Below are positions 1 to 64,000 of a stretch of 64,000 nt of DNA, in pieces. Position 1 is the first letter of the stretch; every line of letters starts with the position of its first letter. The notes beneath the pieces are model-generated. The model was not told where the DNA came from. It did no database searches and worked only from the letters and a program-made list of their open reading frames with translations. This stretch comes from Longimicrobiales bacterium (GTDB lineage: Bacteria; Gemmatimonadota; Gemmatimonadetes; Longimicrobiales; Gaopeijiaceae): NCBI GenBank assembly GCA_028278645.1, contig JANQDZ010000068.1, positions 1 through 64,000 of the forward strand, read 5' to 3'. A program made the translations under genes and the position numbers.

Positions 1-2
1 GC

Positions 3-812
3 GATCTCCACCGCGCCGAGGCAAGAAAGGCACGACAACGGGGTACGGAAAACCTCGAGGCCTGGAGCCTCTATCAACTCGCACTACAGCACGCCTTCCG
101 CTTTACGCGAGAGGATTTCGTTGCTGCCCGCGACCTCTTTGTTCTTTCCTCAGAACGCGACCCAGACTTCGCAACTCCGCTGGCGCAACTAGCGCTGGCA
201 AACCTCTGGGAAGTCGTATTGGGCTGGAACGAGACGCCCGACGAAACGATTTCAGCCACGCTTGACCTGGCACGCCGCGCGGCATCGCTTGATCCCCGTG
301 ATCCGGCGACACAGGCGGCACTTGGCTGGGCTTACATTATGGCGGGCGAGCTTCAAAACGGACTGGATGCGACCAAACGAGCTGTCGAGCTCAATCCGAG
401 CATGCCCGATGCGTGGGGCTGGTTCAGCTGGGCACAGCTTTTGGCGGAGGAGTCGATAAGCTGTATTGACGCGGCAAAACGCACGCAGCGACTCGATCCC
501 CAGGGATTCTACGCATCGCTCGTGAATGACAACTTGTCGCAGTGTTACTGGCAAGAAGGCCGGTACGATGAAGGGCTCAAGGCCGCACGCCGTTTACTAG
601 CCGAGTTGCCCGACTATTTTCTCGGCCATGTATTCGTGGCGATGAACTCGGTACCACTCGGCCACCTTGAGGAAGCGCGCAAGGCCATTGCCGCTGCGCG
701 ACGCGTGCAGCCCGATCTATCACTCGATCTGGTCCAGGGCATGTACGGCGTTGCCCGACCCGAGATCGACGCGCGGCGAAACGCCATACTGCGGCAAGTT
801 GGTTTGGAATGA
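3..812 (+). CDS. TPR-repeat protein, C-terminal part (5' end outside window)
   Basis: The reading frame is open from the first bases of the window, so the first ATG at 219 is internal and the gene begins upstream. The visible ~269 residues are helical repeats of TPR type: NLEAWSLYQLALQHAF near the start, then repeated pairs with A-LGWAY, ELNPSMPDAW and LDP spacing. This layout is typical of the C-terminal TPR part of large signalling proteins (Ser/Thr kinases, adenylate-cyclase-like or winged-helix TPR proteins), in which ENxEAYxLYLxG opens the TPR region. Which N-terminal domain it carried cannot be seen. The role is presumably protein-protein interaction. A hairpin with a short T-run lies about 320 bp downstream. 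Domain class is confident, function is not. Confidence 0.75.
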   Translation, partial: DLHRAEARKARQRGTENLEAWSLYQLALQHAFRFTREDFVAARDLFVLSSERDPDFATPLAQLALANLWEVVLGWNETPDETISATLDLARRAASLDPRDPATQAALGWAYIMAGELQNGLDATKRAVELNPSMPDAWGWFSWAQLLAEESISCIDAAKRTQRLDPQGFYASLVNDNLSQCYWQEGRYDEGLKAARRLLAELPDYFLGHVFVAMNSVPLGHLEEARKAIAAARRVQPDLSLDLVQGMYGVARPEIDARRNAILRQVGLE

Positions 813-1037
813 GGTCGCCACAGCTTTACGTACACTTCAGTGAGAAGACCCCTAACACGCTTGTGCTGCCGATTGCCAAACATCCATGGGCATTCCTTTG
901 AGTGTCCAGGCGGCGTCTCGCATCCTGGTCCGGAGCAGAGCCGAAGACGACCGAGCATCGCCCAGCGAGCGCAGGTCCATCGCAAACTGTTAAGGATTCC
1001 GGTTCCGAAGGACGGTTTGATTCCTTCTCAGGTTGGT
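813..1037. other. Intergenic stretch without a convincing gene
   Basis: Between the TPR gene and the first palindromic repeat, open frames on both strands are short, lack ribosome-binding sites and resemble no family I know. I see no gene here. Confidence 0.4.
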
Positions 1038-1230
1038 TCGTTGGGTAACGCCCAGTTCCCGCGGCGGCCTCGGAGTGCGCTTATGCGCAGAAGCCTCTAG
1101 CTTGATCCCGAACCCCCGGCCCTCCGGGACCTCACCGGGTAGGAGCCGGTGGGTTTTCCTGGTCATCGGGATTCCCGGCTCCGATCTTGAACCGGATGGT
1201 TCTTTACCTGGCGAACCGGATTGAGCCAAA
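1038..1230 (+). repeat. Palindromic intergenic repeat, copy 1 (blocks A and B)
   Basis: Block A (about 1044-1116) contains TAACGCCC, then GGAGTGCGCTTATGCGCA with a perfect TGCGC/GCGCA hairpin, then an AGCCTCTAGCTTG and ACCCCCGGCC tail. Block B (about 1174-1225) contains CCGGCTCCG and GAACCGGATGGTTC. The same two blocks recur at about 2530, 9779, 10690 and 12965, and block B alone at 3585. It sits between two plus-strand genes. Confidence 0.7.
1133..1160 (+). terminator. Hairpin with short T-run, possible terminator
   Basis: A 6-bp perfect stem (CACCGG at 1133-1138, CCGGTG at 1146-1151) with a 7-base loop is followed by GGTTTT. It could end transcription from the upstream TPR gene before the lipoprotein gene at 1260, although it lies inside the repeat element. 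Confidence 0.4.
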
Positions 1231-1259
1231 CACCGAAGCTGAGTGGGCAGGGGAACAGC

Positions 1260-2480
1260 ATGAAGAATTCCACCCAATATCGACACCTCTCCACGCTTTG
1301 CCTTTTGGTGCTATTCCTCCTCGGGTGTGGGGATAGCACCGCGACCCATCCTAATGCGTCTGTTCGCGACAGTGCTGGTATTGAGATCGTGGAAAACGGG
1401 GAGGTTTCGAACCTCTCATTGAACGCCTGGCAGCTTTCTCGGGAGCCGATACTCCAGGTGGGCACGGCAGCGGGGCCCCCCGAGTCCGAATTTCACCGCA
1501 TTCGGGCCGGTAAAATCCTGCCCCAGGGCCGGCTAGCGGTTGTGAACGGTGGAAGTCAGGAGGTCAGGTTCTTCAGCGCGGACGGGCAGTACCTTGGGGC
1601 TCAAGGGAATCAGGGCGAGGGCCCAGGTGAATACCGGGGTCTCGAAAAGATATGGATGATCCGGGGAGACTCGGTGGTCGTTTGGGATCAGATATTGAGC
1701 CGGGCATCCGTTCTCACGGCAGAGGGGGAGCTGGTTCGAACGGTGAGCCTCCATGGGGAGGTCTTCAGCCCCCGCATCGGAGGTGTTTTCGACGATGGCA
1801 CCTTTTTGGTGGCAGACGCGCGCTTCACCCCGGAAGAAGCAACTGGTGACTGGCAACAACTCCTCGTGATTTACCAATACTACTCTCCGGATGGGAAACC
1901 GATGGATTCCCTCGGGGAATTCCCCTGGCGCCGAATGAAGTTTTTGGTTGCATCGGATACGAGAGCTGAAGCAATGTCACTGGGCTTCGATGGGGAGACC
2001 CAGGTCGCTGCGAGTGCTCAGCGGGCTTGGATCGGGACCACCAAGGGCTATGAAGTGCAGGAATACGCTCAAAGAGGCACCCTCACACGCATCATTCGAT
2101 GGATTGGACCAGACCGAACAGTTACCGATGCGCACTTGGACCTTCTCCTAGAGGAGAGGCTCGCTGGGGCGTCCAGCGAAGAGGTTCGGCAGCGCATCCG
2201 AACAGCCCACGAGCTCAGGGATTATTCTGACCTATTCCCAGCATATTCACAGCTTCTAGTCGATGATCAAAACAGGCTTTGGGTGGAGGAGTACCGTCGC
2301 CCTGGGGCTGGGGCCGTGAACAATTGGGTGGTGTTTGACGAGATGGGCATCGCCCTGGCCTCGTTCTCAGTGCCCACGGATGTTCGCATCCTTGATATCT
2401 GGAAGGACCAGATGTTGGCCGTCTTCACTGATGATCTCGGAATCGAATACGTCAGACTGGTGGGGATCGAGAAAAGCTAG
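1260..2480 (+). CDS. 6-bladed beta-propeller lipoprotein (paralogue 1)
   Basis: This is a predicted lipoprotein of 406 residues with an extracytoplasmic beta-propeller. The start at 1260 was chosen over an upstream frame extension because AGGGG precedes it and it gives a clean signal peptide with lipobox LLGC. After the cysteine come the family signature DSAGIEIVE, a blade with GEGPGEYR, then RGDSVVVWD, and further beta-strand repeats to the end. This family is annotated as '6-bladed beta-propeller' and is strongly expanded in Gemmatimonadota; the ligand is unknown. Paralogues in this window lie at 45573, 56028 and, decayed, at 33082. Palindromic repeats flank the gene on both sides. Confidence 0.85.
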   Translation: MKNSTQYRHLSTLCLLVLFLLGCGDSTATHPNASVRDSAGIEIVENGEVSNLSLNAWQLSREPILQVGTAAGPPESEFHRIRAGKILPQGRLAVVNGGSQEVRFFSADGQYLGAQGNQGEGPGEYRGLEKIWMIRGDSVVVWDQILSRASVLTAEGELVRTVSLHGEVFSPRIGGVFDDGTFLVADARFTPEEATGDWQQLLVIYQYYSPDGKPMDSLGEFPWRRMKFLVASDTRAEAMSLGFDGETQVAASAQRAWIGTTKGYEVQEYAQRGTLTRIIRWIGPDRTVTDAHLDLLLEERLAGASSEEVRQRIRTAHELRDYSDLFPAYSQLLVDDQNRLWVEEYRRPGAGAVNNWVVFDEMGIALASFSVPTDVRILDIWKDQMLAVFTDDLGIEYVRLVGIEKS

Positions 2481-2529
2481 GCCTGCGTGCTGTTCGTCAG
2501 AGGGGGGTCCGATTGGCCCTCGGAGCCTC

Positions 2530-2675
2530 AAGGTTGGCGCCCTAGGAAAGGCCCGGTTCAAGGACGTGCTCCAGAGTGCGCTGGCGCGCATGGACGGGTA
2601 GACTTTGAAGGGGCTCCGCCCGGGAGCCGGCTGGTTCGTTCCCCAGCAATCCGGTGAGGGACCGCACTCCGACGT
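2530..2675 (+). repeat. Palindromic intergenic repeat, copy 2
   Basis: It contains GCCCGGTTCAAGGACGTGCT, then GAGTGCGCTGGCGCGCA, where the TGCGC/GCGCA stem is kept while the loop differs from copy 1. The block B remnant CCGGCTGGTTCGTT follows. It lies directly after the propeller gene. Keeping the stem while the loop changes suggests the folded form matters. Confidence 0.6.
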
Positions 2676-2690
2676 CTCCCAACTTCGTGA

Positions 2691-2728
2691 TTCTTGACAC
2701 TTAACCTGGTTTTCGTGCGAATTGGGTC
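2691..2728 (+). promoter_or_regulatory. TTGACACTTAACC module, copy 1
   Basis: The module opens with a perfect -35-like TTGACA (2694-2699) followed by CTTAACCTGG and GTGCGAATTGGG. It is one of four near-identical copies in the window (others at 28432, 33995, 41537), all on the plus strand. The start codon of the next gene is about 75 bp downstream. The hexamer 17-18 bp after TTGACA is a poor -10 (GCGAAT/CGAATT). AACCTGG (2703-2709) can pair with CCAGGTT (2743-2749). Confidence 0.5.
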
Positions 2729-2774
2729 CTTCGCGGCATGAAGCCAGGTTAGAAAGCGTGAGAAAGGACCGGGG

Positions 2775-3401
2775 ATGTCAGCACCTAGGCAAGTGCGGTG
2801 GACGCGCATCGCGGTTGAGGGCGCCGTTATTGTCGGTTCGATCCTGCTGGCGTTCGGTATCGATTCGGCATGAGAGGCTCGGCAGGATTCCGAGCTTGAG
2901 TCTCAATACCTCGATGCGTTCTTGCTCGAACTAGAGCTGACTCGGCAGGATAGTAACACTAAGTCAGAGAGTCAGACGGCGACCGCAGATTCGACCCGCG
3001 GGCTCGCCGCGGACGTGGCGGCTGGAATCGTACCGCGTGATACGGTGCTATTCTATGGACCAACCGTGTGGATTCTCAACGAGAGCATGGACAGCTATCG
3101 GGATCTCATGGCGTCCGGGGGGACCACTCGCGTGCGAAGCCTGGACGTCCGACGCACCATGTCCCGTGTGCAGAAGCGGGTGGACTACATCCACACAACT
3201 GAGGGATGGGCGCTTGACCTCCACAATTCGTTGCGGGCCGGGATGCTAGCTTCTTCGACACCCCTTTCGCAGGATAACCTAGCCCAGGTCTGGGCCTCTT
3301 ATGACGAGATCGACCAGGCGCTCTTGGAGGGGCATGCCCGCCTCGTCGCAGCGGTTGATTCAGCTCTCTCGGTCCTCCGAGAGGAACTAGCATCGAGGTA
3401 G
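2775..3401 (+). pseudogene. Membrane-anchored protein with in-frame TGA at 2871
   Basis: Read through, the frame encodes about 208 residues. A short positively charged start and one hydrophobic helix (about residues 14-30, IVGSILLAFGID) are followed by a mainly helical soluble part. This matches a family of small membrane proteins beginning xxRWxRxxxEGxxIVxSILLAFxIDAWW. The codon after IDSA, where that family has tryptophan, is TGA (2871-2873) instead of TGG, so the frame is broken 32 codons in. GAAAGG upstream of the ATG and the intact remainder (residues LESQYLDAFLLELELTR onward) say the break is recent, a sequencing error or, less likely, recoded. An internal ATG at 2922 could give only the soluble part. 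Function is unknown. Confidence 0.65.
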
Positions 3402-3584
3402 GGGAGGCAGAAATGCCTTTCGTTATCATCTCTAGATGGAAGAGTGTCCTGGCCTTTCTCTCCCGGACCTGCGGCAAACGGGACGTTTCGCCCACGCTCC
3501 ACTCGGCGGTCTCGCGGGGCCGCTTGGGGATCGCTTCGCGCCGATAGCGCCAAGTCCGCGTTTCAGCTGAAACGTTTTCAGATC

Positions 3585-3632
3585 GGCGGCTCCGGCCGGG
3601 AACCGAATGGTTCGTTACCGGATGAATCAGAA
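3585..3632 (+). repeat. Block B of the palindromic repeat, solo copy
   Basis: It contains CGGCTCCGGCCGGGAACCG, then AATGGTTCGTTACC, then GGATGAATCAG. Its GTTACCGGATGAATC end is the reverse complement of the left end of copy 3 (GATTCATCCGGTAA at 9779), which shows that the full element has inverted ends. It lies just past the convergent end of the O-methyltransferase gene. Confidence 0.6.
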
Positions 3633-3646
3633 AGAATGGGTAAGGG

Positions 3647-4309
3647 CTACAATCCGGATGACTTATAGCTGACCGAGAGCCCACCGCCGGTTGTGATGAA
3701 CTGAGTCTCCATGTTCGGGGTGCTCTTCAACAGCTCGACGAACTCATCGGTCCCCCTCATCCCCCGCCCTCGTCCGCGCCTACCGCTAGTGCGATCTGAC
3801 ACGTTGTGGGCTGTAAAGCACCCGCCGACCGTCAATTTCGGGAGCGCATCGCGGAAATACTGGGAGTACCACTCCTTGTCGGCGTCGAGGAAGATGAAGT
3901 CGAAAGGCCCGGAGAGTGCGGGAACCAGCTCGTGCGCATCGGCAAGCCGGGCATCGATGTAATCCCTGAGTCCAGCCTCCTCGAAGTTTCTCACCGCTTC
4001 CCGATACCGACCCTCGTCGATCTCGATGGTGATGAGCTTCCCACCGGTCTTGCTCAGAGCCCATGCAAGCCAGATTGCTGAATGCCCCGTGGACGTGCCG
4101 ATTTCGAGGGCTTGTTTATAGCCCTTTTCGACGATGATGTCGTATAAGGCCTGCCCATCCGACATCGGAACGTTCGCGTCCCGCCAGGATCTGCGATGCT
4201 CGTCCAGAAACTTCTGAACACGGGCATCCAGATCTGGGTTTTCTTGTCCGGCCATGGCTCCCGGGATGACAGCAAGGGTGATTAACAAAAGCAACGTTCG
4301 CGACATCAT
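3647..4309 (-). CDS. Predicted secreted class I SAM-dependent O-methyltransferase
   Basis: The 220-residue protein begins with a classic signal peptide (MSRTLLLLITLAVIPGAMAG). It is followed by a Rossmann methyltransferase fold: motif I ALEIGTSTGHSAIWLA (about residues 67-82), acidic motif ITIEID, and DFIFLDADK (about 135-143), which is characteristic of CCoA-OMT/COMT-type O-methyltransferases. A signal peptide is odd, because SAM is not expected in the periplasm. The ATG overlaps the stop of the upstream permease gene (ATGA, 4306-4309), so the two are translationally coupled. The substrate is unknown. The loop after HNVSDRTSG is rich in Arg and Gly. Confidence 0.8.
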   Translation of the reverse strand: MMSRTLLLLITLAVIPGAMAGQENPDLDARVQKFLDEHRRSWRDANVPMSDGQALYDIIVEKGYKQALEIGTSTGHSAIWLAWALSKTGGKLITIEIDEGRYREAVRNFEEAGLRDYIDARLADAHELVPALSGPFDFIFLDADKEWYSQYFRDALPKLTVGGCFTAHNVSDRTSGRRGRGRGMRGTDEFVELLKSTPNMETQFITTGGGLSVSYKSSGL

Positions 4310-5721
4310 GGTCCAACCCCCTTTTCATGCGTGTCGGCTTCAGTAGGCAGAGATCTGTTACTGGACCGAGTGAACAGCAGGTATAGCGGGATGCCGACTC
4401 CGACCGTTGCAAGGGCAACCGAAGACTCCACCGGCCGCTCGAAGAAGGCAAGAATGAGGATCGCCAGACTGACGGTGGCGAATAAGGGTGCAGCAAAGGC
4501 GGCAAGGAGCGTTCGAGAAGCCTGCCCCTCCCGCCGAGGGAGTCTGAACACCCCCAAAACCGCAAGTATCGGGAAGATCCCGAGGCAAAAACCCATATAA
4601 GTGAGGATTTGTTCGAATGTTCCGGATAGCACCATCACGCCGGCGATAATGCACTGGAGCACGATGGCCGTAGAGGGGACCCTATGCACAGGGTGGACCC
4701 GGGCGACGGCTTTAAAAAACCGGCCGTCCCTTGCCATGGCATAGTACACTCGAGGTCCGATGATGATGAGGGAGCTGATGGCCGATAGAAGAGCGAAGGC
4801 GATGAGAAGGGAGATCGCCCGCTCGGCGGTGGGGCCGAACAGATGAAACGCTGCCAACCCACCCACTGCTATCTCCCCCTCCAACAGGGAGGGGGGGACG
4901 GCGAACACATAGAGAACGTTCAATGCAAAATATAAGACCAGCACCACCCCTGTACCGATCACCAGAGAGAGGGGGAGGTTCCTGCGCGGTGACTTTATCT
5001 CTGACCCAATGTATCCAGACGCATTCCAGCCGCTGTATGCGAACATGATCCACATCAGGGCTAGGCCCACTACACGCCAACTCGAGTCAGTCGACTCCGG
5101 AGCCGCGTTCATCTGGAGGTTTGCCAGGTCGCCCTGCCCCAGGCCGAACCCAGCTACCACCAGGGCTACGATCAACCCCACCTTCCCGACGGTAAGGTAG
5201 TTCTGGATTCTGGATCCGAGCTCCAATCCTCTCATATGAATGGTCGCCAGGGCAGCGATCACGCCCAGGGCTATCAGCTTCTTCCAAAGACCCGCACGAA
5301 ATCCGAGGTCGAGGGTGGGAAAAGCGCTGGCCAGGTATTCGCTGAAACCCAGGGACGACGCCGCGAGGGGTGCCGAAAAACCCACGAAGAAAGAAATCCA
5401 GCCTGTGAGAAAACCGAGCAGTGGGTGGTACAACTCCGATAGATAAGCGTACTCACCACCCGCCCTCGGCATGGCAGCGCCCAGAGCTCCGTAACAAAGG
5501 GCACCGCAGAGCGCCAAAAGGCCCCCGCCGATCCAGAGGATGATCATGAGGCTGGGGCTCCCCAACTCAGCCAGGAGGAGCCCGGAGGTGGTGAAGATTC
5601 CAGCCCCAATCATGTCGGCGACAACGATATTCGTTGCCGGGAACAAACCCAGACTCCGGCGAAGCCCGTTCTGGTCTGACCTAGAGTCTTCAGTACTGGT
5701 CCTGGACATGTGGAGAATCAT
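4306..5721 (-). CDS. APC-superfamily amino acid permease
   Basis: A polytopic inner-membrane protein of about 471 residues with roughly 12 hydrophobic segments. The first helix carries the APC hallmark ADMIGAGIFTTSG, and a consensus region AAMPRAGGEYAYL follows. It should import, or exchange, an amino acid or polyamine. The start at 5721 is placed just after the stop of the upstream gene at 5726; ATGs at 5751 and 5709 are alternatives and no strong ribosome-binding site decides. It is followed without a gap by the secreted O-methyltransferase, and it may be co-transcribed with the outer-membrane-like gene before it. Confidence 0.88.
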   Translation of the reverse strand: MILHMSRTSTEDSRSDQNGLRRSLGLFPATNIVVADMIGAGIFTTSGLLLAELGSPSLMIILWIGGGLLALCGALCYGALGAAMPRAGGEYAYLSELYHPLLGFLTGWISFFVGFSAPLAASSLGFSEYLASAFPTLDLGFRAGLWKKLIALGVIAALATIHMRGLELGSRIQNYLTVGKVGLIVALVVAGFGLGQGDLANLQMNAAPESTDSSWRVVGLALMWIMFAYSGWNASGYIGSEIKSPRRNLPLSLVIGTGVVLVLYFALNVLYVFAVPPSLLEGEIAVGGLAAFHLFGPTAERAISLLIAFALLSAISSLIIIGPRVYYAMARDGRFFKAVARVHPVHRVPSTAIVLQCIIAGVMVLSGTFEQILTYMGFCLGIFPILAVLGVFRLPRREGQASRTLLAAFAAPLFATVSLAILILAFFERPVESSVALATVGVGIPLYLLFTRSSNRSLPTEADTHEKGVGP

Positions 5722-5725
5722 TCTT

Positions 5726-7042
5726 TTAATGCCAGCGACCGCCGCCACCACCCCGACGCCCTCTTCCCCGTCCGCCGGACATGCGGGGGTTCACCACGTT
5801 GTTGAAGACCGAACCGAACGTGTATCGGAAACCTACGAACACAGAGAACTCGTAGTCGGTGCCAAGCTCTCTGCGCCTCAGGAGAACGTCCTCGTCGGGT
5901 ATGTTCTCTTTGGGCTCGTAGATCTGGTCCTTGACCCGAGCTATGTCGGCCCAGATGTCCAAACTGAATCCCCTGAAAAGCCGGATCTCGAGGTTGGAGA
6001 AGAGTTGGACCCGATGTTGCCTGAAATCATCGAGATAGTTGGATCCTTCGAGGCCGATGGAGAGCTCTCCCCATGTCTGGTTAAAAGCCGAGGAAACCCC
6101 CAGGCTATGGGTTACCCGGGTCTCATTGGTCTTTTCGAATAGGGTGATCTTTTCGTAGTCGAAGGACGAAATCTCCACTTTGTACTGGAATGTGAACTGC
6201 CGCTGGGTCGATTCGGAATAGGGGAAAATGTTGTACTCGAGGGCCGGGCCTATCCTGAGAGCCAGATCCTGGTTTTGTCGCGTAGATCCGGATGCCGTCC
6301 CGGTAGCCCCTGCAGACCAGTTCGGGTTGAGGCTCCAGACGACGATTCCTCCTACATCGAAGCTCCGGGAGGTGAAGGTCGATTCTTCCCCACCGCTGAA
6401 CTCGAACCTGTTCCTTCTCCAGTTTCCTCCGGCCCAGAAATCGAGCTTCAGGTCCTCGGTCGTTCGGCTACCGGAGAGGGATCCGTCAAGAGACAAGGAG
6501 CCTTCACGGCTGGCTCCGGACACGTCCCCCCCTGCCGACACGCTGAACACCCACAGATCCCACGGGTCGTCCAGGGGTCTTTCGTTGACAAGGCCCGCGG
6601 GGGGACGGTAGGAGATATCCAGGCGGGAACCAACCGGTGTGGAGGCGACGAACGGGACCAGGCCGAGCTTGAAGGTATGAACCAGGCCAGATCGGGATTC
6701 ATCCTCCGTTTCGTCAGGGAGAGAGACGTAGCGGAGAGTGTCTTGGGAGCCCTCCCACTCCTGAAGTCCGATGAAGAAGAAGGAATATTCCTCTCCTCCG
6801 GCCCCGGTTTCCTGGGAGGTCACTAACACGTGCAACTGTGCGTCCATCCGGTCCCGAACGTAGCTGATAAAATCCACTTCCCTGCGGAAATGGTCGAAGT
6901 CGCAGATATATCCTTCACAATCCAGGAATACTCTCAGGGGTTCTTCGTTTTCCGTTCCGCTCGACTGGGCCCCGGTATCGAACGGGCAGGCGGAAAGGAC
7001 GAGTGGTAGGAGTGGGAGGAGATAAAGCAATCGGCGTCTCAT
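5726..7042 (-). CDS. Outer-membrane-like protein with C-terminal barrel and Arg/Gly tail
   Basis: 438 residues. The signal peptide has a possible lipobox (LVLSAC). An N-terminal conserved domain follows with CDFDHFRREVDFISYVRDR and HVLVTSQETGAGG, then many alternating amphipathic strands typical of an outer-membrane barrel. The tail is Gly/Arg-rich (GGRGRGRRGGGGG). I believe similar DCxGxxCDFDxFR proteins are common but uncharacterised in Gemmatimonadota and Bacteroidota; no function is known to me. Upstream, at 7137-7155, lies a direct repeat identical in layout to that in front of the adjacent kinase gene, suggesting control by that two-component system. Confidence 0.7.
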   Translation of the reverse strand: MRRRLLYLLPLLPLVLSACPFDTGAQSSGTENEEPLRVFLDCEGYICDFDHFRREVDFISYVRDRMDAQLHVLVTSQETGAGGEEYSFFFIGLQEWEGSQDTLRYVSLPDETEDESRSGLVHTFKLGLVPFVASTPVGSRLDISYRPPAGLVNERPLDDPWDLWVFSVSAGGDVSGASREGSLSLDGSLSGSRTTEDLKLDFWAGGNWRRNRFEFSGGEESTFTSRSFDVGGIVVWSLNPNWSAGATGTASGSTRQNQDLALRIGPALEYNIFPYSESTQRQFTFQYKVEISSFDYEKITLFEKTNETRVTHSLGVSSAFNQTWGELSIGLEGSNYLDDFRQHRVQLFSNLEIRLFRGFSLDIWADIARVKDQIYEPKENIPDEDVLLRRRELGTDYEFSVFVGFRYTFGSVFNNVVNPRMSGGRGRGRRGGGGGRWH

Positions 7043-7136
7043 GAGGCCTCTGCCCCCATAGCGAGTAAAAGGACCTTGAGCTTCATCGAAGCTATTGGGG
7101 TCCCGATTCCGGGGAGTGATGACCGCGTGAGATGTG

Positions 7137-7155
7137 GGTTAGGAGTAGGTTAGGA
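7137..7155 (-). promoter_or_regulatory. Direct repeat, putative response-regulator site (barrel gene)
   Basis: Two copies of GGTTAGGA (7137-7144 and 7148-7155) are spaced exactly 11 bp, one helical turn, as for dimers of OmpR/PhoB-type regulators. In the direction of the gene starting at 7042 the half-site reads TCCTAACC, about 95 bp before the start codon. The same arrangement in the same orientation is found at 9676-9694. Confidence 0.55.
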
Positions 7156-7181
7156 GGGCAGGAAGAGAGTTGGGTCGCCCC

Positions 7182-7877
7182 TCACACGTCTAGTCTATAC
7201 CCGGCCTTCCTGATGGTGAGGATATGGGTGGGGTTCGAAGGATCGTCCTCGAGTTTCCGCCTCAGTTCGCGGATGTGTACGTCCACGGTCCGCGTGAAGA
7301 TTTCCGTGTAGTTGTACTCCCAGACCTCCTTAAGGAGATCGGTCCGACTCGCGATCGCCCCGTTTCGGTCAAGAAGGGCCATCAGGAGATCGAACTCTTT
7401 CGGGGCCAGTTCAACCAACTCTCCACCTTTGAAGACAGTGCGCCGAGAAGGATGGATCTCCACCTCCCCGAAGCGGCGGACCGGTCCCGACGTTGGGCCG
7501 ATGGCGGTAGGGTGTTGTGTCCGGCGGAGAAGGGCTCTTACGCGTGCCAGTAGCTCGAGGGTGGAGAAGGGCTTGGTGAGGTAGTCGTCCGCGCCGAGTT
7601 CGAACCCCATCAATACATCGACCTCCTGGCTTTTCGCAGTGAGGATAAGGACTGGGGTTCGAATACCCCTGGCCCGAAGATTCCCGAGCACTTCGTACCC
7701 GTCCTTCCCCGGGAGCATGAGATCCAGGATGATCAGGTCGAGCTCGAGTTTCTCTGCCAGGTCGAGGCCCTTCTCCCCTTCCTCTGCACGCTCCACGTGG
7801 TGCCCCTCGAACTCCAGGACCATGGCGAGGCCTTGGGCGAGGTCGGTGTTGTCTTCGACCAGAAGGAGATTGGCCAC
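7182..7877 (-). CDS. OmpR/PhoB-family response regulator
   Basis: 231 residues. The N-terminal receiver domain shows the acidic pair (LLVEDN), the phospho-acceptor Asp in LDLMLPGKDGYEVL (about residue 52), the switch Thr in LILTAKS and the conserved Lys in DDYLTKPFS. The C-terminal winged helix (about 130-231) contains ELAPKEFDLLMALL and RTVDVHIRELRRKLEDD, the recognition helix of the OmpR family. It begins 3 bp after the histidine kinase stop, so the pair forms one operon with the kinase first. It probably binds the 11-bp direct repeats found before the kinase and the barrel gene. Confidence 0.93.
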   Translation of the reverse strand: MANLLLVEDNTDLAQGLAMVLEFEGHHVERAEEGEKGLDLAEKLELDLIILDLMLPGKDGYEVLGNLRARGIRTPVLILTAKSQEVDVLMGFELGADDYLTKPFSTLELLARVRALLRRTQHPTAIGPTSGPVRRFGEVEIHPSRRTVFKGGELVELAPKEFDLLMALLDRNGAIASRTDLLKEVWEYNYTEIFTRTVDVHIRELRRKLEDDPSNPTHILTIRKAGYRLDV

Positions 7878-7880
7878 TTC

Positions 7881-9593
7881 TTATCCTTCCTCGACGGACA
7901 CTGGGGACGAAGCAGAGGCCCGGTCCGGTGCTTTTGGAAGCTCGACCACGAACCGAGCCCCTCCTCTTTCTCCCTCCTCCACCCAAACCCGCCCCTTGAG
8001 TATCGACGAAAGCTCGGCAACCAGAGCAAGGCCGATACCACTTCCCTGGACGGTGCCGTTGGAGTCTTGTTCCAGTCGGAAATAGGGATCGAATACCCTC
8101 TCTCTTTCCTCTGGGGCGATCCCCGGGCCTTCATCTTCCACCGAGATCCGTACCACGCCGTCTGCTGAGGTTGCCTCGACTTCCACCGCCTGCCCGACGG
8201 GGCCGTATTTCAGGGCGTTATCTAATAGGTTCGCGAAGATTCGGTGTAGATCCGACCGGTTTGCCAGCACGTGTTGTTCCGGGTCTGACTGGACGCGGAT
8301 CTTGGCGGTACGGGCCTCCGCGAGGGGGAGAAAGGCTTCCGTGGTCTCCTCGAGGGCGGAGCTGAGGTGGATCTCCTCCACCGCGCCGGAACTGATAGGA
8401 GCCCGTCTGGAGGGGGAGAAATGGAGGATGTTCGCTACCAGATGAGAGAGACGCCTTGCTTCTCTCTTGATCACCCCGGTCGACCACCGACGCTTCTCAT
8501 CTGTTTCGAGGCGTCCGCTATCCAGGAGGTCGGCGAAGACCTGGATCTGGGTGAGAGGGGTCCGGAACTCGTGGGAAACGCTTGAGACAAAGTCGTCCCT
8601 CATCCGGGCCAGCTGATGCTCCCTTCGGATCTGGAACAGCGCCGCCGAACCCACACCCAGTGTGAGAGCGATGAGTGCGAGAAGGAGCGGGACCCGCTGC
8701 CTCGGCAACCCTCCAATGATGAGGCTCCCTGCGGCCTCTTCCCGAATGGATGCGCCTACGACCAACGACCCGAAGTCCGCGTTCAGGGTGTCTTTTGACG
8801 GAAATTCGCCGGGAAAAAGACCCGGGGATCTGAACAGGGTCACCTCCCCAGGGCCGATTACGGAGACCTGGAGCAGGGAATCATTCCGCTGAGGGGGAGT
8901 GGCCATCGTGGGCAGGAGTGGACCCTCTGAGAGCCAACCAGAAATAAGGTCCTGGAATCCCGAAGCGTCGGCCACTACCCCGTAGGCCATGGCTTCCCCG
9001 CTTCTCCTCGATCCGGATACGAAATAGATGGCCACCCTGGGGGTGGAAAAGATTGAATCTGCAGCGAGGGTGATCAGGCCGTCGGACGAGCGGCGATTGG
9101 ATTCCCGATGCCGGGAAATCTCCCGGGCCAGGTGGAGCTTCTCCGCCGTCGGGATCGTGTCGGGCGCAGTGACGACGACCGTATCCCGGAGGTCCGCGCG
9201 AAAGAACCAGGCCGTTTCCCGGAGGGTGGCACAACGGCACCTTTGCCTCCGGATCACATCATGGAAGTCGTTCTCCATGACGATGGGGTTGGGCCGCCTC
9301 CGATCGAGGCTCCAGGGAATATCGTCGAAGGTCCACCTCTGAATGTCTCCGATGTTCTCTTCGATGCGCTTGGTGAACTCGAGGATTGCCAGGCCGGCGT
9401 ACTGCGTCAGGACGCCGTCGACGGTTCGTCGATGGGATCGAGCCGCGTCGAGGGCTTGATAACCCATCCACACTGAGAGCCCGAGGGTGACGACCAAGAA
9501 GAAAACGAGGAGTCTTGTCCCCCTTGGAGAACGAAATCGGGCTGCTTTGATCTGACGCACGAAGAAACCGACCAGAAAAAGGGCAAGCCGCAC
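7881..9593 (-). CDS. Membrane sensor histidine kinase
   Basis: 570 residues from a GTG start. One transmembrane helix lies near residues 28-48 and a large extracytoplasmic region extends to about 300; the second helix is LLLALIALTLGVGSAALF. HisKA follows with the phospho-acceptor His in VSHEFRTPL (about residue 340). The HATPase domain has N box NLLDNALKYG, G1 EDEGPGIAPEE and G2 GSGIGLAL. The sensor domain, which includes RRQRCRCATL with two cysteines, is not one I recognise. The regulator follows immediately. A direct repeat at 9676-9694, about 85 bp upstream, suggests autoregulation. The start lacks a clear ribosome-binding site. Confidence 0.92.
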   Translation of the reverse strand: MRLALFLVGFFVRQIKAARFRSPRGTRLLVFFLVVTLGLSVWMGYQALDAARSHRRTVDGVLTQYAGLAILEFTKRIEENIGDIQRWTFDDIPWSLDRRRPNPIVMENDFHDVIRRQRCRCATLRETAWFFRADLRDTVVVTAPDTIPTAEKLHLAREISRHRESNRRSSDGLITLAADSIFSTPRVAIYFVSGSRRSGEAMAYGVVADASGFQDLISGWLSEGPLLPTMATPPQRNDSLLQVSVIGPGEVTLFRSPGLFPGEFPSKDTLNADFGSLVVGASIREEAAGSLIIGGLPRQRVPLLLALIALTLGVGSAALFQIRREHQLARMRDDFVSSVSHEFRTPLTQIQVFADLLDSGRLETDEKRRWSTGVIKREARRLSHLVANILHFSPSRRAPISSGAVEEIHLSSALEETTEAFLPLAEARTAKIRVQSDPEQHVLANRSDLHRIFANLLDNALKYGPVGQAVEVEATSADGVVRISVEDEGPGIAPEERERVFDPYFRLEQDSNGTVQGSGIGLALVAELSSILKGRVWVEEGERGGARFVVELPKAPDRASASSPVSVEEG

Positions 9594-9675
9594 TGATTCA
9601 AGGCGCGGTTACACCAAAGCTAGGAGGGGCCGGTATTAGCTACAACAGAGCAGGGCTCCCAGGCGGTTCGCGATA

Positions 9676-9694
9676 GGTTAGGAGTGTGTTAGGA
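9676..9694 (-). promoter_or_regulatory. Direct repeat, putative response-regulator site (kinase operon)
   Basis: GGTTAGGA (9676-9683) and TGTTAGGA (9687-9694) are again 11 bp apart and in the same orientation relative to the downstream gene as the site at 7137-7155. A TAATAC hexamer (minus strand, 9638-9633) lies about 38 bp downstream of the site; a CAATAG hexamer lies about 40 bp downstream of the other copy. Confidence 0.55.
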
Positions 9695-9778
9695 CCCCGG
9701 TCGGTTCTTCTCCCGCGTGCGGGGGCTGATTGAGGACCTCCTGGGCCGGCCGGCCTTTGATCGGGGTCATCCCCCCCG

Positions 9779-9962
9779 ATTCATCCGGTAATGCCCGGTT
9801 CACGCACGGGCTCCAGAGTGCGCTTATGCGCAAGGGCGTGTAGGTTGGACGCGAACCCCCGGCCTTGCCATTCGGGCCCTTGCCGAGCGACGGCCGTAGG
9901 TTAGGGGCGAGCATTTAGTTGCCCGGCTCCGGCCGGGGACCGATTGGTTCGTTACGTGACGT
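9779..9962 (+). repeat. Palindromic intergenic repeat, copy 3 (most complete)
   Basis: The left end GATTCATCCGGTAATGCCCG is followed by block A with GAGTGCGCTTATGCGCA, a spacer, and block B with CCGGCTCCGGCCGGGGACCG and TTGGTTCGTTACG. Left and right halves are imperfectly inverted. It lies between the kinase operon and the plus-strand barrel gene, where 9594-10038 holds no gene. Confidence 0.65.
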
Positions 9963-10038
9963 GTGTTTTCAGATGGGGTTCTGATGACCACGCCAGCCTG
10001 AATCGGGACATGCCGGTGACCAAACCTAGGAGGTACTG

Positions 10039-10578
10039 ATGAGGCTCGTCCTGGATCGCCGCTCTTCAAGGGGCGGGATATGCCTTGGGCTCGCACTGGC
10101 TTCTTTGTTTCTCGTGGGCGATCCACAGCCTGCATCGGCACAAGGTCCCAAAGAAACGAGTGTAAGCCTTTTTGTAGGTGCCTCCGAATACGATTTGTCT
10201 GGGGTCGGATGGACAACGGTGTTTGGCCCTCGTGTCGATCACAGGATACTCGGGCCTTTTTCAGTACAGCTATCTCTACCGATCTATGGATACGAGCCTC
10301 AGTTCGGAGATAGGCTCACCTATGTCTTGCCGGAGCTGAGCCTTCTGATCAGTCCGCGTAGAGCTCAGATGGCCCCTTACTTTGGATTCGGTGCAGGTTG
10401 GTCATTTGTGATATCCGGGCCAAACGTCCCCGACGCTTGGACCTTACATGCGGCTCTGGGTATCCGCGCTCAAGTCGTTAGTTCCTGGGATCTACGGAGT
10501 GAATTTCGCGTGCGCACGATCGATCCTTGGGCGGGGGTCACCGCTGATATCAGTGGTGGACTTGGCTATCGTTTCTGA
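10039..10578 (+). CDS. Small outer-membrane beta-barrel protein
   Basis: 179 residues with an excellent ribosome-binding site (AGGAGG, 8 bp upstream). A signal peptide ends near PASAQ, then alternating hydrophobic/polar strands with aromatic residues run to a C-terminal phenylalanine (GGLGYRF), the hallmark of a BAM-inserted barrel. The size suits an 8-stranded OmpX/OmpW-like barrel. No specific family is recognised. It stands alone between two palindromic repeats. Confidence 0.72.
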   Translation: MRLVLDRRSSRGGICLGLALASLFLVGDPQPASAQGPKETSVSLFVGASEYDLSGVGWTTVFGPRVDHRILGPFSVQLSLPIYGYEPQFGDRLTYVLPELSLLISPRRAQMAPYFGFGAGWSFVISGPNVPDAWTLHAALGIRAQVVSSWDLRSEFRVRTIDPWAGVTADISGGLGYRF

Positions 10579-10898
10579 TGCGTTTGCGGGGGCTGGCCAT
10601 GCTGCCGATCCGGGAAAGAAGGGAACGCATGGAGCGTGATCGGTAGCGGTACACTCAGCGTCGCTTGGTCGCCCCACGACACACGCCATATAACGCCCGT
10701 CTCCCACAGCGGCCTCGGAGTGCGCTTACGGGCAGGAGCCTGAGAGAGGAAGTCGTGCGTGGCCACCGAGTTCAGTAGCACATTTTCGGGCTGGATCGTA
10801 GGCGTCTAACAGCGGCCTGCTTCAACGCACGGATGGTTGTGGCCTTCAGGGCGATCTTCGGCAGGGCGAAGGCCCGACCGCCGTGCCCATCATTGGAG
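10579..10898. other. Intergenic region with repeat copy 4 only
   Basis: Between the barrel gene and the end of the M56 gene I see only the block A repeat at about 10690-10745. No convincing gene is present on either strand. Confidence 0.45.
10690..10745 (+). repeat. Palindromic intergenic repeat, copy 4 (block A only)
   Basis: TATAACGCCCGTCTCCC is followed by GCGGCCTCGGAGTGCGCTTA and CGGGCAGGAGCC. It is very close to copy 1 on its left side. The hairpin is imperfect here (TGCGC versus GGGCA), and no block B follows. Confidence 0.6.
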
Positions 10899-12476
10899 TT
10901 ATCCCGTCTCCAGCACCTGTACCGAGATGCGCTCTGCTCTCGCTTCGTGCAGGGCGGAGAGGACCTCGGTCATGGATCGGTACGGAGCTTCCGGATGCGT
11001 CTTCACCACCGCGATCAGGTTGGGATTGGAGGCGACCTCGGTGAGCCAGAGCTGTCCAACGTCACCAACCCTCATCTGCTGGACATCGGACCTCCTGTCG
11101 CCACGCCTGGCCTCGACAATGCCGATGGGCAGCACGACCAGCTCCAGGATGTTCCTGGCGCTGACCCGGACCTCTCCGGGCCCTGGCTCGCCGGTGACTG
11201 GGCGAGCAGGACCGGGTCCACGTCCGTCTCCGCGATCGGGCAGGACCACGCGTAGGCCTTCCTCGGTCGACGTCGAAGGCGCCACCCCTGGGATCTCGAA
11301 CACGACCCGCAAAACCCCGGCCTCCACCAGCTCGTTCTGGAGTCGATCCATGACTCCGTAGGGCGTCCCCGGGTCGCCGCCGATGAAGGCGACCAAATGC
11401 CCGTCGGAAGCTTCATAAAGCGGACCCACCACCTCTGACACCTCCTCGACGTGGTACGGCACGCCGTCGATGACTACCGCACCATTTCGTTCCACCTGAA
11501 GGCGGATCAGATCCTTCTGAGACGCCTCGACGACGCTCAGTTGCGCTTCCGGCCCCTGCCGAGTCGGGACAGGCACCTCGCACGAGGCCATGACCAAGAG
11601 CACCGCCAGGCCGAGGGCAGTGGTGATACCGAGAATGGATGTGGTCCGAGGGGGCGTGGTCATGGCGAGGATCCTCTTCTGGAGCGGTGCGTGAGATTCT
11701 GAGAAAGCGGCGGCGGCGACCAGCGGCCGTGTCCCGCGGGCTGAGACCTTCAGCAGCGTATCGCCGTAGTTCCCGATGTCCGGTCGGCGTCGAAGAACCC
11801 GCCGATCACAGTCCAGCTCCAGCGCGTGCAGCAGCCGGGACGCCAGGAGCCAGACAACTGGGTTCCACGGCGCGAGTATCCGCGCGATTCGCGTGCCCGC
11901 CATAACCACCGGATCTCGCGCACGGATATGCTCTTGTTCGTGCAGGACCACCAGGTCCTGCTGGTCTCTCGGCATGGACATCATCCACTCGGGCATCAGA
12001 ATTCGCGGGCGGAACACGCCGGAAACGGCGGGCCCCAGGTCAGGCGTCTGCCAGACGTGGATGCCGTCGACTGCGCGGGGGCGCCAGGACGCGCCCACCT
12101 TGGCGAGCCGCTTGGCGGCTACGGTCCACTTCAACGCGAGGGCCAGGGAGGCGAGCAACCAGGCAGCGATCAGGAGGGTGTCGAAGGCAGGTCCCGCTTC
12201 TACTGGCGCCACGACAACGAACTCCGACAATCCAAGTAGGCCAGTCCCCTCTAGGCCGGCGTCGGGTTGGGCGCCCGGAACGGCGCTCAGCGTCACGTTC
12301 CCGGCCCGGGGGACTGCCATGAACGCCAAGGGGAGGACCAGCGCGAGTCCGAGTGCCGCGACCCAGATACCGCGCTCAGGTTTCCCATATCGGCGTAGCA
12401 CCTTGGCGCCTGCGAAGGCGGCCAGGAGGATAGGGATCCCGACCGCTGCGGCGTAGAGCATCCCATAGCCGATCAT
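10899..12476 (-). CDS. BlaR1/MecR1-like M56 membrane protease with ExbD-like tail
   Basis: 525 residues. Several N-terminal membrane helices surround an M56 metallopeptidase domain with the zinc motif HEQEH (about residues 185-190) and the downstream ALELDCDRRVL. A further hydrophobic helix at about 290 (LGLAVLLVMASC) follows. The extracytoplasmic remainder looks like two ExbD/TolR-type periplasmic modules: the first includes NGAVVIDGVPYHVEEVSE and YGVMDRLQNELVEAGV, the second ends YRSMTEVLSALHEARAERI. In the Bla system the protease senses a signal and triggers cleavage of the BlaI repressor. Its ATG overlaps the stop of the repressor gene by 4 bp. The ExbD-like tail in place of a penicillin-binding sensor is unusual. 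Confidence 0.8.
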   Translation of the reverse strand: MIGYGMLYAAAVGIPILLAAFAGAKVLRRYGKPERGIWVAALGLALVLPLAFMAVPRAGNVTLSAVPGAQPDAGLEGTGLLGLSEFVVVAPVEAGPAFDTLLIAAWLLASLALALKWTVAAKRLAKVGASWRPRAVDGIHVWQTPDLGPAVSGVFRPRILMPEWMMSMPRDQQDLVVLHEQEHIRARDPVVMAGTRIARILAPWNPVVWLLASRLLHALELDCDRRVLRRRPDIGNYGDTLLKVSARGTRPLVAAAAFSESHAPLQKRILAMTTPPRTTSILGITTALGLAVLLVMASCEVPVPTRQGPEAQLSVVEASQKDLIRLQVERNGAVVIDGVPYHVEEVSEVVGPLYEASDGHLVAFIGGDPGTPYGVMDRLQNELVEAGVLRVVFEIPGVAPSTSTEEGLRVVLPDRGDGRGPGPARPVTGEPGPGEVRVSARNILELVVLPIGIVEARRGDRRSDVQQMRVGDVGQLWLTEVASNPNLIAVVKTHPEAPYRSMTEVLSALHEARAERISVQVLETG

Positions 12477-12850
12477 CGGTCTTCCCCCATCTCGCCCAAG
12501 CGGCGGGTCAGTAGATCCCGCATGCGGCGTAGTTCGTCGGGCTTTACGCCCGAGTCCACCAGCTGAAGGAGGAGTTGCTCAGGGGAACCACCGAACAACC
12601 GCTCCCTCAGGTGGTCGAGGGCGCTGAGTCCTGCGGCGTCCTTTTCCACCTCGGCCGTGTAGCGGTGCGCCCGGCCTTCCGGGCTACGGGATACGTATCC
12701 CTTGCCCTCCATAACCTTGAACATGGTGAGCACGGTGTTGTGGGCCAGGTCGTCCTCGAGGTGCTCCCTGACCTCGGCGACCGTCGAGGGGCCGCGGGCC
12801 CACAGCACACCCATGATGTCCAGTTCTCGTTTGGTGAAGCGCACGCCCAT
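12473..12850 (-). CDS. BlaI/MecI/CopY-family transcriptional repressor
   Basis: 125 residues. The N-terminal winged helix has FTKRELDIMGVLWARGPSTV and NTVLTMFKVMEGKGYVSR, the recognisable Penicillinase_R pattern, then a C-terminal dimerisation and cleavage region. It is the first gene of a two-gene operon with the M56 protease, whose start overlaps by ATGA. AGGAG lies 8 bp before the ATG. A strong promoter with an overlapping palindrome lies just upstream, consistent with autorepression. Confidence 0.92.
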   Translation of the reverse strand: MGVRFTKRELDIMGVLWARGPSTVAEVREHLEDDLAHNTVLTMFKVMEGKGYVSRSPEGRAHRYTAEVEKDAAGLSALDHLRERLFGGSPEQLLLQLVDSGVKPDELRRMRDLLTRRLGEMGEDR

Positions 12851-12883
12851 GATGATCTCCTAATACCTAAGGACTTGGGAGAT

Positions 12884-12922
12884 ACGATAATCGGGCCGCG
12901 CTCTGCTGTCAACTATAAAGTT
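12884..12922 (-). promoter_or_regulatory. Promoter and putative operator of the BlaI-like operon
   Basis: On the minus strand TTGACA (12912-12907) is separated by exactly 17 bp from TATCGT (12889-12884). The near-palindrome AACTATAAAGTT (12911-12922) overlaps the -35 edge, a natural repressor site. A second candidate, CCTTAGGTATTAGG, lies near the transcription start (about 12873-12860). Confidence 0.6.
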
Positions 12923-12964
12923 AGGAGACGGCGGTGCAGGTTTCATAGGTAACTCCCTCTTCCG

Positions 12965-13030
12965 AGTCCGCCTGTGAGTGCGCTTGAACGCAAGAGCCTC
13001 TAGCTTGAACCGAAACCCCGGCCTTGGCCT
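12965..13030 (+). repeat. Palindromic intergenic repeat, copy 5 (block A only)
   Basis: GTGAGTGCGCTTGAACGCAAG is matched here as a TGCG/CGCA stem, followed by AGCCTCTAGCTTGAACCG and AACCCCGGCCTTGGCC, the conserved tail of the family. Confidence 0.6.
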
Positions 13031-13074
13031 CAGGTAACTTCGGTCACAGCGAAGACGGAATGATCTCGACGAGA

Positions 13075-13299
13075 ATGCCCAAGCGATCCATTGTCATCTC
13101 CGGCGTCCAGCGGAGCGGAACGTCTTTGTTTTGTGAGGGATTGACTGCCACGGGGAGAGCCGGACGCCCCACCGAGTATTTCCTTTCACTCAGCGATCCG
13201 GAGTGGATCAAGGGGAAGACCGACGATGAGATTCGCCAGGACGTAGGGCTCTCAGAACAAGGTGAGTCCCAATCCAAAGATGAGAGGGTCCCCTCTTGA
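13075..13299 (+). pseudogene. Stf0-type sulfotransferase, N-terminal fragment
   Basis: The 74-residue frame begins with the PAPS-binding region of Stf0 (trehalose 2-sulfotransferase family): IVISGVQRSGTSLFCEGL, then GRAGRPTEYF. It ends after about a third of the usual domain; intact enzymes are about 250 residues. The C-terminal half is absent and the next gene starts within the last codons. A repeat lies just upstream, so deletion by recombination is plausible. It is unlikely to be active. Confidence 0.7.
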
Positions 13300-13568
13300 G
13301 GAAGCTGACCAAGTACCGAGTTCTCACGGTTTTTTGCCGGTGCGGCCAAAAGCTACTCAAGTACAAAAAAGGGCCGGGAAGAAGGCTACTAAAGATCCAT
13401 CGTGACCGCATAACAGAAGACTATACCGGTCTATTCCTTAATGACTATTCGGAGAAGGGGTCCGACATCCATTGTCCGTCTTGCGATAAGAGATTTGCCA
13501 CCGTGCAGATTGTAAACGGCAAGTATGTCAACAAGGTGAACCAGGGGCAGCTGGGGCAAACCAAATAG
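13296..13568 (+). CDS. Small zinc-ribbon-like protein (CRCG...CPSC)
   Basis: 90 residues from a TTG start with GAGAGGG upstream. It has FCRCGQKLLKYKKG near the start, RDRITEDYTG in the middle and HCPSCDKRFATVQIVNG near the end. Two Cys pairs (CxC and CxxC) suggest a zinc ribbon. I recognise this as a small widespread conserved hypothetical type with no known role. The start overlaps the end of the Stf0 fragment by 4 bp. Confidence 0.6.
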   Translation: MRKLTKYRVLTVFCRCGQKLLKYKKGPGRRLLKIHRDRITEDYTGLFLNDYSEKGSDIHCPSCDKRFATVQIVNGKYVNKVNQGQLGQTK

Positions 13569-13638
13569 GGTCAGGATGGACCGTCAGCCGGTTGCCCAGG
13601 GCTTCGAACTCAAAACCAGTTGCGGGGGGACGAAGGAG

Positions 13639-14181
13639 ATGGACGGGATATTAAAAATCCGAGGGGGCCTGTCTCCGGCCCTCATCCTGGTTCTCCTCTG
13701 CCCACAAGGCTGCACTCCTGATGATCACTTTCGATCCCGGCCTAGTCTATCATCCCAGGTCCAGTTTTCGGGATTGCGGTGGCTAAAGGAGAACATTGAC
13801 CAACATCCGTGCGGGCCCATTGAGACGGTGTGTATTGAGTTTTCCATGGGAGAAGAGTTCCATGGCCTCGGAGTCGAGGTTTCGGGGCACCTGGATGAAC
13901 GGCAGCTCGAGCGATTCATCACCGATTCCCTTGGTTTCCACGTGAAGCCGGTTCCGGCCTGCGAGCTTCGTTCTTTCACCGGCGAGCTCCTGGACACCGA
14001 ATCCGGAGTTCCTGCGGCGTTTTTTCACATATCCCTTCCGGACTTCAACAGCCCGGAATCAGCCCAGATCGAAATCGGCTTTCACATAGGGGGACATTGG
14101 GGAAAAGGGTGGGATTGTTCGGCAGAGCTTCAGAGCGGGAAGTGGGAGGTTGGCGCCTGTGAAGAGTCGTGGCAGAGTTGA
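13639..14181 (+). CDS. Hypothetical lipoprotein
   Basis: 180 residues from the ATG at 13639, which gives a signal peptide ending in LLCPQGC; an earlier in-frame ATG at 13576 would add 21 residues ahead of the hydrophobic stretch. The mature part is acidic with mixed alpha/beta character, several cysteines and HIGGHWGKGWDCSAEL. No family is recognised. It stands between the zinc-ribbon gene and another secreted protein. Confidence 0.5.
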   Translation: MDGILKIRGGLSPALILVLLCPQGCTPDDHFRSRPSLSSQVQFSGLRWLKENIDQHPCGPIETVCIEFSMGEEFHGLGVEVSGHLDERQLERFITDSLGFHVKPVPACELRSFTGELLDTESGVPAAFFHISLPDFNSPESAQIEIGFHIGGHWGKGWDCSAELQSGKWEVGACEESWQS

Positions 14182-14286
14182 TTCGGTTGTTGGCTTTGAT
14201 CGGTGTTTCCCCTCAACCAGTTTGGGCCGTCATCCTGAACCAACCGGCAGCTCCCACGAGGAATCGACAAAGGTCATCCTAAACCC

Positions 14287-14781
14287 ATGAAAAGCTGGCG
14301 TTACTCCCGAATTGGGGCGGCTCTTTTTTTGACGACAGGGGTCCTTTCGCCTACTGGGGCGTCGTCCCAGACCCCAACGGGATGGGTGTGGGCGGGAACC
14401 GATTCCGTGGAGCTCGCCCTGATGGGTAGTTGCTGGAAAAAAGAGGGAACCACGATCTGTGCCGACACGTGGTACATGTTCCAGGAGCCTGACAGCTTGG
14501 ACCTTCAGCCGATAGAGGTGGCCCCCGGAGAGTCCCTACGGGTTACGTTTTCCCGCTCGCCCGATGGCGTCTCGATTATGCCTTACGACGGGCGCAGTTT
14601 CAAAGCGAACGCGGACCTCGATCCATCCCGGTTTCCGGCACCCGGTTCACCCGGGACCCACTACTATGCGGTTTCCGCCGAATGGGAACCGGGGAACGGG
14701 ATGTGGATGTTTAAGGTCCGAGTTGGTGGCGGGAAGGGACCGGCCCGGGTCGGGAATGGTCTGTTAAGCGGCTTTAACTAG
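14287..14781 (+). CDS. Hypothetical secreted protein
   Basis: 164 residues with an N-terminal signal peptide (Arg-rich start, hydrophobic core, cleavage near GASSQT). The mature part is rich in beta strand, with two cysteines (GSCWKKEGTTICADTW) that could form a disulfide. It ends one base before the GTG of the next frame, so it is probably co-transcribed with the dipeptidase-like gene. No known family. Confidence 0.5.
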   Translation: MKSWRYSRIGAALFLTTGVLSPTGASSQTPTGWVWAGTDSVELALMGSCWKKEGTTICADTWYMFQEPDSLDLQPIEVAPGESLRVTFSRSPDGVSIMPYDGRSFKANADLDPSRFPAPGSPGTHYYAVSAEWEPGNGMWMFKVRVGGGKGPARVGNGLLSGFN

Positions 14782-14805
14782 GTGCGGAGGAACGTGGAGA
14801 AGTTT

Positions 14806-16032
14806 ATGAAGTGGTGGAAAAGGAGTGTGGTGGCGATAGGTCTGGCTTCACTTGCGGCGTGCGGCGCGGGCGAGAGTCGCAGTGTCGAGACCGAGGCCGA
14901 GCGGATCCACCGTGAGGCCATCGTGATCGACGGTTATGTCGGGACGACATCCCAGATCATGTGGTCGGACTGGGACTTCACCGAGAGGCACCCGGTGGAG
15001 GAATCGCACGTGGACCTTCCGCGCATGATCGAGGGTGGCCTCGACGCAGCTTTCTTTTCCATCGGAGCCGTGGATGCGGTGACGGGGGCCGCCGCAGTTC
15101 AGGTTTCTCTGGAGGAGATCGAGCGGTACCACCGTTTGACAGAAGCACATCCGGATAAACTTGCCCTCTGCCGCTCTGCGGAGGACGTGCGCCGTGCACA
15201 TCGTGACGGAAAGACGTGCATCCTCCTCGGCATGGCCGGCGGCCACAACATAGCCGAGAGCTTGTCAGTACTTCGAGCCTACCATGATCTCGGGCTTGCC
15301 TACATGCACCTCAACCATGACAGCAACACGTCGTGGTCCGATGCGGCTCGGGAAGAACCTGAACACCACGGGTTGACCGAATTCGGAAAGAACGTCGTCA
15401 AAGAGATGAACCGTATTGGGATGATGGTCGACATCTCACACGTTGCCGACGAGTCAGCTTGGGCCGCATTAGAGGAGAGCAGGGCCCCGGTTATCGCCTC
15501 CCATTCGGGTGCCCGGGCTCTGGCGCCGCATGTACGGAATATGCCGGACGACATGATCAGGGCGGTCGCTGCTTCAGGTGGCGTAGTCATGGTCGTCTAC
15601 AATCTCCCCTTCCTCGATGGGGAGTACTACGAAGCTTGGGAGGCCATCCAGCCAGAGCTCGCCGCGTTCGGTGCCGAGCTTCAGGAGAGGTATCCCGGTA
15701 TTGAGAACATCCCGAGATGGCGAGAGGAAGGTCGAAAGTTCCTGGCGGCGCGTATGCCCACGGTGCCGTGGACCCGTATCGTGGACCACATCGATCACAT
15801 CGTCGCCACAGCCGGGGTGGATCACGTGGGTATCGGGTCGGACTTCGATGGAGCAGTCATGCCCGAAGGGATGGAAGACGTCTCCAACTTGCATAAGATC
15901 ACGGAGGAGCTTCTTCGACGAGGGTATTCCGAGCCTGATATCAAGAAGATCCTGGGAGGTAATATCCTCCGAGTGATGGAAGACGTGGCCGAGACGAGTG
16001 TGAGGCTCAATCTGGACCCACCAGAGGTTTAG
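14806..16032 (+). CDS. M19 membrane-dipeptidase homologue with altered metal site
   Basis: About 408 residues, lipoprotein signal (ASLAACG). The M19 fold is clear: GGHNIAESLSVLRAYHDLG, LNHDSNTSWSDAA, MVDISHVADES, VIASHSGARAL and DHVGIGSDFDG. In active family members the start reads DGHxD and the third metal ligand is Glu in [IV]EGGH. Here these positions are DGYVGTT and GMAGGH, so the HxD pair and the bridging Glu appear replaced, while the later His residues (DISH, ASH) remain. This implies an inactive or functionally changed protein. Starts at 14782 (GTG) and 14806 (ATG) are possible; the latter gives the cleaner signal peptide. Confidence 0.85.
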   Translation: MKWWKRSVVAIGLASLAACGAGESRSVETEAERIHREAIVIDGYVGTTSQIMWSDWDFTERHPVEESHVDLPRMIEGGLDAAFFSIGAVDAVTGAAAVQVSLEEIERYHRLTEAHPDKLALCRSAEDVRRAHRDGKTCILLGMAGGHNIAESLSVLRAYHDLGLAYMHLNHDSNTSWSDAAREEPEHHGLTEFGKNVVKEMNRIGMMVDISHVADESAWAALEESRAPVIASHSGARALAPHVRNMPDDMIRAVAASGGVVMVVYNLPFLDGEYYEAWEAIQPELAAFGAELQERYPGIENIPRWREEGRKFLAARMPTVPWTRIVDHIDHIVATAGVDHVGIGSDFDGAVMPEGMEDVSNLHKITEELLRRGYSEPDIKKILGGNILRVMEDVAETSVRLNLDPPEV

Positions 16033-16036
16033 GTAA

Positions 16037-16411
16037 TGGGGCGCCTCCCTGTACGGATTGGACCTCTCAAACGCAATGCTCGAAATCTGCCGATCGAAGA
16101 TTCGGGCCGCCGGGCTAGGAGAGGACAGAGTGAGAACGGCTCGCGCGGACATCTGTGACTTCGAGCTTGGTCAATCCTTCGACCTCATCCTTTATCCTGA
16201 TTGTGTGTATCGGCGATTCATCGGAAAGGACCTCGCTGAAGAAGTCGTGGCTTCGATCCCCATGCGCTGTCACTACCCGGAAGACTTGTTGAGGAGGATC
16301 GAGTCGGAAGGATTTTCGATCACGGGGACCTGGGGTGGGTATTCCGGGGAACAGTACGGCATCGGGGGGGAATTGGTTGTCGAGTTTTCATGTGGTCGGC
16401 AGTCTACGTAA
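16037..16411 (+). pseudogene. SAM-dependent methyltransferase remnant
   Basis: The frame starts inside a methyltransferase: YGLDLSNAMLEICRSKI is the stretch just after motif I, followed by ARADICDFELGQSFDLILYP. The glycine-rich motif I and everything before it are missing. After LILYP the middle of the domain (the 'LRPGG' strand) is shortened before a normal C-terminal piece (PEDLLRRIESEGFSITGTWG). Both an N-terminal and an internal deletion are therefore inferred. A TTG at 16058 might still start translation, but activity is not expected. Confidence 0.6.
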
Positions 16412-16488
16412 CAGTGACCAACGGGAGTGATAGGTGGAGGCATAGCGAACGAGCCGGAGCGAGTGCCTCCGCCAAGGTAAGGTGAGCC

Positions 16489-16857
16489 ATGGATTCCATC
16501 ATTCGATCGCAGGCGGCCGACATTACGTACAACATGACGACCACGGGCTTCGACCTGCCTGGATTTCGAATCGTGGCGAACCTGGGCGTCGTGCGTGGCA
16601 TCGTCGTTCGATCACGGTCGGTGTTCGGTACCTTCGGCGCCGGCATACAGACGTTGTTTGGCGGGAATATCTCGCTCTTCACGGAGCTCGCCGAGCGGAC
16701 CAGGCAGCAAGCATTCGAAACGATGTTGGTTCAGGCCGATGTGGCTGGCGCGGATGCAGTAATCGGCATTCGGTATGATGCAACCGAGGTAATGTCGGGA
16801 GTGACGGAAGTCATCTGCTACGGAACCGCGGTCACGGTGGAACCACTTTCGGACTGA
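16489..16857 (+). CDS. YbjQ/UPF0145 family protein
   Basis: 122 residues with AAGGTGAG upstream. The family pattern is plain: [22 protein letters not shown], then ARxxAxxxM-like [30 protein letters not shown], then a final strand with [11 protein letters not shown]. Members are small pentameric beta-rich proteins of unknown function, sometimes called heavy-metal-binding. The length is normal. It stands alone between the methyltransferase remnant and the amidase. Confidence 0.88.
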
Positions 16858-17043
16858 CTCGGACCGCGGAGGAAGGGGGGTGGAATGGATCGGAGGAGAG
16901 TCCAAGAGCCATGCTCGTAAGAACGGACGACCTGTCCAAGCTGGAGGACGAGTCCGTGCGTTATGCAAGTCCAGGCCTCTTACGGATCGGGCGGTATCCA
17001 CGCCTGACGCTCATTGTGCCCTCGCAGGACGGAACGCGATCCG

Positions 17044-18528
17044 ATGAATCAGACCACACGACGTGAGTTCCTTCAACAGACCGGAGCCCTCGCTGCCTCC
17101 GCCGCGTTATTCGGCTGCCAAACTAACACAGCGTCCGAGATGGTTCCGGCGCCCGGGGAACTGGGATTCAAGTCCGCCACCGAGCTTATCGGCATGCTCG
17201 AGCGCAGGCAGATCGGGTCGGAGGAATTGACTCAGTACTTCATCGACCGAATCGAAAAGTACGATGCCACGCTGAACGCGGTCGTTGTTCGGGACTTCGA
17301 TCGGGCCCTCGAGGCTGCTAGGGCGGCCGATGCTGCACTGGCTCGGGGAGAGGTTCTGGGCCGGCTTCACGGCCTCCCGATGACGATCAAGGAGGCCTAT
17401 GATGTCGCTGGCCTTCCGACTACGTGGGGACATCCCGACCAGTTGCAGAACGTGCCTCAGACAGACGCTGTCGTTGTCGAGCGTCTAAAGGCGGCAGGGG
17501 CCCACTTCCTGGGTAAAACCAACGTTCCGATCGACCTCGGGGACTTCCAGAGCTACAACGATGTCTACGGGACGACGAACAATCCCTGGGACCTCAGTCG
17601 GACTCCGGGAGGTTCGTCCGGCGGCTCGGCCGTGGCGTTGGCGAGCGGAATGACGGGCCTGGAGAGCGGCTCCGACATTGGGGGCTCGATAAGGAACCCC
17701 GCGCACTTCTGTGGCGTGTATGGGCATAAGCCCACGTGGGGTACGGTACCTTCTCGTGGGCATCAACCACCGGGCGTTCCAGCCGGACCGAACGAACCCG
17801 ATCTGGCGGTAGTCGGTCCCATGGCCCGTTCCGCTGAGGACCTCGCTCTCGCCATGGAGGTGGTCTCTGGACCCGATGTGCTGACATCTCCCGGCTGGCG
17901 GCTTGAACTGCCGCCTCCGAGGAAGACGACTCTGGAGGGCCTACGGGTGGCAGTGTGGCCAGACGATCCGGCAGCGCCGGTCCACGGAGCGATAGTTCAA
18001 CGGACCACCGAGATTGCTGATCGTCTAGCAAGCGTTGGCGCTAGGGTCTCCGATACCGCGCGTCCGGCATTCTCCGGCGCTGATTCACACGGAGTTTACC
18101 TGCCCATTCTGACTGCCGTGACCAGTACTCCGCACGGCGAGCTGACGTATGGGAATTGGGTGCAACTGAATGGTCAGCGTGCGGTTTTCCGCTCTCAGTG
18201 GCAGGAGTTCTTCAGCGAGTGGGATGTACTGATCTGCCCCATCACCGCAACGACCGCGTTTCCGCAGGATCAGAGCCCCATCAATAGGCGCACCGTTCGG
18301 GTGAACGGAGAACCGCGGCCGTATTGGGAACAGCTATTCTGGGCCAGTCTACCGACGCTGTCATATCTCCCGAGCACCGTCTTCCCGACCGGACTCTCTG
18401 AGGAAGGGCTGCCAATTGGCTTACAGGCGATCGGGGCCGAGTTCAACGACCGGACGACGATCGAGTTTGCTCGCCTGATCGCCCATGAGATCAGGGGGTT
18501 CGAACCGCCGCCAGGCTACGGCGACTGA
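17044..18528 (+). CDS. Secreted amidase-signature family hydrolase
   Basis: About 494 residues. The start at 17044 gives a Tat-like signal (TRREFLQQTGALAASAALFG) with a possible lipobox cysteine. The catalytic triad of the amidase signature family is visible: Lys116 in LPMTIKEAYD, cis-Ser191 in GGSSGGS, and nucleophile Ser215 in GSDIGGSIRNP. It should hydrolyse an amide outside the cytoplasmic membrane; the substrate is not evident. The C-terminal LPSTVFPTGLSEEGLPIGLQ is typical. Confidence 0.92.
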   Translation: MNQTTRREFLQQTGALAASAALFGCQTNTASEMVPAPGELGFKSATELIGMLERRQIGSEELTQYFIDRIEKYDATLNAVVVRDFDRALEAARAADAALARGEVLGRLHGLPMTIKEAYDVAGLPTTWGHPDQLQNVPQTDAVVVERLKAAGAHFLGKTNVPIDLGDFQSYNDVYGTTNNPWDLSRTPGGSSGGSAVALASGMTGLESGSDIGGSIRNPAHFCGVYGHKPTWGTVPSRGHQPPGVPAGPNEPDLAVVGPMARSAEDLALAMEVVSGPDVLTSPGWRLELPPPRKTTLEGLRVAVWPDDPAAPVHGAIVQRTTEIADRLASVGARVSDTARPAFSGADSHGVYLPILTAVTSTPHGELTYGNWVQLNGQRAVFRSQWQEFFSEWDVLICPITATTAFPQDQSPINRRTVRVNGEPRPYWEQLFWASLPTLSYLPSTVFPTGLSEEGLPIGLQAIGAEFNDRTTIEFARLIAHEIRGFEPPPGYGD

Positions 18529-18602
18529 GCCAAGAGGCCTACGTACAGCCTGAATCGGTAAGAGCTCGTGCCAGGCGTTCGCACAGCAACGGAAGACAGA
18601 TT

Positions 18603-19250
18603 ATGAAGCTCAGCACAAAAGCGAGGACGATCCACTCCCAAGTCCATAAGGATGGAACAAAGCTTGGCGACCTACGAAAGCTTGCCAAGGAGATCAAGAA
18701 GGATCACGCGCTGGCCATGGAACTCTGGTCTACCGGTGCGTTCTACTCGAGGCAACTCGCCATCCTGATCATGGACAAGAAACTCCTGACAGGAGATCTC
18801 GTGGATCAACTGACCGGAGATATGGAGCGCCATGATTTCGAGGAGCGCACTCAGCTGGCAGACTGGCTTTTGGCAAACCAACTCGCCAAAAGCAAGGCCA
18901 CCGTCGCCCTACTGGAATCCTGGAGCGATAGCTCCTCCGCAATTCAACGGCGCCTCTTCTGGTACTATCAGGCCCGACTGAGATGGACCGGGCAGACCCC
19001 TCCCGACAACACGGAAGATCTGCTCTCCTCCATAGAAGAACGGATCATAGATGCGGAACCGGAGGTTCAGTGGGCCATGAACTTCACTGCAGCGCAGATC
19101 GGTATCTTCGACGAGGCCTTCCGATCTCGGTGTGTAACGCTGGGAGAGAAGACAGGACTCTACAAAGGAGAAGCCGTGGCAAGGGGGTGCACCCCCAACT
19201 ACCTGCCGGACTTCATCGCCATCGAGGTCGAGAAGCGTGGGAAGAGGTGA
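18603..19250 (+). CDS. DNA alkylation repair (AlkD-like) HEAT-repeat protein
   Basis: 215 residues, all helical, no signal peptide. The order KLGDLRKLAKEIKKDHALAMELWSTGAFYSRQLAILI, then QLADWLLANQLAKS and the C-terminal VQWAMNFTAAQIGIFDEAFR follow the DNA alkylation repair family (PF08713). AlkD-type glycosylases excise 3-methyladenine and 7-methylguanine, but divergent branches such as this may not. Function is inferred from family only. Confidence 0.8.
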   Translation: MKLSTKARTIHSQVHKDGTKLGDLRKLAKEIKKDHALAMELWSTGAFYSRQLAILIMDKKLLTGDLVDQLTGDMERHDFEERTQLADWLLANQLAKSKATVALLESWSDSSSAIQRRLFWYYQARLRWTGQTPPDNTEDLLSSIEERIIDAEPEVQWAMNFTAAQIGIFDEAFRSRCVTLGEKTGLYKGEAVARGCTPNYLPDFIAIEVEKRGKR

Positions 19251-19416
19251 TCCTGAACATCATGGATTGCGCCTCCTCCTGGAACCGAGTGTTCGCTTAG
19301 GGGAGTTTCGGTGGACCGGGGGATTCCTGCGTCAGGTCTCGTTCTCCTCGTCTTGGACCTTGGGGAGCGCGTTTCCGACATCAACTCCGAAGGGTCGGTA
19401 GGGCAGGTCCAGCCCC

Positions 19417-21996
19417 TCACTCTTGCGAGCGGGGCCACGGTTGGTGCATCGTGGAAAACGTTTCCCTAGCCCACCCCCCACTCTTCGTCCAGATAAGGAT
19501 CACCCCACAACTCCCCTGTGTTCCCCCATAGGCGAGCGGAATCCCGGTGAATCGGGTGTGGACCTCCATCCCGGCGATGTCACCGACGTTGGCTACCTGA
19601 TCCGGATAAGCACCCATGAACTTGGAGTCGTTGAATGGACTCGGTTGGGAGATCAGGACGCCGTCGAGGTAGATTCGGGGCTGGCAGAAAGGCTCGACCT
19701 CGCCGGATCTAGTAGCGCTGGGCTTGTTGAACAGCACCTGGGTTCCGAACGGCGTTCCGAAAATACTCAGGCCTGGGATGCCACGGAGAAGGTCGCCGAA
19801 CCCAATCGGCTGACGCACCGCCATATCATCGGGTGTGATGAAGTGGCCGAAGCCCTGGTCGGCTCGCTCGTAAAACCCGCTGACCTCAAGGTGGAAAGAA
19901 CGGGGTTCGGCAACGACGACCAACGGATCCAGGTCGATGGGTTCGGGCGGCATCTCGACATTGACCACAGTCAGATTCCCAGGCTCGACCCGCAAACTGT
20001 CTGAATCGACTTGGTCGTACCCCAGAGCTTCAGCTTCGAGAGTGAAGGTTCCAACCCATGGAGTCAGGATTCGAAAAAGGCCCCGGTCGTTCGTGAACTC
20101 GGTTTTGGTGAAAGCACCTTGAGTCCAACGGATGGTAACCTCGGCATTGGGGACTGGGTTCCCGGTGACCGGGTCCACGATTCTGCCTTGGATCCCCTGC
20201 CTCTCTCCGGCCGGATACATGCCTTCCGTTGAGGTCCGGACGGTGAGGGTGCCGGGCGGAAGCGGGAGTTCGAGGTTCTGGACCACGTGCTGGCCAGGAT
20301 CACCCCGGACGGTGGTCGTTTCCCCCACATGATCCAGAAACGTGGTGGTGATCTCTACTGGGGTCCTGGGCGGCAACCCACAAAAGACGAACCGCCCGTC
20401 GATATCGGTGATCACCCGGTCGAACCCTGCGATGGCTGTGTCCGGCCGTGCCTCGAATCCCGGTACGGGCTCCCTTGTGTACCTCCGCTCGAGCCATTCG
20501 ATGGTAACAGTCGCCTTGGGAATGGGATCACGGCCGAAACTCTGCCGAACCGTGCCCACCAGGGCGACGGTGCCCGCTTCCTCGTCGGACCCTTGGCACA
20601 AACTGGCCAGGAGGGTTTCAATGGATGGGATCGAAAGGTCGATGATGATCACCTGATCTCTGTTGACCTCGACCTCCAAACCGGGGGGGTGGACACCCAA
20701 GGAATCGAACCTCGGGTGTTCGACGACCGCGGTATAGACGCCCTCGGGCAACTCCATCATCGAAAATCGGCCGACCGAGTCGGTTGTGGAGGAGTGGGAG
20801 GTTCCGGCTAGCTTCACCACCGCGCCGGGCATGGGGCTACCCTGGGTGCTGTCCCAGACGGAACCGGACAGGACTCCCTGGGGGATTTCTCTCAGGAGGA
20901 GTTGTTCGGCTGAGTACACTTCATGTACCTCGCCGCCATCTTCTTTGAAGCTTGTGACCCGGTATTCGTTGATCGCCCTGCGGCCCGGCCACCTGAACCG
21001 GGTGACCTGGGGCATTCGGATCCACCAGTTGCTTACAATCCAGGTTCCGTTTGGGAGCCCCAGGAACTCGACCATCCCTCCGGCAGCGGCGTGGGCACCT
21101 GGGTAGGGGACCTTCGTGTATCGGTATTCCAGGAACTGGAGCTTGGCCGATTCCCGCTCCAACCAAAGAGTTCCCTCGATGTCTGGTAGGTCCGTTCCTT
21201 CAACGGGTTCGATGGCTACGCCGACGGACCCCGGCAGGTCGGGATCCTCCGTGAGCCTGAAGCAGTGAGTATCGAGGAAAGGGTCTGAAAGGAGGACAGA
21301 CGCGTCCGGGGCGCGGAACTCATAGACACCATCCTCCAAGGGCCGAATGAAGCCATGGGTCAATAGCTCCTCCACCGGCAGGCTCCGGTAAGGAATCTGA
21401 GCCACCAGCACGTCGGTTTCCCGGACCTCGGCCTCCACAACCCGGGCGTTTGGGCCCAGCTCCCGTTCGTAGTTGGATACCTGGTACTCGTAAAGACCCT
21501 CCTCCTCGGTCCATTCTTGGACTCGGAGGGCCTTCCTGGCTTCCTCCCAAAGGAGGGCGACCTCGAGGCCCTCCTCGGGCCGCACTACACACCTCTCCTC
21601 CCCGGCTACGTCGATCCCGAGCATTGATATGGGTTCGTAGGATGTCTCCAGATCCATCCCATGGACCTGGCCTGATGCCAGGTCGAAAGAAGGGGAGATG
21701 ACTGTAGTGTAGCCGAGCCTCTCGGCTCGTAGGCGGAAACGCCCACCGGACCGGGCCTGGAGCCGGAACCGACCGACAGAGTTGGTGAGATACCCGTCTT
21801 CTTCCCCGCCGTCCTCCCGGATCAGAACGACCAGCGCCCCTTCTACGGGCGTTCGACCATTTTTGTCGATTACGTGCCCTACGACGATCTGGGCCCCACA
21901 AACCGATGGGGCGAGGAAGGCGGCAACGATGAGGGGAATCGCAAAGATCGGTCTGTCGGCGTTCCACTGCTGCGGCCTGGTCTGTCGGCGTCGCAT
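19417..21996 (-). CDS. Large secreted plug-only protein with carboxypeptidase-regulatory domains
   Basis: 859 residues. Signal peptide, then an N-terminal CarboxypepD_reg-like beta-sandwich (VVGHVIDKNGRTPVEGALVV), a long linker, and three further such domains (GSVWDSTQGSPMPGAVVKLA; TVRQSFGRDPIPKATV; GRIVDPVTGNPVPNAEVTIR). A TonB-receptor plug domain forms the C-terminus: GFGDLLRGIPGLSIFG, CQPRIYLDG, DIAGMEV, CGVILIWTK. The protein stops there, with no 22-strand barrel. It has the look of a surface or periplasmic adaptor rather than a transporter. GGGAGGGAG-type purine-rich RBS precedes the ATG. Confidence 0.82.
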   Translation of the reverse strand: MRRRQTRPQQWNADRPIFAIPLIVAAFLAPSVCGAQIVVGHVIDKNGRTPVEGALVVLIREDGGEEDGYLTNSVGRFRLQARSGGRFRLRAERLGYTTVISPSFDLASGQVHGMDLETSYEPISMLGIDVAGEERCVVRPEEGLEVALLWEEARKALRVQEWTEEEGLYEYQVSNYERELGPNARVVEAEVRETDVLVAQIPYRSLPVEELLTHGFIRPLEDGVYEFRAPDASVLLSDPFLDTHCFRLTEDPDLPGSVGVAIEPVEGTDLPDIEGTLWLERESAKLQFLEYRYTKVPYPGAHAAAGGMVEFLGLPNGTWIVSNWWIRMPQVTRFRWPGRRAINEYRVTSFKEDGGEVHEVYSAEQLLLREIPQGVLSGSVWDSTQGSPMPGAVVKLAGTSHSSTTDSVGRFSMMELPEGVYTAVVEHPRFDSLGVHPPGLEVEVNRDQVIIIDLSIPSIETLLASLCQGSDEEAGTVALVGTVRQSFGRDPIPKATVTIEWLERRYTREPVPGFEARPDTAIAGFDRVITDIDGRFVFCGLPPRTPVEITTTFLDHVGETTTVRGDPGQHVVQNLELPLPPGTLTVRTSTEGMYPAGERQGIQGRIVDPVTGNPVPNAEVTIRWTQGAFTKTEFTNDRGLFRILTPWVGTFTLEAEALGYDQVDSDSLRVEPGNLTVVNVEMPPEPIDLDPLVVVAEPRSFHLEVSGFYERADQGFGHFITPDDMAVRQPIGFGDLLRGIPGLSIFGTPFGTQVLFNKPSATRSGEVEPFCQPRIYLDGVLISQPSPFNDSKFMGAYPDQVANVGDIAGMEVHTRFTGIPLAYGGTQGSCGVILIWTKSGGWARETFSTMHQPWPRSQE

Positions 21997-22065
21997 CGGA
22001 CTCCCTCCCCGAGCATCGAACCGGGAGAACCTTGTGCTTATCCTACTTCGTCGGCGCTCGAGGTG

Positions 22066-22100
22066 TTCCTCCGGAAACGGAATGGCTCGTTGCCCAACCC
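22066..22100 (+). repeat. Degenerate block B of the palindromic repeat
   Basis: CCGGAAACGGAATGGCTCGTTGCCC resembles block B (CCGGGAACCGAATGGTTCGTTACC) with a few changes. It sits between the plug protein gene and the permease gene, both on the minus strand. The match may be fortuitous. Confidence 0.3.
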
Positions 22101-22127
22101 ACCAATGCCAGCTTCCTTTTCGCTGCC

Positions 22128-24803
22128 TTATTCCTCCCTGAGCGTATTCGCAGGGTCCACTCCGGTAGCCCGGCGGGCCGGGATCCAGGCCGCCATCGCG
22201 GCCGTGGCCAGGAGCCCCGTGGCAAGGACGGCGAAGGTCAAGGGATCGGTGGCTTCCAAGCCGAAGAGGAATCCCTCGAGAAACCGGACCAGCAGACGGC
22301 TGGCAGCAAGACCAATCAGTACCCCCACCCCGGCCAGGGCGAGTCCCCGCCCAACAACGGATCGCACCAGGCTTCTCGCCGAAGCTCCGAGGGCGATGCG
22401 GATGCCGATCTCCCGGGTTCGTTGACCGACCACGTAGTTCATAATCCCGTAGAGACCAACCAGACCGAGGAGGATTCCGACCCCCGCGAATGTCCCGAGG
22501 AGGATGGTAATTGTTCTGGGTTGGGCTACCGAAACCCTGAGGATCTGGGACCCGGAGGCGATCTCCGACATCGGCACATCCGGGTCAACGGACCAGACCG
22601 CGTCCCGGGCCGGGCCTACCATGCTCAGCGGGTCCCCATCGGTCCTTAGGACCAAGGTTCGTCCGGCCATGGGAACCTGTGCGGCCGGGCGGTAAAGCAC
22701 GGCCTCCCCCGTGGTTGCAAGGGTCCTCGTGTGGACGGCTCCCACGACGCCAACTACGGTGGCCAAAGAGTCGGGGTTGCCCAGCAGGGGTTGGATCTTC
22801 CTGCCTATTGGTTCCTCGCCAGGAAAAAGGGTTTCGGCCAGGATCCGGTTTACAACAACCACCTCTGGCGCTCCCACCCGGTCCTCTTCCGTAAAGAGGC
22901 GACCCTGGAGGAGGGGGATCTCGAGCGCTTCAAAAAACCCCGGGTCCACGCTCCGGTATAAGGACGTGGCCAGGTCGGATCGGGTTGTGAAGATCTCCCC
23001 CTCCCGGGCTACGTGGGCCGTCCAGCCGATTTCTTTGATGGGGAAGTGGAGGGTAGAGGTGGCGGCGGTGACACCGGGTAGCGCGCCGATGCGACGCCGG
23101 ATCTCATCGTAGGTTATGGCAGACTCTACCCCACCGGGTATCTGCAGCTTAAAGGTGAGCACCCCTTCGGTACGAAAACCAGGGTCTACCGCTGCCAGGT
23201 TTTGTATGGTCCGCACCATGAGGCCGGACCCGGTCACCAGTATCATGGCCAAGGCAATCTGGGCCGTCACGAAAGTCCCGCGAAGCCGAGTCCCACCCTT
23301 TGTCCCCCCGCCCCGTACATCCCCACCGCGGAATGAGTTCTCCAGGCTTCCGCGGGTGGCGGCCAGCGCCGGGGCCAGTCCGAAAAACAAACCCACGGCC
23401 AGCGAGACCAACAAACATCCTAAGAGGACGGGGCCGTCCACCGAGATCTGGTTGAGCCTTGGCGTATCGCCTGGCAGGAGGGAAACGAGGGTGCGAACGC
23501 CGAGGAACGCTGCCCCGAGGCCGGCGGCTCCACCCAGCGCGGAAAGGACCGAACTCTCTGTGATGAGCTGTCGAACCAATCGCCTACGCCCTGCGCCCAG
23601 GGACATCCTCAATGCGATTTCCCGCCGACGGTCCGTGGCCCTGGCGAGAAGGAGGCTGCCCACGTTGGCGCCGGCGATGAGGAGGACGAAGGCGACGGCG
23701 CCGAGGAGGAGGAGGAGCATGGTTCGAGTATCCCCGACGGCCAGCTCCTGGACCGGGATCACAGCGGTCTCGGTGGCGTAACTCTCACCCTCGCCAAAAG
23801 CGTCGCGCATTCGAGGGGCCAATCCCGCTGTCTCCAGATTGGCGGCGGCCAATGTGGAACCGTCTGCTAGTCGCCCGATGGTCTGAACGACGCCTGCGTT
23901 CCACGTCCAGTCCCCCGGATCGAGGGGAAGGGGCATCCAGAGGTCGTGTCTGGGCACACCAAAAAGCCCGAACCCAGGTGGCGCCACACCGATGATCTCG
24001 TAGGAGACCCGGTCCACCGTGAGGCTCCGACCCAACACGCCGGGATCCGACCCGAGCTCGTTTTGCCAGAGGTCATGGCTGATGACCACCAACCCGGGCC
24101 CGTCCGGCCCGTCCTCTCCGGGAAGGAACCCCCTACCCAGAGCGGGCCGGAGACCAAGGAGGTCGAAGAAGTTGGCCGAAACTCTGGCGGCCTCGAGTTG
24201 GGTGGGCCTCTCGATATCGGTTACGGCACTTCCCCATCCCGGACTCCACGCCCCGACGGTTTCGAAGCTCGTAGCGTTCTCACGGAGAAAAACCACTTCC
24301 CGATTCCCGGCGAAACGATCCGCCCAGATCGCCACTACACGATCCGGTTCTTCGAAGGGGAAAGGACGCAGGAGCACGCCTTGGATCACCGCGAACACGG
24401 CAGTGTTGGCTCCGATTCCCAGCGCTAGGGTGAGAATGGTGGCCAGGGCGAAAGCGGGCCGTTGCAGGAAAGAGCGAAACGCGAAGCGCAGGTCTTGGAG
24501 TAACTCGGCCAAGAGGCGGCCTCCGGGCTTTTTCGCCCGGGATGGGGAAGAGGAAGGTGCCGGGTCGCCGGCATCCGGTCCGGTTTGATCCGGGACCGCA
24601 CCTCGGATCCGGAGCCACAAATACCTGATGCCGAGGCTGAAGGCTTCCCCCGAGTATTTGAGATCAGCTCGGCCGGCTCCGTGACTCATGACCCGGCGTC
24701 GGTGTATCTCCGCCAGATCGCCGAGCACTCCTTCCCGGGTGGATCCGGGGGGCAGGCAGGCTCCGAGGAACCACTCAAACACCCGTGGAGGCCGGGAACT
24801 CAC
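22128..24803 (-). CDS. ADOP-type MacB/FtsX-like ABC permease
   Basis: 891 residues. An N-terminal soluble segment of about 100 residues (prefix domain) precedes two MacB/FtsX modules. Each has a first helix (LATILTLALGIGANTAVFAV; later a duplicated set), a periplasmic MacB_PCD part, and a three-helix FtsX permease segment, the last ending YVVGQRTREIGIRIALGASA. This duplicated layout is the 'orphan permease' family abundant in Acidobacteriota and Gemmatimonadota, found without an adjacent ATPase and with a PadR gene, exactly as here. The start overlaps the PadR stop by 4 bp. The substrate is unknown. Confidence 0.93.
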   Translation of the reverse strand: MSSRPPRVFEWFLGACLPPGSTREGVLGDLAEIHRRRVMSHGAGRADLKYSGEAFSLGIRYLWLRIRGAVPDQTGPDAGDPAPSSSPSRAKKPGGRLLAELLQDLRFAFRSFLQRPAFALATILTLALGIGANTAVFAVIQGVLLRPFPFEEPDRVVAIWADRFAGNREVVFLRENATSFETVGAWSPGWGSAVTDIERPTQLEAARVSANFFDLLGLRPALGRGFLPGEDGPDGPGLVVISHDLWQNELGSDPGVLGRSLTVDRVSYEIIGVAPPGFGLFGVPRHDLWMPLPLDPGDWTWNAGVVQTIGRLADGSTLAAANLETAGLAPRMRDAFGEGESYATETAVIPVQELAVGDTRTMLLLLLGAVAFVLLIAGANVGSLLLARATDRRREIALRMSLGAGRRRLVRQLITESSVLSALGGAAGLGAAFLGVRTLVSLLPGDTPRLNQISVDGPVLLGCLLVSLAVGLFFGLAPALAATRGSLENSFRGGDVRGGGTKGGTRLRGTFVTAQIALAMILVTGSGLMVRTIQNLAAVDPGFRTEGVLTFKLQIPGGVESAITYDEIRRRIGALPGVTAATSTLHFPIKEIGWTAHVAREGEIFTTRSDLATSLYRSVDPGFFEALEIPLLQGRLFTEEDRVGAPEVVVVNRILAETLFPGEEPIGRKIQPLLGNPDSLATVVGVVGAVHTRTLATTGEAVLYRPAAQVPMAGRTLVLRTDGDPLSMVGPARDAVWSVDPDVPMSEIASGSQILRVSVAQPRTITILLGTFAGVGILLGLVGLYGIMNYVVGQRTREIGIRIALGASARSLVRSVVGRGLALAGVGVLIGLAASRLLVRFLEGFLFGLEATDPLTFAVLATGLLATAAMAAWIPARRATGVDPANTLREE

Positions 24804-25132
24804 GGTTCCACCTCCAGCATCGTCTCTAATCCGCTGGCTAGGTCACGGAGGGCGCCTTGGGACCGGCGGACAGCCTCGAGGCCCTCGGCGGTAAGGAGGA
24901 CGAACTTTTTTGCCCGGCCGCCCCGCTCGGCTGACGGCTCACCCAGATGTGATGTCAGGAGTCCTTTTGCTTCCAACCGGTCCAGGATCATATAGATGGC
25001 GCCCCGAGAAGAGGTCCGGCCGGCAGTACGCTCCAGCTCGTCCATGATGGCCACACCGTAGGCTGAATCCCCCAGTCGCATGATGGCCAACAAGACCATG
25101 TGTTCAAACTCGCCGATGAAACCCACGCCCAT
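24800..25132 (-). CDS. PadR-family transcriptional regulator
   Basis: 110 residues. The winged helix has FEHMVLLAIMRLGDSAYGVAI and RGAIYMILDRLEAKGLLTS, and a Lys/Arg wing is seen in GGRAKKFVLLT, matching the PadR N-terminal family. AGGAGG lies before the ATG. It is the first gene of an operon with the large permease and probably represses it. A TTGTAGACAA inverted repeat overlaps the presumed -10 upstream. Confidence 0.93.
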   Translation of the reverse strand: MGVGFIGEFEHMVLLAIMRLGDSAYGVAIMDELERTAGRTSSRGAIYMILDRLEAKGLLTSHLGEPSAERGGRAKKFVLLTAEGLEAVRRSQGALRDLASGLETMLEVEP

Positions 25133-25167
25133 CGGAGCTCCTCCTTGTTGAAATCAGTTATTCACAC

Positions 25168-25178
25168 ATTGTAGACAA
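25168..25178 (-). promoter_or_regulatory. Putative PadR operator over the promoter
   Basis: TTGT-AG-ACAA (25169-25178) is an inverted repeat whose minus-strand form overlaps TACAAT (25173-25168), a good -10 hexamer about 35 bp before the PadR start codon. The position suits autorepression. Confidence 0.4.
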
Positions 25179-25214
25179 AATCCCCCAAAAGCAACAGTCC
25201 TGAAGGTTGATCCC

Positions 25215-25424
25215 TTGCAGATTCGCGCGGCCAGGGAGATGCTCTCCAGGTGGGCAGATCTCACCGGGAACGATCGAGCCCGGGTCAAGGAAATCGAGGA
25301 ACTCGCCGCACAGTACGACTCCACGGGGGTACCAAGTCCCGGACCTCGCTTCGCCGTAGCGGCGGTTTTCCCGCAGCAAGGAAGCTCCCGATACCGGGCG
25401 GTCAGCGAGTATCTCGAGGGTTAG
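25215..25424 (+). pseudogene. Possible C-terminal gene fragment
   Basis: A 69-residue frame (QIRAAREMLSRWADLTGNDR near the start) with plausible helical composition but no proper start (TTG only) and no ribosome-binding site. It directly precedes the membrane protein gene. It may be the tail of a lost gene or chance; I do not recognise it. Confidence 0.3.
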
Positions 25425-25463
25425 GTGGTTGGTTCGACCTATCGCGGGAAAGGAGACGAGCAG

Positions 25464-26540
25464 GTGACCGAAAAACTGCGAGTTCGTGTCGGGCCAGAGG
25501 CCATCTTCCTTATCTCGTGCTCTTTGTTGTGCACGGTCGTTCTTTGTGTTTCCTCTGCGCCGGGCTTCTGGCTGAAGCCAAGCGTATCAACGCTGGCGGT
25601 CACCATCGATCTCGCGCTGGGCTTCCCCGTTCTTGGATATTTCTTTCTTGTACGGACCGGGAAGGCGAACTGGATGGTCCTGATTCTCCTCGCTGGGCTA
25701 GGAATGCTGTTAGCCAAGTGGTGGGTTCCGGGGTCGGACCTGCGGCTTTCCGGGGTCCTCGAGATTGCGGTGGTAATGATCGAGGCCGCCCTGCTCATCG
25801 CGCTTGTCCTCCGAATCCGGAAGATCCGAAGGGTCTACCGGGCTGAGAAAGCACGGCAGCCCTATCGAGTTGACGCCTTTCGTGTAGCTCTCACCACGAC
25901 CCTGGGCAGACGAGTGGGGGCGGCGATCTTCAATGAGGTGTCCATCCTATGGTACGCCTTCGCGGGATGGACGCGGAGGCGGAGCGTCACTCCGAAAGGT
26001 GTACCCTTCTCCGGCCACCGGAGGAATGCTTACCCGGCCCTGCTGGCGGCCTTCATGATGGCTGTGGTCGTGGAGACCGCTGTCGTTCACCTGCTCGTGA
26101 GTCTCTGGATCGGATGGCTGGCCTGGCTGTTAACGGGTCTTGGGGTATACTCGTTAGCGTGGTTGCTAGGTGACTTTCAGGCAGCCCGCCTGAATCCGTC
26201 TCTTTTGACCGAATCCCACCTCTATCTCCGTACCGGGCTACGGTGGCAGGCCGATCTGGCTTTGGAGGAGATCATCGCCGTCCATAGCCAGTCGCCGTCT
26301 GAGAAGTATGTGAAGATGGTGATGTTCGGGTCTTCCGACCTCTGGCTTGAATGCTCCGAACCGATCCTCGTCCGGGGGATCTTTGGTATTGAACGCCGGG
26401 TGAAGTTCGTTGGCCTAGGATTGGACGACCCAGATGGATTCCGAAAAGAGGTCCAATCCCGGATCGTCTCTCCCAGATCCGCCTGGGTGACAGGGGAGTG
26501 CCTCTCAGTGGATGGCGGGCAACATCGCAGTATGCGCTAA
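25464..26540 (+). CDS. Polytopic membrane protein with an SDR-like C-terminal tail
   Basis: About 358 residues from a GTG with AAAGGAG 8 bp upstream. Three or four helices at the N-terminus, a basic linker, two more helices (LLAAFMMAVVVETAVVHLLV and the next), then a PH-like beta domain of about 100 residues ending DDPDGFRKEVQSR. The last 20 codons, SAWVTGECLSVDGGQH, are unmistakably like the extreme C-terminus of a short-chain dehydrogenase and have no place in a membrane protein. The ORF therefore looks like a fusion with a leftover SDR tail. Function is unknown. Confidence 0.6.
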   Translation: MTEKLRVRVGPEAIFLISCSLLCTVVLCVSSAPGFWLKPSVSTLAVTIDLALGFPVLGYFFLVRTGKANWMVLILLAGLGMLLAKWWVPGSDLRLSGVLEIAVVMIEAALLIALVLRIRKIRRVYRAEKARQPYRVDAFRVALTTTLGRRVGAAIFNEVSILWYAFAGWTRRRSVTPKGVPFSGHRRNAYPALLAAFMMAVVVETAVVHLLVSLWIGWLAWLLTGLGVYSLAWLLGDFQAARLNPSLLTESHLYLRTGLRWQADLALEEIIAVHSQSPSEKYVKMVMFGSSDLWLECSEPILVRGIFGIERRVKFVGLGLDDPDGFRKEVQSRIVSPRSAWVTGECLSVDGGQHRSMR

Positions 26541-26589
26541 CCGCGTTCCTCGAGTCTTGGCCCAGGTTCTACGGAAACCGCCACCACCG

Positions 26590-28287
26590 CTAGTGCCCAC
26601 TCGTCAGGAGGCGTCCGGGTTTGGCCTTGGTTAAGACACCTCCGTCGATGACCGGCACGCCGTTCACCAGCAAGAAGTCGATGCCTTCGGCGTACTGCAT
26701 CGGGTTTACGAAGTCGGCGTTGTCGTCGAGTTCTTCCGGGTCGAAGACCACGAGGTCTGCCACCATGCCCGTGGCGATGAGTCCCCGATCGAATAATCCC
26801 AACCGGTGAGCCGCCAGGGAGGTCATTCTTCTCACGGCCTCTTCCAGGGTCAGGACCCCGTCCTCCCTTACATACTTGGTTATGACCCGGGGAAATGCTC
26901 CGAAAGCTCGGGGGTGGGAGCTGGCGGATGTGGCCGGGTTCACCGGGGAGGCGTCGGTGTCGATCATCACCCACGGAGCACGGAGAGCCTCCCACTTCTG
27001 CTCTTCGTTCATGCTCTTCGGGTTCACGCTCACGCCTCCTGCCTGGACGAGGTCAAAAAACGCCCCCCACGGATCGGTCCCCATGACCTCGGCCGCCTCG
27101 GAGACAGACATCCCGATCACCAGCGGGTCCACCCGTGAGGAGCCGGAGACGATAAGGACGTTGTTCCAATCCATTCCGACATGTCGGAACCAGTTCTCCC
27201 AGTCGGAGGTGGTTTCCACCTCCTCTCGCAACGCTGCACGCACGGCCGGATCTGAAAGGGTAGGCAGGAAAGCTTGGTTGCCCTGGGCGTAGTGTCTTGG
27301 GTGGAGGAAGGAACCTAAGCCGATCCCATTTCGGATATACGGGTAGACATCGGCCGTCACGTCCATTCCCTCGGCTCGGGCCGAGTCCACCAAGGCGATG
27401 GCCTGGCCCATTAGCGGCCAGTTGTCCTGGCCGGCCGCTTTCAGGTGATAGATGTGAACGGGGACGCCAGCTCCCCTACCAATGGCCAATGCCTCACGGA
27501 TCGCTCCGAGGACGTCCTGGCTCTCGTTTCGGAGGTGAGTGAAATAGATGCCGCCAAATTCACCGGCGACCCGGGCCAGCTCAGTGATTTCCTCAGTGCT
27601 GGCGTAAACGGCCGGTGGGTAGATCAGGGCGATGGATACCCCTACGGCCCCCATCTCCATTCCCTCTCGAACCAGGGCTTTCATCTGTTCCATCTGCGCC
27701 GGCGTAGGATCGACGTCTCCCTCTCCGAGGACCACTCGACGGACCTGGGCCAGGCCTACGTTATGGATGACGTTGATGGGGATCCCCCGCTCGCCGACGA
27801 TCCGGAAGTACTCGTCGTAGCTCCTCCAGCGAAGGGTATCACCTCCAATAACCGGGGGATTGCGTTGGGTCCGGTCATTTTGTGGAGCCGCTGATCCACT
27901 TTCTCCGGAGAGGTAGGTGGTGATCCCCTGCCGGAGCTTGCTCTCGGCGCTGGCAGGGTTGGTGATCAGGACCAGGCTGGATTGCCCCATGAGGTCGATA
28001 AAACCTGGAGTCACGACCTTATCAGAGACATCGATGGTACGCCGGGTAATCCGGCCCTCCAGGTGGCCAATCTCCGCGATCCGGTCACCTCGAACACCAA
28101 TGTCTGCCCGGAACCAAGGGTTCCCGGAGCCGTCAACGATCCGGGCATTTGTGATGAGGAGGTCGAAGGGTCGGTCTCGGTCCGTCAAAGAGCCGGGCCC
28201 TCCGGAGGCGCAGCCAATGAGGAGGAACAGCAGAATGACGGCTATCATCGGCTTGGCGGCGTTGGCGGTTGGGGCGAAAAAGACCAT
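26590..28287 (-). CDS. N-acyl-D-amino-acid deacylase-like amidohydrolase (lipoprotein)
   Basis: About 565 residues from the start chosen here; in-frame starts at 28395 and 28344 also exist. The lipobox is LLIGCAS. Amidohydrolase features: DLLITNARIVDGSGNPWFRADIG, DKVVTPGFIDL, YFTHLRNESQ, VHIYHLKAAGQDNW and a C-terminal TGMVADLVVFDPEELDD, as in D-aminoacylases and dihydroorotase-like proteins. The usual HxH after PGFID is replaced by LMGQSS and the NCG cysteine by GESG, so the metal site is non-standard; I recall similar variants in related genomes. It probably acts on acylated amino acids or peptides outside the cytoplasmic membrane. Confidence 0.8.
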   Translation of the reverse strand: MVFFAPTANAAKPMIAVILLFLLIGCASGGPGSLTDRDRPFDLLITNARIVDGSGNPWFRADIGVRGDRIAEIGHLEGRITRRTIDVSDKVVTPGFIDLMGQSSLVLITNPASAESKLRQGITTYLSGESGSAAPQNDRTQRNPPVIGGDTLRWRSYDEYFRIVGERGIPINVIHNVGLAQVRRVVLGEGDVDPTPAQMEQMKALVREGMEMGAVGVSIALIYPPAVYASTEEITELARVAGEFGGIYFTHLRNESQDVLGAIREALAIGRGAGVPVHIYHLKAAGQDNWPLMGQAIALVDSARAEGMDVTADVYPYIRNGIGLGSFLHPRHYAQGNQAFLPTLSDPAVRAALREEVETTSDWENWFRHVGMDWNNVLIVSGSSRVDPLVIGMSVSEAAEVMGTDPWGAFFDLVQAGGVSVNPKSMNEEQKWEALRAPWVMIDTDASPVNPATSASSHPRAFGAFPRVITKYVREDGVLTLEEAVRRMTSLAAHRLGLFDRGLIATGMVADLVVFDPEELDDNADFVNPMQYAEGIDFLLVNGVPVIDGGVLTKAKPGRLLTSGH

Positions 28288-28762
28288 CTTCTTGGCCTGG
28301 AGCACTTTTCTCCAACGATCGATGAGACCTGCGGTCCCTCCATACATGGTCGACTCCAATTCTCGCGGTGGATTCTGAGCGGAACCTGGAGCCACCTTGC
28401 CGGAGGCGCCAGGCCCCGTCTTCCTCCCTCAACCTTGACACTTAACCAGGTTTCCGTGCGAATTGGATGCTTCCCCGCACAAAGGGAAGTTGATCAGTAG
28501 GTACGAGGCATCCCTGCGATCCTCTTCGACTCCGTTTATCCCTGAACCGGATGAACCTCACCAAAGTCGATCCGGGGTTCGACGAAGCAGCGCTGGCCAC
28601 CGTGCGGGTGGACCCGGTTCAGGTCCTGCGTGAGGATTGATCTCCGGCTGGAAATCTCAGGGTCATTCAAGCAAGCAAAAGTGCCGCTGGCCTGTGCGCA
28701 GGAGTTGCTTCCAGAGGTCGGGGAGGCTGTCGATGGATCGTTATGCATTGAGGAGAGTGGTA
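28288..28762. other. Intergenic region with the second TTGACACTTAACC module
   Basis: Apart from a possible N-terminal extension of the deacylase and the promoter-like module at 28432, nothing is convincing. A 29-codon frame at 28551 (MNLTKVDPGFDEAALATVRV) may be a gene fragment. Confidence 0.35.
28432..28472 (+). promoter_or_regulatory. TTGACACTTAACC module, copy 2
   Basis: TTGACA (28435-28440) with CTTAACCAGG and GTGCGAATTGG follows the same pattern as copies at 2691, 33995 and 41537. The next plus-strand start is about 290 bp away; the divergent deacylase starts nearer on the other strand. Confidence 0.45.
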
Positions 28763-29284
28763 ATGAGCTCAAGGATCCGCGGAGTAGGGATGGCTTTCCT
28801 TTGGCTGGGCTTTTTGGGCCCCGGCTTGGCCGCTCAGGGGGAGGCCAAGCCTGGAGTTTCTCCGGTCTTCTCCACTCTCGAAGGTGCTTGGGAAGGCTCA
28901 GGGAAACTGTTCGACCGCCCGGCTCGCTTCCAGATGGGTTGGGAGGTCGTTTCTGATGGCTTCGTGCGCCTCAGCTTCAGCAACGCTTTCGTAGGTGAAG
29001 AGGGCGAGGACGTCCCGGTTCTTTCTTCACAGGCTACCTATCTACTCAATGGCCCCTCCGGGATTGGGGTGTGGATAGATAATCGGCCCCAGCGGCTCAC
29101 TCTGGACATCTCCGTGACCGATTCCAGCGTTACAACCACCTGGACCGCTGAGGCAGAGGTCGGTCGGACAGAATACGTGGTGCGATCGAACGAAGAGATT
29201 CTGGTCCGCGATTATGTCTCCGCTGGGGACTCGGAACGTCTCTTTGCTGAAGCCGTTTACCGAAGGAAGACGCCGATCGGATAG
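28763..29284 (+). CDS. Hypothetical secreted protein, DUF1579/lipocalin-like
   Basis: 173 residues. GAGGAG precedes the ATG at 28763; the signal peptide ends near GLAAQG. The mature part begins with a pattern seen in DUF1579-type proteins (LEGAWEGSGKLFDRPARFQMGW) and continues as antiparallel strands, consistent with a small lipocalin-like barrel. The closing DYVSAGDSERLFAEAVYRRK also suits such a fold. Assignment is tentative. Confidence 0.55.
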   Translation: MSSRIRGVGMAFLWLGFLGPGLAAQGEAKPGVSPVFSTLEGAWEGSGKLFDRPARFQMGWEVVSDGFVRLSFSNAFVGEEGEDVPVLSSQATYLLNGPSGIGVWIDNRPQRLTLDISVTDSSVTTTWTAEAEVGRTEYVVRSNEEILVRDYVSAGDSERLFAEAVYRRKTPIG

Positions 29285-29375
29285 GAAAAGTGGGCTGAAC
29301 CGGGAACAATCCTTCGTCCAACGGAAGTACAAAAGATGATGGAGCCTTTTGTCGTCTTCAAAAAGGGCGGAAGCG

Positions 29376-29921
29376 ATGCGCCTTCCTGGCTGGGCCCTGG
29401 TCCCCCTTCTTCTGGTGCTGCTTCCTCAGGGTTGCGGCTTGATCCATCCGCCGCCTGAACCAAGGCCCGAACTCCTCCGGTGTTTCAGCCTCGAGACAGA
29501 CCTGCCGAGGTCCTACAGCGATTCCCTGGGATACCAGATTCCTCCGGTCATTCGGTTGGTCTTTACTTCGGAGGGCCAATGGATGGTTCTCCCGACGGAT
29601 CAGGAGTGGCACCCGTCTTGGACGGTCTATGACGAGCTTCCTTCCGGAGCTTCCAGGGTTGCTCATGCCATTCACTCGGCTCCTGCCAGTCAACACGACT
29701 CGATAAGGATGATCCCGGGTGACTCCATCGACATCAGCTTCCCCAGTGACTTTGGCCGGCTTGTGTTCAGAGTCGGACCGGACGGAGGGAGACTGCGGGG
29801 ACGGGCCGAATGGGTCATACATTCGAAGCTTTCGTTTTTGAACGAAGGCACCAGTGTTGTGGCCTCTCCCACATCCTGTGACAGGTTGCCGAGGGCACTC
29901 GTCCGGACTCGATACCGATGA
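29376..29921 (+). CDS. Hypothetical lipoprotein
   Basis: 181 residues from ATG 29376; a TTG at 29349 is possible. The signal ends LLLPQGCG-like (LVLLPQGCG). The mature part has two cysteines and beta-rich sequence with IRLVFTSEGQW and GRLVFRVGPDGGRLRGRAEW. No family is recognised. It follows the DUF1579-like gene by about 90 bp on the same strand and may share its transcript. Confidence 0.5.
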   Translation: MRLPGWALVPLLLVLLPQGCGLIHPPPEPRPELLRCFSLETDLPRSYSDSLGYQIPPVIRLVFTSEGQWMVLPTDQEWHPSWTVYDELPSGASRVAHAIHSAPASQHDSIRMIPGDSIDISFPSDFGRLVFRVGPDGGRLRGRAEWVIHSKLSFLNEGTSVVASPTSCDRLPRALVRTRYR

Positions 29922-30100
29922 ACCTCCTTTCGGGCATGCCGGGCCCGCGGTTCGGGTCTTCCTTTCCGGTTAGAACCTGCAGGCCCTTCCTTCCTACATC
30001 GGATCTCTAGTCGCCAAAACGGGTACCTGGGTTTCCCCGGTAATCAGGGTATTCTCGGGTTTTTCTCAAGTCCATCCCGGTCGTCAAAGGAAGGCTGATC

Positions 30101-31261
30101 GTGGTCAAGCATTTGCAGGAATTCCTCCGCCTGGAGTCCTCCGGAGGATTGGTGATGATGGGGGCGGCGGTCCTTGCGCTGGTTGTTGCCAATTCCCCAC
30201 TCGGGCATACCTATCAGGATGCCCTGCAGATCCCCTTCGTGGTGCGGTTCGGCTCCGCCGGCATCGAAAAACCGCTCCTCCTTTGGATCAACGACGGCCT
30301 CATGGCCGTGTTTTTCCTCCTGGTGGGCCTAGAGCTCAAGCGGGAGGTCCTGGAGGGACACTTGTCCAGCCCGAGCCAAGCCCTCCTGCCGGGATTCGCA
30401 GCCATAGGAGGCATGGCCGTTCCAGCCCTGGTCTACAGCACTTTTAACTGGGGAGACCCTATCGCAATGAAGGGGTGGGCGATCCCGGCGGCCACCGATA
30501 TCGCCTTTGCCCTCGGGATCCTCTCCCTTCTGGGTCCCAGGGTCCCACCGTCACTGAAGGCTTTCCTGCTCAGCGTGGCAATCTTCGACGATCTGGGGGC
30601 AATCATCATCATCGCTATCTTCTATACAGCTGAGCTTTCGACGGCGGCCCTTTTGGTCTCCGCCGCCCTGATCTTCGGGCTCTTCCTGTTGAACCATAAG
30701 GGCGTCGTTCGGCCGGCTGCATATTTCCTCCTCGGAATTCCGCTTTGGGTGGCTGTCCTGAAGTCCGGAGTCCACGCCACCTTGGCAGGGGTGGTCATCG
30801 CTGCGTTCATCCCTCACAGAACCGGGAGCGGATCTCTCCTCCTGAAGCTGGAGCACACCCTGCATCCGTGGGTGGCTTTTGGTGTTCTCCCGGTTTTCGC
30901 CCTAGCAAATGCCGGCGTGCCGGTTCTCGGGGTTTCGTTGGGGGATCTGGTTCACCCGGTGCCGCTGGGGATTGTCTCCGGCTTGCTCCTCGGCAAACTC
31001 GTAGGGATTCTGGGCATGAGTGGTTTAGCGGTGGGGCTCCGTTTGGCGAAGCTGCCGGAGGGGGTGAAGTGGTCCCAACTCCAGGGCGTGGCCCTCCTTT
31101 GTGGAGTAGGATTCACAATGAGCCTTTTCATCGCCTCGCTAGCCTTTGAACAAGGGGGTGCCGCCTACTTCGGATTGGAGAGGCTGGGGATTTTGATGGG
31201 ATCGATCCTGAGCGGTCTCCTGGGCTTCTTGGTCCTGAAGATGACCTTCCGAGAGGGCTAG
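30101..31261 (+). CDS. nhaA: Na+/H+ antiporter NhaA
   Basis: 386 residues from a GTG with AAGGAAGG upstream; normal length for NhaA. Eleven to twelve hydrophobic segments. The diagnostic sequences are present: SSGGLVMMGAAVLALVVANS at the start, ATDIAFALGILSLLG, and the ion-binding Asp pair in VAIFDDLGAIIIIAIFY (about residues 161-162). C-terminal LLCGVGFTMSLFIASLAF also matches. It exchanges Na+ or Li+ for H+ across the inner membrane. No regulatory gene such as nhaR is next to it. Confidence 0.96.
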   Translation: MVKHLQEFLRLESSGGLVMMGAAVLALVVANSPLGHTYQDALQIPFVVRFGSAGIEKPLLLWINDGLMAVFFLLVGLELKREVLEGHLSSPSQALLPGFAAIGGMAVPALVYSTFNWGDPIAMKGWAIPAATDIAFALGILSLLGPRVPPSLKAFLLSVAIFDDLGAIIIIAIFYTAELSTAALLVSAALIFGLFLLNHKGVVRPAAYFLLGIPLWVAVLKSGVHATLAGVVIAAFIPHRTGSGSLLLKLEHTLHPWVAFGVLPVFALANAGVPVLGVSLGDLVHPVPLGIVSGLLLGKLVGILGMSGLAVGLRLAKLPEGVKWSQLQGVALLCGVGFTMSLFIASLAFEQGGAAYFGLERLGILMGSILSGLLGFLVLKMTFREG

Positions 31262-31407
31262 GTGGGTCCGAGGCAAGTTGCGGGAGCCAGCCCAAGGGCC
31301 GCTGATCAGGTCAGGCCTCCTTGCTCAGACCGTGGTCGCAGAATCATCTTCGCTTCGGTGGCTGACTGAGCTGGAACGGGCGGTCGACTTTCACCGGACA
31401 GTTCCGC

Positions 31408-31509
31408 ATGGAGCCCGAGGAACGCGTCAACGCTGCCCTTTCCGACCGCTATGAGATCCAGCGTGAGATCGAGGCTTGGGCAAAGGGGTTTGTAAGTGGC
31501 TCTCTTTGA
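31408..31509 (+). pseudogene. Ser/Thr protein kinase N-terminal fragment
   Basis: A 33-codon frame reads MEPEERVNAALSDRYEIQRE and then an unrelated tail. The first ~21 residues match the start of bacterial Ser/Thr kinases of this lineage (RLxxALxDRYxIxREIGxGG), but the glycine loop and everything after it are gone. It overlaps the start of the next gene. It is a relic. Confidence 0.5.
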
Positions 31510-32059
31510 GTTCCTGATGGTTTTAATCTCGGTCGTCATCGGTCTCGGGTTGACTGAGATTCTCACAGGAGGGGCAAACCTTCTCCGGGAGCGGGACAGC
31601 GTTCGGTTCCACTGGATTCATGTTCTCTTTCAGTTCGGCGTGTTCTTCGCGCTCCTCCAACAATGGTGGGAGAGTTGGGACTGGGTCGGTCTGGAGGAGA
31701 TCAGCTTCATCGCGGTTCTCACCCTCCTTGCCTCTCCCGTTTTTCTATACCTGATTGCCCACCTCTTATTCCCGAACCCCGCGAAGAACGCCGATCTGGA
31801 GTCTTACTACTATCGACAGGCATCCCTCCTTTGGGGTCTGGTCGTCGCTGGAACGATCGTTGGGACTTTCATCCGGCCGTGGGCGTGGGGCCATCCAGTG
31901 TTTCATATGGCGAACTTCTCGGGGATCCCAACGATTCTGATCTGTTTTTCGCTCATGAGCACGAAAAATCCTCGGGTCCATTCCGCTCTCGCGCCGCTCA
32001 TCATCTTGATTCTGATTCTCGATACGCTATTGGCTGGTTCGGCGATTTCCGTTGAGTGA
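31496..32059 (+). CDS. Polytopic membrane protein, unknown family
   Basis: 187 residues from GTG 31496. Five to six hydrophobic helices; the first reads FEFLMVLISVVIGLGLTEIL. The same opening (FEYVMVLVSIVVGLAITHIL) appears in the truncated paralogue at 42309, so this is a real recurring family in the genome. The second and third helices contain a Trp-rich turn (LLQQWWESWDW). Function unknown. It overlaps the kinase fragment, and 26 bp separate it from the DinB gene, suggesting co-transcription. Confidence 0.6.
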   Translation: MALFEFLMVLISVVIGLGLTEILTGGANLLRERDSVRFHWIHVLFQFGVFFALLQQWWESWDWVGLEEISFIAVLTLLASPVFLYLIAHLLFPNPAKNADLESYYYRQASLLWGLVVAGTIVGTFIRPWAWGHPVFHMANFSGIPTILICFSLMSTKNPRVHSALAPLIILILILDTLLAGSAISVE

Positions 32060-32085
32060 CTGCCCCGGAGACAGGGAGGGTTCGA

Positions 32086-32604
32086 ATGTCGGAACTCGAT
32101 GATCTCAGAGAGCATCTCGAACGCTATCGGGCCGTGACGCTCCAGGCGCTGGACGTCGTAACGGACCAAGACCTGGGATGGCGGCCGGGTCCGGACCATT
32201 TCAACCTGGGCCAACAGTTCATCCACATCGCGAAATCCGAAGACTTCCAGGTGCAGGCGTATTTGCACGGCGACTGGGACTATGAGCGGGCACGGTTTCC
32301 AGAACGAGACCTGGGTGTGGAAGAGGTACGGGCGCTGCTGAACGAGACCCGGGAACGCACACTCGAGGCCCTGGGAGAACTCGATGAGGCAGGTCTCGGG
32401 GAGCCGGTTGACCAGGGGGAAGGGAAGCCGATTCAGACCCTTCGCTGGTGGTTATGGCTTCTGGTCGAACACGAGGTCCACCACAAAGCCCAGATCGCTG
32501 TCTATTTGAGGCAGATGGGGAAGACTCCTCCGTACTTCGCGGTTCCGTTGGAGGAAGGAGCCCGGCCTGACGCCGAGATTCAGGAGGAGATGGGCGGCTT
32601 CTGA
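32086..32604 (+). CDS. DinB-family protein
   Basis: 172 residues. GGGAGGG lies before ATG 32086; a GTG at 32056 overlapping the previous stop is an alternative. Four-helix bundle with DinB metal-site histidines: FIHIAKSE in helix 2 and VEHEVHHKAQI in the last helix. The family (DinB/YfiT) includes metal-dependent thiol transferases and many proteins of unknown role. A second, unrelated-looking DinB-type protein lies at 39207. Confidence 0.82.
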   Translation: MSELDDLREHLERYRAVTLQALDVVTDQDLGWRPGPDHFNLGQQFIHIAKSEDFQVQAYLHGDWDYERARFPERDLGVEEVRALLNETRERTLEALGELDEAGLGEPVDQGEGKPIQTLRWWLWLLVEHEVHHKAQIAVYLRQMGKTPPYFAVPLEEGARPDAEIQEEMGGF

Positions 32605-32867
32605 GGGAAGGCGGTGTCCATGATAGAAGAGATGACCGCTTCTGGACCATCCCAGCCGTCTGGGGGGCGGTTACATTCGTCCTCATTGTCATCACTTTTG
32701 TCTTTGATCCCCTGTGGGCGTATTTCGGTTCTTGGGGTGCCGGATTCCTCACCGCGTTCTCTGCGATCCGGGCTTGGAACATAAGAACGAAACAGACTCT
32801 GCTCGAATCGGAGGGCGAGGCTCTTCTTCTGGAGGTCCGGCAGGCAAAAAAAAGCGGAGGGGGATGA
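32601..32867 (+). pseudogene. Small two-helix membrane protein lacking a start codon
   Basis: In this frame the sequence reads RFWTIPAVWGAVTFVLIVIT, FVFDPLWAYFGSWGAGF and then a basic/acidic helix ending LLLEVRQAKKSGGG. That resembles the '2TM domain' of small membrane proteins. No ATG, GTG or TTG occurs in frame at the N-terminus; an ATG at 32620 is in another frame. A frameshift near 32630 is likely. Confidence 0.35.
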
Positions 32868-33081
32868 GAACCTTCTCCCTGGGGAGGAGGCTGAGGGAGG
32901 ATGAAAGTCAGGTGGGCATGAAGCATCACATGCGTGGAATGCGGGTTGCATCACTGGCTCCCGTTATGCTCATCCCTCGGTGCCTGCCCGATAGGATCAG
33001 CGTACAGTCTTGTCGGAGTGCGTTGGTCACCATTCATCAAGAAAAGAGATGAGATACACCTTGTCTCCAGCCCTCTCGACA

Positions 33082-33927
33082 ATGAACTCAAGGGCCCAGG
33101 TTCTTCTCTCCCCCTCTCTCCCCCTCTCTTCTCCTCTCAGTGATCATTTCCATCGCCGCCTGTGATGGCATGGCGAAAGACGGCTCCGGGGCTCTGATCC
33201 GGGATTCGGTAGGAATCACCATAGTCGAGAACCTCGGGGACCCGGCCGTTATCCCTGTGTTCGCCGAAGTTGACCCGATCCCTCTCGCCGAAATCGGCGT
33301 CATGACCGGGAATCCAGAACAGGAATTCGGGCGGATCTCGGATGCCGACCTCCTCTCGGAGGATCGGATTCTCGTGGCAGATGGTCAGGCCAGATCTTCC
33401 GGGTTATGCAAGCCACCCTTCCCTTCACCCGTTTCAGTCAATGGGTTCCCACCGGATCTGGGATGATAGTCGGAACAAGCGACCGTTTTGAGTTCAAGCT
33501 GTTCGATTTCGAAGGAGCACTCGCAGGGATCTTCCGAGCTCCCGGCTTCGAGAAACCCCTGACCACAGAGATGATCCTGGCCGAAAAGGAGACCTCGATC
33601 CAAGAGGGTGGGGGTGAGCCTGAGGTGCGTCGGCAGGCCGACGAGTTTTTTTCACCGGACCTTCAACCAGCAATGGTACCGGCCTTCATGGGGGTCGAGT
33701 ACGACCCTTCCGGCTTGATTTGGGTCGGAGAATACAAGCGCCGCCCGGAGCTCCGGGAATCCTGGTTTGTGTTCAGGGAGACGGGGGAACTGCTGGGACG
33801 CGTAGTCCTCCCCACGGGGTCGGAGATCCATGCCATTCTGAGTGACCGGATACTCCTCCAGCCCCCGCACGAGTTGGACGTGCCGGTCCTCCGGGTCCAT
33901 CGGTTGGCCAGGGTGGATTCGAGCTGA
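33082..33927 (+). pseudogene. Decayed 6-bladed beta-propeller lipoprotein (paralogue 2)
   Basis: Frames split the gene. The signal peptide with ISIAAC and the family signature DSVGITIVEN run to LLSEDRILVADGQ near 33390. The next frame resumes with TGSGMIVGTSDRFEFKLFDF and the C-terminal blades (PAFMGVEYDPSGLIWVGEY). About 120-150 residues of the middle, including the GEGPGEYR blade, are missing. A second disturbance lies in the homopyrimidine run at 33103-33137 between the ATG at 33082 and the signal core. The gene is therefore non-functional by an internal deletion plus probable frameshift. Confidence 0.65.
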
Positions 33928-34310
33928 ACTCAGGGAATCCCTCAGGTGACGTTTGTTCACCCGATGCTCCCGGAACACCTTTCCGCACCCGCTTTTCTTG
34001 ACACTTAACCAAGTTTCGGTGCGAATTGGGACGTCTCCCAAAAAGAGAGGGCTTGGCCGGTGGCGCCATGAGGGCGCCCGCGGCCTCGTGAGCGGACCGC
34101 CGGCTCCGGCGCCCTTTGAAAGGTTCCCCCTATGAATGAGAGCCCACGCCGCGGTTGGTGGGAGACACTGACCGATCCCGAGATGATGGTTGCACTCTCT
34201 GTCGCATCCTGTGAGCAGGACGAAGGCAGCTTCCGGAACTAGAGTGCCATACCAGGGTCATCCTCTCCGACGACCTGGATGATGCCTGTGATCCCTCGAG
34301 CCTCGGGCCT
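33928..34310. other. Intergenic region with the third TTGACACTTAACC module
   Basis: Between the decayed propeller gene and the membrane protein at 34311 I see only the promoter-like module at 33995 and a 36-codon frame at 34132 (MNESPRRGWWETLTDPEMMV) of doubtful status. Confidence 0.35.
33995..34035 (+). promoter_or_regulatory. TTGACACTTAACC module, copy 3
   Basis: TTGACA (33998-34003), CTTAACCAAG and GGTGCGAATTGGGAC follow the same layout as the other copies. The next possible start codon is at 34132, and the first convincing gene begins at 34311. Confidence 0.45.
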
Positions 34311-35156
34311 ATGAAAGAGAACGCAGGATACCAATCGTTTATCAAAGCCATGAGAGAGCGTAACCTGCTCGGTCTCGCCGCGGCCTATCTGGTCATCGGA
34401 TTCGGGCTGGTCGAAGCGCTGGACATTGTCGGTCCCAGACTCCAGCTGTCGCACCGAATCGTGGATGTGATCTTGGCCAGCCTCTTCTTCGGGTTTCCCA
34501 TCGTTCTCGCTGCCCGTTGGATTGTCGCCGGGAAAAAGGCTCCGAAGGCCGGGGCAACCGGACCTCTCCTTTCGTTTTTATTCCTCTTCGTCTCTTGCGG
34601 TTGGCTCGGGACCCGTGCACTGACTGGGCAAGACGGCGAGGCAATGGACCTGGGAGGCCAAGTTCCGCTGGTGGTCCTCATGGATTCCCATCACCCGTCC
34701 CGAGTGTACGACGAAGAGACCCGCGTCGCGAACGGAACAAACGCCGATGTGTTGAGTGATGTGCTGCTCGACCTCCCGATCCGACGCCAACGCGAGTCCA
34801 TCGGCCCGGACTGGCATCGAGATGAGGAGATCCGCCGGTTCGATCCAGACCTCATCGTCATCCACTACTCTGGATTTCGACAGGAAGACAGCAGTGGGCC
34901 GCGGGAGAGACTTCGGTTGTTCATCAGTTACTTCGCCGAAAGTGATACGGAATTCCTCATCTATAGCCGCCAGTCGGAGGAAGGCCTGCGGGAAACCATG
35001 GACGGGCTGTTGGCCGATCTCGATGCCCAGCATCCCGGACTTCTCGGCCGCGTAGGCGTCTTCGGCTTAACCGATTATGGACCGCCGAGCTGGCGGAGCC
35101 CCCTGACCACGAACCCTCTTAAACTCAGAGTGAAGGAGATCCTCGGGATCTCTTGA
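34311..35156 (+). CDS. Membrane-anchored protein with unrecognised C-terminal domain
   Basis: 281 residues. The N-terminus (FIKAMRERNLLGLAAAYLVI, then a second helix with FFGFPIVLAARWI) is like the membrane anchor that precedes TPR regions in adenylate-cyclase-like and TolB-like proteins. A third helix follows. The remaining ~180 residues form a soluble alpha/beta domain (VPLVVLMDSHHPSRVYDEET; FDPDLIVIHYSGF; DTEFLIYSRQSEEGL) that I do not recognise; it may be Rossmann-like. It stands alone on the plus strand and converges with the sigma-factor operon. Confidence 0.55.
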   Translation: MKENAGYQSFIKAMRERNLLGLAAAYLVIGFGLVEALDIVGPRLQLSHRIVDVILASLFFGFPIVLAARWIVAGKKAPKAGATGPLLSFLFLFVSCGWLGTRALTGQDGEAMDLGGQVPLVVLMDSHHPSRVYDEETRVANGTNADVLSDVLLDLPIRRQRESIGPDWHRDEEIRRFDPDLIVIHYSGFRQEDSSGPRERLRLFISYFAESDTEFLIYSRQSEEGLRETMDGLLADLDAQHPGLLGRVGVFGLTDYGPPSWRSPLTTNPLKLRVKEILGIS

Positions 35157-35226
35157 GTTGGAGCCTGTTCACAGCCCACCCCCGCAGGCCTAGTGGCGGA
35201 CGGGTCTTCTGAGCTTCCTTTCCGGC

Positions 35227-35628
35227 TTAGTTGTGGTTTCCGTGGGGCCCTGGGTCCTCCCCATTTTCAGGGTGGTGTCGATCCCACCACTCGCTGAACC
35301 CGCTTCGTTGCGCAGGGGTCAGGACGCGCTCGACGGAGTGCCGTACGCTGTCCACGCTGTTGTGGAGATGATCTCTGACATGGAGCCAAGCTGAGTCGAC
35401 CGCGGCCTGTTGCCGCTGGAGGATCAACTCGATTCCCTCCTTCTGTGCCTCGGTGAGATCCAGGTCTGATCGCAGCTGCTCCACGAGTCGACGATGTTCC
35501 GCTTCATGGCCGCCGTGGGATACCCCGTGACCGTGGGCAAGTATCGCCCGGTCAAACACGATCCCGAGAACGATGCCGATGACAAGCACCGCGAGCACCC
35601 CGATGATTCCTCTTGACCATATCTTCAT
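35227..35628 (-). CDS. Periplasmic metal-sensor-like protein (CnrX/CpxP type)
   Basis: 133 residues. One N-terminal membrane anchor (IIGVLAVLVIGIVLGIVF), a His-rich linker (AHGHGVSHGGHEAEH), then a helical hairpin with LRSDLDLTEAQKEGIELILQ and VERVLTPAQRSGFSEWWDRH. This is the pattern of the 'heavy-metal resistance' sensor family to which CnrX belongs. The tail is again His-rich. Its start overlaps the anti-sigma-like gene by ATGA. It probably binds a divalent metal in the periplasm and signals to the membrane partner. Confidence 0.72.
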   Translation of the reverse strand: MKIWSRGIIGVLAVLVIGIVLGIVFDRAILAHGHGVSHGGHEAEHRRLVEQLRSDLDLTEAQKEGIELILQRQQAAVDSAWLHVRDHLHNSVDSVRHSVERVLTPAQRSGFSEWWDRHHPENGEDPGPHGNHN

Positions 35629-35954
35629 CGTTCCTCCTTTCCGAACAGCCTGGGACCGGGAGGTGGTTGGGAGGCGAAGACGAACTCCGCGCCAGCCTGG
35701 TCCGTCGGACCGATCGATGCCTCGATAATGGAAGCGGGCTCGGCTTCCCCGTTCGGGTGCGGTGGGACGAATACCAAGGCAACCAGCCCGGCAGCAGCCG
35801 CGGGGATCAACCAGGGCGCCAGCCGGACAAAAGGCTCGACCCAGCCGCCTTGTAGTCGATAGGCTCGCAACACGAGCTGGGCGTCCGCCTCGATGCGTTC
35901 CGCGAGTTCAGTCAACCGGCCTTCTTGGTCTGAGATCCTCGAGCGGTTGTTCAT
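35625..35954 (-). CDS. Single-pass membrane protein, probable anti-sigma factor
   Basis: 109 residues. A charged cytoplasmic N-terminus of about 45 residues, one transmembrane helix (LIPAAAAGLVALVFV) and a short Pro-rich periplasmic tail. It lies between an ECF sigma gene and the metal-sensor-like gene, with 4-bp ATGA overlaps on both sides, the position of CnrY/NccY anti-sigma factors. No sequence family is obvious, as usual for such short anti-sigmas. Role inferred from layout. Confidence 0.6.
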   Translation of the reverse strand: MNNRSRISDQEGRLTELAERIEADAQLVLRAYRLQGGWVEPFVRLAPWLIPAAAAGLVALVFVPPHPNGEAEPASIIEASIGPTDQAGAEFVFASQPPPGPRLFGKEER

Positions 35955-36511
35955 TCTTTCAGACTCCCATCCCTGACGGGATTGAGGAAACTCCGAAGAG
36001 TTCGGCGGGCCCTGTGGAGGTGTGCCCGGATGGTTCCATCTGCGACTCCCAGAGCCTTGGCAACGTCGCTTCTCGGGAGTCCTTCCAGATCGATGAGGCG
36101 AAAGCAGGCTTTCTGCATCGGAGAAAGGGAAGCCATGCCGGCCTCGACCCTATCCCAGATTTCCTCCCGTTCCAGGGCCTCGAGGGGAGCTTCCGGAGCG
36201 TCGGGAAAGTTGTGGTCAAGCTCTTCCGTCCTCCACCGCTTTTCCCAGGCGAGCCGGTTGCGAGCGACATTCCGAAGGATGGAAAAGAACCAGGGTCGAA
36301 ACGGGCGGGTTTCGTCGTACCGACCCAGTGCTTTCACCATCCGGTGGAAGGCCTCCTGAACGACGTCCTCCGCTTCGTCGGGATCTCCGGTGAACTCCCA
36401 TGCAACCGCGAAAGCAGGCTTGAGGAGCCGCCGGACGAGGGCCGAAAAAGCACTCTCGTCCCCCGCCTTCGCGGCTGTTGCAAGCTGCTCGTCGGTCTGG
36501 GCGAAGGCCAT
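35951..36511 (-). CDS. ECF-type RNA polymerase sigma factor
   Basis: 186 residues. Region 2: FSALVRRLLKPAFAVAWEFT, DPDEAEDVVQEAFHRMVKAL and FRPWFFSILRNVARN. Region 4: SLSPMQKACFRLIDLEGL, SDVAKALGVADGTIRAHLHRARRTLR. Both domains and the linker are intact. It is the second gene of an operon, 29 bp after the His-rich protein gene, and is followed with ATGA overlap by the probable anti-sigma. Likely released when metal is sensed in the periplasm. Confidence 0.94.
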   Translation of the reverse strand: MAFAQTDEQLATAAKAGDESAFSALVRRLLKPAFAVAWEFTGDPDEAEDVVQEAFHRMVKALGRYDETRPFRPWFFSILRNVARNRLAWEKRWRTEELDHNFPDAPEAPLEALEREEIWDRVEAGMASLSPMQKACFRLIDLEGLPRSDVAKALGVADGTIRAHLHRARRTLRSFLNPVRDGSLKE

Positions 36512-36540
36512 TCGTTGGGCAGGCCCCTCAGGTGACAGGT

Positions 36541-37002
36541 TTATCCATGTCCGTGTTTTCCGTCCGTGCCTCGATGACCCTCGGCGCCATGACCATGGGT
36601 CGCCATGTGATGAAGCAGGTGTTCGAAGAGCATGGCTGAGAAAGCTAACGCGTGCTCCTCCTCGAGGTCGCCCACGACACTTTCGTAAGCTTCGTGGAAC
36701 CTCATCATCGCGGCATGGGCGGCCGTGTGCAGTGCCTCGCGGTCCGGATCCGGTCCTGCATGATTGTGAAGGCCCATGAATTCCTCAATGGACTCGTGGA
36801 TGACCCTCATCCGGTCGTGAATCGCGGCCAGCTCAGAGTCGGAGTAATCCCCCTGATGGAGGTGTTCGAACAGGCCACTTGGACCATGCAGGTCCCCATG
36901 GTGGTGGACGGGATCGTCGTGTGAGGTGTGTTGTCCTGCCGCGCTGGTTGCCAGTACCAAGGTCAGAGCCAGGCAGATGGGAATGACTCCGCTCGATTTC
37001 AT
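36541..37002 (-). CDS. His-rich periplasmic protein
   Basis: 153 residues. Signal peptide ending SAAGQ, then a His-rich start (HTSHDDPVHHHGDLHG), a helical middle (DRMRVIHESIEEFMGLHNH; HAAMMRFHEAYESVVG) and a His-rich end (HHMATHGHGAEGHRG, HGHG). It is likely a metal buffer or chaperone (zinc, copper, nickel or cobalt). It leads the operon with the ECF sigma, anti-sigma and metal-sensor-like proteins. GGGGGA precedes the ATG. Confidence 0.65.
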   Translation of the reverse strand: MKSSGVIPICLALTLVLATSAAGQHTSHDDPVHHHGDLHGPSGLFEHLHQGDYSDSELAAIHDRMRVIHESIEEFMGLHNHAGPDPDREALHTAAHAAMMRFHEAYESVVGDLEEEHALAFSAMLFEHLLHHMATHGHGAEGHRGTDGKHGHG

Positions 37003-37291
37003 CGATCCCCCGTTTCTTCTTTTTCCTGGGCGGCACCCGATTGGTGCGCCCTCAAAACCAGTACCTCCGAGGCTCGATCCCGTTTACATCTGACGATCGT
37101 GGGGATGGTGAGGGAGGTCGGGGCAACATCCCTGCCGCGAGCATCCGGCTTGAGTTTCCGGGCATACCCCCGCATCCTGCACGTCATCAGAGCCTCGACA
37201 ACGGGGAGGGCTCAATACGCGACTGGAATGAGCCCCCAACGAGCCACGACCAAGCCATCGTTCATGACCGAGAAACCTCCAGGAGACGACC

Positions 37292-37570
37292 ATGGAGTTG
37301 TGGATAGTCCTCATTATTCTCACGGTGCTCATCACTGGAGGCGTCTGGGGGTCGATTATCCTCAACGGCCTGTTCAAGGGTCGAGCGCTGAAACTCCAGG
37401 CGCCATCGGCCGATCCGCGCATCGACGAGTTGATGGCAGACAACCAGCAGCTTGAGGCCCGGCTGGAACGCCTGGAAGAGGAGATCAGTTTTTTCCGGGA
37501 GTTGAAGAAACCCGACACCCCGGATCAACTCCCGAATCCGGGAACAGGTGGTCCTGATTCTGGGGACTGA
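37292..37570 (+). CDS. Small membrane protein with coiled coil (PspB-like)
   Basis: 92 residues with CAGGAG upstream. One N-terminal transmembrane helix (LWIVLIILTVLITGGVWGSI), then a heptad-rich acidic/basic helix (DELMADNQQLEARLERLEEE) and a Pro/Gly-rich tail. The layout is that of PspB and similar envelope-stress proteins, but neither PspA nor PspC is nearby, so function is open. The region 37003-37291 before it shows no gene. Confidence 0.55.
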   Translation: MELWIVLIILTVLITGGVWGSIILNGLFKGRALKLQAPSADPRIDELMADNQQLEARLERLEEEISFFRELKKPDTPDQLPNPGTGGPDSGD

Positions 37571-37713
37571 GTCCCCTGTCGTCAGGACAGCGTCACCGAC
37601 TAGCCCAATGAAGGTGGGGGTGGGAGGAAAGCCTACAACCGGTCACTGGACACCAGAATCGGCGAACGCGAGCTTCAAAACCTACCAGAGAGGCTGGAAG
37701 AGGAGGGTTTGTC

Positions 37714-38079
37714 ATGGCCATCAAACGCGTCTGGCACGGCTGGACCACCCACGAGAACGCCGATGCGTATTGGACGGTCCTGAGCGAGTCGGTAATCCCG
37801 GGTATCGAGGCAAAGGCAATCGACGGGTACCGAGGTATCGAGGTCCTCCGGTGTGATCATGAGTCCGAGGTGGAGTTTGTTACGATAATGACCTTCGACT
37901 CGATCCAAAACGTCATCGATTTCCAGGGTGAGGACTACGCTCGGGCTTACGTTCCCGACGTGGCCCGAGCGGTTCTGAATCGGTGGGATCAGGTTACTGT
38001 ACACCTGGAGGTGTTGGACGTGAGGGCGGCCCCGACCATGACCGGTGTGGAGCCAAAGGCGGAAGAAGAGAACGTCTGA
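37714..38079 (+). CDS. Antibiotic biosynthesis monooxygenase-like (ABM) protein
   Basis: 121 residues forming a ferredoxin-like dimeric alpha-beta barrel. It opens RVWHGWTTHENADAYWTVL, has GYRGIEVLRCDHESEVEF and then VTIMTFDSIQNVIDFQGEDY, typical of the ABM/stress-responsive barrel families. Enzymatic activity is not implied. Its stop overlaps the rsgA start (TGATG at 38077-38081), so the two are coupled. Confidence 0.7.
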   Translation: MAIKRVWHGWTTHENADAYWTVLSESVIPGIEAKAIDGYRGIEVLRCDHESEVEFVTIMTFDSIQNVIDFQGEDYARAYVPDVARAVLNRWDQVTVHLEVLDVRAAPTMTGVEPKAEEENV

Positions 38080-39140
38080 TGAGCCTCGAAAACTGGGGTT
38101 GGGACGAGAGGTGGGCTGAGCGGGCGGCGGAGGGGGGGATCGACTCCTCGTCTGTTGCCAGGGTCGTAGGACAGGACCGATCCAGTTGGTCCGTGCAAAC
38201 CGATTCGGGCTCGGAACGGGCGCGTTTGCCCTCCAAATCCGGAGTTAACGTTTCCCCGGTGGTCGGGGATTGGGTCGTGGCGGAGCCAGGTCCCATGCCG
38301 AGCGACCCGTGGTCCATCCGTTCCGTATTCCCACGGCGGACAGCTCTTTCTCGCGGAGCGGCCGGGACTGGAGTCGGAGAGCAGATCCTCGCTGCCAATG
38401 TAGATAAGGTTTGGATCGTTCATGGACTGGACATGCCACTCAACCCCAGGCGACTAGAACGATATCTGGCCGTCGTGTGGGACAGCGGAGCCAATCCGGA
38501 AATCATCCTCTCGAAAACAGATTTGGCGGAGGACATGGCGGCCACAAAGAGCCAGGTCCAACTGGCCGCCATGGGCGCCCCGATTCGGTGGGTGAGTTCA
38601 GAAGACCCCGAGAGTATAAAAAACCTCCGAGCCACACTGACCTCCGGCTCCACGGTCTCGCTCCTGGGACCGTCCGGGGTTGGGAAATCGACCTTGGTCA
38701 ATCTCCTGGCGGGAGAGGCCATCGCCGAAACCGGTGCGGTTCGAGATGGGGACCGAAAAGGGCGCCACACCACCGTTCGCCGCGAAATCTTCCGGATCCC
38801 GGGAGGAGCGCTCCTGCTGGATACGCCGGGTATTCGGGAGCTACGTGTCGGGGTACTGGATGACGGCCTCAAGGAGGCCTTCGCGGATGTCGAGTCCATT
38901 GCCGAGAGTTGTCGATTCCGTGATTGCCGACACGAGTCGGAGCCCGGTTGCGCAGTCCTCGACGCGGTGGATCAAGGGAATCTGGATCCAGGCCGTTTGG
39001 CCAGTTTCCGGAAGCTCCAAGCCGAAGCGGCTCATGAGGTTCGGAAGGCAGACCCCATCGCGAGGGCCGCCGCGGTGTCAGACTGGAAGACCGCGATGAA
39101 GACGATGAAGCACCATCCCAAGTACAAAGACCGGCGGTGA
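38079..39140 (+). CDS. rsgA: Ribosome small subunit GTPase RsgA
   Basis: 353 residues from ATG 38079. An N-terminal OB-fold part is followed by a circularly permuted GTPase: G4 ILSKTDLAE, then the P-loop GPSGVGKSTLVNLL, G2 GRHTT and G3 DTPGI. The C-terminal zinc site is CRFRDCRHESEPGC. RsgA (YjeQ) is a late 30S assembly factor. Length and domain order are normal. The start overlaps the stop of the ABM gene by one base. Confidence 0.95.
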   Translation: MSLENWGWDERWAERAAEGGIDSSSVARVVGQDRSSWSVQTDSGSERARLPSKSGVNVSPVVGDWVVAEPGPMPSDPWSIRSVFPRRTALSRGAAGTGVGEQILAANVDKVWIVHGLDMPLNPRRLERYLAVVWDSGANPEIILSKTDLAEDMAATKSQVQLAAMGAPIRWVSSEDPESIKNLRATLTSGSTVSLLGPSGVGKSTLVNLLAGEAIAETGAVRDGDRKGRHTTVRREIFRIPGGALLLDTPGIRELRVGVLDDGLKEAFADVESIAESCRFRDCRHESEPGCAVLDAVDQGNLDPGRLASFRKLQAEAAHEVRKADPIARAAAVSDWKTAMKTMKHHPKYKDRR

Positions 39141-39206
39141 ACGGCCCTCCCGACTCCCTATCCTGACCTCAACGCAACACTGGAAAACTTGAAAGGAAGG
39201 TTCCCG

Positions 39207-39719
39207 ATGAACAAACAGTGGCTTGAAGGTATGTGGGACCACATGCGCCAGAAGTATGGCATCTACCTCCGTGTCCTCGAGGCCATTCCGGCTGATCAGT
39301 TCGCCGCTCAGCCGGTGGCGGACATGCGGACGCCGGCTCAGCTGGTGGTGCACACCTCGGGTAGCATTGTTCGGGATATCGCCGAAGGAGTCGCTTCCGG
39401 CGCCATCGTCGCGGACGAAAGCGGTGAGGACGCGGTGGCGGAAGGCCTCAAGTCCAAGGAGGAGGTCCTGGAGTTTGCCCGTACCTGCTGGAGCCGGGCG
39501 GATGCCGCAATCTCCGCGGCCGGCGACGAGGAGCTGGCTGGAGGAGTGAACAACCCTTGGGGAATGGAGCTCAACGGCATTTTCGCCATGGTGATCTTGA
39601 ACGATGAGTTCCTACACCACAGGGGTCAGCTGTACGCTTATGTGCGGGCTTGTGGCGCAGAGCCTCCGTTCATGTGGGGCTTTGGAGAAAACGCCGACGG
39701 GTTTAAACCGGGAGCCTAG
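39207..39719 (+). CDS. DinB-like four-helix protein
   Basis: 170 residues with AAAGGAAGG upstream. Helical bundle with LVVHTSGSIVRDIAEG in helix 2 and NDEFLHHRGQLYAYVRACG near the end, the latter being the HRGQLxxYLR motif of the DinB family. A metal site with those histidines is likely. The function of this subfamily is unknown. It follows rsgA by about 65 bp on the same strand. Confidence 0.75.
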   Translation: MNKQWLEGMWDHMRQKYGIYLRVLEAIPADQFAAQPVADMRTPAQLVVHTSGSIVRDIAEGVASGAIVADESGEDAVAEGLKSKEEVLEFARTCWSRADAAISAAGDEELAGGVNNPWGMELNGIFAMVILNDEFLHHRGQLYAYVRACGAEPPFMWGFGENADGFKPGA

Positions 39720-39768
39720 GTGGAAGAACTCCATCTGGCCCCCAGAGTCAGGATTGGCAGGGCGTCTG

Positions 39769-40275
39769 TTAGCCTCCGCCCCCCAGCAATTCCTGGGTTT
39801 CTTCTTCGGTAAGCCCGACTTCGGCCACCTCCGAGCTCGCTTCGAGGAACTGGCGGTCCTCCGCTCTCCTGGCCAGAGCTAGGGCCCCGGCCGCACAGGT
39901 TGCTCCGGCCCCGGCGAATACCGGGCCCAGTACCACCAGGTTCGAGAGGAAGGAGATGTCCTCGGTCAGGGCTACCATTACGACAAAGACAGCGGATAAT
40001 AAGAAGCCACTGACGGCTCCCCACCCGGCAGATCGGGGAAGAGACATTTGGTCGAACCTGCGACGCCCTTCGACCAGGCCGATGATTCCGGAAAACGTGA
40101 CACCGGCAACGAAGCCGAACGCACCAAAACCAATGGGATAGGGGACATCGGCACCGGTGCTACCGGTCGTCAACAAGAACACGAGCATGATGACCATGCC
40201 TGCGCCGAACCAGGCTGCAGCCCAGGCCAAGCCCATCCCGAGTGCCCCTCGAATGCGTCGAAACCACTTCTCCAT
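39769..40275 (-). CDS. Hypothetical four-helix membrane protein
   Basis: 168 residues; GGAGG lies six bases before ATG 40275, which decides against upstream starts. Four hydrophobic segments with Gly-rich turns (GFGAFGFVAGVTFSGIIG; VLGPVFAGAGATCAAGALAL) and a short acidic C-terminus (SEVAEVGLTEEETQELLGG). No known family. It is convergent with the DinB-like gene and divergent from the VOC gene. Confidence 0.6.
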   Translation of the reverse strand: MEKWFRRIRGALGMGLAWAAAWFGAGMVIMLVFLLTTGSTGADVPYPIGFGAFGFVAGVTFSGIIGLVEGRRRFDQMSLPRSAGWGAVSGFLLSAVFVVMVALTEDISFLSNLVVLGPVFAGAGATCAAGALALARRAEDRQFLEASSEVAEVGLTEEETQELLGGGG

Positions 40276-40462
40276 TGCCATCCTCCGGTATCCTTGAACG
40301 TCCCTCAACGATGTCGAATTCGGTTCATTTGCGCAAGTACTTTAGATCACAAAGTCTCGATGGTAGGCTGAAACGGTGAAGTGCGCTAACCGTTGTTGGT
40401 CGATAGACTGAAGGAACGGACGAGAGCAGCGAGTATGTTCACGCGACAAGAATGGGAGACCG

Positions 40463-40963
40463 ATGGTGTTTCGTATCCCAGCAGTTCTGCTCATGGCGGC
40501 CCTGGGCACGGCCACGAATCTTCCTCCTGCGGGGGCCCAGTCGTTTGGAGGTGGAGAGGAAATGGTGAGAGCTACTCAGATTCGCATCCAGATCACCAGC
40601 ATCCTCGTTGAGGATCAGGACTCAGCGCTGCGGTTTTACACCGAGGTGCTTGGGTTTGAGAAGAAGGAAGACATTCCGGTGGGTGAGTACCAATGGCTCA
40701 CCGTGACTTCGCCCGCCGGGGTAGACGGAGTGGAACTGCTACTAGAACCCAACGCACATCCGGCGGCGGCAGCTTTCCAGAAGAGTATCTATGAGGATGG
40801 GATCTCGGCCACGGTCTTCTTTGTCACCGATCTCCAAGCGGAGTATGAGCGGCTGAAGGGTTTGGGTGTGGAGTTCAAATCAGAACCCGTCCAGGTGGGA
40901 GAGGGCTGGCAGGCTGTGTTCGACGACACATGTGGGAACTTCATCACGTTGTATCAGAAATAA
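40463..40963 (+). CDS. VOC-family (glyoxalase-like) protein
   Basis: Up to 166 residues. The VOC domain is certain: ITSILVEDQDSALRFYTEVLGF, IPVGEYQWLTVTSPAG, ATVFFVTDLQAEYERLKGLG and a final DDTCGNFITLYQK. The frame from 40463 adds a signal peptide (LLMAALGTATNLPPAGAQS), while ATG 40562 is preceded by a superb GGAGG-rich ribosome-binding site and gives the ordinary cytosolic length. Either secreted or cytosolic forms are possible. Substrate unknown. Confidence 0.85.
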   Translation: MVFRIPAVLLMAALGTATNLPPAGAQSFGGGEEMVRATQIRIQITSILVEDQDSALRFYTEVLGFEKKEDIPVGEYQWLTVTSPAGVDGVELLLEPNAHPAAAAFQKSIYEDGISATVFFVTDLQAEYERLKGLGVEFKSEPVQVGEGWQAVFDDTCGNFITLYQK

Positions 40964-40969
40964 ACCGCT

Positions 40970-41458
40970 ATGACCCCGGAAGGCCCTCAGCTTGAACACA
41001 CTTGGACCGCCCGGCCCGTGAGGCCGATCACGGCTTTGTACGTGCTGGTCGTTTTTTTGGTGTTCATGGCAGTCGCACAGTTCGTGGTCCACTCGAGGGA
41101 GGCCGTGGTGGCTCTCGCCATGGCCGCATTCGGGGCGGTTGTTTCGCTCATCCCCGGGATCACAAGCCGGATCGAATACAAACTCTCAGATGGCGGGCTC
41201 GCGAAAAGGCGAATTCAGGCCAAGGAGTCGAGGGAGTTCGAAGACCTGTTCCTGTGGGACGAGTTGAGCCACCTCACTCCGACCAAAACAGGCTTCAAGT
41301 TCTACAAGAATACGGTGGGATCCGGTCCGCTCCGGCGGTTCATCGACCTCCATTTCCTGTCTGGACACTCAGGCGAGTTCCATGCGGAAGAAGGGGACAG
41401 AGAGCGGATCCTGGCCCTCATCCAGAAAAGGGAGATCCCGACACTGCCTCCTGGATGA
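40970..41458 (+). CDS. Membrane protein with PH-like domain
   Basis: 162 residues. Two N-terminal helices (ALYVLVVFLVFMAVAQFVV; VVALAMAAFGAVVSLIPGI) and then a soluble beta domain (IEYKLSDGGLAKRRIQAKES; WDELSHLTPTKTGFKFYKN), like bacterial PH (bPH) domains. It starts 6 bp after the VOC stop, so the two form an operon. Function unknown. Confidence 0.6.
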   Translation: MTPEGPQLEHTWTARPVRPITALYVLVVFLVFMAVAQFVVHSREAVVALAMAAFGAVVSLIPGITSRIEYKLSDGGLAKRRIQAKESREFEDLFLWDELSHLTPTKTGFKFYKNTVGSGPLRRFIDLHFLSGHSGEFHAEEGDRERILALIQKREIPTLPPG

Positions 41459-41536
41459 AGGCGCGATTCTCGCCAGCTTCTTTAGGAAACCTGCAAGCCA
41501 AAATGGTCCGCCAGAAACAGTTTCCCTGCACGATAT

Positions 41537-41576
41537 TTCTTGACACTTAACCATCGTCCAGTGCTTATTGAGTCGG
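41537..41576 (+). promoter_or_regulatory. TTGACACTTAACC module, copy 4
   Basis: TTGACA (41540-41545), CTTAACCATC and CAGTGCTTATTGAGTCGG. This is the most diverged copy; here the hexamer 17 bp after TTGACA is GCTTAT, closer to a real -10 than in the others. The NTF2-like gene starts about 150 bp downstream. Confidence 0.45.
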
Positions 41577-41692
41577 CCCGCAGTACAGGGTCCGATCGGA
41601 AGACTACCCAAACAACCTGCGGGGGTGGAGCCTGTGGAACTCAGGCTGGAAGCGAGCAGTCCATCATTCAAACAACCTTCAGGAGGGGTGCC

Positions 41693-42112
41693 ATGCCGTC
41701 CATCAAAGATACCGCCGCGCAGTTTTTCGACGCCTGCGAAACCGGCAAGGGTTGGGGTGCTTGCGAGCAGTATTGTCATCCCGATGCTTCCTTCGCTGCC
41801 CAAGCGGACGCATTCGAAGGGATCGACACCATTCAAGGGTACACCGAAGCCATGAAGGGCCTCATCGCCGGCCCCATTCCGGACGCCAGCTATGAGATGA
41901 AGTCGTTCGCCGTTGATGAGAAGCGTGGGCACGTGTGCGGTTACGCGGTATTCGAAGGGACCCACACGGGTGAAGGTGGCCCGATTGATCCCAGCGGGAA
42001 GAAGGTCGAAACGGACTACGTCTACGTCATGGAGTTCGATGGAGATCGGATTCGACACATGACGAAGATCTGGAACGATGGTTTTGCCATGCGTCAACTC
42101 GGTTGGGGATAG
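41693..42112 (+). CDS. NTF2/SnoaL-like protein
   Basis: 139 residues with AGGAGG before the ATG. Cone-like alpha+beta fold: AAQFFDACETGKGWGACEQY, a HPDASF strand, IQGYTEAMKGLIAG and the final strand set with DGDRIRHMTKIWNDGFAMRQLGW, as in SnoaL-like domains. Such proteins bind small ligands or act as isomerases or cyclases. Substrate unknown. A TTGACACTTAACC module lies upstream. Confidence 0.82.
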   Translation: MPSIKDTAAQFFDACETGKGWGACEQYCHPDASFAAQADAFEGIDTIQGYTEAMKGLIAGPIPDASYEMKSFAVDEKRGHVCGYAVFEGTHTGEGGPIDPSGKKVETDYVYVMEFDGDRIRHMTKIWNDGFAMRQLGWG

Positions 42113-42308
42113 GAGGGGGACAACGCTCAAGTCTACTTCCGACCACGCGGTTTACTACCTGGAGATCGCCACCCCGGAACCCATAGAGATTCCCGATCGC
42201 GGCAGAGTCGCAATCTGTCTCCTGGGCGGGATCCAACAAGGGATTTGGGAGTCCTGACTGCTCAGGTCAGGGAGGGAATGTCAGCGGGCCCTAACCACTG
42301 AGAGGCAC
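42113..42308 (+). other. Short region with a possible gene remnant
   Basis: A frame reading DHAVYYLEIATPEPIEIPDR runs to 42256 without a start codon and could be the end of a lost gene. A hairpin (CCTGAC 42253-42258, GTCAGG 42266-42271) without a T-run follows. Confidence 0.25.
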
Positions 42309-42551
42309 ATGGGGACGTTTGAGTATGTGATGGTTCTCGTGTCCATCGTGGTCGGGCTGGCCATCACACACATCCTCGCCACCGCCGGGGAAACGGTTCA
42401 TCGCCTCCGAGGGCACGGAGCCCGAATCCGTCTGGATCCGGTTTTCCTCCTTCGGGCGGACTGGGCCCTCCGACCAGCCTATATAGTCCAGCAGTCGATC
42501 CTCGTGCTGGCGTGTTTGACCGGGCCGGAGCCTACCGCTTCTTCGTCTTGA
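42309..42551 (+). pseudogene. Truncated paralogue of the membrane protein at 31496
   Basis: The first helix FEYVMVLVSIVVGLAITHIL is nearly the same as in the gene at 31496. After about 45 residues the match is lost and the frame ends in unrelated residues (LTGPEPTASSS), overlapping the convergent plug gene by 20 bp. About 110 residues with the remaining helices are missing. Confidence 0.55.
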
Positions 42552-43035
42552 TGAGGATTACGCCGTTGGCTCCGCGTACCCCGTAAATCGCCGTTGACCC
42601 AGCATCCTTTAAAACCGTAATGGAGGCGATGGTGTTTGGGCTAATGTCGGGGGGGCCGCTGGTGGCCCCCAGCACGGTTCCGTCAATTACCCAGAGAGGT
42701 TGTTGACCGGCTTGGAAGGTGTTCTGGCCTCGGATCTGTACTGCGAAGGTCCCGCCGGGTCCTGGAATGACCCTGACACCCGGTTGGGCCATCAACAGTT
42801 CGGCCAATGTCTTGCTGCGTGTCTTCTGCTCCTCTTGGGCGTCCACGGTGACAACCGATCCCAAGATCTCCTCCTTGTCGACTTCGCCATACCCGATGTC
42901 GATCAAGTCGTCATTGGGGGTTGGTCCGCTTTCGGGGGGGGCTCCCGTCGCGCAGGCAGCCAAGGCGAATACCGCGACAACACCAAGAAACCTGGTTGGA
43001 GACCGGCCTAGGGTGGATCCACAGGTCGTTTTCAT
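42532..43035 (-). CDS. TonB-receptor plug-only lipoprotein
   Basis: 167 residues from ATG 43035 (AAGGAG upstream). Lipobox region ALAACA, then IGYGEVDKEEILGSVVTVD, LAELLMAQPGVRVIPGPGG, VQIRGQNTF, LWVIDGTVLG, ITVLKDAGSTAIYGVRGANG, VILIKTKKR, i.e. exactly the plug domain of SusC/TonB receptors, and then the stop. There is no barrel. It is divergently transcribed from a second plug-like protein at 43147, with an inverted repeat between them. It may act as a periplasmic adaptor or decoy. Confidence 0.82.
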   Translation of the reverse strand: MKTTCGSTLGRSPTRFLGVVAVFALAACATGAPPESGPTPNDDLIDIGYGEVDKEEILGSVVTVDAQEEQKTRSKTLAELLMAQPGVRVIPGPGGTFAVQIRGQNTFQAGQQPLWVIDGTVLGATSGPPDISPNTIASITVLKDAGSTAIYGVRGANGVILIKTKKR

Positions 43036-43079
43036 CGTATCAACTCCTTGTTCTAGGCGCGGCTCCGCACGCGTATCTT

Positions 43080-43107
43080 TCCTGCACTTTAACCTAAGTA
43101 TGCAGGA
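43080..43107. promoter_or_regulatory. Inverted repeat between divergent plug genes
   Basis: TCCTGCA (43080-43086) and TGCAGGA (43101-43107) are perfect inverted repeats 14 bp apart, about 45 bp from each start codon. The spacer holds CTTTAACCTAAG, itself partly symmetric. This is a good position for a shared operator. Confidence 0.4.
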
Positions 43108-43146
43108 GAGCGGTAGTGTGTTCCTTTGAGACCTAATGGGACGGAA

Positions 43147-43941
43147 GTGAAATACACCCACCCACTTGGACGTCTCTCGCGAATCCGGGCACCGGGAAAG
43201 GACCCGTTTCTTGGTCTTTTGGTCTTGCTAGTTGGGTTGTGGGGATGCTCCTCGACAGGCCCGCGGACGGCGGCGGCTCCCGAGGGCGACTGGTTGGACC
43301 ACACTGGCTTCTCGGCTCGGGACTCCTGGCCGTCTGCCCTCCTCCATATGGACCGTGACGAGCTCCGCTCGGCGAACAGTATCTCCGCCGTGTTCGGAGG
43401 TTTGGAGAACGTCAGTGTCCAGTCTCCGGGACCGGGGAGTTTTGGGATCGAATTGTTTCGACCCGGAGGGGAAGGTCCGTGCCTGGTAAACGTGTACATG
43501 AACGGGAATCCGACCTCCCCCCACCCGGTGGGTGGCAGCGCCAGGCTGGATGACGTATTCGGGGTACGGATGCTGGAGGGCCTCGAGCTCCATGCCGGCC
43601 TGGAGGGTCCGATTCTTGAGGAAGGCGAGTGCGGGAGTTTGCTCCTTTGGAGCGAAGGACTTCAGACCCCGGGGGACCGATCCTTCCATGGGACGATCGA
43701 AGGCACAGTTCAGAGCACCGGCGTTGATCCGGTCATCCGGGTGGAGTTGGAGCCAACGGGAGTTGAGCAGCTTCTGGGGTCAGACGGGTCTTTCGCCTTC
43801 GTGGATCTCCTCCCGGGTGAGTACGAGGTGGCCTTCCACACCCGGGCCGAGGTCATCGCCCGGGCGAACCTGCGGGTCTTTGCTTTTCGGGCATCCCGGT
43901 TCGACCTGGAGATAGGCGATGAGGAGCTGGATGCCCACTGA
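43147..43941 (+). CDS. Plug-like lipoprotein with carboxypeptidase-regulatory domain
   Basis: 264 residues from GTG 43147. Lipobox LVGLWGCSS. The first part is a diverged plug: CLVNVYMNGNPTSP, LDDVFGVRMLEGLELHAG and ECGSLLLWSEG align in order with CQPRIYLDG, DIAGMEV and CGVILIWT of the protein at 19417. A C-terminal CarboxypepD_reg-like beta sandwich follows (GTIEGTVQSTGVDPVIRVEL; GSFAFVDLLPGEYEVAFHTR). The domain order is reversed relative to 19417. It is divergent from the plug-only gene at 43035. Confidence 0.6.
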   Translation: MKYTHPLGRLSRIRAPGKDPFLGLLVLLVGLWGCSSTGPRTAAAPEGDWLDHTGFSARDSWPSALLHMDRDELRSANSISAVFGGLENVSVQSPGPGSFGIELFRPGGEGPCLVNVYMNGNPTSPHPVGGSARLDDVFGVRMLEGLELHAGLEGPILEEGECGSLLLWSEGLQTPGDRSFHGTIEGTVQSTGVDPVIRVELEPTGVEQLLGSDGSFAFVDLLPGEYEVAFHTRAEVIARANLRVFAFRASRFDLEIGDEELDAH

Positions 43942-44139
43942 CCGTCTAGTGCAGGAACTAGGCTCCTGTGGCGGTCGCGTGCAGGAGGCGCCAGCGAAAA
44001 AAGCCAATTCCCTCCCAGATCGTACCCATGGCTACCTTCCCGCGGAGTGGTCGCCAGGAACCAGGATCTGAGCCCTATCCCTCCCTTTGGAGCTCATCTC
44101 CACTACGTATCGTGCTGGTCGGGCCTCCTCCTTCATCCA

Positions 44140-44823
44140 CTATTTCCCCTCCAGACCCTCCAGGGCTTCGGACCAGTCGGCCAGCTCTCGGCGTCCCTTC
44201 GGTGAGAGTTCGTAATGTCCTCTCTCCACTCGATCGAACCAACCGTAGTGGTTGTCACGCAGAATGGTGCCGGCTCGTTCCACGCCAGTGCGCTCCCGGA
44301 TAAAACTGACCTTGAGAGCTCCTGATCCAGCCAGCTCCCCAGCGCATCGAAGGACGTCCTGCCGATAAGCGGTTAGTCTCTTCCGCGACGGCGAACCACC
44401 GGTTTCGGGGTCGCCTATGCGTTCGTTGAATTCCCTGAGCAGGCGCTCGCGGCGGACTTTGGTGATGCGAGGTTTATAGGGCGCAGGGTCGAGGACAGGC
44501 ACGACGTTTCCCCGGGTGGAAACGGTGAGGAGCCCCAACCCGAGGCGCCGCAACAGGCTCTTGATTTGCCTGGGATGGGATCGCCACGAGGCGCTGTAGC
44601 CCTTCCCCACGCGGAAGGCGATGTAGACAGTGTCCGACATTCGGAGCCGGTCGACGCCCTGGAGGATCAGCGCGAGGGTCAACCGTTCCTTCAGCTCCAC
44701 GACGATAGGTCCTTCATCACCCCGGACAGCCACGATGTCACAGGCGCCTATCTCCCCCTTCACCTCAAAACCCTGGGCTTGGAGGAACTGCTTGATCGGG
44801 CTGTAAAGTTCGACTTCAGACAT
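44140..44823 (-). CDS. DUF2161 family, PD-(D/E)XK nuclease-like protein
   Basis: 227 residues from ATG 44823, where family similarity begins; the open frame extends far upstream but that part has coding-poor composition. MSEVELYSPIKQFLQAQGFE is typical, and GACDIVAV with IVVELKERL gives the D...ExK core of the PD-(D/E)XK superfamily. The C-terminal half is a helical/wHTH-like region (YRQDVLRCAGELAGSGALKV). DUF2161 proteins are uncharacterised. No partner gene suggests a restriction system. Confidence 0.75.
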   Translation of the reverse strand: MSEVELYSPIKQFLQAQGFEVKGEIGACDIVAVRGDEGPIVVELKERLTLALILQGVDRLRMSDTVYIAFRVGKGYSASWRSHPRQIKSLLRRLGLGLLTVSTRGNVVPVLDPAPYKPRITKVRRERLLREFNERIGDPETGGSPSRKRLTAYRQDVLRCAGELAGSGALKVSFIRERTGVERAGTILRDNHYGWFDRVERGHYELSPKGRRELADWSEALEGLEGK

Positions 44824-44995
44824 CTGACATTTCCGGGATTGCCTCCGTGAGCGTTCACCTTGAGCTCGGATTTCATCATAGCTTTCTCCGATCAGGGAAT
44901 GCCAGGAGTGCGCCGAGACCTGGTGGCCCGTACACTGACCACTGCAGACGGAGTCGTTCCTCGGGCGGACTGCCCTCCACCTCGGGGCGGACGAA

Positions 44996-45424
44996 ATGGA
45001 TGGACCCAAGCCAAGGTATCCCAGCCAGCTAACGGCGGCGATGATCGCCCCCTGTGGCCTGAACTGCGGCGTGTGCCGCCTCAGGTTCAGGGAGCCGAGT
45101 GGGTGCCCTGGCTGTACGGGTGATGGACAGGTCCCGAAATACTGCTCGACCTGTAAAATCAGGAATTGTGACCACATCCGAGCGGGCAGAGTTCGTTTTT
45201 GTTCTGAATGCCCAGAGTTTCCTTGTCCTCCGCTCAAAAGGTTGGACACCCGTTACCGGAAAAGTTACGGGGTAAGCGTTTTGGAGAATCTCGAGGCCAT
45301 CGGAGACCTCGGAACCGGGGCGTTCGTCCAGTCTGAGAAGCAACGATGGGCCTGCCGTAGGTGCGGTAACTTGGTGTCCGTTCACAAGGACGCCTGTCTC
45401 TATTGCGGCCTCCCAAGGGGTTGA
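44996..45424 (+). CDS. DUF3795-type cysteine-rich protein
   Basis: 142 residues. IAPCGLNCGVCRL opens the DUF3795 zinc-ribbon-like core, followed by GCPGCTG, YCSTCKIRNC and CSECPEFPC. A C-terminal second ribbon, CRRCGNLVSVHKDACLYCG, follows. About fifteen cysteines suggest two or more structural zinc sites. The family is common in anaerobes and sediments and has no known function. It is divergent from the DUF2161 gene. Confidence 0.8.
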   Translation: MDGPKPRYPSQLTAAMIAPCGLNCGVCRLRFREPSGCPGCTGDGQVPKYCSTCKIRNCDHIRAGRVRFCSECPEFPCPPLKRLDTRYRKSYGVSVLENLEAIGDLGTGAFVQSEKQRWACRRCGNLVSVHKDACLYCGLPRG

Positions 45425-45572
45425 GACGGACCCCGCTCATCACCAGGAACCTGTTGCACGAGACCAGGTGGCGGAGGAATGATGGTTTTTGGCTGATCTC
45501 CGAAGACGGATAATCATGGCGGATACCTCCGGCGTGTCGGGGAAGGCTGGGGGTCAGCGAGGAGAACTACAG

Positions 45573-46853
45573 TTGGTCGAAAAGAGATCCAAGAAGGGAA
45601 TCGGGGCCGTGGGCCTGTTGGTCATCGCTGGATCTTTGGGCGCCTGCTCAGATGGTTCGGAACGGCCAGTGGCCGTTGTGGACAGCGCGGGTATCGAGAT
45701 TGTCACAAACCTGCCAGGGAGTATCGAGTCAGCGGAGACCTGGACGCTCTCGTCAGAGCCGGCGATTGAGATCGGCGGAGGTTTGGACCCTGAGGTCCCC
45801 CTCTTCAGGGTCACGGCTGTCGTACCACTGCCCGGTAATCGGGTGGCCGTAGGTACCGACAGCCCGTCCCAGGTTCTGGTGTTCGGTGAGGACGGTACGG
45901 TGGCGGCAACACTCGGTCGGCAGGGGGAGGGGCCAGGGGAATACTCCAGCGTGGGCTCAGTGGTTCTACTTCCCGGTGACTCCCTCGCGGTGTGGGATCC
46001 AGATCGGCGTCGAGTGTATGTGTATTCCGCAGCTGGTGGGTACGGACGCGAGGTGGACTTGGTGCATGTCGTGCACCAATCCACCAGAGCGGCGGGGGAT
46101 ATTCGGCAGACCACCGGATTCACCCACCTGCTCTCCCTGGATTCCAGCTCGTTGATCGTGTTCGGGGAAGGGGTGACCGGACCGAATCCCGAGCCCGGGT
46201 TTTTCCGACCTGAAATGCCTGCTCCCCGCATCACGTTGGATGGCGAGGAAATCACGAGGCTTGGACCGTTTCCTGGGATGGTGACCCACGTCGGCGGGCC
46301 GGCCGGCCCGGTCCCAGCCCCCTTCGGCGCTCGCACGTATGCCACGGCCTCCGGCGGGCGCCTCTTGGTGGGGACTGCAGAGACCACCGAATTCCGAATC
46401 TACGGCCCTGACGGCGTTCTTGTTCGTATCGTCCGTTGGCCGGACCAGAGTCGGGCAGTAACGGGCCCCTTCCTATCCCGATGGGAGGAAATGGTGGACG
46501 CCAAACCCGATCTCAAGGGTCTGGTGGAGATGGTTCCACCGGCTGAGACCTTCCCGGCGTATGAGGGCATGATTCCGGTAGATGGCGGGGAAATCCTGGT
46601 AGGAGAGTACCCGGGGCCTCTCGGCATTTTTCCCTTGAGGCGGGCAGACCACGGACCGGATTTTTTTCGCCCGGACCTCCGGATCCCAGGGCGTTGGTGG
46701 CTCGTCTTCGGCTCAAGGGGTGCGGTCTCTGCGACCCTGAGGACGCCGGAAGGATTTGAGCCTTACGCAGGTTCGGATGGGTTGGTGTGGGGAGTGTATT
46801 CGGACGAGTTGGACGTGGAGTCGGTCCGTGCGTACCAGCTCCTCCGGGATTAG
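45573..46853 (+). CDS. 6-bladed beta-propeller lipoprotein (paralogue 3)
   Basis: 426 residues from TTG 45573, which has GAGGAG upstream and gives a clean signal (GAVGLLVIAGSLGAC); an ATG at 45516 is the alternative. After the cysteine come VVDSAGIEIV, then VPLPGNRVAVGTDSPSQVLV, RQGEGPGEYSSVGSV and PGDSLAVWD, the same order as in the paralogue at 1260. Probably anchored in the outer membrane or facing the periplasm. The ligand is unknown. The cysteine synthase-like gene follows 58 bp later. Confidence 0.85.
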   Translation: MVEKRSKKGIGAVGLLVIAGSLGACSDGSERPVAVVDSAGIEIVTNLPGSIESAETWTLSSEPAIEIGGGLDPEVPLFRVTAVVPLPGNRVAVGTDSPSQVLVFGEDGTVAATLGRQGEGPGEYSSVGSVVLLPGDSLAVWDPDRRRVYVYSAAGGYGREVDLVHVVHQSTRAAGDIRQTTGFTHLLSLDSSSLIVFGEGVTGPNPEPGFFRPEMPAPRITLDGEEITRLGPFPGMVTHVGGPAGPVPAPFGARTYATASGGRLLVGTAETTEFRIYGPDGVLVRIVRWPDQSRAVTGPFLSRWEEMVDAKPDLKGLVEMVPPAETFPAYEGMIPVDGGEILVGEYPGPLGIFPLRRADHGPDFFRPDLRIPGRWWLVFGSRGAVSATLRTPEGFEPYAGSDGLVWGVYSDELDVESVRAYQLLRD

Positions 46854-46911
46854 GAAAGGAGTCTTCACGGAGGGAAATTCGCGGGCGCCTCTCGAAGCTC
46901 AAAGGAGTGAA

Positions 46912-47850
46912 ATGATGGATGACCAACCCGGCATTCTCGGGTCGGTAGGCGGCACCCCGTTGGTGGAGCTGCAACGCTTGGTTCCGACGGGGCACGCGAA
47001 GGTGTTCGTAAAGGTGGAGGGCCAGAATCCCACCGGCAGCATGAAAGACCGCATGGCGCTGGCTGTTATAGAAGGTGCCCTTGCTTCGAGCCGTTTGGAG
47101 CCCGGGGGCCGGGTGGTGGAGTACACCGGGGGGAGTACCGGAACCTCTCTGGCCTTTATTTGTGCTGCCCGGGGAATTCCTATCTCGATCGTGACCTCAG
47201 ACGCGTTTAGTCAGGAAAAGCGCGACCAAATGCGGGCTCTGGGGGCCGATGTGGTTGAAATCAAAAGTGAGGGCGGAAAGACCACGCGGGCTCTCATCGA
47301 GCGAATGATTGATGTGGCTACCGACCTAAGCGCGGACCCGGGTGCGTTCTTCGCCGATCAATTCAACAACCCCGATGCCGCGTCCGGTTACGCTTCCCTG
47401 GGGAGGGAAATCTGGGATCAATCGGACGGAGCCGTGGATGCCTTCGTCCAGTCGGTGGGAACGGCTCAGTGCATCAACGGTGTCGCCAGAGCCCTACGGA
47501 GCCAGAACCCGGGCGCTCGAATATTCGCCGTGGAACCTACGGAGTCTCCGGTCCTATCTGGCGGTGTTTCCGGGCCCCACAAGATCGAGGGGGTTGGCCC
47601 GGGGTTCGTTCCGCCCCTTTGGGATAAGGGGCTTGTGGAGGGAATCGATACCGTCTCCACCTCCGAGGCAAAAGCCATGACCCGCCGGCTGGCGCGGGAG
47701 GAAGGGCTCTTTGCCGGGACGTCTTCGGGGGCAAACGTCACCGCGGCCATCAGCTTGGCTAAGGAGCTGGGCCCGGGAAAAACGGTCGTCACGTTGTTGT
47801 GTGACTCGGGGTTGAAGTACCTCTCTACGGATCTGTTCTCGTCGTCATAG
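46912..47850 (+). CDS. PLP-dependent cysteine synthase family protein
   Basis: 312 residues; AAAGGAG precedes the ATG. Fold-type II PLP enzyme: VGGTPLVELQRL, the PLP lysine in NPTGSMKDRMA (about residue 44), phosphate-binding GGSTGTSLAF, and a C-terminal GLFAGTSSGANVTAA. Cys synthases (CysK/CysM) make cysteine from O-acetyl- or O-phosphoserine and sulfide; close relatives include cystathionine beta-synthase. The exact substrate cannot be fixed. A half-size VOC gene and a methyltransferase follow closely on the same strand. Confidence 0.9.
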   Translation: MMDDQPGILGSVGGTPLVELQRLVPTGHAKVFVKVEGQNPTGSMKDRMALAVIEGALASSRLEPGGRVVEYTGGSTGTSLAFICAARGIPISIVTSDAFSQEKRDQMRALGADVVEIKSEGGKTTRALIERMIDVATDLSADPGAFFADQFNNPDAASGYASLGREIWDQSDGAVDAFVQSVGTAQCINGVARALRSQNPGARIFAVEPTESPVLSGGVSGPHKIEGVGPGFVPPLWDKGLVEGIDTVSTSEAKAMTRRLAREEGLFAGTSSGANVTAAISLAKELGPGKTVVTLLCDSGLKYLSTDLFSSS

Positions 47851-47865
47851 GAGGGAAGGCGGAGG

Positions 47866-48030
47866 ATGAGGAAGTTTCACCACGTCGCGTTCGAAGTGAA
47901 TGACCTGGAAGCGGAGTTGGTTGGCCAGGATGTACTCATTGCCCCAAACAGTCCTTCGCCCGGAGTCAGAGTCGCTTTCATTGTGCACAATGGGGCGCCC
48001 ATTGAGTTCCTGGAAATCACCTCGGAGTGA
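47866..48030 (+). CDS. Half-size VOC domain protein (54 residues)
   Basis: A short frame with a strong ribosome-binding site (GGCGGAGG). It reads FHHVAFEVNDLEAELVG, then IAPNSPSPGVRVAFIVHNG and PIEFLEITSE, the second half of a VOC domain. The first half is absent and the helix-loop before DVLIAP looks shortened, so it is either a remnant or a single-module VOC protein that dimerises. It sits between the cysteine synthase-like gene (15 bp) and the methyltransferase (6 bp), within one apparent operon. Confidence 0.5.
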   Translation: MRKFHHVAFEVNDLEAELVGQDVLIAPNSPSPGVRVAFIVHNGAPIEFLEITSE

Positions 48031-48036
48031 GGTGTG

Positions 48037-48759
48037 ATGGAAAAACAGTTCTCGAACGTTTATGGGGATGAGAGACGGGCGGACTCCTACGCCGATCTCG
48101 AGTTCCCAGGTACGTACTACCTGGCATTTCGTGATCTTCCGGAGTTGATCGGGAAACACACCCGCGGCAGAAAGGCCCTGGACTTCGGATGTGGAACTGG
48201 TCGCTCCACCCGATTCCTCAAGGACCTCGGCTTCGACGTGGTCGGAATCGACATAGCCGAGGCGATGCTCGTCCATGCAAGGCAGCGGGATCCGAGTGGA
48301 GACTATCGGCAGGTCCCTGATGGCGACCTGAGTTCCTTAGCCGAGGAGAGATTCAACCTCATCTTTAGCGCCTTTACGTTCGACAACATCCCCGGCTCCG
48401 AAAAAAGGATCGGCCTCCTCCGGGGCCTTACAGGGATCCTCGAGGAAGAAGGTCGCATATTCAACCTGGTTTCCGCCCCCGAGATCTATGTAAACGAGTG
48501 GACCTCTTTCTCAACCAAGGACTTTCCCGAGAACCGTGACGCCCGAGGCGGGGACCTTGTCCGAATCGTCATGTTGGATGTTCCTGATCAGCGCCCCGTT
48601 GAGGACATCTTCTGGACGGACGGGGATTATCGGGAGCAGTTCGAAAAAGCGGGGCTGGGATTGCTGGAGAGGCACAATCCCTTGGGGAAGTCTTCGGACC
48701 CTTACTCGTGGGTCTCGGAAACTCGGGTTTCCCCGTGGTCGGTCTATGTGTTGAAGTGA
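48037..48759 (+). CDS. Class I SAM-dependent methyltransferase
   Basis: 240 residues. Motif I ALDFGCGTGRSTRFLKDLG (about residues 47-65), motif II VVGIDIAEAML, motif III-IV FNLIFSAFTFDNIP and the post-core strand GRIFNLVSAPEIY are all in place. It opens with an aromatic-rich FPGTYYLAFRDLP region. Substrate unknown; the family is broad. It starts 6 bp after the VOC-half gene, implying coexpression. Confidence 0.88.
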   Translation: MEKQFSNVYGDERRADSYADLEFPGTYYLAFRDLPELIGKHTRGRKALDFGCGTGRSTRFLKDLGFDVVGIDIAEAMLVHARQRDPSGDYRQVPDGDLSSLAEERFNLIFSAFTFDNIPGSEKRIGLLRGLTGILEEEGRIFNLVSAPEIYVNEWTSFSTKDFPENRDARGGDLVRIVMLDVPDQRPVEDIFWTDGDYREQFEKAGLGLLERHNPLGKSSDPYSWVSETRVSPWSVYVLK

Positions 48760-48779
48760 GGAGGTAGGACCTCAACACC

Positions 48780-50057
48780 TCACCATTTTGGCACATCGGA
48801 TTCAACACCTGAATGGAGTGGATCGTCGAGTTGGGAGGACACCAGGGGGTACTCCGTCGCTGTTCTCCACGGAAGATCCGGCCACCATCGCTGGACTCCC
48901 GTGGCAGGGTCGGCTCGGTTCTCTGACCGGGGGACTCCGGCTTTTCCAATGTCTATGGTTTCACCCGGTTTTGGAGCGAGGAGCACCACCCCTTTTGATT
49001 CGGCTGCGACCAGTGCCCGTTCGATGGGCTCCGTCCATCCGTGGGTGGAGAGGTTGAATAGACCCCAGTGGATGGGGAGGAAGGCATGTCCCCGTACGAG
49101 GGAATGGGCTTCAACGGCCTGTTCGGGACCCATGTGCCAGTCAGCCCACGATTGAGCGTAAGTGCCGATTTCGATCATGGTCAGATCAAACGGCCCCAGG
49201 CGGTCCCCGATCTCCACGATGCCCGGAAACATCCCGGTATCCCCTGAAAAGAACACCCGGTGGTCAGTTCCGACGAAGGCGTACCCGGCCCAAAGGGTCC
49301 GATTCCCGTCGAACATATGTCGACCGGAGGCGTGTCTGGCCGGAGTCATAACGATCTCGAGGTCTCGGATGGAGTACCGATCCCACCAATCGAGCTCGAC
49401 GATCCTTTCGGGTCCGACGCCCCACCTCTCAAGGTGGGCGCCCACCCCCAGCGGAACGACGAAAGGAACCTCCGAATCCGCCAGGGCCACCACGGTCGGA
49501 TGGTCGAGATGGTCGTAGTGGTCGTGGGAGATCACGACAGCATCCAGGCGAGGAAGGTCCTCGAACGGAAGCGGGGGGTCATACCAACGTTTGGGCCCAA
49601 GCCATGGAAGGGGGGAAGCCCGCGGTCCCCACACAGGGTCTGTGAGGACGATGTGTCCATCGATCTCGATCAGGGCCGTTGAGTGCCCCAGCCACGTCAC
49701 TCTAAGACCCGATGGCGGCTGAGCTTCAAAAAATGCGTGGTCCACCTCCACCACCGACATCGGTGCGGCAGGTGTCACGTGGTCACTGGCATCTATCAGC
49801 TCCCGGAGGGCACCTCCTATTTGATCGTCCAGGGCCTCCGGGTTCTGAAACCCGCCGTCTTTCCACTGAGGAGAGGCCATCATCCGAGCAAGGCGATTCC
49901 CGTCCGGCTTCTCCCCCAGGGCTGTGCGGGCTTGTAGGTAGGGAACCCCGGTTCCCACGCCTCCCAATAGGACCAACCACCCCACGGTTTTCAGGAAGGT
50001 TCGGAGGAAGCGCCGGGGCCGACCCGGGCTTCGACGGTCAGGCTTTGCTTTCTTCAC
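48780..50057 (-). CDS. Membrane-anchored MBL-fold hydrolase (UlaG/NAPE-PLD-like)
   Basis: 425 residues from GTG 50057, just after the upstream stop. An N-terminal membrane helix (TVGWLVLLGGVGTGVPYL) precedes the metallo-beta-lactamase domain. WLGHSTALIEIDGHIVLTDP, the metal motif SHDHYDHLDH, HASGRHMFDGNRTLWAGY, FFSGDTG and IHWGLF match the UlaG/NAPE-PLD branch, which hydrolyses phosphoesters or lactones. The C-terminal DPATGVQRWWPDLPWRTA is an extra tail. It is the last gene of a minus-strand cluster under the SDR/TetR region. Confidence 0.88.
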   Translation of the reverse strand: MKKAKPDRRSPGRPRRFLRTFLKTVGWLVLLGGVGTGVPYLQARTALGEKPDGNRLARMMASPQWKDGGFQNPEALDDQIGGALRELIDASDHVTPAAPMSVVEVDHAFFEAQPPSGLRVTWLGHSTALIEIDGHIVLTDPVWGPRASPLPWLGPKRWYDPPLPFEDLPRLDAVVISHDHYDHLDHPTVVALADSEVPFVVPLGVGAHLERWGVGPERIVELDWWDRYSIRDLEIVMTPARHASGRHMFDGNRTLWAGYAFVGTDHRVFFSGDTGMFPGIVEIGDRLGPFDLTMIEIGTYAQSWADWHMGPEQAVEAHSLVRGHAFLPIHWGLFNLSTHGWTEPIERALVAAESKGVVLLAPKPGETIDIGKAGVPRSENRADPATGVQRWWPDLPWRTATEYPLVSSQLDDPLHSGVESDVPKW

Positions 50058-50070
50058 CGTCGATCCGTCC

Positions 50071-50751
50071 TCACCCGATCTCAGCGGCCAACCGACGAAT
50101 GTCTCGATTCTCCAAAACCGGCGAAGCATGCCCGTCGGTTCCCTGCAGCCCGGCGTGGAGCATGGCCTTCGCTAGGTCGTCAGACGGGATACCGATGTTG
50201 GGATAGAGACGCCGCGCCACGGGGTATAAGGACCTCATTACCCTGTAGGGTATGTTCGGCTCAGGCCGTTTGGTTACTGGGTAGATGTATCCGGGTCGGA
50301 AGATGTGCACCCGCGAGAACCCCATCGCCAAGAGGGCGTTCTCCGCCATCCCCTTGTAACGAGCAAAATAGATCCGGCTCTTTTCAGTCTGATCTGCCCC
50401 CTGGCCACTGAGGAGGCAGAACACCGCTTTTGGGCTCTGTTCCATCAGTGCTTCGGCAAAGGAAACCGTGTAGTCCACTGTGATCTTCTTGAACTCGTCA
50501 TCCGGAACCGCTCCTGTGTACGCCCCCAGGCAGAACAGGGCCACGTCCTGTTCCGTCAGTTCTGACTCGATGGGCCCACAGTTGGTGAAGTCCTCATGTG
50601 TTATCTGCTCAAGATTGGGATGTACGACATCGGTTGGACGACGGCCGATGGACGTGACTGAACGGACGCCCGGATCCGCCAAGGCATACTGGAGCGCGAG
50701 CCCTCCGATCATCCCGGTAGCCCCGGTGAGAACGACTCTCTTTTCACTCAT
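50071..50751 (-). CDS. NAD(P)-binding atypical SDR (HTATIP2-like)
   Basis: 226 residues. Nucleotide-binding GATGMIGGLAL at the N-terminus, SIGRRP, then FCLGAYTG and CLLSGQGAD, and YFARYKGMAENALL containing the YxxxK-like catalytic pair of atypical SDRs (NmrA/HTATIP2 type). It likely acts as an oxidoreductase or NADPH sensor. Its ATG overlaps the TGA of a 35-codon SDR stub (ATGA), and the MBL gene follows after 13 bp. Confidence 0.82.
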   Translation of the reverse strand: MSEKRVVLTGATGMIGGLALQYALADPGVRSVTSIGRRPTDVVHPNLEQITHEDFTNCGPIESELTEQDVALFCLGAYTGAVPDDEFKKITVDYTVSFAEALMEQSPKAVFCLLSGQGADQTEKSRIYFARYKGMAENALLAMGFSRVHIFRPGYIYPVTKRPEPNIPYRVMRSLYPVARRLYPNIGIPSDDLAKAMLHAGLQGTDGHASPVLENRDIRRLAAEIG

Positions 50752-50855
50752 CTGGGATCCTCGTCATCCGACCACCCTCTATCAGCGAACGTCCTGGCCG
50801 TGAGCTTCCCGATGCCGCTCGAACACCCAGTGATCAGGACTGTTTTCTTGCTCAT
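50748..50855 (-). pseudogene. SDR N-terminal stub coupled to the next gene
   Basis: A 35-residue frame starts SKKTVLITGCSSGIGKLTAR, the exact Rossmann start of a classical SDR, and then drifts to GWSDDEDPR and stops. CGGAGA precedes its ATG. Its stop overlaps the next start (ATGA), so it may now serve only as a translated leader for the atypical SDR gene. About 200 residues of the original enzyme are missing. Confidence 0.6.
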
Positions 50856-50932
50856 CTTTGAATCTCCGTTGTTCAAACGTCGTTAGTCGATCTGGATCTT
50901 TTCAAGACGTCTGAGCTCTCAAGCCTGAGTCC

Positions 50933-51841
50933 TCAAGCCTGAGCCGGGTCGAAGGGGACTCCGGTCATCTCTTCTGACACTTGCCAGAGTTTCCGGGCTG
51001 CCTCCAGGTCCTGTGCCGCCTTCGTCCTCCCGACCGCGACCGGGTAGCCTCTCATCTCCATGAAGCCGTGAGGTCCATAGTATTCCCCGGTCTTCGCGTC
51101 GGGTGCCGTCGCGGCCCGAAGGGTGGGGAGGGCGCCCTTCCAAGGCTCCATGGCCAGGAAAGGGTTCATGGCCCGAGCGGTGCCGTTGTGCCGCTGGAGG
51201 TCGGTGGCCGTCCAACCGGGGTGGGCCGAGAGGACCATGGGACCTTTCCCGGCTTTCGCTACTCGGGTGCTCAGCTCGAGGCTGAAGAGGAGATTGGCCA
51301 ACTTGCTCTGGCCGTAGGACGCGTTCTTCTTGTATCGCCTCGTTTTCCAATTGAGGTCGTCGAAGTCCATCTCCCCGTACCGGTGGGCGATGCTGCTCAC
51401 GTTCACCACTCTGGACTTCGGGGTGGCGTCGAGGAGATCCCAGAGATGGGCCGTCAGGGCGAAGTGCCCGAGGTGGTTGGTCCCGAACTGGAGCTCAAAT
51501 CCGTCGGAGGTGGCTTCCCACCGAGGAGGGGTCATCACGCCGGCATTGTTGATGAGAAGGTCCAGTCGGTCGTGGTCGCCCCTGTAGGCATCTGCGAAAG
51601 CCTGGACCGAGGCGAGGCTGGAGAGATCTAGCATCCCCAGGGTGACTCTCGCGTTCGGAAATTCCTGGAGAATCCGCTTTACCGCCGCTTGGCCTTTTTC
51701 AGCATTCCGGCAGGCCAGCGTGACCTCGGCACCGGCGGCAGCAAGTTCTTTGGCCGTTTCGAACCCGATTCCCGTGTTCGCCCCCGTTACAATGGCCCGG
51801 CGGCCGGTTTGGTCGGGTATTTCCTTCGCTGTCCACTTCAT
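50933..51841 (-). CDS. Short-chain dehydrogenase/reductase (retinol dehydrogenase-like)
   Basis: 302 residues. TGxxxGIG as VTGANTGIGFETAKEL, NNAG as LLINNAGVMTPP, catalytic Ser in VVNVSSIAH, and YxxxK as ASYGQSKLANLLFSLEL: all four SDR motifs are intact, and the LANLLF extension is typical of the retinol dehydrogenase/WWOX-like branch. The carbonyl substrate is unknown. AAGGAG precedes the ATG. It is divergent from a TetR gene; the promoter overlaps a perfect 16-bp palindrome, so repression by that TetR is very likely. Confidence 0.93.
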   Translation of the reverse strand: MKWTAKEIPDQTGRRAIVTGANTGIGFETAKELAAAGAEVTLACRNAEKGQAAVKRILQEFPNARVTLGMLDLSSLASVQAFADAYRGDHDRLDLLINNAGVMTPPRWEATSDGFELQFGTNHLGHFALTAHLWDLLDATPKSRVVNVSSIAHRYGEMDFDDLNWKTRRYKKNASYGQSKLANLLFSLELSTRVAKAGKGPMVLSAHPGWTATDLQRHNGTARAMNPFLAMEPWKGALPTLRAATAPDAKTGEYYGPHGFMEMRGYPVAVGRTKAAQDLEAARKLWQVSEEMTGVPFDPAQA

Positions 51842-51899
51842 TTTTTTCTCCTTACTACGGTGTCGCTCAACTCAGGTGTTGCGTTCTCGTGTCTCTTGT

Positions 51900-51938
51900 T
51901 ACACTGTACAGTGTAGTTTACCTTAGGGTGGGTGTCAA
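51900..51938 (-). promoter_or_regulatory. SDR promoter with operator 1
   Basis: On the minus strand TTGACA (51938-51933) and TACACT (51915-51910) are 17 bp apart. The perfect palindrome TACACTGTACAGTGTA (51900-51915) covers the -10 and start site. This is where a TetR-family repressor would block transcription of the dehydrogenase. Confidence 0.75.
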
Positions 51939-51945
51939 GGGTTTT

Positions 51946-51974
51946 TTGCACTACACCGTGTAGTTTTCTAACGG
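51946..51974 (+). promoter_or_regulatory. tetR promoter with operator 2
   Basis: TTGCAC (51946-51951) and TAACGG (51969-51974) are 17 bp apart; the palindrome CTACAC-C-GTGTAG (51951-51963) lies between them and shares half-sites with operator 1. The start codon at 51983 is only 8 bases after the -10 with no Shine-Dalgarno sequence, so the message may be leaderless. Confidence 0.6.
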
Positions 51975-51982
51975 AATCAACA

Positions 51983-52588
51983 ATGGCGAGGAAAAAGCGA
52001 GATACGAGCAAGAAACGAAGGTCCATCGTCGATGCCGCGATCCGGGCATTCCAAGAAGAGGGATACGACAACACCAGCATGGACCGCATTGCCGAGGTCG
52101 CTGGAGCCTCTAAACGTACCGTCTACAACCACTTCTCCAGTAAGGAAGTGCTTTTCGAGGCTGTCGTTGAGGAGTTCATGAACGAGGCCTCAGCTTTAAA
52201 AGCCATCCCGTACGACCCGGAGGCGGGTCTAGAGGCCCAACTGACCGAGTTCGCCACAACCAAAGTGACTCTCCTGGAGGATCCGGCTTGGGTGGGTTTG
52301 ATGAAGGTTGGCCTAGGTGTCTTCGCTAGGGACCCGGACTTGGCGAAGAGGACAATGGCTCAAGCCGAAGAAGGTGAGGATCACCTGGCTCTCTGGCTTG
52401 CGGCGGCTACCGAGGACGGTCGTCTCCAGGTCCGCAGGCCTTCAATGGCCGCCCAGGTGTTCTGGGCCATGGTATCCGGCGCCATCTTCTGGCCCCAAGC
52501 GCTTCAGGGCCCCATGGACCCGGATCTGGTCCAAGCCATCATCGACGAACTCGTGAGGGTATTCCTGGCGGGTTATTCCACAGCCTAA
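51983..52588 (+). CDS. TetR-family transcriptional repressor
   Basis: 201 residues from ATG 51983, where the family begins. N-terminal HTH: RRSIVDAAIRAFQEEGYDNT, MDRIAEVAGASKRTVYNHFSSKEVLFEAV. The C-terminal ligand domain resembles the AefR/TetR_C_7 type (VFWAMVSGAIFWPQAL). Two related palindromes lie in the divergent promoter region with the dehydrogenase gene. Its stop codon overlaps the antiparallel stop of the serine hydrolase (52585-52588). Confidence 0.94.
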   Translation: MARKKRDTSKKRRSIVDAAIRAFQEEGYDNTSMDRIAEVAGASKRTVYNHFSSKEVLFEAVVEEFMNEASALKAIPYDPEAGLEAQLTEFATTKVTLLEDPAWVGLMKVGLGVFARDPDLAKRTMAQAEEGEDHLALWLAAATEDGRLQVRRPSMAAQVFWAMVSGAIFWPQALQGPMDPDLVQAIIDELVRVFLAGYSTA

Positions 52589-54069
52589 CCCACCTTCTTC
52601 GCAGGTTGTTCGGCGCCACCCTGAAGGACGACCAAACCTGTCACTTCCCCGGAATCGTCCTTCACGAAAGAGACCTGGACCGGCGCCACCTTCAGGAAGA
52701 ACTGGGTCTCGGACTCTGCGAATAATTGGAACTTCCCCTGCCCGGTGGGTTCGGCGTAGATGAGGCCGTCCTCCACCGTCACCACGATGGCCATCCCGGA
52801 TTCGAGTTGGTACTCCCCCGCGTACGTCTCGAGGATTTCCACGGCTACGTCGACCTCCTCCCGCTCGGGGATGGGTTCATATCCCCGCCGGACCGGCTCG
52901 GCCACGGAGTCCCACTCATAGGCCTCTTGAATACGACGACTCAGCTCCCCCATCACGGCACCGCCCTGGTCGGCATTGGTCATGATAGCCAACCCATAAC
53001 CCTTGACCTTGTGTGCTAGCAGGGTGGCCCGGAAGCCCCAGTTGCTCCCCCCGTGACTGAGGTACCAACCTTCCCCCATGCGGGAGATGGAGAATCCCAC
53101 CGCAAAGCCTCCGACACCCACCGGCGAGAGCATCTCCTGGACCGTGGTGCGGGAAAGCACCCGATTCGATTTCCCGATGGCCGACTTTTGAACCTCGATG
53201 GCGAGGCGAGCCAGGTCCGAAGGGGTGGTCCACAATCCGGCCGCCGCCATTTCCGGGTAGACGTGCCACTTGGATCCTCGGGATTGCCCCTGCCCGTCGT
53301 GGGCTCTGGCAGCGTTGGTGTCCCAGTCCGCCGGTAGGGGTTGTTCGTAGGTGCTGTTCCCCATTCCGATGGGCTCCAGCACATCGGTCCGCATCACCTC
53401 TTCGAACGGGCGGCCCCTGGCGTCGCTCAAAGCCTGCTGCATCACCGTGACACCGCCCCCGGAGTATTCGGCGAAAGTCATGGGCGGCCGCTCCATGAAC
53501 ACCGGCCCAACATTGGAAAGCTCGTGCCCTTCTAGCACCTGAACGGCTGTGGGGATCTCATCGGCAGGATCGTATCCGGGGAACCCGAATCCATCTCCGA
53601 GACCGGAGGTATGGCTGGTGAGAGAACGGGGCGTGACCGGGCTCTGAGCTGTAAAACCGGCTCCGTCCAACTCCCACGAGGTGAGAATTTCGTTGATGTC
53701 TGTGTCCAGCGTGAATAGCCCGTCTTGGACCGCTTTCAGCACGCCCACGGCGGCCACCGGTTTGCTGATGGAGGCTGCCTGGAAAACGGTTTCGTTATCC
53801 ACAAGGGCTCCGGTCTCTACGTCTGCCACCCCATACCCCTTGGCCCAGTGAATCTGAAAGTCGTGGATCACTGCGACGCTCACCCCGGGGACGTTGAAGC
53901 GATCCATCAACTCCTGGATGGACAGGGCGGCGAGCTCGTCTTCTTCCGCACCCTCCTGTGGATTCTCGATGATGGCCCTGAACTCGGCGGGAGTAGCAGG
54001 CTGGGCAGCCAGCGAAAAGGGGTGAAATGCCGCGAGCATAACCAGCCCGAACAGGATTCGTTTGACCAC
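52585..54069 (-). CDS. Secreted class C beta-lactamase-like serine hydrolase
   Basis: 494 residues from GTG 54069, which has AGGAGG upstream and yields a signal peptide ending FSLAAQ. Serine beta-lactamase fold: nucleophile in AASISKPVAAV (SxxK), YSGGG at the YxN position, and LSHGGSNWGF for the KTG/HxG position. A C-terminal lipocalin-like domain (about residues 400-494) with YAGEYQLESGMAIVVTVEDG follows. Such proteins are mostly peptidases or esterases, not resistance enzymes. The physiological substrate is unknown. Confidence 0.88.
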   Translation of the reverse strand: MVKRILFGLVMLAAFHPFSLAAQPATPAEFRAIIENPQEGAEEDELAALSIQELMDRFNVPGVSVAVIHDFQIHWAKGYGVADVETGALVDNETVFQAASISKPVAAVGVLKAVQDGLFTLDTDINEILTSWELDGAGFTAQSPVTPRSLTSHTSGLGDGFGFPGYDPADEIPTAVQVLEGHELSNVGPVFMERPPMTFAEYSGGGVTVMQQALSDARGRPFEEVMRTDVLEPIGMGNSTYEQPLPADWDTNAARAHDGQGQSRGSKWHVYPEMAAAGLWTTPSDLARLAIEVQKSAIGKSNRVLSRTTVQEMLSPVGVGGFAVGFSISRMGEGWYLSHGGSNWGFRATLLAHKVKGYGLAIMTNADQGGAVMGELSRRIQEAYEWDSVAEPVRRGYEPIPEREEVDVAVEILETYAGEYQLESGMAIVVTVEDGLIYAEPTGQGKFQLFAESETQFFLKVAPVQVSFVKDDSGEVTGLVVLQGGAEQPAKKVG

Positions 54070-54183
54070 CGGATGTGCCTCCTGTGTGTGATTTCGTCCG
54101 AACGTCACCGGAATTATAGGGTAAGCCCCGTGTGGCCGGTATAAAGCCTTTGCCGGCACCCCGCCAAACGAGGTCGATGCAAA

Positions 54184-54630
54184 ATGATCAGCTATCGGGA
54201 AGTGAGCCCCCACGATGTGCCCGGTCTCGAACATATGCGCCTCCCGGATACCGTCGCCGGTCCGGCTGATCCCAGGATGGCCGTGTACCTTCGTAGGGAA
54301 CACCATCCCCAACAGGCGCTTCTGCCCCGAGTGATGTACCTAGCCGAAACCCCAAAGGGACCCATTGGTTACATTGGTGGCCACCTGACAGAGCGGTATG
54401 GGTGCGATGGGGAGGTCCAATACCTATATGTATCTCCGGACCATAGAAGGCTTGGGGTAGCAACGGAGCTGCTTCGGATGGTCATGTCCTGGTTTGAAGA
54501 GAAGAGCGCCTCTAACATCTGTGTGGACGTTGCCCCCGATAACGAAGGCGCGCGGGCTTTCTACCATGGACATGGCGCCGTCTTTCTGAACAGCCATTGG
54601 TTGGTGTGGAAGAGTCTGCCGTTGTTATGA
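54184..54630 (+). CDS. GNAT-family N-acetyltransferase
   Basis: 148 residues. The acetyl-CoA-binding motif A is seen in VQYLYVSPDHRRLGVATELL (V-x-x-x-x-RxxGxA), preceded by IGYIGGHLTERYGCDG and followed by VDVAPDNEGARAFYHGHGA, typical of GNATs. The acceptor is unknown. The gene is divergent from the serine hydrolase. Confidence 0.85.
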   Translation: MISYREVSPHDVPGLEHMRLPDTVAGPADPRMAVYLRREHHPQQALLPRVMYLAETPKGPIGYIGGHLTERYGCDGEVQYLYVSPDHRRLGVATELLRMVMSWFEEKSASNICVDVAPDNEGARAFYHGHGAVFLNSHWLVWKSLPLL

Positions 54631-54657
54631 CAAGCCTCGGGCTCTCGGGAGCGAGCT

Positions 54658-54921
54658 GTGGAAGATGATCCCAGTGCTGAACATTCTCGTGGGCCTTTCC
54701 GGTTCCCTCCTTTCTGGGGAGTCCGACGTGAACATCCCATCCGGCGGACCCGCCTCGCCGACTCGGCTGTGAACTCAACAACTTTCTCGGCCCTTTCGAA
54801 GGTTGGGGTCGCATCGTTCGAAGTGGGTGATGAGTACTTCTTGGAGGTAGGACTGGATGGCGGACGGTCGCGGGAGAGCTTGGATATGCGTCCCGAGATT
54901 CCGCTCCGCCTGAGGTGGTGA
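54658..54921 (+). CDS. Uncertain 87-residue ORF
   Basis: The frame 54658-54921 has a GTG start without a clear ribosome-binding site. The C-terminal half (SKVGVASFEVGDEYFLEVGL, ending LDMRPEIPLRLRW) looks protein-like with beta-strand periodicity, so this may be the tail of a lost gene. It ends 10 bp before the acyltransferase gene. Confidence 0.3.
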   Translation: MEDDPSAEHSRGPFRFPPFWGVRREHPIRRTRLADSAVNSTTFSALSKVGVASFEVGDEYFLEVGLDGGRSRESLDMRPEIPLRLRW

Positions 54922-54931
54922 AGGAGAACCC

Positions 54932-56035
54932 ATGGAGTCCGATCCGAAGGCGAGCGCGAAATCTCCTCTTCCAGAACGCGCACCTTTTCTCCGGCGACAC
55001 GATGTGGACTGGCTGCGAACCGCGGCCATGGGTTTCCTGATCCTTTTCCACATTCTGGTGACTTTTCAGTCCTGGACTGACCCAACACGGTATCCCCGGA
55101 ACGAGGACCTGCTGGAGGGGTTGGTGCCCTTCATCTCTTTCCTGGTCGTTTGGCGCATTCCGCTGCTATTCATGATTTCCGGAATGGGTGTCCGGTTCGC
55201 CATGGAACGCAGGGACTGGAAGGCCCTGATGAAAGATCGGACGATCCGGATTCTAATGCCCTACTTGTTCGGAATGCTGATTCTCGGGCCTTTTCTGGTG
55301 GCGGTCCTGCCGCTCCTCGGCTGGGACGCGCCGTACGTTCTCGATTTTGGCCACCTATGGTTTCTTCTGAACATCTTCCTGTACGTGTTGTGGTTGATTG
55401 GGTTCTTGTTCTATCTGAAGGACAAACCGAACAACGCTTTTTTCCGGATGCTCAAAGCTGTGATCCGCCGGCCGTTTGGCATCCTTTTCCTTGCTCTCCC
55501 ACTCATGGTGGAAGCCTGGGCTACTAGTCCGGAGTACTTCGGGGTATATATCGACAATATTCACGGGTGGGTGATGGGGCTGATCTGCTTCTTCATTGGG
55601 TTCTCGGTCATCTCCGTTCAGGAAGAATTCTGGCCGGCCGTGGAAAGAGGCCGATGGGTCACCCTGATTGTGGCGGCGTCTCTATTCGCTGTGAGATTCT
55701 ATGTCTTTGACCTGGTGAACGAGGTCCATTGGCTTGCGGGGTTGGAATCCATGTGTTGGATGCTTTCCGTCTTCGGTTTCGGAGCCGTGTATTTGAATAG
55801 GCCATCCAGGGCCCTCGCCTACTTCAGTAAGGCGGTCTATCCGGTGTACATCGTCCATCTGCCGATTCAGTTCACCCTCTGCTACTTCCTCCTCCCCCTT
55901 TCCCTGCCGGCCTACGGCAAGCTCGGCGTTCTTCTCGTCGGCACGTACGGCCTCAGCCTCCTGTTGTATGAGTTCTTCCTCCGGCGGTTGAGGTGGATCC
56001 GACCTCTTTTCGGGATGAAGTTGGCCGATGTTTGA
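54932..56035 (+). CDS. Acyltransferase 3 family membrane protein
   Basis: 367 residues with GAAGGAG upstream. About ten hydrophobic helices. The family signature is in the first helix region, RHDVDWLRTAAMGFLILFHI, which carries the catalytic-type His, and RIPLLFMISGMGVRFAMERR; a RxxRI motif (DRTIRILMPYLFG) follows. Family members O-acetylate or succinylate surface glycans or lipids, using acyl-CoA. The target is unknown. Its end overlaps the next propeller gene by 8 bp. Confidence 0.9.
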   Translation: MESDPKASAKSPLPERAPFLRRHDVDWLRTAAMGFLILFHILVTFQSWTDPTRYPRNEDLLEGLVPFISFLVVWRIPLLFMISGMGVRFAMERRDWKALMKDRTIRILMPYLFGMLILGPFLVAVLPLLGWDAPYVLDFGHLWFLLNIFLYVLWLIGFLFYLKDKPNNAFFRMLKAVIRRPFGILFLALPLMVEAWATSPEYFGVYIDNIHGWVMGLICFFIGFSVISVQEEFWPAVERGRWVTLIVAASLFAVRFYVFDLVNEVHWLAGLESMCWMLSVFGFGAVYLNRPSRALAYFSKAVYPVYIVHLPIQFTLCYFLLPLSLPAYGKLGVLLVGTYGLSLLLYEFFLRRLRWIRPLFGMKLADV

Positions 56036-57245
56036 CATGGGGCGGTTGGCTCGGCTTCTGATACTCTTCCTCGCTCTTGCAGTTGGATCGACGGCGTGTG
56101 AAGGGCCCGAGGCCGGAGAGATGCTCGTGACAGACAGCGCAGGAGTCCGACTCACGCTGACTCCTGATGACGAAGTGGTTTATGCTGTCGTCGATGCCGA
56201 GCCGATTCTCAGCCTGGGTGGTCCTGATGCGGTAGGCCCCGAGCTGTTCCACCGCGTCCAGAAGGTGCTGGTGGACGGGACTGGAAAGGTGTGGGTAGCG
56301 GACGGCCAGTCGAACGAACTTCGGCTGTTCGGCTCCGATGGGAACCATTTGAGGACTCGAGGTGGGACCGGAGATGGGCCCGGTGAGTTCCGTCGCATTC
56401 GACTGCTCGGCGTTTTTCGGGGCGACAGCGTGGCGGTATGGGATGGCGGCCTGGGCCGGTTGTCGGTCTTTGACCCGGATGGCGAGTTGGGTCAGGTCCT
56501 CAGTCTCAGTGGCTTGCCCTCCGGAGAATCGGTCCCGAGAGGATTCGACGTGTTCGATGACGGAACCATCCTGGCCCAGATCCCAGTCTTGATCCCTGCG
56601 GGTTCCATCGAAGCGGGCCAAACTCTCGGCGACTCGGCGAGGTTGGTGCGAATCGATCTCAGGGGGTCCACCAGCGTGGCCCAGGGGTCGGCCCTAGGGC
56701 CGACCTGGATCTGGACCGGGCGGAGTCAGATACCGGTCCCCTTCACCATTAATTCCAGCTTCGACATTTGGGATGGGTCTGTCCATTTGGTGTCGGGCCC
56801 TCAGTTCCGAATCCGGGTTTTTCGGGATGGGGCGCTGGCCGAGGTCTACGGTGTGGGAAGATCTGAGCGGCAGGTGTCCCAGGAGGACCTGGCTACTTAC
56901 CGGGCTTTCGTGGAGGAGTACATCCCGGATTCCCAAAAAGCGGACTACTTGGAAACCCTCGACCATCCGCTGCGTCCCACCGTTTTGCCGGCATACTCTC
57001 AGGTGGTCCTGGCGTCTGACGGCCACACCTGGGCTCGGCTCTACTCCCCGGACCCGTCCGCCGCCGGGCGCTGGGACGTCTTCAGACCCGATGGAGTGTG
57101 GGTTGGGGAGGTGGAAACCCCTGTGGGCTTCGTGCCCATGAGCATCAGTGACGATTTAATGGCCGGCGTCTGGCGCGACGGCCTGGGGGTAGAGTATGTG
57201 AGGGTGTACGGGTTCAGAACCGATACCCTGCAGGGTGGATCGTAA
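56028..57245 (+). CDS. 6-bladed beta-propeller lipoprotein (paralogue 4)
   Basis: 405 residues. Signal with lipobox-like VGSTAC, then VTDSAGVRLTLTPDDEV, VLVDGTGKVWVADGQSNELR, GDGPGEFRRIRLLGVFRGDS and VAVWD, in the same order as the other paralogues. The start overlaps the acyltransferase stop and the end overlaps the HAD gene's GTG, so three genes form a tight operon. The ligand is unknown. An ATG at 56037 is an alternative start. Confidence 0.85.
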   Translation: MFDMGRLARLLILFLALAVGSTACEGPEAGEMLVTDSAGVRLTLTPDDEVVYAVVDAEPILSLGGPDAVGPELFHRVQKVLVDGTGKVWVADGQSNELRLFGSDGNHLRTRGGTGDGPGEFRRIRLLGVFRGDSVAVWDGGLGRLSVFDPDGELGQVLSLSGLPSGESVPRGFDVFDDGTILAQIPVLIPAGSIEAGQTLGDSARLVRIDLRGSTSVAQGSALGPTWIWTGRSQIPVPFTINSSFDIWDGSVHLVSGPQFRIRVFRDGALAEVYGVGRSERQVSQEDLATYRAFVEEYIPDSQKADYLETLDHPLRPTVLPAYSQVVLASDGHTWARLYSPDPSAAGRWDVFRPDGVWVGEVETPVGFVPMSISDDLMAGVWRDGLGVEYVRVYGFRTDTLQGGS

Positions 57246-57816
57246 TCAGATGACACTGCCGAAAGAAATCCGAGGGGTCGTCTGGGACTGGGGCGACACC
57301 CTCATGCGGGATATCGCCGGCCAGGCGGGACCCATGGTCGATTGGCCCCATGTCGAAACAATGCCTGGAGCAGCGGAGGCGCTGGAAGCATTGTCCGGAA
57401 TCCCGACACATTGCGTCGCGTCCAACGCAACGGAATCGGGTGGCGCGGAGATCGAAGAGGCCCTGGAGCGCGTAGGCCTCGGTCGTTATTTCGATCATTT
57501 CTTCGCATCGTCTGAGATGGGCGTCAGTAAGCCCGATCCATCGTTCTTCCAGGAGGTGTCAAGGCGCCTCGGAATCGCGCCGGAGTACCTCCTGGCAGTG
57601 GGAAACGACTTGGCGAGGGATATAGAGCCCGCCAAAGCCGCGGGAATGATCACGGTGTGGGTTTCCCTTGGTGACGGCGACGGGGAATGGATGGGAAAGG
57701 GAGTATCCGCAGAGGGGCCCGCTGACCTGGTGGTCGATGGCCTGATCGATTTGGCGTCTTTGGCTGGTGAATCAGTCGTGCCCGGAAGCGGGGGGACCCT
57801 GGGGAGTTCAGGGTAA
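57235..57816 (+). CDS. HAD-superfamily hydrolase
   Basis: 193 residues. Motif I GVVWDWGDTLM with the nucleophile Asp pair (DxxD), motif II VASNATES, motif III Lys in MGVSKPDPSFF, and motif IV VGNDLARDIEPAKAAGM. A cap of the small C1 type fits the length. Probably a phosphatase; substrate unknown. The GTG start at 57235 overlaps the propeller stop; ATG 57250 is possible. Confidence 0.88.
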   Translation: MDRNQMTLPKEIRGVVWDWGDTLMRDIAGQAGPMVDWPHVETMPGAAEALEALSGIPTHCVASNATESGGAEIEEALERVGLGRYFDHFFASSEMGVSKPDPSFFQEVSRRLGIAPEYLLAVGNDLARDIEPAKAAGMITVWVSLGDGDGEWMGKGVSAEGPADLVVDGLIDLASLAGESVVPGSGGTLGSSG

Positions 57817-57850
57817 GCCTGGGCCGATCGAGGATCGGGGTAGGTACCGT

Positions 57851-58318
57851 ATGACTACGTCAAAATCTGACAAGCCATATGTAGCACCGCGTGCTGCGAT
57901 TCTCCTTCCGTTCGCCTACGGGTTGCACCTCGTGGAAGAGTGGATCGGGGGGATGCCCGCGTGGACTTTGACTGTTCCAGTCTACGACGTCAGCCCAGAG
58001 CGATTCATAGCCATCAACGCTACAGCTTTTGTGGTGGTGATCGTGGTTACGGTGGCGGCTCGACTCCGCCCGGAAGCGGCTTGGCTAGCCACCTCCCTGG
58101 CAGCTCTTTTTGCCCTGAACGCGGGCCTGCATGCAATGGCGACGGTAGGGTGGGATAGCTACGCGCCGGGGGTGATCACGGGCTTGCTGGTGTACATACC
58201 GTTAAGCGTCGTGATCCTCCGAGCTTCTCATGCCCGGATGTCCCGACCTGCTTTTTTTGGTTCCATCGTAGTCGGCGTTTTGCTCCATGGGCTCGTGGCG
58301 ATGGTGGCGTCCGGGTAA
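57851..58318 (+). CDS. HXXEE-domain membrane protein
   Basis: 155 residues with ATG 57851. It has about four helices; the first contains the family hallmark HLVEEW (HxxEE), and a later one has ALNAGLHAMATV. The HXXEE family is uncharacterised and often annotated only by this motif, thought to coordinate metal. It follows the HAD gene by 34 bp. The gap 58319-58468 shows no gene. Confidence 0.82.
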   Translation: MTTSKSDKPYVAPRAAILLPFAYGLHLVEEWIGGMPAWTLTVPVYDVSPERFIAINATAFVVVIVVTVAARLRPEAAWLATSLAALFALNAGLHAMATVGWDSYAPGVITGLLVYIPLSVVILRASHARMSRPAFFGSIVVGVLLHGLVAMVASG

Positions 58319-58468
58319 GTGGCGAGGTTGGTTCCTAAGAGCGAGGTTCTATGGGTGAACCGGACAGACCATTGGGACGCTGATATGGGTGGGGTGAGAG
58401 AAGGCGGGCGGCTGATTTGGTCCCTCAGCAGGAACCTGCTTGTGGGCTATTCACCATAGGGAGGATGC

Positions 58469-59419
58469 ATGAGCGTCCATCGACGAGACTTCCTGAAGCA
58501 GGCGGTGGTGGTGGGAATCGCAGGCTCGGCGATGCCGATCGAAGCGGCAGAAACCGGGGAACTCGCCGCGCCGACGGCCCCGAGGCTCAATCCCATCGGA
58601 GTGTCCACCTATTCCTACTCTCGATCGGGCCCCGGTCGCAGGTCTATCACCGCCTGCATCGACATGGCTGCTGAGATGGGCTTCGATGGCGTGGAGATTC
58701 TCCATAACCAGATGCTGGATGAGTCGAACCAGGCCCTCCAGAATCTGAAGCGCCAGGCCCACTCGTTGGGGTTAGCCCTCATGGGCTTTTCCACCCACCA
58801 GGATTTCCTCTCTCCCGAGTCCGAAGACCGGCGGCGGAATGTCGAGAGGACGATAGATCAGATTCGGGTCGCATCCGCGCTGGGAATTCCGACCATGCGG
58901 ATCAACACGGGTCGATGGAACACGATCCGGTCTTTCAACGAGTTGATGGCAAACAAAGGCATCGAACCAGTGCTGGAGGGATACTCCGAGGAGGACGCTT
59001 TCGGTTGGGTGATCGACTCCATCGAAAAGGTCCTGCCCAAAGCCGAGGAATATGGGGTGGTCATGGGGCTCGAGAACCACTGGGGACTTGGGCGGACGGC
59101 AGCGGGAGTACTCCGTATCGTGGAAGAAATCGACTCTCCATGGCTCCAGATCACCCTCGATACCGGGAACTTCTTCGAAGACCTCTATGAACAGCAGGAG
59201 ATGTTAGCGGCCAGTACGGTTCCCGTGACCCTGGTCCAGGCCAAAACCTATTTCGGTGGAGGAACCTGGTACGAGTTGGACATCGACTACGATCGCGTCG
59301 CAAACATGCTTCGCAAGCACGGGTACCGCGGCTGGATATCGCTGGAGTTCGAGGGGAGGGAAGATCCGGCTACCGGTGTCCCGAAGAGCCTCGAACTTCT
59401 CCGGAGGCATTTTTCTTGA
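58469..59419 (+). CDS. Secreted sugar phosphate isomerase/epimerase-like TIM barrel
   Basis: 316 residues with a Tat-like signal (RRDFLKQAVVVGIAGSAM). AP endonuclease 2 / xylose-isomerase-like TIM barrel: MAAEMGFDGVEILHNQM, RRNVERTIDQIRVASALGIP, metal ligands likely in MGLENHWG and TLDTGNFFE, and the closing GYRGWISLEFEGRED. Proteins of this type include sugar isomerases and epimerases; substrate unknown. The small membrane protein gene overlaps its stop. Confidence 0.88.
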   Translation: MSVHRRDFLKQAVVVGIAGSAMPIEAAETGELAAPTAPRLNPIGVSTYSYSRSGPGRRSITACIDMAAEMGFDGVEILHNQMLDESNQALQNLKRQAHSLGLALMGFSTHQDFLSPESEDRRRNVERTIDQIRVASALGIPTMRINTGRWNTIRSFNELMANKGIEPVLEGYSEEDAFGWVIDSIEKVLPKAEEYGVVMGLENHWGLGRTAAGVLRIVEEIDSPWLQITLDTGNFFEDLYEQQEMLAASTVPVTLVQAKTYFGGGTWYELDIDYDRVANMLRKHGYRGWISLEFEGREDPATGVPKSLELLRRHFS

Positions 59420-59727
59420 GAGGAAAAGACCTGACTGTCCCGTCCGAGGCCAGCTCTGCCGTGATACATGCGGAGATCGAGGACCTATCCAAGGATCTCG
59501 AAAAGGTGCGCGGGAAGAAGCGCAGGCATGCCTTATGGGCCCTCCTGGGGCTTTCCCCGGCGGCTTTGCTCCCGGCCATTGGATTGGCGCTCGAGGGAAG
59601 TGATGGGCTGCTCGTCCTGCTTGTGGTCCTGGTCGTGGTTTCTTCAACCGTCGCCTGGGCAAAGAACCACATGAAAGAAAAAGAGCTGAGGGAATCCATT
59701 CGTCGCTTGCGGAGAGAGCCAGAGTGA
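59416..59727 (+). CDS. Small two-helix membrane protein
   Basis: 103 residues from TTG 59416, overlapping the previous stop. A helical charged N-terminus (EIEDLSKDLEKVRGKKRRHA), two membrane helices (LLGLSPAALLPAIGLAL; LLVLLVVLVVVSSTVAWA) and a basic C-terminal helix (KELRESIRRLRREPE). It may be a coiled-coil membrane protein of envelope function. No family is recognised. Confidence 0.55.
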   Translation: MRGKDLTVPSEASSAVIHAEIEDLSKDLEKVRGKKRRHALWALLGLSPAALLPAIGLALEGSDGLLVLLVVLVVVSSTVAWAKNHMKEKELRESIRRLRREPE

Positions 59728-59839
59728 ACTAAGCCACCACCCACCCTTGTCGAAGCCGTCCTTGGCGCGGCACCTTCACGGCTGTCGCAGGGCGGGCCAC
59801 ACCCGCCCCGGTTCCTCTTTCTCCCATAGAGGCTGACCC

Positions 59840-61402
59840 ATGACCCGGTCGAGAAGGCACCTCTCAGTTTGGTTTATCGCACTTTTTGTATTTGTACTCC
59901 TCGCCACCCCGGCAACATCTCAAGTCCTTCTCACCGCCCATGAAGAATCGGGATTTGAAGAGTACACCTCATATGAAGACCTGATGGCATTCCTCCAGGA
60001 GGTCCAGGCGACTTCGCCGGACATGCTCCTGTCGTCCTTCGGGGAGTCCATGGAAGGGAGGGTCCAGCCTTATGCCATCTTCAGTAAACCTCTGATCTCC
60101 CAACCATGGGAGGCTTGGGCTACGGGGAAGCCCATCGTCCTCATCTACTGCAATGTCCACGGTGGAGAGAAAACGCTCAGAGAATCGAGCCTTCTGCTGA
60201 TCAGAGAGCTGGCTACTCCGGGGACGGAGGCCAACAAGCTGCTGGAGGACCTTGTGGTCCTGGTGGCCCCGTCGGTGAACCTCGATGGATTCGAGAGATC
60301 CACACGAGGGAATGCCCGGGGCGTCGATCTGAACCGGGACTACATGAAGCTGGAGACACCCGAGACGAAGAATCTGGTCCAGAACCTCCTTCACCGGTGG
60401 CGACCCCACATCTCTGTGGACGGTCACAACGGAGGCTCGTTCCCGTACAACCTCACTTACCAGGCCAACAGCCACGCTACGCCCGATCCCAGGATTACCG
60501 ATCTGTGCGACTTCGAGATTTTCCCTTTCATCGACAGGAAGAATGAGGAGGCCGGGTTCCGAACTTTCTGGTATTCCGGAGCTACCAGGCAGGATAGCAC
60601 GGTGTGGACAGGGGGTGGGTTCGATCCGCGGATCAGCAGGAACTACGCTGCCTTCATCAACAACGTTGGGATCCTCTTCGAAACGCCCAGGCAGGATCGC
60701 CAAACCGGGGCCCAATCGGGGCTGGTATCCTTTATGGCTGTTCTCCAATACGCCGTAGAGAACGAGGATCGGGTGTTCGAGGTGGTGAATGGTGCGCGCT
60801 TCGAGACGATTCGTCTTGGGGAAAATGCAGAGGGGATGATTCCGGTCCAGGTGGAGTACGGACTGGAGGACTGGGAGGTGGAATATGACCACGCATCAGG
60901 CTCACGGGACAATCCCACCATCGTTCCCGTGACCGGGAGGCTGCTCAAGAAATCGGTCGTATTGAAGGAAAGGAAGCGGCCATACGCCTATATCCTGGAA
61001 CCCAGGGCCATCAACGCCTTGGAGATGTTGAAAAACCAGAACGTTCTTATTGAAGTCTTGCAGGAAGACACCGAGATCGAGATCGATGCCTATGTTCTCG
61101 AGGGAATTGAGCATAACGCCGAGTACGACCACCCTGCTGCCGTAACCGTCCAGCTGGCTGATGACCCCGTCACCCAAGCCCGCACCTTTCCCAAGGGGAC
61201 GTTCATTATCCGGACCGGGCAGATCATGGGGCGTGTGGCCGCCCATCTTCTGGAGCCCGAGACGAACGACAGCGTGGTCCGCTGGAACGCAATGGACGCT
61301 ATTCTGCCCCGAGTGGGTGGCCAAAGGGGGGATCCGCCTCTCGTGCCCATCTTCAAACTGATGACGCCGACCACTCTTCCGACCAGGGTCCTCGTGTACT
61401 GA
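59840..61402 (+). CDS. Secreted M14-family zinc carboxypeptidase
   Basis: 520 residues with a signal peptide ending ATSQ. M14 peptidase: zinc ligands in YCNVHGGEKTLRES (HxxE), substrate Arg/Asn region GVDLNRDYM, third ligand in SVDGHNGG, and the catalytic Glu in GILFETPRQDRQ. A C-terminal beta-rich domain follows. Length is normal for the large bacterial M14 type. It presumably degrades peptides in the periplasm or outside. Confidence 0.92.
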   Translation: MTRSRRHLSVWFIALFVFVLLATPATSQVLLTAHEESGFEEYTSYEDLMAFLQEVQATSPDMLLSSFGESMEGRVQPYAIFSKPLISQPWEAWATGKPIVLIYCNVHGGEKTLRESSLLLIRELATPGTEANKLLEDLVVLVAPSVNLDGFERSTRGNARGVDLNRDYMKLETPETKNLVQNLLHRWRPHISVDGHNGGSFPYNLTYQANSHATPDPRITDLCDFEIFPFIDRKNEEAGFRTFWYSGATRQDSTVWTGGGFDPRISRNYAAFINNVGILFETPRQDRQTGAQSGLVSFMAVLQYAVENEDRVFEVVNGARFETIRLGENAEGMIPVQVEYGLEDWEVEYDHASGSRDNPTIVPVTGRLLKKSVVLKERKRPYAYILEPRAINALEMLKNQNVLIEVLQEDTEIEIDAYVLEGIEHNAEYDHPAAVTVQLADDPVTQARTFPKGTFIIRTGQIMGRVAAHLLEPETNDSVVRWNAMDAILPRVGGQRGDPPLVPIFKLMTPTTLPTRVLVY

Positions 61403-61403
61403 T

Positions 61404-61739
61404 ATGGCTTCGGATCCGAGTTTTGTGGAATACGTCCTGGATCAGCTTGACGCCGATTTAGGGGGATCCCAGAAGAAGATGTTCGGGGAGTATGGCCTTT
61501 ACTCGAATGGGAAGTTCATCGGTGTGATCTGTGACAATCGGCTTTTCATCAAACCCACCGACCCGGGACGTGCTTTCATCCAGGACCCGGTGGAGGCCCC
61601 AGCCTACCCGGGTGCGAAGCCCAGCTTCCTGATCGGAGACCGGATCGACGATGGGGAATGGTTGAGCGAGCTGGTCAGGATCACGGCGGCTGCGTTACCG
61701 GCTCCGAAACCGAAGAAGCCCAGGCGGCCGAAAAAATAA
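61404..61739 (+). CDS. TfoX N-terminal domain protein
   Basis: 111 residues. FVEYVLDQLDADLGGSQKKM, FGEYGLYSNGKFIGVICDNR, LFIKPTDPGR and the C-terminal basic tail (PKPKKPRRPKK) match the TfoX_N family, stand-alone forms of which are widespread. Related to competence regulators but no such role is shown. It starts one base after the M14 stop, ends 5 bp before the Ap4A phosphorylase gene, and seems part of that operon. Confidence 0.85.
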   Translation: MASDPSFVEYVLDQLDADLGGSQKKMFGEYGLYSNGKFIGVICDNRLFIKPTDPGRAFIQDPVEAPAYPGAKPSFLIGDRIDDGEWLSELVRITAAALPAPKPKKPRRPKK

Positions 61740-61744
61740 GGCGC

Positions 61745-62610
61745 ATGAGCAGGAACGCACTCTGGCAGGCCGTACTCGAGACCACCGAATCCGCTGCCCA
61801 TGCCGGAGCCCTGAAACGAATTCCCACACGGATTGAGTTCGTAGAGGAAGATGGGGTCCGCTTCCAGGTGCATCTCGTTCAACAGCTCGAGAGGAAAGCT
61901 CGGGCGAAGATCGCCCAACGCCAGACCGGCGCTAACCCGTTCCTGCCTTACGAAGAAGCGATGTTTGTGGCTGACGTGTCCGATACCCACGTGTGCCTGT
62001 TGAACAAGTTCAACGTTGTGGATCACCACCTGCTGATCGTCACGCGGGAGTTCGAGGATCAGGAGACCCCACTGACGGTCCCCGATTTCGAGGCGATGTG
62101 GGTGTGCTTGCGGGAGTTCGACAGCCTGGCCTTCTACAACTCCGGGGAAATCGCCGGGGCGAGCCAAGCACACAAACACATTCAGCAGGTTCCGTTGCCG
62201 CTTGGCGGGTGTACGCAACCCACCCTGATCGACTCGCTGCGGGCTGAGGCTCGATCCGAAGGCTCTGTCGCCAGTTTACCCTTCTTTCCCTTCCGACACG
62301 CATTTGTACCCTGGGCGAACTGGAGTCGGCGTCGGCGTCAGAGGCGGCTGACGCCACCGAGGAGATCTATCTCGCGATGCTCCAGGACTGGGACCACTCG
62401 GATCGGCCGAAGCCATACAACCTTCTCGTCACACGGAGATGGATGCTCTTCGTGCCCCGAGCGGTCGAAAGGCACGGCTCTATCTCGGTGAATGCCCTGG
62501 GGTTCGCCGGGTCCCTGCTGGCCCGGGACGAGGATGAGTTGGAGGTCATCCGGAATCGAGGCCCGCTGAGGATCCTGGAGGCCGTGGGGGTGGGTGAGCG
62601 GCGCGCTTAG
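61745..62610 (+). pseudogene. Ap4A phosphorylase-like enzyme with one frameshift
   Basis: Two adjacent frames together make a normal ~288-residue ATP adenylyltransferase (Ap4A phosphorylase) of the HIT superfamily: NPFLPYEEAMFVADVSDTHV, LLNKFNVVDHHLLIVTREFE, the active site AGASQAHKHIQQVPLPL, and in the second frame KPYNLLVTRRWMLFVPRAVE and SVNALGFAGSLL. The switch lies at the CCC run 62309-62311: adding one C restores VPLGELESASAS. The gene is otherwise well preserved, so this is a sequencing error or a very recent mutation. The enzyme cleaves Ap4A to ADP and ATP. Confidence 0.85.
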
Positions 62611-62745
62611 GGGTGTACGGTTTTCGACCTGACGGTTCCCCAGAGCTCTTTGATCTTCCCCGTGAAAGCGTGCCCCGCCGTCGGGAAGGTGTACTTTGGC
62701 ACCCAGGCTCAAAATCACGAGGGTTACTCCTAAAGGGGGTCCAGG

Positions 62746-63501
62746 ATGAAGAAAGCGGCCACGGATTACAACTCGTGGGCATCAGGATCGCGGAACGCAT
62801 CACCGGTATCACGAAAGGGGTTTTTGAAGAAGCTGACCGTGACAGGGACCGTGCTGGCTCTGGTCCCGCTGGTCTCCCAGTGCTCCCCGTCCCAGAGGGA
62901 GGATGCTGAGGCCGAAATCGCCGGACCCCAGGAGATTCAGCTGTTTAACGGCGAGGACCTGTCGGGGTGGGAGTACTTCCTTGAGGACGAAAACGCCACC
63001 ATGGCTGATGTCTGGAGTGTGGAAGACGGCATCCTGGTCTGCAAAGGAGAGCCCCGTGGGTACCTGGCCACCGGAGAAGAGTACGAGAGCTTCAAACTGG
63101 TTGTGGAATGGCGGTGGCCGGAAGAGCCGGGGAACAGCGGAGTGCTCATGAGAATCGCCGGTGAACCGGCCATGCTCCCGAGCTCGGTGGAGGCTCAGCT
63201 CAGGAGCGGAAGCGCCGGCGACATGTACGGATTCCGGGGCTTCCAGATCGGCGGCGATCCTGAGCGCCTTTCGGAGATCTCCATCGGGTGGAACCTGGCC
63301 AGGATCGCGGGGAACGAGAAAGAGCCCGGAGAATGGAACCGGTACGAGATCACCGTTGACGGCGACCACATCACCGTCGAGTTAAACGGAATTTTGGTGA
63401 ACGAGGCGACGGATTGCCTGGTCCGGCCGGGACAGATCGGCCTGCAGTCGGAGGGAGGGGTGGTCCATTTCCGCACGGTTACCCTTACCCCCCTCGGCTG
63501 A
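62746..63501 (+). CDS. Secreted DUF1080 (3-keto-disaccharide hydrolase-like) protein
   Basis: 251 residues. N-terminal signal with a cysteine (LVSQC) preceded by an unusually long charged stretch. The DUF1080 concanavalin-like beta jelly roll follows: IQLFNGEDLSGWEYF, WSVEDGILVCKG, FKLVVEWRWPEEPGNSGVL, and a closing PGQIGLQSEGGVVHFRTVTL. Members include 3-keto-glycoside hydrolases. The substrate cannot be specified. It follows the Ap4A gene on the same strand. Confidence 0.88.
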   Translation: MKKAATDYNSWASGSRNASPVSRKGFLKKLTVTGTVLALVPLVSQCSPSQREDAEAEIAGPQEIQLFNGEDLSGWEYFLEDENATMADVWSVEDGILVCKGEPRGYLATGEEYESFKLVVEWRWPEEPGNSGVLMRIAGEPAMLPSSVEAQLRSGSAGDMYGFRGFQIGGDPERLSEISIGWNLARIAGNEKEPGEWNRYEITVDGDHITVELNGILVNEATDCLVRPGQIGLQSEGGVVHFRTVTLTPLG

Positions 63502-63544
63502 ACTCATTCCGGTCCCTTGAACCACCCTTTTTGAGGCTTTGAGA

Positions 63545-64000
63545 ATGCCGGAAATGCCCCTTGATGGCAGAAGGTTCACGGACGAGGAGGTCAGGAAGAT
63601 CCTCAAGAAGGCTGTGGAGAGGACTTCCTCCAAGTCCCTGGTGAAACCCGAGGGGCTGTCTCTGGAGGAATTGAAGTCCATCGCCGCGGAGGTGGGCATT
63701 GATGCGGTTAGAGTCGAAGATGCGGCCCGGGCCGTAGTCCTGGGTGGAGGGAACAAACCGAATCTTTTTTTTGGGGGCCCGACCAACCTCGACTTCGAGC
63801 GGAAGGTTGAGGGGCAGCTGGATCCCAAAGACACCCCTGAGATCCTCTCCCTGATCCGGCGGACCATGGGAACTCAAGGAGAGGTGGACGAGATCCACGG
63901 GTCCTTGGAATGGAGAGCAAAGGGCGATTCCGGGGAGCGTTACGTTACTGTCTCTCCCAGGGATGACACCATTACTGTCACGGCTTCTGCGAACCTGACG
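63545..64000 (+). CDS. Hypothetical protein, N-terminal part (runs off the window)
   Basis: The frame from ATG 63545 is open to the end of the window (152 codons). The opening RRFTDEEVRKILKKAVE and LSLEELKSIAAEVGIDAVRV follows a pattern I know from many uncharacterised Gemmatimonadota proteins, in which a helix-turn-helix-like start precedes a membrane or START-like region. The next part (LDFERKVEGQLDPKDTPEIL) and ERYVTVSPRDDTITVTA suggest a beta-rich domain. The C-terminus is not visible. Confidence 0.6.
   Translation, partial: MPEMPLDGRRFTDEEVRKILKKAVERTSSKSLVKPEGLSLEELKSIAAEVGIDAVRVEDAARAVVLGGGNKPNLFFGGPTNLDFERKVEGQLDPKDTPEILSLIRRTMGTQGEVDEIHGSLEWRAKGDSGERYVTVSPRDDTITVTASANLT

Follow-up and report, generated by a model that had tools for sequence, protein, structure and literature searches.

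The 64,000-nucleotide stretch of DNA analysed here (positions 1 to 64,000 of contig JANQDZ010000068.1 of a Longimicrobiales bacterium), which we call the window, carries on its reverse strand a BlaI-BlaR1-type operon whose protease gene ends in a double-ExbD tail. The features discussed below, given with the evidence for them where there is some to add, are the following.

12907..12922 (-): tentative repressor operator over a -35-like TTGACA, AACT-TTAT-AGTTGACA
12473..12850 (-): BlaI/MecI-type repressor, 125 aa (Pfam Penicillinase_R 90.4 bits, cut-off 22.6)
10899..12476 (-): M56 (BlaR1-type) membrane metalloprotease with a double-ExbD tail, 525 aa (Pfam)
11928..11942 (-): HEQEH zinc motif, residues 179-183 (sequence)
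11673..11678 (-): Shine-Dalgarno (SD)-like AAGAGG in the Lys267-Arg268 codons (duplex -5.8 kcal/mol)
11661..11663 (-): putative nested in-frame start ATG (Met272), 27 codons before Cys299
10899..11663 (-): putative nested product, a 254-aa lipoprotein precursor (inferred from the family signal and the g5 gene)
11580..11636 (-): fourth transmembrane helix (TM4, residues 281-299), which ends in the lipobox-like MASC with Cys299 (hydropathy, family alignment)
11283..11516 (-): ExbD module A, ExbD2-like, residues 321-398 (identity to the genome's own ExbD2, Foldseek)
10902..11171 (-): ExbD module B, ExbD1-like, residues 436-525 (identity to the genome's own ExbD1)

Pfam recognises Peptidase_M56 in the 525-aa protein with 75.7 bits (cut-off 31), LELDCD (residues 219-224) lies downstream of the HEQEH at residues 179-183, and hydropathy gives four hydrophobic segments (residues 6-24, 37-55, 97-115 and 281-299). 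With the BlaI/MecI-type repressor gene next to it, the stop codon of which overlaps the protease start (ATGA), the protein has the properties of a BlaR1-type M56 antirepressor, and the initial annotation of 10899-12476 as an M56/BlaR1-type protease with HEQEH is confirmed. A BlaI-like gene is also directly upstream of 69 of the 96 M56 genes that we collected from the class, and for nine others the stretch analysed leaves no room for one. The NCBIfam model blaR1_generic gives the protease part 43.5 bits (cut-off 400). No penicillin-binding sensor was found in the protease; after TM4, Pfam and NCBIfam return ExbD/TolR only. Since no beta-lactam-binding domain was found in the protein, its signal is likely to be something other than a beta-lactam.

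The tail (residues 321-525) had been described as two ExbD/TolR modules, and this description holds. With the Pfam ExbD model, the whole protease reaches 34.5 bits, over two stretches, and the tail by itself 36.2 bits (cut-off 25.4). Module A shares 49% identity with the ExbD2 of the same genome (over 73 aa) and 56% with the ExbD2 of a family relative. Module B by itself falls short of the Pfam ExbD cut-off (16.3 bits), but over 88 aa it shares 61% identity with the ExbD1 of the same genome, a bona fide ExbD gene, and on that identity it is an ExbD. The two modules match each other weakly (E = 2e-4) and have different best ExbD proteins, and so they are, by these matches, different ExbD paralogues and not one module repeated. 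Module B keeps 29 of the 36 columns that are conserved at 90% or more in ExbD proteins of the genome's own type, vs 10 of 24 variable columns; for module A, the difference is weak (12/19 conserved vs 10/21 variable columns).

The structural comparison with ExbD that the initial annotation called for succeeded for module A and failed for module B. The AlphaFold2 models of the tail and of module B were made from single sequences without an alignment. The tail model is poor overall (pLDDT 42.8), with moderate confidence for module A alone, and module B modelled alone did not fold (pLDDT 44). The five best PDB chains that Foldseek finds for the module A model are all ExbD periplasmic domains, and four of these chains were solved in complex with TonB or with the D-box peptide of TonB; the match to 8p9r has a TM-score of 0.84 by target (E = 2.6e-5), and TolR follows at ranks 6 and 7. 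A PDB sequence search with the tail gave two weak matches, both to proteins other than ExbD. The nearest PDB sequence to the ExbD1-type protein is TolR, whereas the sole PDB sequence match of the ExbD2-type protein is ExbD. The position of E. coli ExbD L132 corresponds approximately to F393 in module A (placed by a one-residue alignment extension) and to V519 in module B (placed by eye), and both look hydrophobic. The tail contains the periplasmic alpha/beta domain of ExbD/TolR, module B by sequence alone, and it lacks the ExbD-type N-terminal membrane helix with its proton-carrying Asp; TM4 (ILGITTALGLAVLLVMASC) has no acidic residue.

The probable models for the two modules are encoded in the same genome, on a contig other than that of the protease, in a Ton operon with genes for CdaA, ExbB, ExbD1, ExbD2 and TonB. 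The order of the two ExbD genes there is ExbD1-ExbD2, whereas in the protease tail it is reversed to ExbD2-ExbD1, and the ExbD membrane parts present in the operon proteins are missing from the tail. This operon (L066:2206-5463, minus strand) adjoins its CdaA-type diadenylate cyclase gene; the order ExbD1-ExbD2-TonB can also be seen by eye in L067, L068 and L069, and of these, L067 and L069 also have a CdaA-like gene upstream. A profile made from our tail and that of a relative, L008, finds adjacent stand-alone ExbD genes in many of 395 genomes of the phylum; among the matches listed, one gene of such a pair matches half B and the next matches half A.

The double-ExbD fusion was found in two of the 154 genomes of the order, with up to 18 candidates scored per genome; these are ours and L008. 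A sister relation of the two M56 cores is rejected (p-AU 0.04, quick tree). As for ExbD1, its tree places our module B with its family (99/98) and the L008 module B with the ExbD1 of the L008 genome (98/81), but a tree that joins the two passes the test as well (p-AU 0.11). In the tree of ExbD2, the module A sequences of the two fusions join (92/93, not starred), possibly from long-branch attraction, and constraining each of them to its own family is also compatible with the data (p-AU 0.15 and 0.27). Both one capture of the ExbD tail and two captures fit these trees. Two congeneric genomes (90% and 67% complete) had no M56-core match to our protease, and a plasmid search with a relative's protein gave no match.

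The other M56 genes of the class place the tail in a wider pattern. The genome itself has five M56 genes; two of the paralogue tails are 65-76% identical to the C-terminal part of its own TonB, and one paralogue carries a receptor plug domain. With an ExbD pair in our gene and TonB copies or a plug in the paralogues, the tails appear to copy parts of the Ton system. The sample of the class comprises 96 of 98 M56 genes found; L010, in which the frame changes after the zinc motif, and L091:3581-4401, cut by the locus end, were dropped, and three of the 96 are cut in the tail at a locus end. The draw was non-random, the loci being the best-scoring ones plus 56 chosen for spread among the matches listed. 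Pfam finds TonB_C in 36 of these tails, Plug in 35, ExbD in two and other domains in a few, and three custom profiles classify 70 of the 96 as TonB, Plug, both or ExbD and leave 26 as something else. The relative nearest by protease core, L007 (60% identical), ends in a CarboxypepD_reg domain; its STN match stays below the cut-off. Because the tail type switches at least 22 times over the M56 tree, tails must be exchanged frequently, and most of the exchanged tails are, by their domain matches, Ton-system parts. A search of six genomes from another family in the phylum gave no M56 match. Among the rare tails are one PDZ domain and one SecDF P1 head (each 1/96).

It had been proposed that the repressor/protease pair senses envelope state rather than a beta-lactam. 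The ExbD/TolR tail and the lack of a beta-lactam domain agree with that, and the paralogue tails narrow it: the ExbD pair and the sister TonB and plug tails point to the Ton energy-coupling system as the sensing theme, to judge from domain content.

The end of TM4 has the appearance of a bacterial lipoprotein signal. A Cys occurs within three positions of this site in 75 of the 96 M56 genes, exactly in the column in 68 of them, and 74 of these 75 Cys, ours included, fit a lipobox pattern that we take to be of the PROSITE PS00013 type, vs 14 of 242 other upstream Cys; the helix before it is signal-peptide-like. The Cys is present in all of the Plug (33/33), Plug plus TonB (6/6) and ExbD (2/2) genes, in 20 of the 26 with other tails and in 14 of the 29 with TonB alone. 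The residue after the Cys is acidic (Asp or Glu) in 51 of the 75 genes, and our gene has Glu at +2 after Cys299. The ordinary N-terminal lipobox proteins of the same loci, a small and rough baseline, have an acidic +2 residue in 3/19 cases, and since two of those three are separate g5 copies (see below), the clean baseline is 1/17. In E. coli, an acidic residue at +2 tends to hold lipoproteins in the inner membrane. The genome encodes LspA.

About 27 residues before the lipobox there is a putative second start. In our gene alone the evidence is slight, the SD duplex of -5.8 kcal/mol being not significant against synonymous recoding (p 0.122). In the family, most M56 genes have an R-I/L-x-x-M stretch before TM4, and 75 of the 96 have the Met in the aligned column. 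The two Arg sites of this stretch are AGG or AGA in 87/175 cases vs 624/4792 for Arg elsewhere in the same genes. The invariant Arg is encoded by AGR in 45 of 57 representatives that are less than 60% identical, vs 217/1991 for Arg overall, and the other 13 conserved Arg columns have 0-26% AGR. We also scanned anti-Shine-Dalgarno pairing before each codon against synonymous recoding with the gene's own codon usage (95 rows, with L001 left out, the 57 representatives, 282 columns). The Met column (M in 47/57) has the strongest SD excess of all 282, with a mean z of -1.66 and a mean of -7.0 kcal/mol. The three columns beside it have mean z values from -1.57 to -1.26, and the next best column reaches -0.41, against a background over the 282 columns of mean z 0.03 (SD 0.22). 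The family therefore keeps an SD and a start codon beyond what the protein sequence requires, by the synonymous null and in a second sample as well.

A start codon at most two codons away from the Met column, combined with an SD of -5 kcal/mol or better, is present in 62 of the 75 genes with the Cys and in nine of the 21 without it. The second sample, obtained with a motif search looser than that of the first, gave an M56 frame at 28 of 31 loci, all outside the 96, and here start plus SD occurs in 5/6 genes with the lipobox vs 2/22 without (Fisher 0.001, a guide value because related genes are treated as independent). Several observations count against a nested start. The same SD threshold is passed by 221 of 747 other in-frame ATGs (and by 82 of 93 listed gene starts), and 13 of the 75 Cys-containing genes have no start plus SD by these thresholds; one of them is L005 of the same genome (-4.8 kcal/mol), and six others, from a single clade, have the ATG but CGN codons. 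L007 retains the nested start without the Cys. Apart from these observations, one clade of M56-TonB genes (L016, L025, L072, L073, L084, L112, L116 and L120) lacks all of the lipobox Cys, the aligned internal Met and the AGR codons together. The product of a nested start would resemble an ordinary lipoprotein precursor by its sequence, with a basic n-region, TM4 as h-region and a lipobox about 27 residues on, and in our case the putative product would consist of a 27-aa signal peptide, the Cys and the double-ExbD tail.

In one genus, here called g5, the same unit exists as a gene of its own. All 11 g5 genomes contain a small ORF that matches TM4, the lipobox and a plug tail, without the protease. 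In four cases (L093, L106, L111 and L098), it is directly downstream of an M56-Plug gene, and in six further genomes a second match with a long frame is nearby on the same contig; G403 had no such nearby second match on its contig. In L111 and L098, a protease remnant is kept upstream of the separate unit, in a longer frame. The omega values for six pairs among four g5 species (0.21-0.34, 123 codons) indicate purifying selection. The presence of the ORF in 11/11 genomes and the low omega imply that TM4 plus tail is maintained as an independent unit. The ORFs at L093:2095-2490 and L106:1841-2239 are plug-domain, lipoprotein-like and apparent duplicates of the TM4-plus-tail part of the protease.

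We suggest, with a probability of about 0.5, that the protease gene of this operon specifies two proteins, an ExbD-mimic sensor protease and a nested ExbD-mimic lipoprotein, and that their common tail reads TonB. The full-length product would cross the membrane with four helices, have its zinc site in the cytoplasm and carry, in the periplasm, a tail copied from the genome's own ExbD2-ExbD1. From the nested ATG with its own SD, ribosomes would make the 254-aa precursor, with TM4 as signal peptide and the same tail, which would then be lipidated. According to PMC10907165, one TonB D-box is held in E. coli by the periplasmic domains of two ExbD chains, through strand recruitment, and ExbD L132 is required for D-box binding. 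The tandem ExbD2-ExbD1 most likely represents a two-ExbD clamp for the TonB D-box within one chain, and the proline-flanked hydrophobic stretches EIEI and DITI after the membrane helix of the genome's own TonB could be the candidate D-box. The full-length form would report occupancy of TonB or of the motor to the protease. In BlaR1, an occupied sensor signals to the cytoplasmic protease, and this cuts BlaI (PMC7593790); by analogy our protease would cleave BlaI and so derepress the operon. The lipoprotein form, perhaps at the inner membrane given its Glu at +2, may act as a buffer, co-receptor or competitor for the same partner.

Alternatives to this reading concern either the number of products or the ligand. 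It is unlikely, in our opinion, that only the full-length protein is made, with Lgt and LspA modifying or cutting the TM4 lipobox so that the tail is released as a lipoprotein or is lipid-tethered, and with the SD-like stretch incidental. The lipobox persists with unrelated tails, and TM4 would run in-to-out like a signal peptide (by analogy with BlaR1, and with three basic residues before it and one after), both of which would suit such processing. However, this leaves unexplained the AGR excess, the in-register Met and the tendency of start plus SD to be found together with the Cys, and there is a weak hint from the Cys-less genes, in which A-x-A, a motif as for signal peptidase I, is found near the end of TM4 in 8/9 with start plus SD and in 6/12 without. 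SD-like sequences within genes have been proposed to slow ribosomes, and because the stretch sits just before a membrane helix, it might be a pause site that aids TM4 insertion, with Met and Cys structural and the gene making one BlaR1-like sensor with an ExbD tail. We find this quite improbable, since a pause does not need a start codon, yet M occurs in 47 of the 57 representatives, no column elsewhere exceeds a mean z of -0.41, and the separate g5 unit begins at about the point of the nested start. It is more doubtful still that the arrangement is a relic in which an M56 gene and a downstream lipoprotein gene became fused, with the old start used weakly or not at all and the ExbD tail a functionless accident. 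The rarity of the double-ExbD fusion in the order (2/154 genomes, with up to 18 candidates scored in each), the 22 or more switches of tail type and the two congeneric genomes with no M56-core match would fit a relic, but the synonymous signal holds among representatives less than 60% identical, the modules, module B above all, have retained ExbD core columns, and the separate g5 copy is under purifying selection.

Apart from whether one or two products are made, the tail may bind peptidoglycan or native ExbD/ExbB instead of TonB and sense the state of the cell wall, which we consider somewhat unlikely. TolR-like domains have been reported to bind peptidoglycan, and TolR is the nearest PDB sequence to the ExbD1-type protein. 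Against this ligand, the module A model matches TonB-complexed ExbD, the ExbD2-type protein matches ExbD alone in the PDB, and the pairing of ExbD2 with ExbD1, like the sister TonB_C and Plug tails, fits a Ton theme.

The two-product reading can be compared with some known systems. The BlaR1/MecR1-BlaI/MecI systems of staphylococci likewise have a BlaI-type repressor gene beside the gene of an M56 zinc protease with four transmembrane helices, and a C-terminal extracytoplasmic domain after TM4. However, that domain is a penicillin-binding domain, whereas ours is a double ExbD with a lipobox at TM4 and a putative nested lipoprotein. ExbD/TolR proteins (PF02472; ExbD in 8p9r, 8vgc and 8vgd) share the fold of module A and the sequence of both modules, and the presumed D-box-binding position stays hydrophobic in our tail. 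Unlike them, our protein has two unlike modules per chain, lacks an acidic ExbD-type helix and is fused to a protease. SpaO and HrcQ of type III secretion also have internal starts and yield a full-length and an in-frame C-terminal product. In contrast to these, reuse of the TM helix as a signal peptide would send our internal product out of the cytoplasm. Searches of open-access full text returned nothing on BlaR1 with a lipobox, an internal lipobox or a nested lipoprotein signal peptide, and among the open-access matches listed (titles and abstract starts) there was no description of M56/BlaR1 with TonB/ExbD or of lipoproteins with alternative starts.

To our knowledge, the signals of M56/BlaI pairs beyond beta-lactam resistance are largely open, and this locus offers a concrete candidate, the contact between ExbD and TonB, as well as a gene layout whose internal start would let one TM helix serve a second time, as the signal peptide of a lipoprotein. 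The pattern may extend across the class, in what are presumably Gemmatimonadota, and we regard it as close to, but not quite, an even bet that many BlaR1-like genes there are two genes in one, with swappable Ton-mimic sensors that are also made as free lipoproteins. If so, a regulated-proteolysis system would watch the Ton motor by imitating its parts, the annotation of many such genes would overlook a secreted protein, and these bacteria would possess a transcriptional system able to sense how far outer-membrane transport is energised.

The promoter of the operon has a tentative operator, and AACTNNNNAGTTGACA occurs as a single copy in the genome. A related palindrome, CTACT-N8-AGTAG, is found in seven of the 44 upstream regions of relatives, while any one palindrome appeared at most twice in 20 shuffles. 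A search of the genome with two operator patterns found no partner gene or regulated gene beyond the operon itself; each pattern has one site, the first at the promoter of our gene and the second on the contig of the paralogue L004, about 400 bases before its M56 match.

Some neighbouring genes of the window may be mentioned. A convergent gene at 10039-10578 (+) encodes a small protein without a Pfam match that by eye looks secreted and barrel-like. The interval 5726-9593 (-) has genes for histidine kinase and response regulator proteins and, after them, one for a 438-aa protein, also without a Pfam match, that has a lipobox-like start by eye. Another lipobox-bearing protein, at 14782-16032 (+), resembles by eye an enzyme of the renal-dipeptidase type (M19).
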